Source: Liolophura sinensis (Eukaryota; Mollusca; Polyplacophora; Chitonida; Chitonidae). Taken from it: a DNA stretch of 64,000 nt. The translations under genes were made by a program, and so were the position numbers. Shown here piece by piece: positions 1 to 64,000 of this stretch; position 1 is the stretch's first letter; each line of letters begins with the position of its first letter. The DNA is taken from assembly GCF_032854445.1 (NCBI RefSeq), contig NC_088303.1:36093501-36157500 (forward strand). The letters are read 5' to 3'. The notes beneath the pieces were generated by a model, which saw only the letters and a list, made by a program, of their open reading frames with translations, had not been told where the DNA came from and did no database searches.

Positions 1-571
1 AATGCTCAAGACATTCGCTCAATCAGGCAAAGGTTTAAATGCTCAAGACATTCTATCAATCAGCCAAAGGTTTAAATGCTCAAGACATCAGTTCAACCAG
101 CCAAAGGTTAAAATGTTCAAGACATTAGATCAACCAGCCAAAGGTTCAAATGATCAAGACACTCGATCAACCAGCCAGAGGTTCAAATGCTCAAGACATT
201 TGATCAATCAGCCAAAAGTTCAAATGCTCATGACATTGGATCAACCAGCCAGAGGTTCAAATGCTCAAGACATTGGATCAACCAGCCAAAAGTTCAAATG
301 CTCCAAACATTCGATCAATCAGGCAAAGGTTTAAATGCTCAAGACATTGGATCAATCAGCCAAAGGTTCAAATGCTCAAGACATTAGATCAACCAGCCAA
401 AGGTTCAAATGTTCAAGACATTAGATCAACCAGCCAAAGTTCAAATGCTCATGACATTCGATCAATCAGCCAAAGGTTTAAATGGTGGAGACTTTGGATC
501 AATCAGTCAATAAGGTTCTTATGCTCAAGACACATGTTGGATCAATCGAGGGGAGGTTCTTATGCTCAAGA
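1..571. repeat. 37-bp minisatellite in a PHLPP intron
   Basis: About 15 tandem copies of a unit such as aggttcaaatgctcaagaca ttagatcaaccagccaa. The spacing of the cagccaaagg anchors (61, 98, 135) gives 37 bp. Because 37 is not a multiple of 3 and the unit lacks stop codons, overlapping open frames of 66-111 codons appear in several frames. None should be read as a protein. The last copies, around 485-571, are diverged. The array probably continues beyond the left edge. Confidence 0.93.
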
Positions 572-844
572 TTTTGTTTGTTTAAATGGTGTTTAATGTT
601 GCTTTCACATCATCATGTGTCTGACTGAGAAACACTGGATCAATTCAAACAAAATTTTACAAAGAACTACAGTGATAGTATGTTTTAAAACTTCATTCAT
701 AACATGTGTATATAAAAACTTACTGTGATACATCCAAAGTTTCTAGGTACTCAGGTTTAGGATTTATTGATAATGCCTCCAGTTCTGAAATAAAAAAAGA
801 ATTATACACATATGCCCAGAAAATGATCATGGTTATCAGAGATC

Positions 845-845
845 G

Positions 846-888
<43 letters not shown>

Positions 889-1015
889 CTTAATCTTTCC
901 TAACACCATCATCATGATCATCATATCACTACCAGTAATCTCTCCTATCATCATCATATCACTACCAGTAATCGTTCCTATCATCATCATCATATCACTA
1001 CCAGTAATCTCTCAT

Positions 1016-1049
<34 letters not shown>

Positions 1050-1149
1050 CTACCAGTAATCTTTCCTATCATCATCATCATCATATCACTACCAGTAATC
1101 TCTCCTATCATCATCATTATCACATCACTACCAGTAATCTTTCCTATCT
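845..1149. repeat. ATC microsatellite plus compound minisatellite
   Basis: A nearly pure (ATC)n tract at about 847-890 is followed by roughly six copies of a 30-60 bp unit. Each unit combines a variable (ATC)n run with the constant segment atatcactaccagtaatc. The growth of the trinucleotide inside a larger tandem unit is clear. The open frames with poly-Ser or poly-Ile/His here are artefacts. Confidence 0.92.
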
Positions 1150-1433
1150 TAAACATATCTGTAAACTGAAATTATATATTCAACAATTATTATACATGTA
1201 TGTACACCTTATTGGCAACAGGTAATGCGACACTTGCTTATGTGGAAGATTTCAGTCATACTGCCAAAAGTTTCATCAGCAATGCTGAACTTTATCTCCA
1301 CTGATAACTTTACCAAATTTATCAGATGTCCCAAAATTATAACCAGCCTCTGACATCTGCCAGCCTGAATATTGTCAAATGATAACCTTGTAAATATTGC
1401 AATTCACTCATTAAAAACAGAAAATATACTTAC

Positions 1434-1888
1434 GATTGTGACTTGCAAGAAGTGTTTTCAGTGAAACGCCGCTCACTTGAAGGGTTTTCAGTCTGTTACG
1501 ACAACAGTTTAAATATTCCACTTTTTTCAAACACCTTATATCCAAGTCTGTAATGTTATTGTCTCTAAGATCCAAATGTGTCACCAGCTCCAGACTGGAT
1601 AACTTCCCTTGCTCACTAGGGGGCAGCACAAGTTTGTTCAATCTCAAGTCAAGTTTTCGCACATGCTTCATTCTTTTTAAAGTGTCAGAGGAGAATCTGA
1701 CAATATTGTTCCCTGCCAGAATGAAGCTGTCGACCTTTGGTCTATCAGACTCTTGGGATTGCAGCAAGGCCACTGGGACAGTGGTAAAGTTGTTAAATGC
1801 CAACGTCAAGAGAACAAGTTTCTTCAGCATGGACAAAGATTCAGGTAGTGAGGATAAATGATTGTTGTGTAGCTGGAATATCTGCAAA
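1434..1888 (-). CDS. PHLPP: PHLPP exon 6: leucine-rich repeats, last exon in window
   Basis: The exon is 455 bp, with acceptor AG at 1890-1889 and donor GT at 1433-1432 (GTAAG). It continues the LRR array: LQIFQLHNNHLSSLPESL, LLTLAFNNFTTVPVALL, FILAGNNIVRFSSDTL, VRKLDLRLNKL, VTHLDLRDNNITDLDI and VEYLNCCRNRLKTLQV, ending SLKTLLASHN. The VTHLDLRDN unit and the Cys-bearing unit after it are strongly PHLPP-like. The open frame runs into intron on both sides: the upstream ATG at 1950 and the terminal YIFCF are not coding. Confidence 0.93.
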
Positions 1889-4800
1889 CTGGAAATTAAA
1901 ATGGTTGATTCACTGATAAATGAAGCAGTGGAAAGGAAAATAACATCCACTCTGTGATGGATGTTACAGACTCAGACATCACACCCAGCTGACACACTTT
2001 GTGACAGCAGACAAAGTGTGAAGAAATGCAGGGTGACACCAGACCTGGTTGACACATTGTGTGAACCCAAACCCAGCTGGCACACTGTGTGACCCCAGAC
2101 CCAGCTGACACACTGTGTGACCCCAGACCCAGAAGAAATGCAGGGTGACACCAGACTCGGTTGACACACAGTGTGATCCCTCACCCAGTAGATACACAGT
2201 GTGACACCACACCCAGCGGACATACAGTGTGATGCCACACTAGGCTGACATACAGTGTGACACACAGTGTGACAGCAGACACACACACACTGACAACACA
2301 CACAGTGAGAACACATCCAGCTGACAGTGTTACAGCACATCCAGCTGACACACAGTGTGACAGCAGACACACACACTGACAACACATCCAGCTGACAGTG
2401 TTACAGCACATCCAGCTGACACACAGTGGGAGAGCAGACACACACACTGACAACACATCCAGCTGACAGTGTTACAGCACATCCAGCTGACACACAGTGT
2501 GACAGCAGACAAAGTGTGACACCACACCCAACAGACAGCACATGCACGCACACAAGCTGACACACTTTGTGACAACACACACAGTGTGACAGCACACCCA
2601 GCAGACACAGAGTGTAACACCAGACTTTGCAAACAGACAGTGTATGAAATCTTGCCTTTGGCAAAAATCACACAGTATTCCACCATTTGCCAATAATATG
2701 AACAGCACTCACAATCACCAATCAAGCTGAAGTGTGTTCAATATTACAGTTGTAATCAGCTAAATGTCTATAACTGTACTGAAGACAATTGATCGGAAAG
2801 GTTTTTGATGAAAGCTGGACTCAGGAGGCCAAAAAAAACCTAAATTTGTCTAAAAATTGTAGTTTTAGTCAGTCACAAATATTCTTCTATTGAGGGGAAT
2901 TTGAAAGTTACTTGTCTGATAAAAGAGCTACTGATCTATTTAATACAGTCGCACTGAAGTGAGGTTGCAAGTGGTTCTGTGAGAGCTGGTTAAAGTTCAA
3001 AAGAAAAAGGAAAAATAACTCCACACTAAGTGGATGGTTATTGTTATTTCTTTCCATTATTTATTTATTTATTTATTTTTTTGATTTCTATGAAATATTT
3101 CTTGTGATTATGAAACATTCTGTCAGTGTAAGTTCTTACTTTTTCAGATTGCTGATGTCGGAGGGGATTTCCTGTAGCTTGTTGCTGGCCAGGTTGAGCT
3201 CAGCCAGAGTCTTGATATCACAGAGGGATGATGGGAACTGGAGCAGGTCATTATCTGCCAGGTTCAAGCTGTGTAACTTGTAAAACCTGCAACAGGAAGT
3301 CACATTTTTCACGTCAGCTCACCCTAGTTCTGGCCTTCCTTTAATGAACAATTCTTGCTAGACGTAACCCAACGAGCAATACCATGCAAAAGAAGTTTTG
3401 ATCAATAGAAAGTTGTCTTTTCTTCTTATTCAGACTAATGATTTTAAAGAAATTAACATGAAAAGCAAAAGAAATATCAAAACAACAAAAACAGACTAAA
3501 AGTAGCTTACACCAACCATCATCTTTTTTTTTTAATTTATTTATTTGATTGGTGTTCTACACCGTTAACACATTTCACTTATACGATGGCGGCTGGCATT
3601 ACGGTGGGAGGAAAATGGGCAGATCATTATATTTTTAATGACAGTCCTAGCAAATACATAGAGACAACTAAACATATCCAGCAACACAGGAGGATGTTAT
3701 GATGTTATACACACGACCTGTAGAATAACCACTTGGGAAGATGTAGCATATCTCTACTAACAGAATTTACAAATCTATTCCCATCAGTAACAAATTTCCA
3801 GGCTTGCCCTCAAATATTTCACTTCTTTCTGTCTGCTTGGTAAAATTTTACATCCATTCAAAACATTTCAGTTTTTTTGTTTCGTTTCTAATTTTTTTTT
3901 TTATTCTTATTGCTGTGCGTATAGAAGTAGCCATGCAAATATCTGTTAGGATCACAAAGCTGGTCAAAGCTCTACATCAAACAAACTGTACATCAAACAA
4001 GCTGTAAATTGAAGTCTTCTTAACAATGCCCTACCTATGGAGGTCATCCAGCCACCCTATCGTGTATATGTCTTCATCAAGCGGACGTTCTTTCAGGACG
4101 TTATGTCGTAAATTCAGGATCTTCAGACCATCGTTGATGAATATTGTTTCAGGTAAGAATTCCAGGTGACAGTTTGACAAGTCTGCCTTAGTGGGCAGTT
4201 TTGAGGTGGCCTGTGATGGTTAAAGTAGAAAATAATTGACTGCATTTACTGATTTCTTCCTTTTTATAAATCTTTTTTATTAAACTTGATCATTGACATA
4301 TACGTTATTTGAATTTATGTTTGGTACCAAGGAGCTTGCCTGTAAGAGACAGGAACTAAACACATCCATGTACCTAAGCATGGATTCTAATACACAAAAG
4401 AGGTGTGGCAGTCATTAATTTCGTAATTTACTGTAATTAACACAAAACAATGTCAACAATAAAACAGTGACTGTGCTTTAACATGCAGTAACTGAGATAT
4501 ATTAGTATTTAGATACCATCTCTAACATTTAGCTTGACACAGTGCTTCTAATAATACACAAGACACTGTGTTATAAAATATTAACACAGAGGCTAAGATG
4601 CAAATGTTGCAATTTATGGTAATTAATCTGACACAAATCATCAATGATGGAACATCCTCCTTGTGCCAGTGTGAGATCAATACTTGCAGTACTTTTTAAG
4701 GTACCACACTAACATGTAAATGTACCTTAACATTGCTAAGACTCGAGGTAGGATATTAGCTACACTGTATAGGCAAACTAAATATTCCTGAGTACAGCAT

Positions 4801-7800
4801 GAAAAACTAAAATTATTAGCAAATAAAACTAAAAATATGCCAAGAATTTTCAACAGAATATTCACCTCTATCAATTCCTAACAACCAAAGTTTTTTCCAT
4901 AAAGTCACCGACTGACTGGTGAGACATTGCTAGTCTATCAACAGCCAGAAAACTAGACTGATCATGTAGCTGGATTTATTAACTATAATAAATCAAGTTA
5001 TATTTCCATGATTCTAGACAAAAATTGAATAATCCAAGAAAGGATGTTAAAGCCCACATACACCTAATTCACAAAACACACTTATGTACACCTGTAATTT
5101 CAAGGACAATCCACCGACCATACCTTCTTGGCTTTTCGTAACCACTTTTTGAACTCCGCCTCCTCCGTAAATGAAAGGTACACAGATTTTTCACCTTGCA
5201 AGGTGGAAGTCACCTTGAGACAGTAGTCATGACCTTTGACCTGAGCCTCTTCAACAGAACCATTAGCAAGCTGTACTTCTAATGGTTTACTATTGCTACT
5301 GGATTTATCTGTGGAAAAAAATCATAAAAATAATAATAATGAGAAAAGTTCAAAGCGTAGTGCAAAGTGTTTAGTTTTCCATCAAACATTTTCTAGAGCA
5401 TTTGACCAATTACTTTCAATATTTGGGGCATCTGATCAACTCTTTTTAGCCAATATATGTGTCATTGTTACAAGACTACACAGTTTCTCTTTTCCCACAT
5501 GGTTAGAACACGTTAGGAACAAAAAATCTTTACTTTTCTGACAACTGAGAGACAATTGTAATTTTTGCTTTTAGCACTACCAGTGTCTGTCCTAAAATCA
5601 TGTTCAATGCTTACTGGTGAGAATAGTTTTCGCTGATCAATCATGTCATAACCTCTGTTTACAGTAACAGAAACTTTTGAACACTTGTCTAACAATATTG
5701 TTACACCAGGTTTCATATAAAGCAACATTTTCCTCCGCATCATCATCATCCACATTATCCATAAACTCAGTAAACAAGGACAATATAAACTTAAACAATG
5801 TCAGGATATTCCAAAAGCAATAAGGGCAAACCATGGGGTTTTGAAACAGATTTGACACTGGGTTATGTGTGTTGAAATTCTGATTTCATTTGCATGAAAA
5901 TTTCAAATAATGTAATGCAATAAACATCGCAACAATTTCAGCGGATATTATCACAAAGAGTAACAGATGTAGTTATTTTAATCCCAAAAGCATAATAATT
6001 TTTCATGATCAAACAAATCACATCCATTTTCAGAAGAGAAAAATGGATATACGTAAAAGTGGGTAGAAACAATACTGATGTGAAAACTGCTATATTCAGC
6101 TTTAGTACATGTTTGCATGTTGAAGTCTCCTTGTGTTGATATAACCCAGAAATTCAATATATTCAATAAAGCCATGGGTAATTTCCTGAACAGCCTAGAG
6201 GGCTCAATTCAGGCGTAACAAGGTAATAACAACCAGACCATCACAAACTTTTTATCTTGTAATAAAAAGATTAAAGCATGATGATTAAAAAGTTTTTTCT
6301 GTTCTGATTTCAGAATGACAAAATCTTTTTTGAACAAAAGTACACTAACAAAAAATTAACCAAAATAACTGGTCAAGAAGGAAGGCAACATTTGAGAAAG
6401 ATGTGATAGAAAATGAAGAAAACTTTCAGACCCCATTACAATGCAGAGAAACAAACGGTCTTCTTAACTCTTCACTGAAATGTTATCAGCTTTCAGCTGC
6501 AATTAAGACGGATATCTCACTCTGCATATGTACTGTCCAAATCAGTTTTGAATTTAAATGACTGTCCTCGCTGTTTAAACAAACATTCAAGAGTGTAGCA
6601 GCACAAGCATAAATTTAAAACAGCAATCTGTATTTGTCTGACCTAAAATGTAGTCATGGATTAAAACGTTATCCGCTTTCAACTACAGTTAACAATTAAG
6701 GATATCGCATTCTATACATCTAACTAATGACTGCTTAAAACAACGAAAGAATAAACGAATGTGTCTTAACGCCACTTCACCTGTATGCACTCACATTGTG
6801 GTGAACATATTTAAACCAGGAGAAAGTAAACAGCGGATGTTTTGTTACCGGGAATGTCATCAGCTGTAGCATAACAAACCTCTGTGAATAAGAAGTCTGG
6901 TTCCTGACATAACACACAGCCGCCGCACCCACTGATGGAGTAGCTTCCCTTTACGCACCATGAGATAAGCCTGCAGTTGATTACGGGCATATGTCCCATC
7001 ATGGTAGGGCTTACCTGTACAGACACAAAGGAACATGACACAACTACAGAACAGTTAAAAAATTTAATACATACACGGATGAAAGGGTAAAGGTATCAAT
7101 AAACTCCATGATACGATATCTGAACAGATACATGGTTTAGAACGCATTTCAGCACATTTTGAATATTTGCATATTTAAGAGATTATATAATCTTTTTTTT
7201 CTGGCCTACCTGATATCATGTTATAGATTACCATGACAGAACACCCTGCCAGAGCTAATTTTAGATCAATAATGTTCATCACTCAGGAAATTTGGTTTCA
7301 TGATGTTTAGTATTTACTTGAATGGTGTTTGAGCTCTTGCTCCAGAAATGTAACCTCTAACATGCTAGAGGTTAGCTTTATGTGTGGAGCCTGATACCAG
7401 AGTAACCAAAGCAAATTACCACTCATCAGTATAAAGTGACAAACTTTCCCAATATATCAATATGTATGCCATAGGCACTAATCTCCAACAATCCATTCTG
7501 CAGGGTTTCAGACCACCTAACCAATAAAGAAAGTATTAGGTTTTAATAATGCACGCCCAATTTGTACGAAACAAAATGCCTATGACATTCTACAGACACA
7601 GTTATGTCCCACCATTAATATATCTGTGTATGTAAATTCACAAACATTATTCGTGTGCAACAATACCAGAGTTTTGTAAAAAAAAGTTTTTAAATTATCA
7701 CAGGTCTGTTCACATCACTGATATCATGATCAAGGGAGATAATATCTACTCACATAGGAAGATTCTCACATTAATACAGAAAGACATGACTGGCAGTGTT

Positions 7801-8994
7801 ATGTTCAAGGATACTTCAACTGCACACATGCATATCAGCTGTTGATTAACATAAATTAATTCATCATTAACTTTAACCTCATGCTACACCACAGAAGAAC
7901 TTTTAAGAACCTTTTTTCCAAAAGAGATCACAAAACTTTTCTCACAATGATAAAATAGCCCAGACAAATATTGCTTTCACTTTTCTCTGACACATTCAGC
8001 CTTGAGAATGTTAAATTTATATTTATAGTTTTTAAACACTAACATTACAAATTTTTGTATAATATAACATTTTTTGTTTTCTCTGGTTGATGACATTGTC
8101 TAAATTTGAAATGATAGTCTTTTATTATGACATTCTTATCAATGATAAAAGGCCATTTATACTTTTTTTCTGAATTATATGACACCTGTTAATGTTTTAC
8201 TTTGCATCACTGTAATCTGTTTTACAGACTTTTTATAACTATTTTGTAACTCTAAAACTTATATTATGCTTTTTGGAAACAGTCGTCTGTGTCCCAAAAA
8301 TTTGCATACCGGCATAAAATTTGACAAGGTAGGCTAAGTCTTCATTGGCACCCTCTTCCTGAATCTTGCGTATGTCGTTGTAGCCAATGGTTGTAAGGTA
8401 ATCGTTCTGTATCTCCAGCGGACAATCGTACGGCTCCAATCTCCGAATAATGTCGCCATTAAGCTGCATGTGAAGGGAATTTGGCGGCATGTTGCACTGA
8501 TAACAAATTCTCTGCGCTGTGGTTGTCAGCGTTGTCGGTACCAGATGTGAGACTTTGCTGGAAGACTCTGAACTGAACACACGCACCAGACCATTATTTG
8601 TGTCCTTGTCCAGCCAGTTCTTTATGTCAACTTTACTGTCGTTGGTGATGCTCTTACGAAAGCTACTGCTAATGACCTGTGACCTCTGGTCGACCTCTCT
8701 GTAAAGATCCTGCAGGGATTCACCTAAATCCCATATTTCCTCGTCAGAGTTGTTGTCGAAAAGACTACGACCAGAGTACAAAGACAGACCCACACTCTGA
8801 TGTGTTAGGCCTGGCTGAATGAAGTCGCCAATACTCCACCAGTTGGCGACATCCTCAGCGACATGGTACTGCCGTTTGTAAGGGTTGTACGAGCGCGACG
8901 ATGTGGTGGACTTAGTGGAAGGCACGCTGATCTTGGTACTCGTGCTGGTACAGCTGCGCTCGCTGAAGGCACTCCGACTGCTGCTGACGGACAT
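1434..8994 (-). CDS. PHLPP: PHLPP (PH domain leucine-rich repeat protein phosphatase), 5' part, six exons
   Basis: PHLPP enzymes are PP2C-type Ser/Thr phosphatases that remove the hydrophobic-motif phosphate of AKT and PKC kinases, at membranes, in the cytosol and in the nucleus (family knowledge). I joined six exons with GT/AG borders and matching phase: 8994-8310, 7014-6880, 5308-5124, 4210-4035, 3286-3140 and 1888-1434, totalling 594 residues. Visible parts are a Ser/Thr-rich N-terminus, a Ras-association-like region (about 134-228), a PH domain (about 240-335) and leucine-rich repeats from about 336. Diagnostic family strings are QEEGANEDLAYLVKFYAGKP before the PH domain and VTHLDLRDN in the LRRs, both close to my memory of human PHLPP. 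The last exon ends one base into a codon, so the remaining LRRs and the phosphatase domain lie off the left edge. An in-frame TGA at 9009-9007 supports the start. Whether it is closer to vertebrate PHLPP1 or PHLPP2 cannot be told. Confidence 0.93.
1965..2635. repeat. GTGTGACA-type minisatellite in PHLPP intron 5
   Basis: An irregular array of short units around cccagctgacacacagtgtg, with (CA)n patches near 2279-2300 and larger duplicated blocks of about 65-70 bp (2300-2500). It generates many Cys/Val/Ser-rich minus-strand open frames (VSAGCGVTLC type). Their Cys content comes only from translating repeated ACA/GCA on the opposite strand. It sits about 75 bp upstream of exon 6. Confidence 0.9.
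3140..3286 (-). CDS. PHLPP: PHLPP exon 5: leucine-rich repeats
   Basis: The exon is 147 bp, with acceptor AG at 3288-3287 and donor GT at 3139-3138. The junction codon with exon 4 is AGG (Arg). It encodes two textbook LRR units, LHSLNLADNDLLQFPSSL and LAELNLASNKLQEIPSDI, each with the LxxLxLxxNxLxxhP pattern. It ends with two bases of an Asn codon completed in exon 6. Confidence 0.92.
3527..3625 (-). mobile_element. SINE-1 fragment (3' part), reverse orientation
   Basis: Read on the minus strand it ends in the family tail (accaatcaaataaataaa, here with poly-A) preceded by gtaaaacacc-like, ataagtgaaat-like and the ccaccgtaatgcc-like segment. These match the full copies at 13842 and 43738. Only the 3' third is present, and it is diverged. 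It lies in PHLPP intron 4. Confidence 0.75.
4035..4210 (-). CDS. PHLPP: PHLPP exon 4: first leucine-rich repeats
   Basis: The exon is 176 bp, with acceptor AG at 4212-4211 and donor GT at 4034-4033. It follows exon 3 in phase 0 and leaves two bases for exon 5. Translation gives the LRR start: ADLSNCHLEFLPETIF, then LKILNLRHNVLKERP, then IGWLDDLHR. This parallels the SSVDLSCCSLEHLPANLF and LTHLNLKQNFL stretches after the PH domain of human PHLPP, recalled from the family. Confidence 0.9.
5124..5308 (-). CDS. PHLPP: PHLPP exon 3: second half of PH domain
   Basis: The exon is 185 bp, with acceptor AG at 5310-5309 and donor GT at 5123-5122. It starts two bases into a codon, completing the Asp begun in exon 2. 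It encodes the rest of the PH fold: LEVQLANGSVEEAQVKGHDY, then VYLSFTEEAEFKKWLRKAKK. The last stretch is the C-terminal PH helix with the invariant Trp (FKKWL). It ends in phase 0. The exon is too short and too split to appear as a long open frame. Confidence 0.92.
5309..6879. other. PHLPP intron 2, no feature seen
   Basis: About 1.6 kb of A+T-rich sequence between exons 3 and 2. No repeat family or conserved coding segment is recognisable. The other two large gaps (2636-3139 and 4211-5123) are equally plain. Confidence 0.6.
6880..7014 (-). CDS. PHLPP: PHLPP exon 2: first half of PH domain
   Basis: The exon is 135 bp. The acceptor AG is at 7016-7015 and the donor GT at 6879-6878. Reading across the junction from exon 1 restores a Gly codon and the family string FYAGKP. 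The exon encodes the first beta strands of the PH domain (LMVRKGKLLHQWVRRLCVM, then GTRLLIHR), equivalent to the MYNVRKG...W-R-R...ILCGTCLIV stretch of human PHLPP. A longer open frame on this strand (7041-6811) is in a different frame and is a shadow. Confidence 0.9.
7015..8309. other. PHLPP intron 1, no feature seen
   Basis: 1.3 kb of A+T-rich intron without recognisable repeats or open frames that resemble known families. It is bounded by a clean donor (8309-8308) and acceptor (7016-7015). Confidence 0.65.
8310..8994 (-). CDS. PHLPP: PHLPP exon 1: Ser/Thr-rich N-terminus and Ras-association-like region
   Basis: This exon gives residues 1-228 plus one base. The ATG at 8994-8992 is preceded by an in-frame TGA at 9009-9007, so this is very likely the true start. 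The first 40 residues are almost all Ser, Thr, Arg and Lys and look disordered. An acidic patch follows around 80-100 (DEEIWDLGE). Residues 134-228 resemble the RA-like segment before the PH domain in PHLPP, with the conserved RRLEPYDCPLEIQNDYL and IQEEGANEDLAYL. The donor GT lies at 8309-8308. The open frame reads on to 8239 in the intron, but those residues match nothing in the family. No upstream 5'UTR exon is visible. Confidence 0.92.
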
Positions 8995-9672
8995 TGTGCT
9001 TTCACATCATCTGAGAATTACTCCCCTTTTGTGTTGATCTTTCAACTAGAACATGTTGATTATCTGCAAAAGCAAACACATAAAGCACCTATATATATTT
9101 GTCTGATTTGACACAAGAGGAAAAAAGTAAACGCCATAGCAGGACAAACTTTACAACATCAAAAGTGAACTGCAATATATAATGTAACATTGGGCAGATA
9201 ATGTCCATTGGTTATCTCTTTTTGTTTTGAGATTGTTATTGGTGATGTTGTCTGTCCGATAAACCAGTTAGGCAGTGTTTGAGGACACAATCTACTAATA
9301 TACAAGGGGAACAATCCAAGCTGTCTTGCAGAAACAAAACCATATGGAGACAAAATAACTGAAAATTTACCTTAACCATAACCATTAATAATTTGATTAA
9401 AACATATCATAAAACACTGACGCATAATCCCACAACATACGCTGTATTCCTGGATACAATTCTATCAACTCCTGCTTCCCAAATTTATCATAAACGACAG
9501 TGTTCAATTTGAAGACTCAAGTTCTTTACATTTTGGATCTCTTGCTGGTTTCATAAATGGGCATTTTAGTGCAACTAACCTTTGTTACAACTACTCTGTA
9601 GGTATGTTGTACTGCAGTTAAGTTATATAATCAAACTGACTGAAACATAACCAGCTGGTTAACTAGCTTTGT

Positions 9673-9932
9673 GGGGGTCTCTGTAGCTCAATTGGTTAGC
9701 GCGCTAGTGCAGCGTAATGATCCAGGAGCCTCTCACCAATGCAGTCGCTGAGACTTCAAGTCCAACTCATGCTGGCTTCATCTCCAGCTGTAAGTGGGAA
9801 GGTCTGTAAGCAACCTGCGGATTGTCGTGGGTTTCCCCTTGGCTCTGCCCGGTTTCCACCCACCATAATACTGGCCACCGTTGTATAAGTGAAATATTCT
9901 TAAGTACGGCGTAAAACACCAATCAGATAAAT
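9673..9932 (+). mobile_element. SINE-1, near full-length tRNA-derived SINE
   Basis: The 5' head resembles a tRNA gene with the two internal Pol III promoter boxes: box A tagctcaattggttagcgcg and box B-like cttcaagtccaac. A family-specific body follows (catgctggcttc, gtcgtgggtttcccc, ataatactggcc, gaaatattcttaagtacggc), ending in an aatcagataaata tail. It is flanked by an imperfect 12-bp target-site duplication, aactagctttgt (9661-9672) and aaccagctttgt (9933-9944), one mismatch. The element would need an autonomous LINE partner, which is not in the window. Confidence 0.92.
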
Positions 9933-9972
9933 AACCAGCTTTGTATCAAAGTGCTGAATTTTAACATATCAG

Positions 9973-10413
9973 ACCTGGGACTCATTTCACAAAATGCAAG
10001 CAGCATTACCTGCCCTTATCTTCCATGGCAACCAGTACTATAGATATTACATTGCCATGGTAATCACAAAACCTAAGCAGCATTATGTGCCTGCATCTTC
10101 CATGGTAACCAGTACTATAGGTATTACATTGCCATGGTAATCACAAAACATAAGCAGCATTATGTGCCTGCATCTTCCATGGCAACCAGTACTATAGGTA
10201 TTACATTGCCATGGTAATCACAAAACGTAAGCAGCATTATGCGCCTGCATCTTCCATGGCAACCAGTACTATAGGTATTACATTGCCATGGTAATCACAA
10301 AACGTAAGCAGCATTATGTGCCTGCATCTTCCATGGCAACCAGTACTATAGGTATTACATTGCCATGGTAATCACAAGAATGTAGCACTACCTGTGCTTT
10401 GTGAAACCCTGAT
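9973..10413. mobile_element. Non-autonomous inverted-repeat element with internal 77-bp tandem repeats
   Basis: The centre holds about 4.7 copies of a 77-bp unit (tcttccatgg anchors at 10096, 10173, 10250, 10327). The flanks are inversely related: left has gggactcatttcacaaaatg then agcattac, and the right end read backwards has cagggtttcacaaagcac then gtagtgct. Inside each unit ccatggcaa and ttgccatgg are inverted repeats. The build (short terminal inverted repeats around a tandem-repeat core) recalls the pearl-type elements of bivalves, an inference from architecture alone. Confidence 0.7.
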
Positions 10414-13400
10414 CAAGAAAGATTACAAGCCAATCATATAAAAAGAATTACATTGTTTGGAGCTTACATTCCGTGATAACAATAAAATACATTTATCACC
10501 AATAGCCTAAAACGCTTTCAGCAAATTAACTGAGTGGATGGCAATTACCTTTCTAACCTTTAGCAAAAGGAGTCTAAAATCAGTCTTTAATAGGTCAGAA
10601 GATTCCCATGCCTGATTATGAAACAAAACTTGCTTATGTAATAAGTTAAGATTAATCAGGTGTAAAACAAAACCTAACAGTCACAGCACATGTAAGTCTG
10701 GGAACAGATTTTTCCGAGAATTACAATAGCTTGGTATAAACAGTCTAGGGTGGGGGTGTACTGGAGTCCATGTGTGAACCATTTGAGAATTCAACACTGC
10801 AGAAGTGGGAAAAGGGGGAGGGGAGGGGGGAGGGGTTGTGGTGTAACGGGCCTATGAACAACATGGATGATTGCCACCCCAGCCACTGGAACATTTGCAT
10901 TATTGAACACTTCTGTGATTGTATTAGGGATAAATAAGTATTTTAAATGTATGATTTGATCTATGATGATCAAATTTTGTTTAAACCCTATTTACTGCTG
11001 CAAATGACGGCAAATTACACACATCTCCAAAATTTCCCCTTACACTGTATTTTACAGCTGTCTATATCCCCTTAATTATTGTAAAACATTTAAATATACA
11101 TTTATCAGGAAGACAAAACAATGCAAATAAGAATGTACTATGTACACATGTACTACCCTATCACTGTGCAGGGGGCTAACCCATCCATTAAGTATACCAG
11201 CACAAGATGCCTATTACCTAAGGCTACTGAATAAGATGATGTCTTACAATCACATAGCATCACATTTTAATCATTAATTTCCACTTTAATTCCTTGGAAA
11301 CTGTATCATTTATCAAAAAAAAAAAAAAAAGAAAAATCTATGAGCATTTCATTTTTTTTCATTACTTAGAACACAAACTGATGGGGCCACACAAATGTTG
11401 TACACCCATCTATGTATATCCGTTTATTTAGATACAGTGTATATGCTAGATTTTTTGTTCACCCAAACTTTGGAGCAGTTAGTTTGAACCAATACCAAAC
11501 TTTTTTTCCAATTTTATACCAAAGTCTTAATTTGGTTTGTCACGTAGACCCCTGCTCTTAATCAAGGGCTTCTTTCAGAACTTGTTGGAAGACTTTAGAT
11601 ATACAGGATAAGGTACTCAGTCTTTGGTCAGTCAACTGCCGCTATTTCCTTTTGATATTTCTGCCATCTGAACAAAAGGTTCTGTTCTATTTGTTTAGGG
11701 CAGTCCAAGTTGCCTCTGTTCAAGCAAACTGCCCAAACCACACACTATACCTGAATTGAGTCCAAGGTTGAAAAAAAGTATAAACATCCTACAGTATTTG
11801 ACAAAACATGGCTAGATCGTCGGACTATTCATACGCTGAAGCCAGACCTAAATTCCGCTCATATTTCCTTGGTCTTTTTATCAAAATCAGTGGAGGATAA
11901 ACTCATAACATAAAACCATCCCACTCACCTTATCTCCTTGTAACCATCGTCCTACATGCACACATTCACACTTGACATATGGCCTAGCCACACCTACATA
12001 GCTATCTAGTACTTCATTTAGTCTATAAGACAGCCAAATCAGAGATCTACGACACTAACTAGTGTGTATAAACACAAATGAGTCACTGGTACTTACTTAT
12101 ACAGGCTACAGGCCATTGCCCTTGTGCCTTAACTATTTTATCTGTAGTTGTAATTTCTTTTCTACAGTGTATTTTGTTTGTTTGTTTTTCATTCATATCA
12201 CTATTTTGCTTTAGAGCTTATTCTAGAGTTCAAAACTTTTGAAACTTTTAAAACGAAATACACATTCCATGGTTGGCCATCAAACAGCTTTGAGACAGAC
12301 CACATCAAAGCATAAAGATGTGAAAAAAATTTTGATAATGTGAGAAATTTCAGCCAGTTATTAAAATTGGATATCATACTGGTACAGAAAATATGAAAAA
12401 TGTTTTTTTTTTTCAGTACTATTCTACAATGTAAATTCCTGAATATTCTGTATAGAAGTCACCTGTACGAGTATACGAATATGTAAACTATAGCGGCATA
12501 TGCGTTGTAAGTTAAATGATCGTAAATTTTGCATCCAATTAAGTTGCACACGTTGCCCAATTCGGGGTGGTGGGGGGTGGTGGGGCGAGAGAACGATGTT
12601 TTGAGCTTTGTTTAGAAGGTAAGATGATATCATAGTGGAAACAACATTCAGCACCAAAAATAATATTTATGACATTTATTTTTTGGGGGGGAAATTTTCG
12701 GACATATACCATGGCTATCAGTTGGCTATCATTCACTCTCAAGAGTCGTCTAACTACCAGCTCATGCTATATACGTTTCATTACTGTGTACTACTAGCTA
12801 AAATTATATATAAGAGATAATTATACATAAAACTAACTAAAATATGCATAGTACATAGCTTTCGTATGTTTGTTAACTGTTTATGTCTTTCATATTTCAG
12901 AATGCAGAATATTTTTTTTCGGTACATTTAAGTGTAAAAATCAACTCCTACAGTCACCCATGAGTGTCTTTTGTTATTTCATCTGAGTGAATACATTCAA
13001 CATTTGGGAAAATACAGGATCAACTCTGTTAAACTAGCTAAATGCATGCATGCACCAATTTACAACACTTCTAGATGTCATCACAAAATTGCTGTCCCCC
13101 CCCCCCACCCCCTCCCTAAAAAAAACACACATACAAAAAATGAAAACTGCATTCTGCATGAAGTGGGCAATACTTGTTGTGATACATTTATAGGTATATA
13201 TATATACTTCATTTACAAGTGTATGCACTAATTAGAGCCAGGAAATTTTTATGTACACTTTTCTTTTGTTGCTCCACGTTTCAGATCTGCACTTAAGTGG
13301 GCACCCCAATTACATGACAACTTGTCCACATATATATATATATATATGTAGTGGCTAGACAGCTTGCAGGCAATTTTGGCTAAAAAGTGTTATTAAAAGT

Positions 13401-13827
13401 CATGTACATTGCTCTGAGCCAAGAACACTATATACATACAATTAGCTTCATTGTAAAATGAATGAACGTATGGTGTTCTTATTAAACATGCTACCCCTGA
13501 CAAGGTCAACATTTATTCTTAGCCCACAAGACAAAAAATCTATATGTGCACTATATTTTTCATTTCTTAACTTCTGCCACTCAATTATAAAATTCGCCTT
13601 TTAAAAGTACATGTATGTTATGACAGGGCCAAACTTTTAAAAGTTGAAATGAAAGGGCTAACGCAGAGTATGCCGATTGACTGTATATTTATTTTGGCTC
13701 TCTCTGATATGGTGGTAGACCGTAATTACCCCCCAAATACCCAATGCTTTTCAGGCTCAATGGAGACTGTAATGTTCCCATGACTGATTGTAGAAAGTCA
13801 CACATCCATAAATACTGTAAGCATGAT
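10414..13827. other. Intergenic, no gene seen
   Basis: 3.4 kb of A+T-rich DNA. It holds poly-A and poly-T runs, a second G-rich patch (about 12565-12590), a C-run at about 13096-13112 and a short (TA)n at about 13331-13348. No conserved open frame or repeat family was recognised. Short open frames here have no family resemblance. Confidence 0.6.
10807..10835 (+). other. G-quadruplex-capable G-rich tract
   Basis: Five runs of three or more G are separated by only 1-4 bases (gggaaaagggggagggg, then agggggg, then agggg). This meets the usual G3+N1-7 pattern for an intramolecular quadruplex on the plus strand. No gene is adjacent, so a regulatory role is unsupported. Confidence 0.6.
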
Positions 13828-13841
13828 CTGCACCAGGTTTA

Positions 13842-14118
13842 TGGGGCCTCCGTGGCTCAGTTGGTTAGCGCTAGTGCAGCGTAATGACCCAGGAGCCTCT
13901 CACCAATGTGGTCGCTGGGAGTTCAAGTCCAGCTCATGCTGGCCTCCTCTCCGGCCTTACGTGGGAAGGTCTTCCGGCAACTTGCCGATGGTCGTGGGTT
14001 TGCCCGGGGCTCTACCCGGGTTCCACCCATCATAATGCTGGCCGCCATCCTATAAGTGAAATATTCTTGAGTACGGCGTAAAACACCAATCAAATAAATA
14101 AATAAATAAATAAATAAA
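13842..14118 (+). mobile_element. SINE-1, full-length copy
   Basis: Complete tRNA-derived head (ggcctccgtggctcagttgg at its start, box B-like gagttcaagtcc), body and long (AAAT)n tail. It is flanked by a 14-bp target-site duplication with one mismatch: ctgcaccaggttta (13828-13841) and ctgcatcaggttta (14119-14132). This is one of the two best reference copies of the family in the window. The 60-70 codon open frames inside it are shared by other copies and are not genes. Confidence 0.95.
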
Positions 14119-14907
14119 CTGCATCAGGTTTACATTAAAGTACATGAGGTTTGATTTTTGAATTGGTCTTTCTGTGTTAGCTATTTCACAACCTCCTGAG
14201 AAACTGTTTTTTTTTTTGGTATATACGGTAATCAGTAAAATCCAGTATTACATACATGTTATTTCAATCAATCCAATATTACTTCTCAAAAAAAACAACA
14301 TCGTGATAAACTGGTCAAACTTTTTATCTGACGAATAGATAACAAAAAATAACTTAAATAATTTAATCAAGTGACAATGTCTTTCATCGTGAAGACACAG
14401 TTATTAACGAAGGACATGTATGAGCATCAGTCTGCATGGACTGAACTCTACGAACTAACCAGACTTGAACATTACAGTACTGAGTGCATGATAAGGGTTA
14501 AGCAGTACACAAAAGATACCTCATGTGTACACGCATTACACTTCCAAAGCTCATACCAGCCATGCCTCTATAAATGTTCATCTATTACAAAAGTCTAACT
14601 TTAATGTGATAAAATCAGTATTTATAGCTTGTTTAACCACACAACAACTGCTGCTTTAATTAAAAGTGATGGCCAAAGCTCAGCTAAAGTACTTATTATT
14701 ATTGAGTGCAGCTGTTCAATCAGTCCTGCTGCTATCCAACATTGTGTAGCAGTACCTGTTTTGCGATGCTGTGAGTTCTTGAGAGAGCCCTTATACCTGT
14801 TCTCTCCCCACTGACCACAGAGAGTTCATGCTGTAACTGCTAGATCTCCATACAGCATACAGAGTTCATGTAACATATTCGGCCATCTCTACAACTGGGG
14901 TAATTTT

Positions 14908-15126
14908 CTTAAAACCTGATTTCCAACCCATAAGCCTATTTTCCCTACCAAAAAGCCTGATTTCCTTACCTACAAACCTGATTCCTCAACCAAAAAGCCT
15001 GATTTCTCAACTCAAAAGCCCAATTTTCCTACCCACAAGCCTGATTTCTCCACCCAAAAGCCTGACTTCCCAACTGAAAAGCCCAATTTCTCAACCCAAA
15101 AGCCCAATTTCTCTACCCAAAAGGTT
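14908..15126. repeat. About 20-bp minisatellite
   Basis: Ten or so copies of a unit like ctcaacccaaaagcccaatt, with C/T and A/G variants (aagcctgatttcc). Units vary in length by one or two bases. No inverted repeats or open frames of note. Confidence 0.88.
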
Positions 15127-16256
15127 TAATTATTATGTATGGCCATTGTTAAATTGAAATACACTTAAAGACAATAAAGCATCAAAGAAGTGAATCAACA
15201 AATCAATGCAGTTGTTAACTAGAACCTACATGTATGGGTGCAATTGCAGGATTATAAGGTATTAGCTGCAAGAATCAAGGTCAACTGATCTAACGATGCA
15301 CTGCCGAACTGAGCAGTGCTGATCCACATTGACTAATGGTATTTAACGGTAGGTCCAATGCTTCTGTGACTATTGGCCTTAAAACATTAGGTTACGCATG
15401 TCAATTCACAGTCAAGGATAGGGACCTAAAGAATTTGCCAGCTTCAGTCTCCCAACAGAAAATATGTACAATTTTAACCTTTACTGCAGAGTATGGGAAA
15501 ATACAAGACCGTCATGTGTAGGGCTATTGAGCTATTGGATTACCAGGCAATTTTGAGCGTTGAAAAAACACATGGGTTGTGAAAAAAGATGAAAAGAATA
15601 GAACAACACCACCTTTTGTCCCAGCTGACTCGAAATCAGGCTTCTTTTGATGAAACAGAATGATGCATTTATGAACATGGTAAAATTGAAATTTGCCACT
15701 AAATTTCTCTCATAGCACTCATACAATAAAAAAACTTATTTGAAGGATATGAATGCATTATTTATAAATTACATAATATGCATATCAAATTAATATTCAA
15801 CAAGTCTAATCTTCCATATACATGAACATATTTTGCATATGCTTATGTATTTATTATAAACATCCTACATGTACTTATACAATACTGTACATACAATACT
15901 GGGCTTCTGATACTTTAGGTCTCTTATATTTTATTTTAAACCAATCTACTAATAGATAATTATATTTTAAATGTAAATGATGAACATACAAAGGGATGTA
16001 CATTTTGATATTATATATTGCACTGCCAATCCAGTGGAGTTTCGACTTTGGTCTTATCAATGAGGCTCAAATCAACTGGAATCTCCTGGATTATGCATGT
16101 ATCATATCCTTGAGTCACTAGGGGTTGCTCCCAAGCATATATTATAACTCAACATCGGGTATCAAAGCTGGTTCGTAAAGAGTGGAGGTCAAGGCCGACA
16201 AACACAGAGCAAAGAAAAGGGAATAAAGAACAGAACTGCACTCAAAATACAGCTTT

Positions 16257-16757
16257 ACCATACTCTTATGTTTAAAAATAGAGTATAACAGGGCTGTACC
16301 ATACTCTTATGTTTACAGATAGAGTATAACAGGGCCGTACCATACTCTAATGCTTACAGGTAGAGTATAACAGGGCTGTACCATACTCTTACGCTAACAG
16401 ATAGAGTATAACACAGCTGTACCATACTCTTACGTTTACAGATAGAGTATAACAGGGCCATACCATACTCTTATGCTTACAGATAGAGTATAACAGGGCT
16501 GTACCATACTCTTACGCTTACAGATAGAGTATAACAGGGCCGTACCATACTCTTACGCTTACAGATAGAGTATAACACAGCCGTACCATACTCTTACGCT
16601 TACAGATACAGTATAACACAGCCATACCATACTCTTATGTTTACAGATAGAGTATAACAGGGCTGTACCATACTCTTACATTTACAGATAGGGTATAACA
16701 GGGCTGTACCATACTCTTATGTTTACAGATAGAGTATAACTGACATAGAGTATAACT
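16257..16757. repeat. 41-bp minisatellite with self-complementary unit
   Basis: Twelve copies of a 41-bp unit starting accatactcttatgtttaca. Anchors at 16257 and 16298 give the period. Every unit contains atactct and agagtat, which are exact inverted repeats about 10-15 bases apart, so each copy could form a small hairpin. Copies differ mainly at C/T and G/A positions. Confidence 0.93.
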
Positions 16758-17699
16758 GTTTGTTGACAACTTCATATCCATCGATCACATCCAGGCTTGC
16801 AATCATTTACACCTGTTATCAACATAAAGTTGCATAAATTAACGACTAAAATGAATATCAGTGTCCTCGAAAAGAATGAGGTGTGGAGGGGGCTTTCCAA
16901 GAGGTGGCCAGGGCTTAAATTTACTTGCCCCACCCCCACAACATAAAGACCTTTTACATGTAGGGCAAATTTCAACTTGCATTGTAGTGTATTTTGTAGC
17001 GAAAAAAAAAATGCCACCTCTCTTCTAGGGCAATCTATACAGCTTGTACAAAACAGCCACTACATGATTTTTTCCATTCACTAAAAGTTTTGTGCACTTT
17101 ACTTTGAAAATCTAAACTTCATATCTACATCAACCACATATGGAACAATATGTTCCACATCAACAAAACTCCCCAAATTTTAACTACAGTATGTTGATTG
17201 AAACTTGAATCAACATTACCTGATGATTAGCCATGTGGCAAATTTTAATTCAAAATGGCAACAACGTTTAAAAAAATCCAGACAACTATTTCAGGATGGA
17301 CAGACTAAGTGACTGACAGAGAAGATAAACATATAGCTAGTCCCCTAACCCCCGGGGTGCTCACAGATAAAGGGTTAATGAATAAAATAAATTCTCTAAA
17401 TCAGAGTTACTGCATACGATTGAAGTTTCAAGCTATAGATGTTAGAAAAACATATATATTTTTTTGTTTTGCTCTCTGACCTTTAAATCATTTTTAAGTA
17501 ATAAAAAGGCATTTTTCTAACTGTATTTTTTAAAAATTGTTTTGTACAAACAGTAAGACTTTGAGGTTAACATCTACATGTACTTGGTTATAAATGGTTA
17601 GATCTGAAAGGAAAAACAATTGGAAAAAAGGTTTTCCAATTGGAAAAAAAAAAGTTTATGCTATAAATTGCTTTATGTGTAAACAAAAACAATGAGACA

Positions 17700-17815
17700 C
17701 TGACACTGAGGTACAGAATAAAGTGGCAATTAAATACACTGAGGTGTAAAATGAAATGGCAATTAAATACACTGAGGTGCAAAATGAAGTGGCAATTAAA
17801 CACACAGAGGTGTAA
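17700..17815. repeat. About 33-bp tandem repeat, 3.5 copies
   Basis: Unit resembles cactgaggtgtaaaatgaaa tggcaattaaata. The minus-strand open frame made of VFNCHFILHLS repeats is just this array translated. Confidence 0.88.
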
Positions 17816-18743
17816 ATTGCAACCATATCAGTGAACTTACACTTGTTACTTTAAATTATTTATTTATAAGACTGGTAGTTCACACAGTACCCAAAACTTT
17901 ATACATCAATTATACAATGTGAAAGTGAGGGCTCATCAGTGGAGGAAATTACTTCGTTAGAGTGTCCCAAGTATTAAAATAAGCAATCATGCTTGAACCT
18001 TACATGCACACTAACTTAAAGCTGCAGTCAGCAGAGGGCTGGATTTAATTTTTCAGTCATATCAGTTCAAATAATAACAGCTGAGGAAATAATCAGTCAA
18101 CAAGCAAGATGTACAATAAAGCCTATTTCACTGCAAAATGTCTTTTCCTGGCATGCGACTTTAGCAACACAACCCTCCACATTCATCCGTCCATGCCAGT
18201 GGAGTGACATCAGTTAAACAGTCCACAAACTGGACAGATCAATACAATGTCCTGTTTTTTGAGGGACACTTTTTCTCCCAGATCATTCACACGATAACCA
18301 TGTGTTTTCTCACGTTATCCGCATAAAAACCACTATCTACATGTATATTCATGGATCCACTTCCGTTAGCATGTCCAGTATTCACAGCTTGACATCAAGT
18401 CAAGATAAAAATATAACCCAGTGTGCACTGTGTTTCTATACAGACTGAATTCTTAATATCCACAAGTACATCTCCTCTCTCCACCATACAAATTTATCAG
18501 TTTATGAGAAGACTGAAGCCTATGGCCGTACATGCATGTACCTGACGAGTAAAAATGGCATAATTTAAAGCTTGAATTTCATTTACAATAATTTTTCAAC
18601 CTTGTCCGATATAGAAAGGCACATTTGAAACAAGTAGGCCTTGCTACATGTTCGGGTTCTAGAAATATATATATTTTTCAATATTTGCCATGATTACACA
18701 AAATAAAGAAAATAAAAATGTAATCTTTTCAAGCTTTGGGCAC

Positions 18744-18771
18744 GGGAAGGGGGAGTGGGGTGGGAGGGGGG
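18744..18771 (+). other. G-quadruplex-capable G-rich tract
   Basis: Five G-runs (gggaaggggg, agtggggtggg, agggggg) with 1-3 base loops. Potential quadruplex on the plus strand, with no neighbouring gene to give it a role. Confidence 0.55.
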
Positions 18772-19451
18772 TATTAAATACATATATACATTAGGCCTAT
18801 TGTTGTCTTGTATTTTAACCTGAGTTTGTATCATATATTAAAACATACAAATATATGTTGATAAGGAATCTTAGCTACACAGACTTGTACACATAGGCTG
18901 ATATGGGGTCATTTTTGTTATAAAGTTTTAGACATTTAGTTTAATATGTTACATCTAAAATGTTCCTTGTTTAACCTTTATTTCATACTATACATACCTA
19001 TTATCAAATTTCTGACAATTAAAATCATTGGCCCAGATTCTGGAGCCTCATCAGCCAACTAGAGACATATTGGTAGTCATGGATATAGCTGCCGAAGTTA
19101 ACAGTGCCTAGTCAAGTGTAAAGAGAGGGAAAAAAACAAGATGCAAATTACTCTGCATAGCCTATCTTTACCTGCTTGATATGTGAGGGCAAGAGCTATT
19201 AAAATGATACAGAGAGCTAAAAAAGTTTGTATGTACACCATGACTCAAGTTGAAATAATTTGATGTGGGCTATGATAAAACATCTACAGGATGCATCCAG
19301 CCTGAAGAATTCCAGGAGTAAACAGTCAGTAATATCGACAATTGAAGGATGACTTGAAGGCTTTTGTTAACATTTCTGTCATGTGAGTAGTCCTCCATCT
19401 GATACAGCTTTCTGGATGTTTTCCTGGATGACCATGTATACTTCCCAGTCA

Positions 19452-19453
<2 letters not shown>

Positions 19454-19511
<58 letters not shown>
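19454..19511. repeat. (TA)n microsatellite
   Basis: Uninterrupted alternating TA of about 58 bases, directly beside the minisatellite that follows. It creates a false run of Ile-Tyr codons in minus-strand frames. Confidence 0.97.
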
Positions 19512-19513
<2 letters not shown>

Positions 19514-19524
19514 CTGACCAAAAT

Positions 19525-20655
19525 AATATACCTGTGTGTACAGGATAACATGATGTGGAATAAAATAACATGTACCTGTATAGAATAACATCTGTACATA
19601 CATGACGGAAGAACATGCCTGCAGAGAACATGTACATGCCTGTACAGAATAACATATCCCTGTACACACATGACGGAAGAACTTGTGCCTGCACAGGACA
19701 TGTAAGTGCCTGTGGACAATAACATATACCTGTACAGAATATCATATACCTGTACAGAATACCATATACCTGTACAGCATAGCTTGTATATGTACCTGTA
19801 AAGAACATGTGCCTGTACAGAAGAGCATGAACCAGTACATAAAAACATGCACTGTGCAGAAAAGCATATGCCTTCTTTTACAAAATAAATTATACCTGTA
19901 CAGAATAACATGCGTTTGTACAGAACAGAATATATCTGTACACACATGACGTAAGAACTTGTGCCTGCACAGGACATGTACGTGCCTGTACAGAATAACA
20001 TTTACTGTAGAGAAAACCATCTACTTATTATAGAATAAAATAAACTTGTACATAATAACATGTATACATGTGCATCCGTATATAATAACGCCTACATAAC
20101 AGAAATGCATGTACATGTAGCTGTATAAAATAACATGTACCTGTATAGAATAACATACAGGCGTACCTGTATAGAATAACATGCACCTGTATAGAATAAC
20201 ACAGAGGCGTACCTGTATAGAATAACATACAGGCATACCTGTATAGAATAACATGCACCTGAACAGAATAACACAGGGGTGTACCTGTATAGAATAACGT
20301 ACAGGCATACCTGTACAGAATAACATACAGGTGTAGCGGTATAGAATAACATACAGGCATACCTGTATAGAATAACATGGACCTGTATAGAATAACATGG
20401 ATCTGTATAGAATAACATGGACCTGTTTAGAATAACATACAGGCGTACCTGTTTAGAATAACATACAGGCGTACCTGTATAGAATAACATACAGGCATAC
20501 CTGTATAGAATAACATACATGTGTACCTGTATAGAATAACATGCACCTGTATAGAATAACAAAGACACGTACCTATATAGAATAACATACAGGTGTACCT
20601 GTGTAGAATAACATGTACCTGCACAAATAATGTGTATACCTGTACATATGTCCCA
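19525..20655. repeat. 1.1-kb minisatellite of 19-26 bp units
   Basis: Dozens of copies built around acctgtacagaataacatg (left half) and acctgtatagaataacatac (right half). Spacers of 0-7 bases (aggcgt, aggcat) alternate in a higher-order pattern in 20140-20560. Several minus-strand frames of 65-243 codons (YSIQVHVILYRY type) cross the array in different phases and are artefacts of a stop-poor unit. Confidence 0.95.
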
Positions 20656-20659
20656 GGGT

Positions 20660-21350
20660 GAGGAACAATGAATTAACATTCCCCCCTCACAATACAAAGC
20701 AAAGCTTCCTCTGGCAAACTAGAGACTACATGTAATTCTCCAACTTAAGTCATCAACAATGTGGTTATTCCCCTTTTCCCCAGTCCTGAACAGTGTAATA
20801 ATTCTCTCACTTTAGTTCTGAACAGTGTGGTAATACTCCTACATACAAACAAAAGATTAATTTAATCAAACTCAAACAATGTATACATACATATATAAAA
20901 CACTGTTATTGGGATTTTGCCTCCTGCACTATACATAACTCTTTATCTCACAACTCGTATGCAATTCTAGCCATGATTTCTTGCAAATTAATTTCCTTCA
21001 AATTTTTTTCATAATGCATATTAAAATAAGATGTGCATAACAGATGTAGATCCATGTCCACTGATACAGGTCCACAGGTGGGTTTCTTATAGACTTTGTG
21101 TTTTTAATAAAGATAATGTCTTAATATGCATTCATACAAGCATGAATGTTAACTGATTTGCACATACTTGCCTTATCTGTTCAGGATTATGCAACAGTGT
21201 CAGGAATTTTAACTCATGCATACCTACATTTATTTAAGAATTTGACAGACTTATGTAAATGTACACCAGGAGACAAGTTTTTTCCCTGCTACCAGACTTA
21301 CATTACACAGCCACTGTGTTTGTCTGACATTATGTGGCACTCTTACCCCA
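20660..21350. other. Intergenic, no feature seen
   Basis: About 0.7 kb between the minisatellite and the hAT-like MITE. Plain A+T-rich sequence without recognisable genes or repeats. Confidence 0.55.
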
Positions 21351-21933
21351 GGGACACTCTAGGCAGATTTTTTCGCCCGTAGGGACGAACTTAATCGCCC
21401 ATAAAAAATGCTGCCGATATTCGCAGCATAGTTGCGAACACACTAGGCATATTTTTCGGTTGATCTTGGTCATGTGACTTAGTAAACCATGTGACACAAA
21501 CAAAATTTAACACTGTGTTGTTTGATTGGTCAGCTAGATCATCTCCATGGTGGAAATTCGCTACAAGGACCTAGTGAAATTCCCAGCATATTTCTTCGCT
21601 TGCATCTGACATGTTTGATACAAGCAAATTTTTAGGGTGGACAAGATCGCCTGTCAAATACGCCGTTGCAGGCGCAGACACGCTGGGTGGACATAAAAAT
21701 TTACTTCATGTCCAGCTCATGCTGGCTTCCTCTCCGGCTGTAAGTGAGAAGGTCTGCCAGCAACCTGCGGATGGTCGTGGGTCTCTGCCTGGTTTCCTCC
21801 CAACATAATGCTGGTGGCCGCCATATAAGTGAAATATTCTTGAGTACGGCGTAAGACACCAATCAAATAATTAAATAAAGAAATAAAATTTACAAAATAC
21901 GTACGAGCAAAAAAATCCATCTAGTGTGTCCCT
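21351..21933. mobile_element. hAT-like MITE (33-bp terminal inverted repeats) hosting a SINE-1
   Basis: The left end cagggacactctaggcagat continues tttttcgcccgta. The right end read backwards begins cagggacacactagatggat and continues ttttttgctcgta. These match at about 27 of 33 positions. A CAGGG start is typical of hAT-type ends. A third related copy of the end motif (cacactaggcatatttttcg) lies inside near 21438. A clear 8-bp target duplication was not found (tcttaccc against catggttg), so the superfamily is tentative. Removing the SINE and one target copy leaves about 0.39 kb with no transposase frame, so it is non-autonomous. Confidence 0.75.
21705..21884 (+). mobile_element. SINE-1, 5'-truncated, nested in the MITE
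   Basis: Starts in the body (tccagctcatgctggcttcc) without the tRNA head and ends in the ATTAAATAAAG-type tail. The flanking duplication aaaatttac occurs at 21696-21704 and 21885-21893, showing retroposition into the already resident MITE. Confidence 0.88.
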
Positions 21934-22251
21934 GCATGGTTGTACATGCACATGCCACAATCATGTAAAACTTAGAATGTATATGGCATGAGTTCAGTCC
22001 ACTGAAACACATTTATTAAGCAAACAAAATGTAAGTACGGAAACCTGATGGCTGTGCATTATAATGTGACACTTGAGAATGACTGTTTACTTAGCCGAGA
22101 GCTAATCTCACACTGCATATTCAGTACTTAGCTACAGTGTTCCTACATGTAATTTCCCAGTCTTCTGCTCAAAGATTCTAAAATATAAAAACCACTTAAC
22201 CAGAGTGGGACAGTACATGTGCTATTCTATCTCATTATGTGCTCCATTCTG

Positions 22252-22337
22252 CCCGGTCTGCCAGCAACCTGCGGATGGTCGTGGATTTCCCCTGGGCTTG
22301 AGTACGGTGTAAAACACCAATCAAATAAATACATAAA
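22252..22337 (+). mobile_element. SINE-1, truncated and internally deleted
   Basis: Begins at tctgccagcaacctgcggat and jumps from ttcccctgggct straight to tgagtacggtgtaaaacacc, losing the segment with ataatgctggc. The 9-bp duplication tccattctg is at 22243-22251 and 22338-22346. Confidence 0.88.
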
Positions 22338-22372
22338 TCCATTCTGTCTCAATTCTGACATATACTTGCATG

Positions 22373-22484
22373 GGTCGTGGGTTTCCCCCGGGCTGTGCCC
22401 GGTTTCCACCCACCATAATGCTGGCTGCCGTCGTATAAGTGAAATATTCTTGAGTACGCCGTAAAACACCAATCAAATAAATAA
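22373..22484 (+). mobile_element. SINE-1, strongly 5'-truncated
   Basis: Begins at ggtcgtgggtttcccccggg and runs to the AATA tail. It is flanked by a perfect 13-bp duplication atatacttgcatg (22360-22372 and 22485-22497). It is only 36 bp from the previous insertion but independent, since each has its own duplication. Confidence 0.92.
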
Positions 22485-22497
22485 ATATACTTGCATG

Positions 22498-25400
22498 TAT
22501 ATGTGGCACTACACATCTTCAGCATTTTCTTATATTCCAATCTTGGGATTAAAGTTTTACTGTTACATAAATTTTGCATTCTCATGAAGGATGATTTTGT
22601 GTACTTATTTAATTTTGAAACTCTTAAATAAATTTTTAATATATTAAAGGATGAAAGCATTCAAGAGTAATGAGTTCATTCTAGCTTTCAAAAGAGAAGA
22701 CTTTACCTAGAAGACTTTACCTGTAACAGCGTGTATCCTACACCATGTAACATGAGTACAGAGATTTAAGTTCCTACATGATTAACCTGTCAAAACGATA
22801 TACTATAAATGTGTGAGTTTTTCTTTTGATGACATAGTTAAGTATTAATCTTACCACATGCAGTACGGTCAGCCATATACACACAGATATCTATTCCTCT
22901 TTAACGATTCCATAACACTGTCTCCTGTGTTGTAAAGCTAGTCCGGTAAGTATATCTAACTGGACTTGACAGATAACTCCAATCCTAACCTCTTCTTCTC
23001 ACCTGAGTATAAACACAGGTACAAATCTACACAAGACGTTACCCTCTAAGACACACTTGAGCTCCTGCAGATGACAGCAAATTCTCATCAAGTTTTCTGA
23101 CAATGAACAAGATCGTGCTGAAAATAAACTCCTAAAAAATGAAGAAAAAAACATGACAGCCTAATTTTTTCATATTGCCATAGGGCCTTTAGCCTATTAC
23201 AGCACTGAACGGCAAACACATGAATGATCTGTCACAGACTATTGTCATCCCTCCATCTTCATTCAGAGCAAATATAAGATCAGATTGGCACATGCCTTCA
23301 TGTCTTTGTTTGGCTATTTCCCTCCCTCCTCTCTTATATCCCCTCACAAACTTTCTTTGCAAATTCCGATTCACAAATGGAGTGTGCCAAAAAATCACTA
23401 CTTGTCATTCTGTTGCCATAAAGAACTTAGCAGCATGTTCAGTGTGGAAGTGTGTGGCAGGGAAGGTGGTCTATTCTCTTGAATGCCGTCCATCTCAAGA
23501 CGCAGACATGTCAAGCCATCATTAAAAATATGTTCACCAGGTACAAACTGACCCACCATTCAAATGAGGGCCATAACAGCCTTAACAGAATTTTTACAGA
23601 ACTTTTTTTTCTATTCTCAAAACGGTAGTTTCTTCAAAATTTTATTACAGTAACAATGTTGAAAAACGAATTCATCACTGACCGACCCGACTTCTGATAG
23701 GGTCAGATTATACCCAACAAGGAAAATTTTAGTGATAGCCTCAGCCATTATGATAGGCCAATGTATCAGTACAATACACAACTGGCCTGAGAACACAATG
23801 ACAAGCTGGAAGACACTGTTTGATAACACCCATATTTATCCACAGGAAATCACCATAGACATTCATGTATTAAGATGCGACAAAAAAAAACAGGACATAC
23901 AAAAAACATATAAGTTAATATACATGAAAATTCTCCAACACATGCAAGATAAAAGAAAAATGAGATGGACAAGATGTAAGAATTTGAGTATAGAATGACT
24001 TGAGCATGTTGTTATATTTGCACATGAGTACACAAAGATGTCAAAGGCCATCTTTTTTTCACACATCAACTAAGACGTTTTTCTTTCTTTCCTTTTCTTT
24101 TTTTTTTGTGGCATATGTTCAAGTTATCTGCAGTCATGTTATCATATTTAATGCAGCTAAAAAAACATACATTTTCTAAGAAAGGAAGGTATATATCTGA
24201 TTTTTAAGCTGCGTGTTTCAGCGGATAGGATTAAAATAAGGTTGCCTAGGTAAATTTTAACAGAAAAAATAATGTTACAAATAAAAACATGATGAAATCA
24301 CAATCTTTATGCATTGTAATTATTTTTTCACGCTCTCCAGAGGCTGCGAGAGTCAATAAACTTTGGCTTTTATTTCATGCGGTGAATTCTATTAGCCTTG
24401 TGAACATGCATCCCTAATTGATTTTCATTAGAAGGAAACACAAAGACAAATTTCCCACATGTCATGTTGTACACAACACAACAGACTGCTTACAGATATC
24501 ATTACCGATGCTCTTACATGCAGACTCTCCTGCTTCCTCAATTCTTTATTACTGAGAGGCAAAATTTCAGTTACGAAAAGCTTTATCAAAACCACTTGTA
24601 CTACAAAAGTAGCCACTAGTGGTCAGCAAAAGACGACAAGAAGAAAAAAAAAACCTAATATGATATATGAGACTGTTCCTACATTCCATTTCCTCTTTTT
24701 AAAGTGTTTACAGCAGTGAGATCAGTAGTTGTCATGTGTATCTCTTTACACCAAGTTTAAATACAAGAAGCTTTAACACTGAGGCTCACGTTGAGGGAGT
24801 AACAGTGAATATAACATGAACACATACATACAAGATTTTCAAACCCTTGATCTTTAAAATTCCAGCTCTTCATAAAATACAAAAGAATTCCTAACTTTCT
24901 TAGACAAAAAGATGTATAAATGCATAAATATAGAATTATAGGTATCTCATTTTACTGGGTCATTTATTCAGATACTGTTGCTTTTTTACTTGATGTCTAC
25001 TATTCCTAATCACCCCACCCACCCCTTCAAGAACCTCATTCCAGTGCTATCTTGTCTTGATATTTCCACAAGCCTTTCCATTTGCTGTCAATACTTCTAA
25101 AAAAAATACTGTTCAGGCTGTTTGTCTAGTACTTTCACTGATTAACTATTTACTTACGTATGTGTCAACAGGTGAAAAAAATATCAAGGTGTAGGGTGTA
25201 CGTGTAGACTGTATGTATACTTGTGTTTCTAGAATAAAAAAAAACAAACAGGTCTTTTTCAACTTGCTACATCTTTGTATTCAATGTGAAGTATTGAATG
25301 CATTGTTCTTATTTAGGAATGGAATATGACAGTTCATAGGGTTTACCTATGGGCATGTTTCCAGGGGGTAAATACTCCATTAATGGGCAACACATTTTTA

Positions 25401-26960
25401 CTTCAGTCCATACAACTGTGTTTTGCGAAGAGCGATACATATAGAGAGAGATCAAACAGGATAATTTATGCTAGTTTTTTGAAGATCACGGTGTTCTAGC
25501 TAGATCAAACAGCACAGTTCATTATGTGTATTCATATATGGCATTCTTAAATAATATATAACAATGTGTAGTTACTTAGTACACATGTGGTGAGGATAAT
25601 TGAAATCTACTCAGCAATAAAGTAATAACTTTCCTTAAGATCTAACAAAGCCTAGTTTTCCATCCTGAACTTGAAAAGGCGGTGTTAAAGAGAGTGAACA
25701 TTGTCTAATATGTTGACTATCAGGAAGAAAACAGCGATTTTCATGTACAGTTAGCCAGAATGTTAAATCTGTTGACTGACCAGTGTATTTTTTTTTATTG
25801 TCACACCCCTGGGATGTAAGTGTGTAGACATCAGACCTGTTCACTTTAGCAGTGAAGGTGGCATCAGCTCTATAAAATTAACACTCAGGCTTTCAAATGT
25901 ATCGAGACATGCCCCACATCTGGGTTTCTTACATTTATTTACACATGCAATATGCTGGTTTTCTAAAAAAAAAAAAGCCCTCATTTACACTTTCTTTACA
26001 TCTGGGCCCTGTATTTCTCTTAATAATTGTAGATTTGGAAATAATTGTTTTCATTTTAACACAAATATTCAGTGTAGGTAACACATTCAAGAGTACTTTT
26101 AAGAGTGTGACGGCAGACTTTAACTCAATAAGTCTATCATTTTGAAGAGATGTATGTATATTTATACATATACAATTGCCCTATCATGTAACCAAGATAA
26201 AAATAAGAAAGACTTCCTTGACAACATACATGTAGGTATATGCGGTAATAATAGTAAGGTGGGAACCTTACTCTTAAACTTGAGATGTTTATAAACTTCC
26301 CATTCCCACAATCTCCATCACTACAGTTACAAGTACAAACACATAAGGTCAAACTGGTGTTGACACAATGTGAAATCAAATACCACTGTATTAAAGCAGC
26401 TTAAACTGGTTTCTAATACCATTGACCCTGATGCCCTATGAAAAAATAAACAAAAAACTTGTACCTCACTCTCAGATAGGGGTATTATGAAATACGGCGG
26501 TACACTTTTACTCTGCTACAAACTGACAAACACACGTATCTGTGTGCAACTTGTACATAAATGGTTCACCCGCAGCGACCTGATGCCAAAATGTGTTAAT
26601 GCCACCCCTAATTTATTTCCGTATGTGCAAGTGTATTTCTGATTTACACTAACTGACAGTTTCAATGAACATGTACATGTTTATAGGCTTGCTTATACTG
26701 TAACATATCTGTTTGGCATTTTCAAATGCAAGACACACATACAGATTTTTTAATCAGTTTGTTCCCTTTAACTGATGAAACTATTGTTCAAAGCAGATGG
26801 CTGATCCATCTTAGTACTTAAATCAGTAAAACATTAAAATTGTAAATTTCTCCTCAGTGAGCTGGTAACGAGAAATATGCACATTAAGCAGGAATAAAAT
26901 ACAGGAAAAAATGTTGAATAATTACACATACACTAGAGTATAAACCAGGCAAAAAATTTT
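22498..26960. other. Intergenic, no gene seen
   Basis: About 4.5 kb of A+T-rich DNA. Open frames of 60-101 codons occur on both strands (for example around 23220-23525) but show no recognisable motif and overlap one another. I do not call them genes. Confidence 0.55.
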
Positions 26961-26963
26961 GTA

Positions 26964-27290
26964 GATTGCCACTAGCCTACCAGCGGCTTGCCTGTAGAAT
27001 CAGAATACACTGCCACTAGGCTACCAGCGGCTTGCTTGCAGCATCAGAGTACATTGCCACTAGCCTGCCAGTGGTGTGTCTGTAGCATCAGAGTAGATTG
27101 CCACTAGCCTGCCTATGGCTTTCCTGTAGTATCAGAGTAGATTGCCACAATAGACTGCCACTAGTTTGCCTGTAGCATAAGAGTAGATTGCCACTAGTTT
27201 GCTGGTAGCATTAGAATAGATTGCTACTAGCTTGCCTGTAGGATCAGAGTAGATTGCCACTAGCCTGCCAGTGGCTTGCTGGCAGTGAGT
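26964..27290. repeat. 44-bp minisatellite
   Basis: Seven to eight copies of a unit like attgccactagcctgccagt ggcttgcctgtagcatcaga gtag, with deletions in the middle copies (27120-27240). Confidence 0.92.
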
Positions 27291-27564
27291 CCATGGAATG
27301 ACTGTAGATAATGTAGATTTGTCGTAAAAAAAAAAAAAAAAATGGTTACCATAACCACTGGCCACAGTAGTACATTCAGCAAATGTATAGGCTAATAAAC
27401 TGTCAAAAGCTTTTAAAATACTATAAAAGGTGTGCTAGTGACATGCCTTTGAGAATAGGTAGCTTGGTAGTCAATGTCATTAAATATATAACAAGTGGAC
27501 TTTTGCAAACACACAATTACTGCCACAACTATATGTGAAAGCAATTGTCAGAACAGCATGCCAC

Positions 27565-27882
27565 CATACATGTAACTTATCAGAAACCGCCTAAATGTGT
27601 AACAAGAGAGAGTTTGACTGTCATATTAGCTACACACATGTACTTGTAACTTATCATAAACCGCCTAAATGTGTAACGAGAGAGAGTTTAACTATCATAT
27701 TAGCCACACACATGTACATGTAACTTATCAGAAACCGCCTAAATGTGTAACGAGAGAGAGTTTAACTATCATATTAGCTACACACATGTACATGTAACTT
27801 ATCATAAACCGCCTAAATGTGTAACGAGAGAGAGTTTAACTGTCATGTTAGCTACACACATGTACATGTAACTTATCAAACA
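27565..27882. repeat. 74-bp tandem repeat, 4.3 copies
   Basis: The gtaacttatca anchors at 27572, 27646, 27720, 27794 and 27868 give an exact 74-bp period. Units are highly similar (gaaaccgcctaaatgtgtaa, gagagagagttt), which suggests recent amplification. Confidence 0.95.
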
Positions 27883-29121
27883 CTGCTTGAACAGAAAAAA
27901 GTGTTAAACGGGGCAGATAAAGAGATATAAGGAGGAATGAGGGTTGGAAAGTGTTAATGAAGATTTGTACTAATTAGTCCGCTTATTATTTGTTGTTAGG
28001 TTCTGGCTGTTTTTGTTTTTCCTGCTGCCTCAGGAGGAGATCTTCCCCTCTGCTCCACACCTGACTAAGTCATTCCCCATAAACGAGCTCCACACTTATT
28101 AAACCCAACTTCATTATCATTATCAAAACTACTAATCCACAACACCTCTGGCTATTCATTTATCAGGTACACTTCAGGAAACACCAAACCAGGGCTACCA
28201 CTTCAGCTCTGTCAAATCCATCATCATAGGAGATACATATCTGGTTCAAAAAGTTTGATTTTTGTAGCAAGGTTTTATAATGTTACTATTAAGTGTATTA
28301 AGTACACATATGTATCTATATGACATAAACCCACAGCTACCATTAGGTACCAAATTTACTTACATACCGTAACTGCATGGTATTTTACCCTGTTCCCAAG
28401 GATAAATCTATTTAACTGTTAGGGGTCAGATTTTTAGGTGTACGACGAACTCATGCAAAGCTCAGAGGAAACCAAAAGAGCAGCCTACAGAAATTCATGT
28501 AAGGAGGCGGCAATTTCCTCAAATTATTCATCTGAAAGACTTTACACATTGTGGAGAACTCAGTGAAATGCACTGCCGAGATTTTAAAAAAACTGCTTAC
28601 TGCATAAGCAAATTAGGCAGTCAGATCTTTTGCTTTCAAATTTAATTTAGATGAATACTTTTCTTAGCTGGGAAGAATATATGAAGTAGGGGTATGTCAT
28701 TTCTAACACTGTGTGGCATGCATATCTAGTACTGCACTAGCTACATGCAGTAGCTTACACATACAGTATGATATTTAAGTCAGCAAAACTGTGAGTGCTC
28801 AAGTTAATTGTCATTTCCTGGAACCAGAGAAACACACAATATTTGGCAGAATGCGGTGATCTAGAGATGTGAAGAATCAGGGCTCGCTTGTGTTAAAAGC
28901 CTCTTAGTGTTAGGTGTGCGTAATTACCATAGCAACCAGCACAATTATCATCACATGCACGCCACCTTGCACGGCTGCTACATATGTACATACATGTCCT
29001 GAAGGTGTTTTGGTATGTCCGCAGTTATAGATAATCTGAGATACTCGAAAAAATGCAAACATTTGTTTGACAGGTTTGTTAATGTATGTACACACAAGTA
29101 CAGTTAACAAAAAAATCATTT

Positions 29122-29187
29122 CCTCAATATATAGATGAAATATTGCCAATCTAGCATTAAACCTTAATCATTCATTCATTCCTTAAA
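29122..29187 (+). mobile_element. ATTC-tailed retroposon 3' end (remnant)
   Basis: The segment tagatgaaatattgccaatc followed by tagcattaaaccttaatcat and an (ATTC)n tail is a diverged copy of the sequence at 40008-40062 and 57093-57163. All three share gaaatattgc, ttaagccataatcattcatt-like and the tail. Confidence 0.65.
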
Positions 29188-30150
29188 ATCGCCTTCACTC
29201 ACATACACATCACTTTTAGCGGGATCAGCTACGGATCACAGGACATGTGTCCAAGTTTGAATAGAATTCGATATGCACGGATCGTTGGTGTATATATAAT
29301 AAATATAATGTATTGATCAACTCAACAAGAGAACACAATGACAAAAGCATTCTCAATATCTTACCCGCTTATGACGTCTCAAGAGTTTGAGTATTGTCAC
29401 ACTTCGGAATCAAACTGTTGACCAGGTAAATACAGGCAAGTACAATAGAGTTATTGTATTATTCACGACAGGTGAGGACAGGTGTCACGCAATCAATCAG
29501 GCACACCTGAGAAGGTAAGTTTAACAGGATTTTATTTATATTACTCATTTAAGGTTCCTATCAGCATGTAAAACATGCAAGTGTAGTCTAAATTTATACC
29601 TTTAAATGTCAGTCTTATATCATGATGTGATTCATCATGCTGCCTCACTGGAATGTCATGTTCAGATACCAGACGTGATGCCTCACCCAGTCCAAGTACA
29701 CCAACATCTTGTAATGTTCTTGTAAAGTTTTGAAATATGTGTTACATTCAGAGCTCCGGAGTCTATTAAACTTGATCAACAGAATGGCACATACAGAACT
29801 ACTGAATCTGGGCGGTACAAGTGTAGAATTCTGGGAATTACCTGGGCATGTTAGAGATAAAAGAGTTAAGAACATGCAATACAGAAATAGTTATTGATTT
29901 GTAAATAATAATTAGTTGTAGATTGTAAATAGATACAATCTACATGTACAAATTATGAGCCACATACAAATATGTCATAAATTAAATCGATAAATAAGAA
30001 GATCTAATTGTTTTAAATTATAAATATTAAAGAAGAAGAATTACACTTTGTGACTGATAACCCTAACGGTTTGGTTTGAATAAGTCTTGATAACCACATG
30101 AAATATACGTTCAGGAAATGCAGAAAATTGGCTTTACAGCTTAAGATTAA

Positions 30151-30275
30151 GATCACGAAGCTGTCTTAGACTTAAGTCAGACTCTAAGTATTAAAATAAA
30201 AAATTAGTAACTCATAAGTAACAGTATTAAGACTGTTTTTAAGTCAAGACTAAGTCTTAAGGCAGCTTCATTATC
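30151..30275. mobile_element. Small palindromic MITE-like element
   Basis: The left arm gatcacgaagctgtcttaga cttaagtcagac is the imperfect reverse complement of the right arm gtcaagactaagtcttaagg cagcttcattatc. The spacer is about 35-50 bp. The whole could fold into one hairpin. No clear target duplication was found. Confidence 0.6.
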
Positions 30276-33200
30276 CCGGAGTAATGACACCATTATTCAT
30301 AAAGCTGACAATTCCTATGAAACATTCACTAGTAAAGACTAGTAAAAACACACTTACTGCATATCTTTTATAGTGTTTGTGGACTTGTGCAGTCAATCCT
30401 TCCAGGTAAGGTTCCAGTTAGCGCTTGCTTTGTAACTTCCTGATCTACACATCAACATGTTCCTGGTTTTGAGAATTTCAAATCCTTGATAACTGGCACT
30501 AATAACAACTGGAGATTTTGATGAGGTAGCTGAAGCTACCTGCTCCCTCAAGGTGTGCCGAAGCTACCTGTTGCCTACAGGTGTAATTAAAACTGAGCTT
30601 AGAGATGTCCGACAACAAGGTAAGCGTTTTACTTACACAGACACACCTGACATTCAACCAGAGCACACACAGACTGAGTTGAGTCCCGAGGTTCCAGTGA
30701 GTGCCCTCACAGCAGTACAGCATACAATCAAGTCACCGTGCATATGTATATATATATATACTCCACTTACTGCACACCCTAGTCTCTCGATGTCATCCAA
30801 ACAACTGGTTTAACCCCACTGTCAAGCACTACACACAAACAACCCTCAGGCCAAATCTTTAGCAGATTGACCCTAGAGAATCACACCTGGCTCTTTCATG
30901 GCTTCAGTCCTGGCTAACTTGTAAATGTATACCAGTTAATTTATATTAACCAGTACACATTTGTACATACACTGATTCAATCTCTAAATGTTCTCTCAAC
31001 CTGACTTTCACATGCGCACAAGTGCATGGAAGGGGAATTTCATGGGCTCCTTAGCGCTAGCATTCTGAAGTTATTAGGTTCCCACGGTGTTGAGCGGTTG
31101 GCTGTCCATTGTGAGACATGTTAGAATGTCTATGTTAAAAGCTGCCTATTGTGCTGAGCACTGAGGCATTCAGGCTAAAACCAAACCACAAGTTACAGTG
31201 CGACATTAATAGTGTCCTAACATATTCCACTCTAATATATCACTTCATTTGAAGCATTAGAAAGCTAAAATCACACGTTTCTGTGACACTTACAAACTCA
31301 ATGTGGCAAAACAGTTTCTTCTTTCATATCCTGGGTTGAATATGTTAATCCAAGGTCCAATTCTATGAGAGAGCAATATTATCACCCAGAATAAAACTCA
31401 TAAATAATAAACTGCTAAATGTTTACACATATTTTTACACCAATGCTAACATTTATGACAATTGCTACAGTATCAACACATATTTCTTGCAGGTACAATT
31501 AAGAGAAAAAACAACAAACAATATAACCTGAATTATTTTGGAAGATGGTGCTTAGTAACTCTATAAATCAAATTTTGATCCTGACACTGGCAACTTCAAA
31601 CAATGCCACAGGATACACCAGATCAGAGAAACTGAAAATGATGTTGCATCGCTCCAGTGCTCATATGGCTAAAAGGCAAAACAATGTGACATGTCTGTGT
31701 GACACATGTTCAAACACTTGCAGGTATGTTGTGTTTGACTACTAACTGATTGTTAACAACATTTTGGCACTTTTGATTTTCTCACAGTAACATTGTACAA
31801 ATAAAAAGGTGTGCTTTTTAAAATTTATGCCGGACACTTTCTAAATGATTTAACAAATTTGATATGGTGTTGTCTTTTCTTTTAACATGTGGATTTACAG
31901 CAGAATGGTACAGTACATCCCCATACGTTGAATGTTTACAGACAAATACACCCAATTGCTGGCTCCATTATGAAAATTCATGATTTTAGTATAAAGAAAT
32001 CTTGCAATTGTAAATTCCAAGCAGTTTCTACTTTTTCTTATTAAGTCTTTCAAATTATGAAGACGAAATTACGTCTCATCTCTTTGCTTGCTCTTAACAG
32101 AAAAACAAACAATGAGAAACTGATCGATCAAAATGGAATAAATAATGTGGTATTTTATAACATCACGTGTAATTGATACAAGCTGAATGAAGACAATCAA
32201 GTAAAACACCTAGATCTATCATCCCGTCTGTATTACAAACTGCTTATGGAACATAATGACAGGAGAGAACTGTTAAGTTAATTTCTTGTTATATCTGGTT
32301 TTAATACAAATTCCCAGGGAGGTTCTTTTCAAAAAATTTGAAAGAGACCAGAGAACCTGTAAGTATTATGGTCTTTGTTTACACTGGGGGTCTAGTGGGA
32401 CCACGCTATTAAAAGACATGAAGTATTATACACTTACTCCTGTCAAAGACCATCTGTATGTCTGAGTGAATTTGCACAAAAGAGCCTACCTCTGAACTGG
32501 TTCTAACAATATACACACAATATCTAAAGACAGGTGTTTTGTTGCATTACAACATACAACTTTCAGGTGAATCTGAAGTTTATATCAACACCCATTCTCT
32601 TGCACCTCTGTGCTACATGTAGGTTTTCTCTTCCACGTCATTGGATACTGTAGCCCAGGCTTACTGTTTACAGGTAAGATTAATCTTTCTAAGAGGCGTA
32701 AACACCTGAATTATTGAGTAACACAAAAGGACACCTTGAGAGCCACTTAATTTTGTGCTTCTTAACATAACATCTGTGCCTTAGATGACTTATTAAGTGG
32801 TAAGGCTGAGCATAATTTGATATGAATTGATTTAATCAGCACAAAACATTGAAATGGAGCTTGATGTACATATGGCAGGAGTAAAGTTCCAAGGAGATTA
32901 CTCTATTCGGTACAGAAATCAAAGAATTGGAATCATATTTACAGATATAGAAGCTGACAACATAATCTGATCAAAGCAACTAAAACAAAACAATAAAATA
33001 CAAATATATTTCTGCACAACAAGTAAATAACATCAGATTTAATAAGATGATTAACAAGGTGAGATTTTAATTTACTTTAAAACAAAGACATTGACAAAAT
33101 GCAGTGAAGTCATTTCGATAATTTGTTCCATTTCCTAGGCCCAGATAATAAAAAGTCATTTTAGCAAATTTGCAAACAACTTAACATCACAGCAGAACTG

Positions 33201-34540
33201 TTTAAAAGATGTTGTCATTTTTGACATTGTGCACTTTAAGTTTGATCTAGGAATTCAGGAATCAAAATATCAGATAATATCTTGTCATTCTTGGTCAATG
33301 TAGATTGATTTCAAAGTTTGAATATCTTCCTTGATAACTATGCAAAATGTGATCAGTAAATACTCAAACATTATACTGTCTACCACAGGAAGTTTCCCAG
33401 ACTATCACTCTCTTGCCTTTCAAACAAACAAAAACCTGACAAAGAACAATTGAAAAAGTATTTCAAGAGCCCTTTGTGCAAACCTCCTGCTATTTTTAAG
33501 TTGGTACATGTCTTTAGTTGTTGTTTTGATATGATAGCCCTTGCAGATGGGTAGCTTTGTCCGGGTTATGTTCCATTTAATAAACGTATTAATTGCTCAA
33601 TGTCCTAAATCATGCGTTGCCATCAGTCATACAATCACAGCAATATTTCATCCACCAATCAACTCAAGAACAGAGTGTTTACCCTTTGGAATATTTCCAA
33701 ATCACTTTAGCCCTCTCTGGGTTGGGAGAAGAGTAAGCTAGATGGGTGAGAGGGGCTGCATCAGCAATTTTCACTGCGGTCAGAAAACGACAGAAGACAT
33801 GAAACTTATGTTTTTTTAGGGCATTCTATCTTGGTTGTGTTAACACTTAACTGTTGCCTTCGTGCCTAAATATTTAACTGGTAAATTCCCAATGGCACAC
33901 AGTACGGGTCTTTCTTTGACCCCAATCTCCAAACACCAAAGGAAACTGTAAGACTTTTGATTCTTTCGGAGGGACTATCACACTCTCATTTATCTGTCAG
34001 GGGTGCCATGTATGTCAAACTAACACCTTGCTCCTTAATTTGACGTTTTAATTGCATGGTGGCTTTAATTACGGAACCCTGGGTGTTGGCAGTCATTGGT
34101 TTCTTGCATGGTCAAGCTGCCTGGATAGAGGAGTTGATTTCTCTTCTCATCTGAGAAACGAAGAAAAGTGCCTCATCCAACTCACTCTGAAACATGATTG
34201 TTTATCACACATTTTGGTAAAATGAAAAATCAGCGATGATCGGCATTGCACACCAGATCTGGCGGTGCCAGGTCTGAACACGCTAGGAGTTATAGGTGTG
34301 TTGATGAATGAGCACATTCTTGTTCATGTTCCGATCTGAGTTCAAAGTGTTATAAAGTTGACAGTGTCTATTAGCAACTCACCAAAATGAAATGTAGTCA
34401 TGCGCAATGATAGCAAGTAATGCAGTCTGTCAAAACCGAAAACTGAGATGACAATTTAGCATCAATAGTTTCTAACGTGTGGCGATACACTGTGATTAAA
34501 AAACAGACAAAAGTTTGTTTCTTATTTGTTAAGTACTTAG

Positions 34541-34590
34541 TATTTTATGCCGTATTCAAGAATACTTCACTTATCAGATGAAAGTTCACC
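34541..34590 (-). mobile_element. SINE-1 scrap, reverse orientation
   Basis: Read on the minus strand, ctgataagtgaagtattctt gaatacggcataaaa matches the SINE-1 3' segment ataagtgaaatattcttgag tacggcgtaaaa. No tail or head remains. Confidence 0.6.
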
Positions 34591-35028
34591 CATAAATACG
34601 CTTCCACAAAGTGACAGCTACACAGTTAGTGGTTGTCCCTTACGAGTTACCTCCCCTCCACTTGACTTTTAAAGAGCATTAAGTGAAGGTATCACATCTC
34701 CTGGAAATAAACAGAACCTTTGTATTATTAAATTAGATACGCTTAGACCCACAAATGTTGTATTTATTTAAATTAAGGTCCTCCACACAACCTTAATAAT
34801 ATTATTGTATTATATTCTACAGTTACTATACGGAAGGTACCTTTTTTCACGGCAACACTTCTATATGGTCACTGTAGAAAGGAAATGAGAACAGTTATCA
34901 CAGTCTGAGATTATTGATTCTGATCTGACTTAATCATCCCACCTTAATGGTTTCAATCTTAATAGTCATAGTCATCATGATGTCTACTACTAGCTGTAGG
35001 CCTACTCAAGAAAATTTCAGTTTCGTGC

Positions 35029-36270
35029 ATGACACAGGTCATGTTAATGGATGGAAGCAAGCCCCAAGGGAAAGCATCCAGCATACCTAACCAGGGGGCA
35101 GTGCCTGACAGTCCTCAGCAGCAGTTCCAAGGCAAAATAGCAAGCATACCTAACCAGATGGCAGTGCCTGACAATCCTCAACAGCAGTTCCAGGGGAAAG
35201 CAGCCAGCATACCTAACCAGGTGGCAGTGACTGACAATCCTCAGCAGCAGTCCCAAGGCAAAATAGCAAGCATACCTAACCAGATGGCAGTGCCTGACAA
35301 TCCTCGACAGCAGTTCCAGGGGAAAGTAGCCAGCATACCTAACCAGATGGCAGTGCCTGACAATCCTCAACAGCAGTTCCAGGGGAAAGCAGCCAGCATA
35401 CCTAACCAGGTGGCAGTGACTGACAATCCTCAGCAGCAGTCCCAAGGCAAAATAGCAAGCATACCTAACCAAATGGCAGTGCCTGTCAATCCTCGACAGC
35501 AGTTCCAGGGGAAAGTAGCCAGCATACCTAACCAGATGGCAGTGCCTGACAATCCTCGACAGCAGTTCCAGGGGAAAGTAGCCAGCATACCTAACCAGAT
35601 GGCAGTGCCTGACAATCCTCGACAGCAGTTCCAGGGGAAAGTAGCCAGCATACCTAACCAGATGGCAGTGCCTGACAATCCTCAACAGCAGTTCCAAGGG
35701 AAAGTAGCCATCATACCTAACCAGATGGCAGTGTCTGACAATCCTCAGCAGCAGTCCCAAGGCAAAATAGCAAGCATACCTAACCAGATAACAGTGCCTG
35801 ACAATCCTCAACAGCAGTTCCAGGGGAAAGTAGCCATCATACCTAACCAGATGGCAGTGCCTGACAATCCTCAACAGCAGTTCCAAGGCAAAATAGCAAG
35901 CATAACCAACAAAATGGCAGTGCCTGACAATCCTCAACAGCAGTTCCAAAGCAAAATAGCAAGCATACCTAACCAGATGGCAGTGCCTGACAATCCCCAA
36001 CAGCAGTTCCAGGGGAAAGTAGCCAGCATACCTAACCAGATGGCAGTGCCTGATAATCATCAGCAGCAGTACCAAGGGAAAGTAGCCATCATACCTAACC
36101 AGATGGCAGTGCCTGACAATCCTCAGCAGCGGTTCCAAGGGAAAGTAGCCATCATACCTAACCAGATGGCAGTGCCTGACAATCCTCAGCAGCAGTCTCA
36201 AGGGAAAGCTGCCAGCATACCTAACCAGTGCCTGACAATCCCCAGCAGCAGTCCCAAGGGAAAGCAGTAA
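35029..36270 (+). CDS. Possible low-complexity repeat protein (21-residue repeats), doubtful
   Basis: A 413-codon frame starts at ATG 35029. After 13 residues it is made of eighteen repeats of 21 residues on the pattern GKVASIPNQMAVPDNPQQQF-Q, rich in Gln, Pro, Asn and Val. For coding: a perfect 63-bp unit length, no stop in 18 units, and variation confined to a few positions (Val/Ala/Ile, Ser/Ile, Phe/Ser/Tyr, Gln/Arg). Against: the opposite strand is also open for 424 codons, there is no signal peptide or flanking domain, a 7-base loss shifts the frame in the last units, and no splice partner was found. It may be an exon of a structural or matrix-type protein, a decayed gene, or a plain minisatellite. 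I do not recognise a family. Confidence 0.25.
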   Translation: MTQVMLMDGSKPQGKASSIPNQGAVPDSPQQQFQGKIASIPNQMAVPDNPQQQFQGKAASIPNQVAVTDNPQQQSQGKIASIPNQMAVPDNPRQQFQGKVASIPNQMAVPDNPQQQFQGKAASIPNQVAVTDNPQQQSQGKIASIPNQMAVPVNPRQQFQGKVASIPNQMAVPDNPRQQFQGKVASIPNQMAVPDNPRQQFQGKVASIPNQMAVPDNPQQQFQGKVAIIPNQMAVSDNPQQQSQGKIASIPNQITVPDNPQQQFQGKVAIIPNQMAVPDNPQQQFQGKIASITNKMAVPDNPQQQFQSKIASIPNQMAVPDNPQQQFQGKVASIPNQMAVPDNHQQQYQGKVAIIPNQMAVPDNPQQRFQGKVAIIPNQMAVPDNPQQQSQGKAASIPNQCLTIPSSSPKGKQ

Positions 36271-36300
36271 GCATACCTTACCAGATAACAGTGCCTGACC
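35068..36300. repeat. 63-bp tandem array, about 20 units
   Basis: Eighteen complete units of exactly 63 bp are followed by diverged ones. The unit core is agcatacctaaccagatggc agtgcctgacaatcctcaac agcagttccaggggaaagta gcc. A higher-order period of three units (189 bp) is visible near the left: the VAVTDNPQQQSQ unit recurs three places later with its neighbours. After 36210 a 7-base segment (atggcag) is missing from one unit, which shifts the phase. Confidence 0.95.
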
Positions 36301-37015
36301 ATCCACAGCATACAGCACATGCGTCTCTCCCTATATTCGCTCTACATCATTGCAACCACTAGGCTGGTTTGACTTTTGGTGCCCATGCGATGCACTGGGG
36401 CTTGTTTAGGCTTAGCCTCACCACTGGTGCCCTTGCGCGGTACTATTTAATTGGTATTTATTAATAAAATTGTTTCAGGTGTTCTTGCTGTGCATACGTC
36501 TGATGGAAAGACAGAATGTTTATAAAGAATTATTAGAAAAAAAGATTGAGACAAAGTTTTTGTGTTTCATGACATCAACTCTTGCCTCATCACCGTGAAG
36601 CAAGTGACCTCGGCGTTGTTCAAGATTTCTGTACAAAATTTACTAGCGGTGGCAGTGATGAATCCTTAGCAGAACTAGCGACTTCGTGGGTTTTGAACCT
36701 GCAACCTTATCAGTCAACAGCTGGTGGACTCTCGACGGGAATTAATTATGGTTCTGCTTTCCACCACCTGCCAACTCTGCCATCTCCAATCTAGTCAAAA
36801 AATATTAAATAGGGCATACACTTGCATGTACATGTCTAATAAATAGGCCTAGGGCATAATCATGGTAAATTATTGGCACGGCCGACACAACCGGCCAATC
36901 ATCAACATCGATGATAAGTGATAGTGGCAAACAAACTTTTGTAAATAAAGCGAGAAAAACATGTACATAATATATGTACTGTGTCATTTAACGATTAGGG
37001 CATGCTCTGGCCCCA

Positions 37016-37106
37016 GGTGGCTACTTCAACTCCTTTCTTTATACTGGGATGGCAGAGTACGATACTCTATCAGCCCAATATAAAGAGAAGAGCTAAGGTA
37101 GCCGCC
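37016..37106. other. 33-bp-arm inverted repeat (hairpin)
   Basis: The left arm (37016-37048, starting ggtggctacttcaactcctt) and the reverse complement of the right arm (37074-37106, starting ggcggctaccttagctcttc) match at 26 of 33 positions. All seven differences are transitions. The loop is 25 bases. It could be a very short MITE or an expressed hairpin. Confidence 0.75.
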
Positions 37107-37815
37107 CAAGGCTAGACGTGCTCTAAATATGGCAACATGAAATTCAAATGTTACGAGGTTTGACACCGGAGAATTTTAGCGCTAACTAACCCAAGGCTAA
37201 GCTGGACGTTCCCACCAGAAGGCCCAGCTTCGGTCATTTGGACTTCCAAGCGGATAATTTCACTAAAAAAAATGCATTCAAATATGGTGGTTGGAGTTAC
37301 AATTTATCCAGTTTCCCCTAGTTTCATGCTTGTGTGGATTCATTAGTGATGACACATGGGAACACCTAGCTGGAATTGATAGCTGAAATGACTATAACTA
37401 CGGACAGACAAAGTATTTGGTGCCCAGCAGTAGTATATTAAAGCCAGCTAGGGAAGTCCAGAGGTGTTCACGGTAAGCTTGTGGAACAAGACAGGGCTGT
37501 GATAGTATACGTAATCTCTGCCCAACAAAGCGAGATATTCCATATGTTGACGCTGGAACCAGCACAAGAACACATCGCCGATAATATTATATAGTATTAC
37601 AATATTATTTAAACATTTGTGGCTATATATACATTAGTACTAAAAAACATTTGAATGATGACCAGTATTTGGGCTGAAAACTTTCAGGCCTACTGAGTTG
37701 TCAATGAAATACGGTGGACAGTTAGTAGTTTTGCCTTAAGAGTTACCTCCTCTGACTCCACATGATCAAATGTCTGAAGGCGTTTACAAGAGACAATCCT
37801 CAAAGTAAAAGTTGG

Positions 37816-37945
37816 AATGAATGAATGAATGCTTGGGGTTTAAGGTCGTACTCAACATTTTTTCAGTCTTATGACGACGAAGAAATCCTTAGGGTGCATG
37901 TACGTGTAATGTGCCTCCTTGTTGCAGAAAAGATCCGGGCCGGTC
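37816..37945 (-). mobile_element. SINE-2, internally deleted copy
   Basis: The GAAT/GAGT-type tail end and the segment cttggggtttaaggtcgtac ... gtgcctccttgttgcag are present. The copy then jumps to the other extremity (gatccgggccgg), missing about 230 bp including the promoter boxes. Flanks aagtaaaagtt and aagtaagtttt could be a worn target duplication. Confidence 0.82.
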
Positions 37946-38804
37946 AAGTAAGTTTTTTTATATGCTCGTGTTGACTTCTTGGTCATACAAAATCGTCCAA
38001 TCAAAGCGAACTCTTATAGGCAATATTTGTCCCGAAAATTTACAGGCTTCAAATCCCGCACAGCCGCACAGAGACGTTTGAATTGAAAATATCTTTTAAA
38101 AATAGACTGGAAAGCAAAAATGATACCTTGAGAATAAATCAGCTCAACTACCCCTTTTATACGTTCAGGATGAGCCCAACAATTTTTTTGCCAAACCCAA
38201 CGTCAGAGCAATCTCCGACAAGGGTATAAATGGATTTGTCGATCCGAGACCAGCGAAAAGGGCATGCACTAGACTGTATAATCATCGACATCCACCGGTG
38301 ATTGTCATGTGCTGTGGGGGATTTTTTTAAAAATCGAAATTCATGTGCCTTGAGTGTTAATACGTTTTCATGCAGACTGGTCAGAATTTTCTGCCTAACT
38401 GGTGACAAATTTCATGGCGTAACCAGGTTGATTTTGATAAATACTGAGAGACCTGGTGATTTTGTAACAAACAACAGGCATACGTACATTATCCCGTTAT
38501 TTTCAATGCTCATTATGAGTCTGAAGCCTTATTTTCTTCCATTTTAAAATTATATACAACATGGTGGTAAATATGAAAACAAACTGTGTTCTGTGACACA
38601 CAAGCAGGTTCCAACCAGTGTAAAACACATCATTCTCTATAGCTCGTGTTATGCTGCAGTGCTAGGCTATATACCTCTTAGTTATAGGAGCACAACTTCG
38701 TGTGCACAAGAATTGTTACGTATTGTAATAAAGAGCCAAGAGTTTGGACTTGGACTGATAGTTTTTGGTACGTTTATGTTCCCCATATAACTGAACTCTC
38801 ATAT

Positions 38805-38885
38805 ACGGGTATAATTCCACTGCACCAATTATGGTGGGAGGAAACGGACAGAGCCGGGGAGAAACCCGTGACCATCCGCACCAAC
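38805..38885 (-). mobile_element. SINE-1-like fragment, reverse, diverged
   Basis: Read on the minus strand it contains tgcggatggtcacgggtttc and ctgtccgtttcctcccacca taat, matching the SINE-1 body. Both the tRNA head and the AATA tail are absent. Confidence 0.6.
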
Positions 38886-39184
38886 TTTTAAACTTGTTTT
38901 TTTTTCTTCTTCACAAATTGTTTCTTTGACCATGTCAGTTTAACAACTCTGTATATACTACACAATGCTACTTTACAATAAATCCCATCTTTTTCTGAAA
39001 AGTCCAGCTTCGTCGCAAATTAGATTATTTGAGTCGCAAGAGACACAGATGAGTGACATTTACAATTAATGTATGGGACAACATTAATGCATATTTGTAT
39101 AAATATTATATTTATTTATATATCTATTTGTAAATTTTCCACCAAACAGCGGCACTCACAGATGTGCCATTTTTTAAATTGAAG

Positions 39185-39436
39185 TGTTAGTTAGCGCGCT
39201 AGCGCAGCGTAATGACCCAGCAGTCTCTCACCAATGCGGTCGCTGTGAGTTCAAGTCCAGCTCATGCTGGCTTCCTCTCCGGCCGTACGTGGGAAGGTCT
39301 TTCAGCAACCTGCGGTTGGTCGTGGGTTTCCCCCAGGCTGTGTCCGGTTTCCTCCCACCATAATGCTGGCCGCCGTCGAATAAGCGAAATATTCTTGAGT
39401 ACGGTGTAAAACACCAATCAAATAAATAAATAAATA
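39185..39436 (+). mobile_element. SINE-1, nearly complete, short 5' truncation
   Basis: Lacks only the first 15-20 bases of the tRNA head (starts tgttagttagcgcgctagcg). Box B-like gagttcaagtcc, body and AATA tail are intact. Possible 9-bp duplication aaattgaag (39176-39184) and aaattgagg (39437-39445). Confidence 0.9.
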
Positions 39437-40007
39437 AAATTGAGGATTGAGAGTAAAAGATGATGGTCTAGGTCAAATATAAATTCATGACTGCATTGAA
39501 AACGTCATCACATCTCGAAAGCTAGGTCAACGTTAATTAGACAATGAGACAATTTCAAACAAAGTAGAAAAGTCAAGGCCAAGATCTAAAACGACCTCGA
39601 ATGCGTACTTCTATGAACCGTTTTTGAGGTCATTGAATTTGCTTTAATCTTTAATTTAACACAACAGTATTCTACTAAATCTTGTTTAACGCTTGCTTTG
39701 GTGTCGCGTTGTATGGAGAATTGATCTTCATGCCACTTTTTAGCCAGTTGGAGATTTTGGTGTGACCTTACATGACCACTGTACTGAGTCGTTGACAGCC
39801 AATTAGTATGCAGGCGGGTTGGTTTTTGATTGGATGAGCTAGGACTTAGAGATAAAAGCACTTGCCTGGCGGTTGAAGGGTGCAGTTCATACCAAACTTA
39901 TCTGCCATTAGTTTTTATAACTTTGGCGTTTTCTCTCGTCAGGTCGTTATATCCTGTAGGCTACAACTGAATAAAGAATTACTGCCAGTCAATCATCAAC
40001 AGTTTGT

Positions 40008-40062
40008 TCGCCACGATATGGCTGAAATATTGCCGATGTGGCGTTAAGCCATAATCATTCAT
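40008..40062 (+). mobile_element. ATTC-tailed retroposon, extreme 5' truncation
   Basis: A 55-bp insertion (cacgatatggctgaaatatt, gccgatgtggcgttaagcca taatcattcat) lies between perfect 12-bp duplications tcaacagtttgt at 39996-40007 and 40063-40074. The same 3' end occurs at 57093-57163 and, diverged, at 29122-29187. It could be the 3' end of a LINE or of a third SINE family. Confidence 0.88.
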
Positions 40063-41524
40063 TCAACAGTTTGTCATGTTCCATTGCGATCCCAGTCGGG
40101 AATGTTCCAGCAAACATATAGTCAAGAGCCGTAACCGTTATGAATTGCTTTATGTACATGGAGTTTACAATAATCGGATATCATTATTGCATTTCTCTTC
40201 CACAGCAACTGCCAAACACTTCTTTTTATCCTTAACCGAATAACTAGTAATCAGAGATTTAAGTCGCAAAGTACAAACAATCACGACGGCGGTCATTTCG
40301 CTCTGCGTGGAGACCATGAAACTTCTCCGTCTAAATTCTTTATCGAAAAAACATTTTCTACAAACGGGAAAAGCACAAGTCTTGCATTGGGGGCTAATTT
40401 CAGTGGTGAAAAGAAAATAGCAGACATATCGTATGATGAGCGGCAATTTCAATATAGCCATACAGCACCGGATTGCTGGACTAAAGCAAAACTGGAATTA
40501 GTAGACAGAACTGCCTGAAGATGGAGAAATGGGACCCATACAATACGAACAATACAATGAGCTTTGTTGTTCCAACATAACTCAAAATCCATGCCAAAAG
40601 TTTTAACTTATTGTATATAGGATAAATAAAATAAGAGTGGATGTTGTGCATAAATTACTTAAAACAGATGTAGTAAATAGTTTTCAATCATCTTGGCAGT
40701 GATTTTGGCAAGATACAAGTCGCGTGGAATCCAGGGGGCGACCAATTAACTGATGCATGATGCTCCATGTCATACTCATTTTGGTCTACTGTTCATAATC
40801 GTATTACATGTAGATATGTGAACATATTCGTCTACAATGTCTGCACGCCCACATGCTTTCTGTTCGAGCACTGTTCAAGAGTGTTTCCTTAATGGCGGAG
40901 AAATACAAATTGTGGAAATATTTCTTGGAGCATAGGACCGCTTCCACCCACGACGCAATGTAATTAAGTGCTATAACTACATGACTTATACAGTGCATTT
41001 GATTGATACATCTGAAACTTTTATTTGAATAAATCCTTTGCGACTCGAGCAAGTAAATGTCTAATTGGATGATGATGACGGTCTGCTCAGTTCCATAAGG
41101 AGACTTTCGCGTGTCTGTCGAATCAAGGCAGAAAACTAAGTGACATGAAATCGTAGCGATGTATACAGTTGGTGTCTGATTTTATTTAATAAAGATGTTG
41201 GAACCTGGACACGAACAAAACATATCGAATTTTTCTGGCAATTAAGATCTTTCTGTTCTAGCTTTTTCAAGCCCACACCTGAAAATAAAATTAAAATGTC
41301 AGATCGGGTGTATGCCGAATGGGAGACAGAATCAGTTGGTTCACAGGAGACAGCAAACAGCAGATCACCTTTTGACTATGCCACAGGGATGTGAACACTT
41401 ACATTCACCAACAATAATAACACAATGAGGAATTACATTTTCTTTACCAGGCTTTCATAAAGTAAGAAATCAAGATGGACATATGCAAAGAGAAGCATGC
41501 CGTTCTGCTTTTAATAATGATGGA

Positions 41525-41888
41525 GTGAGTGAGTGAGTGCTTGGGGTTTAACGTCGTACTCAACAATTTTTCAGTCATATGACGACGAAGGAATCATTAG
41601 GGTGCATGTACGTGTAATGTGCCTCCTTGTTGCAGGACGGATTTCCACCGCTCTTTTATTTAGTGCTGCTTCACTGAGACGACTTACCGAAGGCAAGTAA
41701 GCCGCCCCGCCCGAGCCATTATACTGATACGGGTCAACCAGTCGTTGCACTATCCCCTTCATGCTGAACGCCAAGCGAGGAAGTTACAACTTCCTCTTTT
41801 AAAGTCTTAGGTGTGACTTGATCTAGGATTGATCCTGGATCTACCGATCCCGAAGCGGACGCTCTACCAACTGTGCTGTCCGGGCCGG
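41525..41888 (-). mobile_element. SINE-2, full-length, perfect target duplication
   Basis: The tRNA-like head is at the high-coordinate end. Read on the minus strand it is ccggcccggacagcacagtt, ggtagagcgtccgcttcggg, then the box B-like gatccaggatcaatcc. The body contains aggaagttgtaacttcctcg read backwards, and the (ACTC)n tail is at the low end. The 13-bp duplication taataatgatgga is perfect at 41512-41524 and 41889-41901. Confidence 0.95.
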
Positions 41889-42436
41889 TAATAATGATGG
41901 AAAGATATAAGGAGTTTTCTAGACGAAACAATTAAATCAGTATCCAAATCGTGTTCTGCGCTAGTTTAAAAGTTGTCCTTAATCTAGGCCTTTGGATTCG
42001 TTTATCCAAATATGTACCTCAGCAGCTCTTACATTGCAACTGTTCGTAGATCCAATGCGGAGATCTTATTCAGCGGGATGAACATACAGCCCTTGTTACA
42101 GAGATTCTGATCGCCCAGTCCCCGTCTACTTGTAGGAGCCCTGTATAATACGGGCGCTCAGTAGGGTAAGATTCTTTAATCAAGTTACTGCACTATACGT
42201 ATGCTCTCCTCTGCAGGTGTAGCAAAATTTTATTGCGATGGGGCAGATGCTTTAGGCCATATAAAACAATGTTTTGGGTGGAAGGTTCATCAAAGAAAGG
42301 GTCAAGTCTTTCACAAAAAGAAAATACATTTTTGTAATTTGTTCATCTTGTAATCACTTGGCTACATGTGGGGCATATGTTGTCTGATCACCGCTGCTGT
42401 TGTAGGGCATTCAACATGCCGTAGTCTATTTCTTTC

Positions 42437-43580
42437 AGCCAGTCGCCTATATTCAGCTGTCTGTAAAATCAGCTACCAAAATTGCTTTTCTGTAGCAACA
42501 CATAACACAAGTTCTACACATTGATATGTTGTATATCTATTTTACTGCAAGGGAAATGTGTTTAGAATGCTTTTTTTTTCTAATTCATAATGTTAAACTC
42601 CATAAGCCTGGTTTCAACACCAAGAACTCATGCATTGCCTCTGGTGACGTCATAATTGTTTAGAAACAAGACAGTGGCATGCTGGACAGTTGGCGTAGAG
42701 AGTAATTTGTTGTACAATAGCTGCACTAAAATGCGGTGAGAACAAACTCCACGCAGTAACACAGCCTACACTACTGTCTCGGTGAACAGACTATATTGTT
42801 TTTATAGAACAAAATTTCCTAACATCCAACTCTAAAAAACATACTGCTGAGAGATCATAAACTGCAAGAGGTAAAATAAAATTCATTTATGAAGGTTATA
42901 TTATGTACTAAAACGTGCGAACAGTGTCAAATATAGCAGTGTCAGATTTACCAGGTTTAGATATTCCAGCAAGTCACTAGTTTCTGAATAATTATGACGT
43001 CACCCGAGGCAATGACTTCTGTGTGTCGAGTGAGTGAGTGAGTGAGTGCTTGGGGTTTTACGTCGTACTTAACAATTTTTCAGTCATATGATGACGAAGG
43101 AATCCTTAGAGTGCATGTAATGTGCCTCCTTGTTGCAGGACGGCTTTCCACCGCCCTTCTTATCTAGTGCTGCTTCATTGAGACGCCTCACCGAAGCTAA
43201 GTAAGGCCCCCCCGCGAGCCATTATGTTGATACAGGTCAACCAGTCATTGCACTATCCCCTCCATGCTGAACGCGAAGCGAGGAAGTTACAACTTCCTCT
43301 TTTAAGGTCTTAGGTATGACTCGGCCCAGGAATGACCCTGGATCTACCGCGCCCGAAGCGGACGCTTTACCAACTGTGCAATCGGGGCCGGTCTTGGTGT
43401 CGAAACAAGGCTTATGGAACTTAACATTGTAAATTAGAAAAAGTGTTCTAACTTCATTTTCTTCGCAAGAATATGGACTTTCAGCATATAGAGCTTGTGT
43501 TTTATGTGAAACTGGCTAAAGGCAATTTCGGTTGCGAATATAACTGATTTTATACAGGCAAAAACTGTATCTCCCATCGA
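42437..43580. mobile_element. Large fold-back element with long inverted arms
   Basis: The left arm (about 42437-42700) is the imperfect reverse complement of the right arm (about 42955-43580, which includes a SINE-2). Matching anchors: attgcctctggtgacgtcat at 42634-42653 against atgacgtcacccgaggcaat at 42994-43013 (19 of 20). Others are ccataagcctggtttcaaca at about 42600 against the region at about 43403-43422, taattcataatgttaa against ttaacattgtaaatta, and ctgtaaaatcag against ctgattttatacag. About 250 bp of spacer carries no transposase. Arm length after removing the SINE is roughly 240-260 bp. No family is recognised. Confidence 0.8.
43028..43391 (-). mobile_element. SINE-2 nested in the fold-back arm
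   Basis: Same structure as the copy at 41525: (GAGT)n at the low end, gcttggggttttacgtcgta, gtgcctccttgttgcaggac, head ggggccgg at the high end. It splits the right arm of the fold-back element between aatgactt and tcttggtgtcgaaa. Flanks ttctgtgtgtcga and gtcttggtgtcga look like an imperfect target duplication. Small deletions and substitutions suggest it is older than the copies at 41525 and 52215. Confidence 0.93.
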
Positions 43581-43737
43581 CACCCAGGAGTCGGAACATT
43601 TCTATAGAGTTCACATTAAATGCCAAGACAACACAAAAGAACATACTTGCCCGATGAAGTACAAGATGAGTACAAAGATGTATTTTGTGTTAGATTAATT
43701 TTCAGTAAAACTGTTGCATGGGTCCAAATTTATATCA

Positions 43738-44019
43738 TGGGGCCTCTGTGGCTCAGTTGGTTAGCGCGTTAGCGCAGCGTGATGACACGGCAGTCTCTCA
43801 CCAATACGGTCGCGGTGAGTTCAAAATCCAGCTCACACTTGGTTTCCTCTCCGGCGGTGCGTGGAAAGGTCTTACAGCAAACTGCGGATGGTCGTGGGTT
43901 TCCTCCGAGCTCTGCCCGGTTTCCATCCACCTTAAAGCTGGCCGCCGTCGTATAAGTGAAATATTCTTGAGTACCGGTACGGCGTAAAACACCTATCAAA
44001 TAAATAAATAAATAAATAA
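43738..44019 (+). mobile_element. SINE-1, full-length, perfect target duplication
   Basis: Complete copy: ggggcctctgtggctcagtt head, box A/B motifs, body, and a long (AAAT)n tail. A perfect 14-bp duplication ccaaatttatatca lies at 43724-43737 and 44020-44033. The insertion taccgg before tacggcgtaaaac is a private variant. Confidence 0.96.
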
Positions 44020-44033
44020 CCAAATTTATATCA

Positions 44034-44954
44034 GTGGCGTCACATTCATGTGTTTTGCTCGGAATAGTTCATTTCAGGGTCCATTCGGAGAAAATATTCT
44101 TAGCTGTGTGCTTCTATACGTTTTTAATGTAGAAGTAAAGCCAGTAAAGCAAGTGTGCTTGTATCAAGTAGCAAAAACCTCACGCCATCACGCCTTTCAA
44201 TGGCCATTGCAGAATGTATTTCAAACGCATTTTACTGGCTTTTACTATTTAATGGTCTTTCATATACTTCATGTCAGTGATTTGTTTGCCTTTGAATTCA
44301 GATGAGTCACTTATACCCTTTGTGAAAACTTTAGTCTTGGTGATTGACAGTGCAGTACAGATTAATTATGACTCGTCTTTATAACAGATAAGACAATAAC
44401 GTCACCATTTACTTACTTGAGCTAATTTATATCTTATCTAAACCTAAATAATTATAGTTGTAAATGAAAAAGACATAGCTGGGGGTATCTGGCCAAATTG
44501 CATCAAACCATCTGAAAAGCTCACATACTTCACATGTAAAGCTACCAGTCAAAGGAATATTCTGCTAACAGCTCACATTAAATACACTGTTTCAGCAAAA
44601 AAGTGGATTGTTAAATTTATTTATGCCACAAACAATACAAACCAGCTTTCTTGACATGGCTTTAGTTTTTATTGACTGAGAATGAGAGACAATTGAGGTT
44701 TTCTTGCTTTTAATAATTTACGCAACACAAATTATTATAATTTTTCACTTTCTCAAAATATGTGATACAACTACCACTGTCGAAAGGTTATCATATCTTA
44801 ATTTACATTAATTATAAACATTTTAGCACTGTTGATTGAACCATCATGCGCAGTCAAAATATTTAACCGACTATAAAACAAACCCTGTCAAAACTATAAA
44901 ATGTTAAGCTAATATGTACCAGCCTGGAACCTTAAAACGTCATTTTTGTCTGAT
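44034..44954. other. Intergenic, no feature seen
   Basis: 0.9 kb of A+T-rich DNA between two SINE-1 copies. An 85-codon open frame at 44048-44305 has no recognisable motif. Confidence 0.5.
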
Positions 44955-45209
44955 TGCAGGAAACTCTATTGAACACGCGTCTGTTACCTCAGTACACTCA
45001 CCAGTGCGGTCGCTGTGAGTTCACGTCTAGTTCCGGTACATCCGGAGTTCTGGTCGCAACCTGCCGGGATGATCGTGCGGTGTCCCTCGGGCTTAATTTA
45101 CCCGCCCGCTTTCTTCCTACCATGCATAAAGCTGGTCACTGTTGTATAAATATTTTTGACACCGGCGTAAAACACCAATCAAATCAATCAGTCAAATAAA
45201 TAAATAGAT
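44955..45209 (+). mobile_element. SINE-1, diverged copy
   Basis: Recognisable by caccagtgcggtcgctgtga, gttcacgtctag, the gatcgtgcggtgtccctcgg segment, ataaagctggtcactgttgt and the tail ggcgtaaaacaccaatcaaa. It has many substitutions and an internal deletion, so it is older than the copy at 43738. Confidence 0.85.
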
Positions 45210-45699
45210 GTACCTACTTCAGTATACATATATTTTAAATCTGCTCAATTTTTTGTAAAGTGCCTTGTACGCTTTCGAATGTTAACGCGATTGCCCTACA
45301 AAGTTTGATGTATTATCAAACACATATCGAACCAAACACTTTACGGGATTATATTGTATAAAGATAAGTTGGCAAGCGTCAGGTACACGGTTGCAAATGA
45401 CACCTTAATTTTTTTTTGGCGTCCAAGTTGAGTAGTAAATTCATTCATATTGTGTTTTTTTCCATATTATTCCGAAGTGCGTCTAGCCCTTTGTTTAGGC
45501 ACATAGACCTGGGCAAGACAAACTGGGTGTGGGCCTGTAGTGTATTAGCGGACGGAAAAAAAAGTTTGATTTATAGGCCTAGTCTTAAATATAATTAAGA
45601 AAATAAAAAATCTATGTGGCAAACATTTATATTACTGTATGTTATCTGATATCCTTAACATAGCCCCAGAGGGAAAAATGCCATGACTGAGGAAGTCAT

Positions 45700-46301
45700 T
45701 TCTGTCCAGCTAGGCCGATAGCCTGAAGCTAAAGGCCGCCCAAAAAGCGAACGTGCACCTTACGAGACGAGCCGCGATTTGTAATGGGCGCTCAAGCGCG
45801 ACACAGATGGATTATGGGAGGTTTGAACTCGGAGGTTACAAAATGGCGGACGAGTGCGACGACCATTCAGATGCAGGCAGTTAATCAATGTAGTTTAGCA
45901 CTAAATGACTGACAAGGAAGAGCAAGTACGCTGCGGAAGTACTTCTTACATTGTTCAGGCAGAGTTGGGTGTTCGGTTTTCTTGTGGAAACCTATCCAAA
46001 CGGGAGATAACAGCGGTTAAACCGGCTGGATGCGGCGAACGACGGTCCGATCTTATTCAGCGATGAACATCGTTAGCTAGCTGGACGAAGGCATTTCTTA
46101 TCGCACTTCTAGGGAAATAAGATTGGGATTCTTGAATGGACGATTTGCTTTAAAGGAGATTTCTTGCGGTGTGCTATTTCGGGAAAGTTTTGTACTGGTC
46201 GTCTTGTTTGTCCAGTGAGTTCATAAAGACGGTAAGGACAAGCTCCGATTGTTTTTATTATGGTTTTGCCTGATTAGAACGAGTGCCATTGATTTGCGGT
46301 C
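45700..46301 (+). promoter_or_regulatory. Probable promoter and 5'UTR of the cysteine-module gene
   Basis: Base composition changes here from A+T-rich to richer in G+C and CpG (gcgctcaagcgcgacac, gatgcggcgaacgacgg), just upstream of the large coding exon. The string aaaatggcggacgag at about 45840 fits the YY1/initiator-type motif (AANATGGCGG) common near TATA-less animal promoters. It also opens a short upstream reading frame (45843-45884). No TATA box stands out. Start site and any 5'UTR intron are not determined. Confidence 0.5.
45843..45884 (+). other. Short upstream ORF in the presumed 5' leader
   Basis: ATG GCG GAC begins a 13-codon frame ending TAA (MADECDDHSDAGS). The context is good for initiation. 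If transcription starts upstream of it, it would precede the main ATG at 46302 and could reduce or regulate translation. Alternatively the YY1-like motif marks the transcription start itself and the frame is not translated. Confidence 0.4.
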
Positions 46302-48671
46302 ATGCTGCACCGCGCTGTGTGTTTTGTTTGCGGCAGTCCCGGGGCGGACACCCGTCTCTACACGAAAACTAGAGACAAAGAACCATATTTCCCCTTCCTC
46401 GAGCACCATGATCCACCAAGGGGTTCGAGAACGCCAGGTGCAGACGGGGCGGTGGATAGTTGCCGCGTTTGTTACGCTTTTCTCAGACAACAATGGGAGG
46501 CCTACGAGCGCACAAAGACTCCGGCCATCAAACGCTTGTACTGGCTAAAGCGCTCCGACAACGGACATTTCACTGGAGCCGAAACACGTCTGCAAGGCGA
46601 ATACATAGCTCAAGTGATGGGCTTTCAGTTTAACCCCACTCCCGGCACGTACGACGCCAGCGGAGGGAATTATAGCCCCCCGCCTCCTGCCCCTCAGTCC
46701 CATTTTGACAGATCAACCGGCAGTGTTGGACAGATGTCTCGCAATAATACACTTCCCCCTCGTGAAGCCCCATCGTCATCGGCTATGTCTGCAGCAGCTT
46801 CTGCTGCACTGAGGCCCACACAGGGGGGGTTTAGACACGCAGGAATGCAGGGCTCAGAAGGGGTGCTGGATCTTTCCCTCCCAGTTAAGCCACAATCTAA
46901 AAGTGAGGTTAGCATATCAGCGTCCACAAAGCAGGACAGAAAACGAGAGAGGGATTTTCCATCACATGGCAGTAGAAAAGAAGTCAGTGAGGGTCCACAT
47001 GGTGAAATGGCCTACCAAAGACATGGTGATATCTATAGTGGCAGCACACGCTCAACCTCTCATATGTCTAGCCATCACTCGGCTACTGTTTCCTATCCTA
47101 ACAGTAACAAACCCACAGCTGACGTCTCAAATATTGTGACATGTTTTACTTGTGCAGTGGAATTGCCATTCTCTGAGGGTAAACTAGTGTACAGCTGTCG
47201 ACAAGATGCTAGCGGTAAGGAGCCTTACTTTCCTTTTCTAGAGAGCCTGTCTCCTCCATCTGGTTCTGTACCAGTCCACAAACACGGGGCCACCAAACTC
47301 TGCGTACCCTGCTTAACATCATTGTTACACCAATGGGATATGTTTGTGTCCCAAGAAATCCCAGTTGAACTGAGGCAGTATAAACTGCCCAGAAAATCTG
47401 ATCGTTATAAATACAACTCTGCTCAGAGCAGTACTGTTCCAACGACTGACACTCATTTTGTCCCAAAAGTATCCAGTTTACACCAAAGCCATCCTGTATC
47501 CGAGATTTGCTATCTTTGTGGTCAGTTGTACCCAGATGACAACATGAAAATTTTATTCACACGTGCCCCAAATGCTAACAGCCACAGAACAATGTACTTT
47601 CCTTTTGTGCGGGATCTTCCTCGCCCTCAAGGTGCCAAACCTCTCGATCAGGAAGGCACGGTTTTGTCGTGTCGTTCTTGTTATGGTCATTTACAGAAAC
47701 AGTGGCAAATGTATCAGGCAGAGGCCGTCCACCCAGTTCACCGAACATACACGCTCCGTGCTGCTGAGGGAAGTGAAGGTCCTCCAGGTAGTAAACTGGA
47801 CTCTGGAGGTGAGCCCTCGCGTCCTGTTCATAGTGAGTCTAGCATCAGTCAGCCATTAAACATTCAAATTGCTGCCAACAGCCCAGGACCGATGGCTGCA
47901 ATTCCTGCTCAAGGGTTACTGGCGATTGCTGCAGCACCTACCGTGACGTCCACATCGACCACGCCGAATTATCAAGATGTTTCGCCAGTATCTTCTACCC
48001 AGGTGACCTCACAAATGGCTGATGGTCGCAGGTCATCAGGTGAAACAAAGGCTGGACCAAATGTCACAGTGCCCCACCCACTTACGCAAATGACAAGCAT
48101 ACCCCAAAAGGTATGTTTTGTCTGTGGAGAGAAATCCATTTTACCTAACACCCAAGTCCTCTGCTCATATCCTTCTAGATTGGATGCTAAAGCTCCTCCT
48201 GGCCAAGCCAACCCGTTTTTTCCATTTCTGGCCAATCGGGACCCTGCCGGCGGTGCAGAGGGAATGACAGAAGATGGCACTGTGGTCGCTTGCAAATATT
48301 GCTACCATCTTCTCCTCGCCCAGTGGAAGGAGTATGAAACGTCTGCAACACCAAGCGACAGTAACCGATGGCTTCGAAAGTATTCTTTGAAAGAATTTGT
48401 CTGTTATGTCTGTGCAACCCAAACAACTCGTAAGAGAATGAGAACATTGCATGTGAAACCATTCTACTTTTTGAAGGAGCACAAGTCTCCATCGGGTGCC
48501 ATCGTTATGGACAATGGCGACAGTGTAGCTACGTGTCGTAAGTGTTACGCGAGTCTACTACACCAAATGAAGGAGTATGATCGCATGGGACTGCCTGTAG
48601 AAATGAGGAAGTACAATTGGATACCTGTCACTAAGGGGTCGTGCTTTGACGATGGTGAAGAAGACACTCAG
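46302..48671 (+). CDS. Large first coding exon of a five-module, cysteine-motif protein (GSE1-like candidate)
   Basis: The exon gives 790 codons from ATG 46302, with an in-frame TGA at 46290-46292 just upstream, to the CAG before donor GTGAGA (48672). The frame runs four codons further to a stop in the intron. The protein contains five copies of one module, each with four cysteines in two C-x2-C pairs: C7/C10/C54/C57, C281/C284/C334/C337, C403/C406/C457/C460, C605/C608/C664/C667 and C701/C704/C745/C748. Between the pairs lies a (P)YFPF(L/V) type core and a PPxG-like turn. After each comes a helix of the form LLxQWxxY and an RxYxL end. This looks like a treble-clef-type zinc-binding fold. Linkers are Ser/Pro/Thr-rich and disordered. 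VLDLSLP (189-195) resembles a CtBP-binding motif. I do not recognise the family with certainty. An invertebrate GSE1-like nuclear co-regulator is a guess from memory. Confidence 0.9.
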
Positions 48672-49605
48672 GTGAGATATATATAATCTTTTACACACTA
48701 TTCAGTTCATAGGTTTATATTTTTTAAAGTAATTCCGAATACACATGTATATCTCTGCTAGTGTGATACCGTCCATAAATATTCTGGCTTCTGTTTTTTT
48801 AACAGTTTGTTAGAATCCAAAAGCATTTTTTCATTTCACAGAAATCCATGGGGGTCCAAATATAGATTCCACTTTATTTAGATAGGCCTTCTCTGAATTA
48901 CCTCCCTTGTCAAACTGCAGCAGTAGCATGCATGATATAATACAAGAATGGTATTTTGAAACGTGAAAATAAGAGAAGTGAGACCTCATCTATTACTAAG
49001 TACATGTATGCATGATGGTTAGATATTTTTTTTGCAACAGAATGTGGTAAAAGAGGAGCAGTGTTTTCAGTTTGTATGTGGGTAGACAGAGTTTGCCAAA
49101 GCTGTTTGTATTTTATTAGGGGATTTTTAAATTTTCTCCATTTGGATTAAAATCATATGGCATGAATCATGGGCTTTCCAAATCAGTTTATGACATTAAA
49201 CTTACTGTTTATAAAACGTATATGAAGTACACATGCACTGCAACACCGCAGAAGAAAATGATGTGTTCTACTGTGATTTGAACCTTCTGTGTAGCTTGTC
49301 TTCGAGTCCCCTATTAACTTATGCTGCTATAATTCTTGCTGTTAATGCATTACCCATTTTCAGAGGCCCCACATAACCACAGCATGCTCCTAAAAGCTAA
49401 TGTAAATGATAGATGGGCTTCAAGGGAGAAAATGTGGAAGGGCTGTGTTGGTCTTTTCTCAGGGTATTCCAAAGTTTTTCTCAAATCTTTGAATTTTGAT
49501 TATTAAACTTGCTTTTGATATGCATTGAATTGGATTTGTAAACTAAACATCATCCTTAATTTATGCCTGAAAACGTATGTACCTGTACATAAGCTGTACA
49601 TTTAA

Positions 49606-50168
49606 AGGAGAAGAAAATTTAAATATGAATGAAATACCATTGAAAAGAGTATGCATTTCCTCGCAGGTGCATGCCATAAAAAATTCTAATATGTACCTCA
49701 AGGTGATCAATTATAAATAAAGTCACTGCCAAAATCTGCTGTGGGCGACTCCATTTTTGCCTAAGAACTAGTCCTGAAGTCTTCTGTGTTAGGAGGAAAA
49801 TTGCCGGTTGGTAACCGCTGAAGTGCAGTTCGTACATTTCCGGTAGAACTGTTCTTTCCAGAAGGTAGCGAACAGTACAGTTTGTTTTCCGCTTGAGGAT
49901 CGGGAAACCGGAATGTGGGACGTAGGTTCCGAGTTTACACGAACAAGCTGGCAGTTTTAATGAATCATTGGCTGAGAGGCAACACACCCCCAGCATATAT
50001 TACAGGGTGTTAAAGATGGAGGACGCGATGGACTCGGCGATTTATGCCAGCTTCACCATATTTAGGCTTTACGTGTATGGCGAGGAAAAATCGCAAAATT
50101 ATGCAGCAGGCACCACCAGATGTGCTCTTTTCAGCCTATAGTGTCAAGTTTTTAAGTCGTCTTCTCCT
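49606..50168. mobile_element. TTAA-flanked MITE (piggyBac-like)
   Basis: The left end aggagaagaaaatttaaata and the right end read backwards, aggagaagacgacttaaaaa, match at 16 of 20 positions. TTAA lies immediately outside both ends (49602-49605 and 50169-50172), the target duplication used by piggyBac-type transposases. At 563 bp with no transposase frame it is non-autonomous. The 125-codon minus-strand frame inside has no recognisable domain. Its higher G+C interior differs from the flanks. Confidence 0.8.
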
Positions 50169-51671
50169 TTAAAGCATAAGTGTAGATTTGATGATGAGCT
50201 ATGAAGGTTGTAAACTTCAACACATGCTCATTATTTTCAAAGTGAAATACATGTACTGATTAGAACTATTGGAACTCATAGTATTTGCCTATCATTAAGT
50301 GAAGTTTTTTTAAATATTATTTTTACCAGTGAAAAGTGTGGATTTTAAAGAAACAAACATTGAGAGAAAGTTTGATCAAATACCAAATATAAACTAAAGA
50401 GGCCCTTTTTGATGGCTCAGGCGAGTTTTACGCACAAACAAAGTTAAATGTATAGATGTACATGAGTAAATTCAAAGCTCATTCTCACATACAGTGACCA
50501 GTACATGTATAATCTGTATGATATGTCCACGGAAAAGATGAAAGCCGATACCACATTCTACAGTTTTAATATTTTTAAAGTTTACAGTGTTTTGGTAATG
50601 AAATTCCTCTATAACCAATAATTAACAAAAACAGAAATTAGCAGCAATTAAAGAGGAGATGTCTTGTGATGTAAAGGCTGAAATTGCCTGTCTGTTTCAT
50701 ATCGATCTGCCTAAAGTTTTCTAAAGTTATTCTTATCTAGATGTAAAAGTGCCTGTAGTGGTATGGTTTCCTCATCAATGATAGAGTACGACTATACATG
50801 TACAATCTGAATTAGGACAAGGAGAATTTCCATATCGCTCAGGCGGGGCCTAGTCTGGCCTCAGAAGGGAAGGGGGTGGAACCATCGGTGAAGGGCACCT
50901 CATTGTTGAATATTCCGATTCGCATACATTTTTGAAGGCCTCAGTTCCTACGTTGACCTCCACCCCACGTGCACACCACAACACATACCTAGCCTAAATT
51001 CAGTGTAAGGATGGCTTGTATTTACTGGTATGTGGAGAACTCGTCCATCCCGGATGACATGTGCATCTGATCATCACATTGTATCATAGCTACCCCAGGC
51101 CATCATTTAAACGTTGTTTGTTGCGGGTGACAAGCCCCCTGTTTTTTTGATGTCAGGTCGGTCGGTTGGCATTTTGTTTTTTTTTTTGAAGTAAATTGAA
51201 AGTAATCTGAATGCTAATTCAATTATCGCAGGTCCAGTTTTCGTCACCTGCTTCAGGGAATACATTTAATATGCTCATTTTAAATGCTCTTTAAAAACTT
51301 GTTGTTTTGATAACCAAGTTCTTTCGCACTGAAGTCAAATGTTCCTTCTTGATTCTGGATCCAGCATTAAATTTGAGCCAATTTACGAACTTTAAATCTA
51401 AACAACTGAAGTTCTAAGACATCCATTGCTTTCACCACACAGAAATTATATTCGCCAAACCTAATGTAACCTAAGTAGATAATCCGAGTCACTAATGAAT
51501 TTGGGCCTTTTTATTTTGTTTTTTAATGCAAAGGGCACTTTGGGGGAATGGTAGCGTCCGGTAATTGCACGCTGAGAAGGGCTGGATTAAGCCCTGTCTG
51601 GGATATACTACTCATTAAGTACATTGTCCGTTGACTTTTTTTAAAAGCACTCGGGCCATCTGTCCTTGGGG

Positions 51672-51882
51672 AGTCTCTCACCAATGCGGTCGCTGTGAGT
51701 TCAAGTCCAGCTCATGCTGGCTTCCTCTCCGGCCGTATATGGGAATGTCTGGCAGCAACCTGTGGATGGTTGTGGGTTTCCCCCGGGCTCTGCCCGGTTT
51801 CCTTCCACCATAATGCTGGTCGTCGTCGTATAAGTGAAATATTCTTGAGTACGGCGTAAAACACAAATCAAATAAATAAATA
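51672..51882 (+). mobile_element. SINE-1, 5'-truncated
   Basis: Begins at agtctctcaccaatgcggtc, so box A is lost while box B-like gagttcaagtcc remains. The body and AATA tail are intact and close to consensus. No clear target duplication was found. Confidence 0.9.
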
Positions 51883-52214
51883 CCCCACAATAAACATATA
51901 TTGGGTAACCTACATGTATGAGTGTTACTGACCCATTCATGCACATGTGTTACGTATCCTGTGATGTGTCTGACATACATGTACACTGTAATGTAACCAT
52001 GTAATGTATTTATCCAGCAGAAGACCATCTAACTGGCCTTTGAACATGTATCTACAAATGACTTCAGTGTTATTCTTTTGATTGCTGACCAAGCAAAACA
52101 AAGGGAGCTTAGTCCACATATGTGTATGTCATTGCCTGCTGGACACGACAAACTGGACAATGCCCACGTGTGTTGTTGTCCAATGAAAATTGGAGTATTT
52201 TGTCTGATCCAGGA

Positions 52215-52574
52215 CTGGCCCGGATAGCACAGTTGGTAGAGCGTCCGCTTTGGGACCGGTAGATCCAGGATCAATCCTTGATCGAGTCACACCTAAGACT
52301 TTAAAAGAGGAAATTGTAACTTCCTCGCTTGGCGTTCAGCATGAAGGAGATAGTGCAATGACTGGTTGACCCGTATCAGTATAATGGCTTGGGTGGGACG
52401 GCTTACTTGCCTTCGGTAAGTCGTCTCAGTGAAGCAGCACTAAATAAAAGAGCGGTGAAAATCCGTCCTGCAACAAGGAGGCACATTACATGTGCTTGCA
52501 CCCTAAGGATTCCTTCGTCGTCATATGACTGAAAAATTGTTGAGTACGACGTTAAACCCCAAGCACTCACTCAC
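52215..52574 (+). mobile_element. SINE-2, full-length, inserted just before an exon
   Basis: Head ctggcccggatagcacagtt then ggtagagcgtccgctttggg, box B-like gatccaggatcaatcc, body with aggaaattgtaacttcctcg, then gtacgacgttaaaccccaag and a short (ACTC)n tail. The perfect 12-bp duplication tctgatccagga lies at 52203-52214 and 52575-52586. The exon acceptor AG is at 52609-52610. Confidence 0.95.
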
Positions 52575-52610
52575 TCTGATCCAGGAGAAATACATTTATT
52601 TATTTTGCAG

Positions 52611-52722
52611 ACGGGATGTGACAGTGATGCTGAGAGAACTTTGGGGGGATGTGACGAGATGAGCAATGGCAGCTTACCTGACAGTTGCCATGACGACGAT
52701 AGTAGAGACAAGATGTTTGCAG
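52611..52722 (+). CDS. Second coding exon of the cysteine-module gene
   Basis: The 112-bp exon is preceded by ttatttattttgcag and followed by GTAAGC. It joins the large exon in phase 0 and encodes TGCDSDAERTLGGCDEMSNG, then SLPDSCHDDDSRDKMFA, plus one base. It is acidic and Ser-rich, with no domain. It has no stop codon, so the protein continues beyond the window. A SINE-2 lies 24 bp upstream of its acceptor once the target duplication is counted. Evidence is splice signals and open phase only. Confidence 0.72.
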
Positions 52723-54033
52723 GTAAGCTTTTGTTCCATTTGTGATTGATATCTGCATCTGTTTATAGTGTACAATTTATACAGTGTCGTTTCAAAATTA
52801 CCATTGACTTGTCGTACATGTCCGGAAAAAAAAAGGTCTTGTCGGTCAAAATTTACGTGCAGCATGGACAAGTGTCTGGTTGATTATTTTGTGATTAAAA
52901 TTTGCACATACATCATGTAATTTTGCTGCTTTGATCGGTTTCGCTAACTGGCATTAGAGTGGATTCATAGCGGCGCCTCTAGGAATACGGCAGTCATTGA
53001 CAGTAAAATGAAAAATATCGATCGCTCAAAACAACTGGCTTACTATTAAATTCGGGTTTACCAAGCAATTGACTAATGGATCAATAACCGACCCAAGCGA
53101 TGAAGCTAGACCAACAACAACGTCAGCTACACGGCGGTATTTCAAGGAAGATTGGAAGCGATGTATTGCACTATGTGTGGAAATTACGGTGACCACAAAT
53201 AACCCTTCTGGTCAGTTATTAAAACAGTTACTTGTCAAAACTAAATACCCAGTACATTTAAAAATATATCGGCCAACAGCTCAGTGCTGGGGGTTGCAAA
53301 AACGTCTGGTAACTTTAGGGATCAACAGGACAACTATCCATCTGGCGTTACTTCTAATTTCTATCCCTAGGATTACATCTGAGTTACCTGTTATTAAGTT
53401 ACACAGCCATGTTACATAATGTTGTATATCACCATTGCCAACACTGTGCATTTCATTTATCTCTGGAGTTGCCATTTCACGTCACGATCTGTCCTCGAAG
53501 AGAGAGTTTGTAGATTCCCCTGCACTCACAGTTCTTGGGGCCTTGGTGACAGAAAGCGGTCAACGATGCATGTGAGGCTGTTTGCAAATTCTAGTGTTCA
53601 TTTGAAACCACTTTTCTTCCACCAGTATGGTGTGTATGTCTCTCCATTTTATTTGGAAAACTTAAAATAAAAAAAATAAAAGTCATCACTGTTATGAGGG
53701 GGCTGATCTAGAGGCACAACTTATGTCCTTTAAAATCTCATTGCGATCTCTTGATTGGAATTATTCTGTATATGGTGGTTCAGATAGACTTCATCAAATT
53801 TCACGTGCAATTTAGTAACTGTATACATGTGTTCCCTGATGATTGAGGTAACAGTTGGCTTGTTTGAAATTGAATGTTGACATTATTTCTGCTTGTATTT
53901 CTTGGGTCGGATAAACTTTTGCAGATATGTAGTCATCCTTCAAATGGTGTTGGATGTCTACAGTTTTTTTTGTTACAGTTTTTACACATAAAATTAACAC
54001 GAATCAAAGCTGATGTGTACGTGAATGTGAAAG

Positions 54034-54290
54034 AGGCCATTTAGTGTCCATCAACTATTCATTGGTTACATCACAGCTGTGACAAATGTGCTATTGTCAG
54101 AGGCCATTTCATGTCCATCAACTATTCATTGGTTACATCACAACTGTGACAAATGTGCTATTGTCAGAGGCCATTTCATGTCCATCAACTATTCATTGGT
54201 TACATCACAACTGTGACAAATGTGCCATTGTCAGAGGCCATTTAGTGTCCATCAACTATTCATTGGTTACATCACAACTGTGACAAAACA
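54034..54290. repeat. 67-bp tandem repeat, about 3.8 copies
   Basis: aggccattt anchors at 54034 and 54101 give the period. The unit includes catgtccatcaactattcat and tggttacatcacaactgtga. Copies are nearly identical. Confidence 0.94.
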
Positions 54291-55402
54291 TACCTGAGTG
54301 ACATCTTATATCAGAATATCACAGGCGCAAAGTGTTATTAGGTCATGACAATGTTATGCTGACAATAATGAAAGAATTTAAATGATATAACTGACTGAGC
54401 AAAACAATCAGATTGACAGCAACTGCTGGTAAAAGTAGTATATTTATGAGCCAATTAGAAGACTGGATTTCCAGTTTGCTTATCAAGTTGTGGTTCATGG
54501 ATAGGCACGTGTTTGTTGGGTGTGGATATTATTGGTGTGTCTATCGAGAAGTTGGTAGCCAAATGTTCTGAATGTACGTATGTTCTAAATGTGCAAAAAG
54601 TGTGAAAATACATCTATGCAAATGTGCTAAAAGGCTTTACTTAGTAAGGTTATATTACAGCCTTAGCGGCAACAGGAAATCCAGTTTAGCCATAAACATG
54701 CATACTCCTTATCATTTTCTCGGAGGAGTTTTCTTATTTTTGACAACTTTGTCATGTCTTCTGTTCAAGTAAACTGATACTTGATGATTCCCCCCCCCCC
54801 CACCCCACCCTTAGTACGAGTTCTTTTTCTCTTTTTATTAATTTTTTAATTTTTATTAATTTTTTTGCTGTCTATGGAGTGGGTTATTTCTGTTGCTTAT
54901 ATGTAGCCAAGGTTAATATCCAGTGTATAGCGATTGTTTTCTTGTTACATGTACATGTTTGTAATTGTCTCCATTTACTATGTGTACTTGAGATCATATG
55001 TGTTCTTTGTTTCCATGTTTCGCTATTAATACGTATGGGTTTGTATTAACTTGAGGGGGAAAAAAAAAAAGAACATACATGTACCACTCGCCTCAAATAC
55101 GTGGTTTTGTTTACATTGTTTTTATGCAAGTATTGATGCATTCACATGTAGATGTGCTGTATTTAGGTCTAAAAGCTGTTGAAGCATTGGTAAATGTGAC
55201 ATTTAATCAATGCATGTCATTGCGACCAAATGAACTGTTATAATTTAAGAAATAAAATAAAATGATAATAAATGTTCAATGTTACTGGATGGAATTGTAA
55301 TAAAATGTACCATTTTAAATCGTTCCAGTTGGGATTTTGAAGATGTGCAGAAAGGATTTTGTATGATTATGTTAGATACATATAATGTAAATGACCTAAA
55401 AT

Positions 55403-55515
55403 ATTGCACATGACTACCTGTAACTTGCACATGGCTACCTGTAACTTGCACATGGCTACCTGTAATTTGCACTTGGCTACCTGTAACTTGCACATGGCTA
55501 GCTGTAACTTGCACA
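55403..55515. repeat. 21-bp minisatellite, about 5 copies
   Basis: Unit acatggctacctgtaacttg c. Because 21 is a multiple of 3, both strands give repeated peptides (HMATCNL and HVQVTGS). These are artefacts. Confidence 0.93.
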
Positions 55516-57092
55516 TATTATCTGACGCAAAGAGTTCAACTTATATTACAAGGTATTTTGAAGTTCATTGGGAAGATAGTGTGATAATCCCAAGAACCAA
55601 ATGGCAAAACATAAAGTTTGGTGAAGGTTGACTTTCGATGTTCATATTAAACACGTATGTGTAAAAACTTTGAAGCGATCAGTCATTCAAAGTTCATGTA
55701 AATGTACATGAAAAACAGTTTATACAATGCTGTAGCTTTATGAAGACAACATCTCCAACCGTACGTCTGAGGGATTATCAAGTCTCCTTTACCACACCTG
55801 AGTTATCTCATTGTCACCTCAGCAGGTCACTAGATCACAGATAACTTTGACACTAAACACTTTTAGTCTTACCTGTACGTGCTGGATCAGGTGCAGACTG
55901 GCTCAGACTGGAAAAATCTCATACCTGAGTGGAAAAATTTTGTTTTTAATATTGTGCATGAACAGACAAACCTAAGATGTAAATGTAGGCGGTTTATTTA
56001 TCAGTTTATGTGCATGTAGGCTAGTGATCCGAGGATGACCATGCTTTTCATGTGCCCTCTGCTTTGTCAGCCTCGACCAATGAGATGATAAGTTAAGATC
56101 TGTCTTAGATCATTGAGATGATCTCATTTTTGCCACGTGGAAATTGGGCTGCCTTGGCCTTGTCTTAATATCAGAGGCTCTTGTGTGAACATCTTCCTTA
56201 GAGAAGTGCTTCCTGCACACATAAACCTGGTCTGCAGTATTTAGATGAATGATTTTTTAGTGTGGCATAAAGCACTAAGTAAATACAACAGTATAGCAGT
56301 AGATTTTATTTGTGTGGGATGTAGGTTTTGGTAAGCAATTTTGGTGTCGCTTCTGTGCATCTTTGTACATATACATGAACAAGGGAGATCGAAGTACATG
56401 TTTTATGTACACAGGACAACGATGTGTTTTTTGCACATGTACATGTATAAAAATTTTGGAATTTTATCTTTGCCTTAAGAACGACCTTACAGTAAAGTAT
56501 CGGTGTTTGTCATATTTACGTAATCACATGATGTGTAACTTGTAAGATTGTGGAAAATCCCCAGTGATCTGATCAGGTGATGCCATTATCCCCATTGATA
56601 CAAGTAGTTCAGTGCACATTTAAGTCAGGTATACAGCAATATCTGACTGTTGATGGTATCAGGTGTACCTGAGTACCATGCCTAACATAGTTACTCTAAA
56701 TTTTTGCCGTCGTTCAACGTCATTGAACCGGCTACATATGCGATTATAAATGAACGTGTATAATAATTGATCATGATAGAGTTTATGCATATTAGACATT
56801 ATAATTAATATAATTACTTAATTATGAAACTGCATGTATGAGACCTACAGTGTACAGTTACATTTAAGAACTTTCAGGACCTTGAAGGTCATTGGAAAAA
56901 TAGTGTATTTTATTACGTCATTGAAAGTACCTGGTTTTTCAGTCCCAGATTTTAATATGATGAATTACTGATTATTCTTAAATGTATGTTTAGAACAGAC
57001 CAATGGATTAGCTACCAAAAGAAGGTTTCTGTTTAGGTTGAATGGTAGAGCAGGCTGTGGTCTAATGCTTAAAGGTTAGGTACTTACTTTTC

Positions 57093-57163
57093 AGGTCCCC
57101 ACGATATGGCCGAAAAATTGCTGATTTTTCAAGGCATTAAGCCATAATCATTCATTCATTCCA
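57093..57163 (+). mobile_element. ATTC-tailed retroposon 3' end
   Basis: ccccacgatatggccgaaaa, attgctgatttttcaaggca ttaagccataatcattcatt: the same 3' end as at 40008, with an extra base run in the middle. The target duplication is not clear. Confidence 0.75.
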
Positions 57164-57228
57164 TCGTTAGCATTCAAAACCAGTCTTGGGCTGCAGAGAA
57201 TTTTTTATGTTGCCCGCTCTTGGGATGT

Positions 57229-57465
57229 TGGGCCTCTGTGACAGTCAGCAGTTGACAACGCTAATGTGGCCATTTGCACAGTCGAACATTCATACATATC
57301 AGCATATGTAAGTTACATGTTAGAAATGTTCATCGGTAACCTACCAGAGATCGGTGGCTCACATAGGGCTCTGGGTTTCATCAACCTGTAACACTCACTG
57401 CCATTGTAGAAGTGAAACATTTTTGAATATGGTGTGAAACAACAATTAAATGAATAAATATATAA
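57229..57465 (+). mobile_element. SINE-1, strongly diverged copy
   Basis: Faint tRNA-like head (gggcctctgtgacagtcagc), later ggctctgggtttcatcaacc, ccattgtagaagtgaaacat, gaatatggtgtgaaacaaca and attaaatgaataaata tail. The order of segments fits SINE-1, but identity is low. Confidence 0.65.
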
Positions 57466-57701
57466 GTTAAACTGAGTGGTAGGTGAATGCAGTTTTAGGT
57501 TTTTGAATGCCCGTGAAAAATATTTTCTTTTTATAGATGGAAATTTTGCAAACTGTATAGCACTTATACCAGGTATATGCTCCCCTATCATCATGTTGGA
57601 GCAAAAGAGGAATTCCTTGCCATGACTGTTTTCCTACATCATAAAAATATAATGACAAACAACTACAAAAATCCAACTAGTGCAATGGTGCTTTTTGATT
57701 T

Positions 57702-57795
57702 TGTTTATTTGGTGGGTATTTTACGCACAGAATATTTGATTTATAGATGGGGACCAGCACTAGGGTGGGAGGAAACCAAGCAGGACCCTGCGGTG
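57702..57795 (-). mobile_element. SINE-1, diverged fragment, reverse
   Basis: Minus-strand reading gives the 3' half of SINE-1 in order. On the plus strand the order is tttatttggtgggtatttta cg, agaatatttgatttatagat, gaccagcactagggtgggag gaaacc. Confidence 0.65.
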
Positions 57796-60572
57796 ATGTT
57801 GTTTAAAACATTCAATGTAAACAGTGTGCTCAAATTACAGTCACTTGTGCTGAAATTGGTGTGGATTTTTTTTTTGCTATGTGATTAGTTATTAAAACAT
57901 ACCTAACATTTACATGAGAGAATGGTTCGTAAATACATGTACAAGTACTCTCCTGAGTTACCCTATAGATAACATATATATTAAAGGGTTTACAGACTCT
58001 GACACATACATTAGAATATATATGGTGTATGAGGACCTACTTCAGGTTGACCTTGTTATCTGTCCTCAGTTAATGACCTGTTCGATCTGGCACCCTGTTG
58101 ACTTATAGTCTGTCCTTGTAAGAGATCTGTCAACCCTTTAACAGGTACAAGTTTAAACCAGACTATTGCCCATTTTGTTTTTGTTTGTTTTTGTTTTATT
58201 TTTTGTAAAGCTATTTGGTAATCACCCAAGATGTCTAAACTGGATTGTGTTATACCATGTTAAGCATTATACAGACAGGAAAATCTGGGCAAGAACAGTG
58301 CAGTTTTTATAAAATAAAGATGACCGTAACTTTTCTTTTTTGTCTATTTATGGTGCTTGTAGATACTTTAGACCTTTTCAGGTTTTACTAATTTTTATAA
58401 CATCAGAAGTATGGACTTAGGCCATCATTATTGGAGGAAATCATTTTAAAATTCTGTCTCTCAATTGCCTAAATTCTTCAAACCGTAATACAGTCTATGT
58501 CCCTGATGGCAAAATCAGAACTGCCAGGTGTCAATGCTACGTCAATCATTCCATCGCTAGTGAATTATTCAGACTCTACTTAGATATCAGGTTCATCCCC
58601 CAGGAAGTAGTTGAAACTGACAGGAAAGCTAAATAAGAAGGTGAGCCTAGAGGCCCAACATTTGCAGTTACAATTCGGATAGAGTTATCTCCCCTGACTC
58701 CAACTTCATTTTTTTTTCTTTCTTTTTTTCTTTGTTAAAGAGCTACATTTTTTGTTAAAGAGCTTCACCATTTCTCTGATTTGATGGTCTAAATTGTATT
58801 GAAAGTGCACATTTTCAGAGGATGATATAGGAACAAACATTTTTCTGTCCTTTCCACCTTTACCATGTGTGACAAATGACTCTTTCGGATACCCTTGACA
58901 TCATTCCAGCATGTTTGCCTGACTTAGCATCATATTTGCCTGGTCTGAAGTCGTAAAGGTATATTATCATGTCACACGGGGAAAAGTGTATGGAAACTGC
59001 CAACATTTTATTTTTGAGGGCTCTTCAGTTATGGGTGATGACTCTGTTCCATAGGGTTTACTTCATATTGTTTTACAATTTCTTCCCAGTTTCTATTGCT
59101 GGGGTAACACTTTAAGGTAAATAGTGATATTAACGACGTTTGATAATTAACACCTTTATGTTTCACTGCTGTGGAGTATAAGGATAGAACTGTATGCAAA
59201 TCTTGTACTATTACAAATAGTACAGGGACATGATCCAATTCAGCAGAATGCAGTCTGTGTGGTGAAAGATTTAAACATATATAGTGGTGAATTTTGTGCA
59301 TTTAGTAAATTCAAATTTACAATGGAAAACTATTGAGTCTCTTCTTGGAATGCATGTTACAAATGTGCATGTAGAATAAATGGAGTGTACTCTGTTGCTA
59401 CAGAACTGCTTAGTTACTTGATGTAGCATTTGTGTTTCTTGTTTGTTGTTTTTGTTGTTTTCGCCAATGTAAAGGTATCCTCTGTCCATCAAGGGGGATA
59501 AAAGTTCTTTCGGCTTCAGATGAAAAGACCAGATGTAGTTGCATTGTGAAAGCATGTGTTGTTTCAGATAGCAATTTCCCACCTGGTACACTGCCTTTCC
59601 TTAACTACCATTCCCCACCTACCATTCTCCTGTTTTAATAGGGCCAAGAATATTTTTAAGTCAGGAAGAAAGTGATTCATTTGGTTGATAGTTTATGTAT
59701 ACAGTGTGCAGTGCGGTAACCAGCCTGCGGTAGAGAAGATAATGTAACAGTTATCTCCCCTGAACTGATCAAACCATGTTAGAAACAAAAAGCTTGTGGC
59801 TGAGTTATTATTGATATGCCATTGCGTTAAGATCATTGCCAGAAATTTGTATTCATGGCTGCTCCTGGCTTTAAAGAGTTGAGCCGGCAAGCATGATGAA
59901 TTGAGCCGGGATTAGAAAAAAATGAATTGTCAAATCAATAAAATATTTGTTGGTGGGACTAAAACAGTGCATTAACCGTAGGGGTCCGTGTCAAAAAGGT
60001 TAAAAATGGCCACAATGCTTTGGCTTGAGATACTCTTGAATCAGCCGGCTGATTCGGTTGTGGCAACATGCGAGAATTATTGATTATGTTTTTACTGCTT
60101 TACCTCCCTGGTAGGAGCGTGTGGGATCAGTGATATGACGGAGTATTAGAGTTGTTGGACGACAGACAAAGGGAAGTGGGCTGGCTGGCCGCCTCACATG
60201 TGAGCCACTCGATCGACTAGCGACTAATTAAGATACCATCAGTCAGCGGCACTGTCCCTGTGTTAATCAGCCTTTGCTCTTGAAGGAGAAACTTGCAAAT
60301 GTCACAGCCATTCATTTTAGCAAAGTTACCTTAGCGCTGGTCACGTGATTAAGCTACGGTGTTTGCCAATAAGATCTGTGATACCAGGGGAGTTTCACAC
60401 ATTATACCTTTGTCCTTTATCTCATTAAAGAAGAAGGAGTTAGCATATTTTGAATGACAATATAAAGATTGGGTTGAAGAGCGCCCAATTCCCAATATAT
60501 GAATAATACATTCGTCCATTTGTTTTCATGTGGCATTCTAGTGTTTTTGTAGAAACATTAACAAATGCGAAC

Positions 60573-60608
60573 TGGTTATATATATATATATATATATATA
60601 TATAACCA
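60573..60608. repeat. (TA)n with perfect palindromic flanks
   Basis: tggttatata ... tatataacca is a perfect 36-bp palindrome: a TA microsatellite whose two flanks (tggt and acca) are also complementary. Confidence 0.9.
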
Positions 60609-63496
60609 TTTCTTTTCAATTCAGAATTAGCTCTGTATGAAATTTATAGTCTATAAAACTGAACAGTTTGTTTGACAGTATTATAAGATTGAAAAATTTA
60701 CTTCACTAAATAATGTGCTCTATGCCTCTAAACCCTTGTGATATCACTACCAACATGTGCATGTCTAAAAATTGTACGAAAATTTAATTTAGAGGTTAGT
60801 ATGGTAGATGCATGCTGTGGATTTACCTTATCTTGAATGTATTCAGGAAATCAATGTCCTTGAATATTAACTGACAAAACTCCAGACTTAAAACCACAGC
60901 CAGAATGGTGAGAGCTGGATTGGAACTTGCAACCTTCTTGGTTAGAGAATGCTTGCTGGCGGCCAGATTTTGTTAGTACATTCGCACATTAGTACACATT
61001 TATACATGTATGTATGTATGTGTATGTTAACAAATATCACATCTATCCACTATAATAATTGGATAATTAATAATTATAATTGAGCCTCGACCTGGTTTTA
61101 TCTGAGGCAGGATGTGAATTACAATGGCCCTGGTGCGACATATGTTTGACAAGAACAACCCGGTGAATCACTGATGTGGAAAGAATATGGATCAGCAAGC
61201 TTGAAAGAAAAGAATAATAGCCTTAGGTTACTGAGGAAATCTTTATCCCTTTGTGCTAATCCTCGTCTAAATAACTTGACTACCGCTCATCATTCGCCTG
61301 AAATTTCAGTCCTGTATCACCATGGATACGTCATGCTCTTAACCCACTCACTTGTTGGAGATTGTGCAAAAATCAGTGGGTCGCTTAATTTTCCTGTTGA
61401 CATAGTGATATTTAACACAGACACATTGGATTCCTCATTAAACAGTAATCACTTGTAATTAGTGGTCTACATGCCCCCGAGATTAAAAGGTGACTGGGTT
61501 TTGTTGGAAGTTTAATGGTGGCATCATTTACCATGTCTGCTTTTGTTTCATTAATATTCTGTTACCAGTTTCAAAGTTTATATTAAATTAGAAAATACAG
61601 CCCAATGTCATTGAAATTCTGGAATAAATTTCCATGGTCAGAACTTTGTGTTCTTATAGTTTTAATTATGTTTTTCTGAAAATATTTTTTGGGGGGATTT
61701 TGGCTTAATTTTCAGTGTTTTCATCATTAAACATATACATGTACATTTACTTGTTGTCCATAGTATAAAAAAGCTGTCTTTTTCCATGCTAAGCTGTTCC
61801 GTCATGGAACACCTTGCGCGGCCTTTTAAGCTGTCTCGCTGTTTTCAGGTTGTCTTAATTGCTAGGAAATGTGGGAAGTGGTTTTGAGGTAAGGTCGTCT
61901 ACTTGAGTGCCCAGCTTATGGGCTAGCCGGTTCCGGCCATTACATGTTTTAGTCCCGGTTGATGCAAGAAGTGGAAAAGAAAAGAATAATTAGGGCTATA
62001 GGTGCCTGATCAGTCATAGTTATTATTGGGGTGAAAGTGTCTGTAGATCAATATCACTGTTGCCAGCCCAAGATGCAAAGGATACCTACTTTAGGAAGGG
62101 CAGAGGGAGAATGGGTAAAATGGGGAGGGGGTGGGGGGTGGTTTATATGGATGGATTGATGAAGCATGGGCAAGCCAGCCGCAGGCCAGCTAGATTAACT
62201 GTCTGAGGTTTGTTTCTGTGGTATATTGTTAAGTTAGCCCTTCAGTTTATCCCCATTAGGCTTGTGTTGGGAAACATCTGCTCCATGGCTGCTGGCAGCA
62301 CTGTAGTGGTTTATACATGAAGGTTGCTACCATTTTTCTTAGCAGCCAGCCGTAGGGGGGAGAGGTGGGTCTGCCTGGCAGAGGTGTGTTAGTGATGTCA
62401 TGATCCATGGAGACCTGTGACCACCTGACAGGGTGTGAACAGGCGGCAGTTAACCAGGCTGGGGTCAGAGGTCGCCCTAGGTCTTCGATCACCCTGCCTG
62501 CCAAGCTGTTAATCCCGGGCTGCGCCTATTAGTACTGTGATGTAGTGTTTAAGATCAATAGCTGGGTATGATAGGCTGTACACACAGGCAGATCTGACTT
62601 TGTCAGTACCATAACAGAGCTATGAAGGTAAAAACCGATGGGCTGTGTCTTGTGTGAGGGCAGTTACAGCAGGATCCCCTCACCCCAGATGCCCCTAAAC
62701 TGCTCCATTGAGGACTGACAGGTTTTCTTTTTTTTTATTATTATTTTTTTTTACTTTAGGTGTGTTCATACATGTACACATGTTGATCATGGGACGTGTG
62801 CATGTACTTGTGTAAATTGTCATGTCACTAGGCTATAGATTCCTCATCATTCAGACCTCCACAGCCTGTTGTACACGACCAGCCCAGACAGGCTGGCTGA
62901 CTGATTAGGATAGACCTACATGCCAACAACAGTCAACTTGTTACAGTTAGTAATGGCCGTGTGAACAAGAGTATAACATCAGTACTAGGACTGGGCTATC
63001 AGTGACAGTAGGCCGATCAGGATTAGTGAGTTTTACAGGAGAACAGGAGTACACGCCAGTCAACCATGCCCGTTACTACCTGCTGACGCAGTCCATCGGA
63101 AAGTCAGACGCTTCAAGTAGGACTAGCGTGCAGGAGAGGATCTGAGATAAGAGAGGAACTGAAATTAAGGCCAATCACTTCTCTCCCTGTGACGCTCAAA
63201 TTGTGTTTTTGTTGCACTTGGCTGAGGTGTTCACGGACCCTGTCATTATTGTGGTTAGGCACCCACTGGTTACACCCTCCGGGTATGCCGCTAGTGAGGA
63301 AAAAAAGGGGGGCATTCTGTAGTGCGACCACAACGTCGCAGAATAGAGGGAAGCTTGTGAGTCACTCGGGAGACTCTTTTGAAAATGACCGGAGTAAATT
63401 AGTGGAGAAATCTGTGTGAAATCTTTGTCTCTGTGTGAAAGGCCGTGTGAGCCGTGAGCAGCAGTCGAAGTGCTCAACATTACCACATCAGAAAGA

Positions 63497-63581
63497 ATGT
63501 CGCTGAACAATATGTACCCAGGCGCTGCAGATGCATTTCTCTACATGCCCATCACAATGCCAGCCTTCTATCCGTTTCAAG
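63497..63581 (+). CDS. First-exon-like coding segment, possible alternative start of the same gene
   Basis: ATG at 63497 has an in-frame TGA 42 bases upstream (63455), then 28 codons (MSLNNMYPGADAFLYMPITM, PAFYPFQ) and one base before a strong donor GTAAGA at 63582. The splice phase is the same as that of the exon at 52611-52722, so both could splice to the same downstream exon. Read this way, 63497 would start a short isoform lacking all five cysteine modules. It could equally be the first exon of an unrelated downstream gene. Its peptide is rich in Met, Tyr, Pro and Phe. No family is recognised. Confidence 0.5.
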
Positions 63582-64000
63582 GTAAGACTCTCCCTCTGAC
63601 AGTGTACTGTTAAGCTTTTGTTATTCCTGGTTTTGATTAGTATCCCTCTGACAACCGTGCGGCCATCTGACATTCATTCAGCCTTAAACTACTTGTAGCT
63701 TTAAACACTCCCACCCCTCCTGGCGACTCACACACACAGATGTACATGTCAGTGTATTCATTGTCTCACTATACACCTTCATAAGCTGACATACACATAC
63801 ACTGGTTTTCTTTATTGTGTGATTTGGTGTAAAACCTACATGTCATGTGTTCTGATGTGTCACGTTTAAAGTTATCAGTTAGTGCAGTACTTACTTCATC
63901 TGTGTTGATGCTTCGTACTGTTGAACTTGGTCATCACATACTTGTGGTCTTGTTGCAAGTAGGTTGGGTTTTGTTAATAGTTGATAACAGGATGGTCATC
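63582..64000. other. Intron after the 63497 exon, to window end
   Basis: Begins with a consensus donor (GTAAGA). No exon or repeat is recognisable before the window ends. Confidence 0.5.

Follow-up and report, generated by a model that had tools for sequence, protein, structure and literature searches.

We found that a single exon of the chiton Liolophura sinensis encodes five copies of a four-cysteine module. On balance, we take this exon to be the 5' coding exon of GSE1, to which it would add five treble-clef-like zinc modules as a multivalent protein-interaction array. The exon lies on the plus strand of the window, the whole stretch of 64,000 nucleotides that was analysed (contig NC_088303.1, here C9, positions 36,093,501 to 36,157,500). 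Coordinates refer to the window unless they carry the prefix C9, and the modules are numbered M1 to M5 from the N-terminus.

Five copies of a four-cysteine module in one exon

The plus-strand frame is open from 46293 to 48686, with its first ATG at 46302 and an in-frame TGA upstream at 46290. No AG occurs between this TGA and the ATG; thus, unless the start is spliced out, translation should begin within the five-module exon, which spans 2,370 nt (790 codons). The context of the donor directly after base 48671 is consensus-like (CAG/GTGAGA). The original prediction had placed the exon at 46302-48671, which was exact to the base at both the ATG and the donor. Its features are collected in Table 1.

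Table 1. Features of the five-module exon, in window coordinates
Feature	Position	Strand	Basis
Putative 5' coding exon (790 aa) with five modules	46302..48671	+	ATG, upstream in-frame TGA 46290, donor CAG/GTGAGA
Module 1; Cys 7, 10, 54, 57; extreme N-terminus	46302..46583	+	Profile; AlphaFold2 pLDDT 83.1, pTM 0.74
Ser/Pro-rich linker M1-M2, 179 aa	46584..47120	+	Composition
VLDLS in M1-M2 linker	46863..46877	+	Sequence
Module 2; Cys 281, 284, 334, 337; fifth Cys 299	47121..47405	+	Profile, motifs
Module 3; Cys 403, 406, 457, 460	47487..47768	+	Profile, motifs
Ser/Pro/Thr-rich linker M3-M4, 109 aa	47769..48095	+	Composition
Module 4; Cys 605, 608, 664, 667; fifth Cys 621	48096..48395	+	Profile; overlaps module 5 range by 5 codons
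Module 5; Cys 701, 704, 745, 748; most divergent, adjoins M4 without linker	48381..48641	+	Profile; AlphaFold2 pLDDT 82.8, pTM 0.71
Likely splice donor GTGAGA, phase 0	48672..48677	+	Sequence, judged by eye

The exon encodes 23 cysteines, 20 of which fall within ten C-x2-C motifs, and all ten motifs belong to the five modules. By comparison, 10,000 shuffles of the 790 residues yielded a mean of 0.65 such motifs and a maximum of five. Leave-one-out profiles, each built from four modules and searched against the fifth, scored 73.2 (M1), 62.5 (M2), 67.2 (M3), 64.9 (M4) and 54.1 bits (M5), with E values from 3.8e-15 to 4.7e-21, whereas the best score among 5,000 shuffled modules was 10.5 bits. These results bore out the original prediction of a single exon with five four-cysteine modules. 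The modules are 87-100 residues long. Across their alignment, ten positions never vary: besides the four cysteines, they carry F, G, L, Q, R and Y. Two C-x2-C pairs per module, 40 to 55 residues apart, had also been predicted, and the spacings of 43, 49, 50, 55 and 40 residues in M1 to M5 confirmed this.

Other predicted features held in part. The YFPF core is exact in three of the five modules (M1-M3), but reads FFPF in M4 and FY-F in M5, where the proline is missing. Similarly, the QW of the predicted LLxQWxxY helix is kept in four modules, whereas M5 has QM. Long Ser/Pro linkers, which had been expected between the units, separate M1 from M2 and M3 from M4, but none is present between M4 and M5 (33 residues from the last to the first cysteine pair), and M2 and M3 lie 27 residues apart by the limits chosen here. 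To judge from composition, the linkers are probably disordered. The motif VLDLS in the first linker resembles CtBP-binding motifs and would fit a corepressor, though five matching residues are weak evidence.

We found no second copy of the exon or of the module elsewhere in the 609-Mb genome. In searches that score the best candidates only, the whole exon matched itself alone, and M1 matched five places at E values up to 10, all of them inside the five-module exon. The five-module profile detected no sixth module among six-frame open frames of at least 25 codons over 111.5 kb, where the next-best open frame had an E value of 0.24.

Family searches and predicted fold of the modules

No Pfam family reached its cut-off with the exon or with any of the five modules. 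PF04071 (zf-like) scored 22.6 bits (E = 1e-4; cut-off 27 bits) at exon residues 720-762, inside M5, but was absent from the Pfam list when M5 was searched alone. This match may be an echo of a zinc fold. The low-scoring Pfam hits (zf-like, DUF7101, FAD_binding_9 at E = 0.007 on M3, zf-Tbcl_FmdE and others) were taken as chance, because none reaches its cut-off and they vary between modules. Sequence searches of the PDB gave no match with the whole exon, and none with the five-module profile at E values up to 10. NCBIfam returned a single row for the five modules, on one module at E = 0.1. With one protein query each, the prokaryote contigs gave 15 pattern matches with no relative among them, and the viral contigs gave none. 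The listings of open-licence papers showed no account of the module, nor of such an array in an invertebrate GSE1; many 'GSE1' matches there were probably GEO accession numbers. The prediction that the modules fit no named family therefore holds at the sequence level in Pfam, the PDB and NCBIfam, while at the fold level they appear treble-clef-like, with a ZAD-like layout. We regard them as a candidate zinc domain family below every Pfam cut-off, within a fold group that is itself well known.

We folded M1 and M5 separately with AlphaFold2, using the alignment of the five modules (five rows) as input. The five models had pLDDT values of 83.1, 82.7, 81.3, 69.6 and 48.5 for M1 and of 82.8, 77.2, 50.7, 47.7 and 46.6 for M5, so that three of five and two of five, respectively, exceeded 70 (pTM of the best models in Table 1). 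The models of both modules share the same order of elements: a strand, a short helix, a strand, and a helix of 16-17 residues with the second cysteine pair at its start. In the M1 model this helix spans residues 55-70, with Cys 54 just before it and Cys 57 in its first turn; in the M5 model it spans residues 53-69, with Cys 52 and Cys 55 placed in the same way. A treble clef consists of a C-x2-C zinc knuckle and a hairpin, followed by a helix that carries another C-x2-C at its N-terminus. Structure prediction of a module, proposed earlier as a check, thus gave a zinc-finger-like layout for both M1 and M5 at a pLDDT of about 83.

Foldseek returned no match for either model at E values up to 0.001 (best E = 0.53 for M1 and 0.057 for M5). 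We then considered the VIA-align ranking, which re-ranks Foldseek's own candidates (108 chains for M1, 603 for M5); its best Z values of 4.1 (M1) and 4.5 (M5) are weak, and a Z below 8 may reflect a common arrangement. Among the matches listed for M1 were thymidine kinase (Z = 4.1, 2.6 Å, 43 residues), GATA3 (Z = 3.5) and the CG2712 ZAD (Z = 3.4, 3.4 Å, 61 residues), with HNH, VAL PHD-like and nuclear receptor domains as further neighbors. Those listed for M5 included FYVE (Z = 4.5, 3.2 Å, 56 residues), HNH (4.2), GATA4 (3.5) and the ZRANB3 HNH (3.2), as well as three ZADs: Grauzone (Z = 4.1, 2.9 Å, 58 residues), CG2712 (3.6, 59 residues) and Serendipity-delta (3.3, 62 residues). Ribosome entries filled 41 of the 50 rows listed for M5, and the ribosome chain matched is probably eL24. 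We take the listed PDB neighbors to be mostly treble-clef zinc domains. The thymidine kinase, FYVE, HNH, GATA and nuclear receptor zinc domains resemble the modules as fold neighbors, but differ in that Z is at most 4.5, identity is 8-33% over the aligned residues, and there is no sequence match. Several Foldseek rows that are not zinc-finger-like were set aside as noise: BTB domains, EscC, SetA and a flagellar protein for M1 (E 4-9; 50 of 52 matches listed), and 40S ribosomal chains (from E 0.6) and a primase subunit (E 1.8) for M5 (50 of 214 matches listed). Because the two separate models gather the same fold group, which is the sole argument for this reading, the module fold weakly appears treble-clef-like and near ZAD in layout, with Z values that are low and tied.

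From the layout of the models and their structural neighbors, we infer that the four cysteines of a module meet at one site. The predicted fold and the structures near it lend support to four-cysteine zinc binding, as originally predicted, but the matches are weak. The cysteine pairs could instead form disulfides in a secreted protein, given that the conserved cysteines are even in number. We consider this very improbable: the first cysteine of M1 is residue 7, leaving no space for a signal peptide ahead of it, and zinc sites typically have C-x2-C pairs of this kind, the second lying where a helix begins.

Among known domains, ZAD (PF07776) invites the closest comparison. One paper describes a domain of 71-97 aa in which two cysteine pairs, separated by about 50 aa, share one zinc and are followed by a helix that takes almost a third of the domain (PMC5509000). 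The modules resemble Drosophila ZADs (Grauzone 1pzw, CG2712 6fp5, Serendipity-delta 7poh) in size, in cysteine layout and in the helix after the second pair: the five spacings given above agree with this layout, and the helix is present in both modules modelled (two of five). ZAD chains also appear in the lists of both M1 and M5, over 58-62 residues at 2.9-3.6 Å, although their Z values are tied with those of other zinc domains. Against true membership of the ZAD (zf-AD) family, the zf-AD profile gave no row for the exon or for any of the five modules at E values up to 10 (HMMER filters on), and the Pfam gathering score was not reached. The five-module profile likewise matched no PDB sequence at E values up to 10, though the PDB includes ZAD chains. 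The modules differ further in their shorter helix (16-17 residues), in their tandem arrangement of five, and in having no C2H2 array in the exon. A search of the whole genome at E = 0.01 found no ZAD, but the same search matched in none of 14 control genomes, so ZADs may yet occur in it. Membership of the modules in the ZAD family is improbable in our judgement.

The neighbors also bear on function. The main alternative to a protein-interaction role is that the modules are nucleic-acid-binding zinc fingers of GATA, nuclear-receptor or HNH type, giving GSE1 a direct contact with DNA or RNA. Such domains are among the structural neighbors, and M5 (15 K+R and 7 D+E of 87 residues) and M1 (15 and 11 of 94) are basic. 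On the other hand, M2-M4 are near neutral, the helix positions common to the modules carry L, Q, W and Y instead of basic residues, and the structural matches are weak. We consider nucleic-acid binding unlikely.

Linkage of the exon to GSE1

A genome search with DUF3736 (GSE1, PF12540) gave two plus-strand matches, at C9:36200438-36200659 and C9:36201021-36201206, which scored 62.2 and 30.6 bits against a cut-off of 22.6; none of the 14 control genomes matched. Pfam scored the first region at 58.2 bits. A PDB sequence search with the DUF3736 exon gave no match at E values up to 1. The genome search gave no other DUF3736 match, and these two follow the five-module exon on the same strand, 58 kb downstream of its end (C9:36142171). 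A run of GSE1-like exons was found in the 47.5 kb beyond the window, from about C9:36190118, beginning ...PPLSMLSPATAKVTRTTATVPPLN...SSFAAALRKLAKQAG, which looks to us like the start of vertebrate GSE1. The lead to GSE1 in the original prediction was thus supported by linkage. To our knowledge, human GSE1 lacks such cysteine modules, which sets it apart from the arrangement proposed here.

We scored the interval from the end of the exon to the start of the GSE1-like run with codon statistics trained on the five-module exon and three GSE1 stretches. By this simple score, no convincing coding stretch was found over the 48 kb after the exon: among the 12 best per strand, the top score was 25.5 and the rest were at most 18.3 on either strand. 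The stretch scoring 25.5 (extended map 96071-96258) was rejected as an intervening exon, as by eye it is an interspersed repeat seen at at least five other places. GSE1-like exons scored 20.5-121 in similar scoring, and one further stretch of the cluster scored 16.3; because of this low value and the training on the same exons, a short exon may yet lie within the interval.

Judged by eye, C9:36190113 is the best-looking acceptor, but its phase does not match that of the donor: a join there reaches a stop after ten codons. In-phase AGs occur at C9:36190061 (pyrimidine fraction 0.73, equal to that of 36190113), 36190124 and 36190133. Splicing may therefore use an in-phase AG or an intermediate exon, or the exon may belong to a separate gene. 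In the last case it would encode a nuclear protein of 794 aa with (almost) no introns, ending at TAA 48684-48686, or be joined to small exons that lie before GSE1. The frame does run on through the donor to this stop, 12 nt further; the best-looking GSE1 acceptor mismatches in phase; and one AATAAA (49716) and five ATTAAA lie within 2.8 kb downstream. Against this, a good donor consensus, judged by eye, stands just before the frame end, in-phase GSE1 acceptors are present too, the codon score found nothing convincing in the next 48 kb, and the next recognisable exons are those of GSE1 on the same strand. A separate gene is possible, but we hold it to be rather unlikely. One gene comprising the five-module exon and the GSE1 exons appears to be the simplest reading, with the five-module exon as the probable 5' end of this GSE1 gene. 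As a separate observation, the acceptors at C9:36190061, 36190113 and 36190124 before the first GSE1-like exon could allow alternative N-termini.

A possible role for the array, and other features of the window

In our reading, each module would comprise a zinc knuckle (the first C-x2-C), an aromatic YFPF-type core and a second C-x2-C starting the helix (LxxQWxxY), and would probably hold one structural zinc. ZADs form antiparallel dimers, according to passages of two papers (PMC5509000, PMC9531945). By analogy, the helix and aromatic core of each module might offer a protein-protein surface, and the tandem modules could make GSE1 multivalent, with avidity for self-association or for several partners. 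A multivalent zinc-dependent scaffold, as originally proposed, would thus be a reasonable reading. Mammalian GSE1 is reported to be in a complex with HDAC1/CoREST (PMC10681733) and to be present in LSD1 immunoprecipitates (PMC8830420). Multivalent GSE1 might then cluster or target the HDAC1/LSD1-CoREST corepressor.

The portions of the literature examined present GSE1 as a corepressor-associated protein and describe no function for any of its domains. Five folded zinc modules at the front of GSE1, if real, would be a concrete interaction part to test. More tentatively, some invertebrate GSE1 proteins may carry five N-terminal ZAD-like treble-clef domains that make LSD1-CoREST-HDAC multivalent, the array being old and lost in vertebrate GSE1; we hold this broader proposal to be doubtful. 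If it is true, work on human GSE1 has missed the original targeting part of the protein.

The window contains several features besides the exon. Exon-like open frames on the minus strand at 1411-1971 and 8239-9006 resemble parts of a PHLPP-like phosphatase gene (LRR_8, E = 6.8e-13; PHLPP RA domain RA_3, E = 1.2e-22). Two long minus-strand frames at 19270-20718, of 243 and 208 codons, have repetitive CYSIQVHVILYR-like text, and the second overlies a tandem array at 20136-20621. The interspersed repeat noted by eye occurs in both orientations at about 9765, 13932, 39308, 43772 and 51710 and, beyond the window, at C9:36189571 (extended map 96071), and its frames read like RRTQEYFTYT...NRAEPGGNPRPST. 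Lastly, a tandem array at 35064-36304 has a period of 63 bp and 19.8 copies, falls within open frames on both strands (429 codons on the plus and 428 on the minus strand), and reads as a 21-residue unit around PNQMAVPDNPQQQFQGK.
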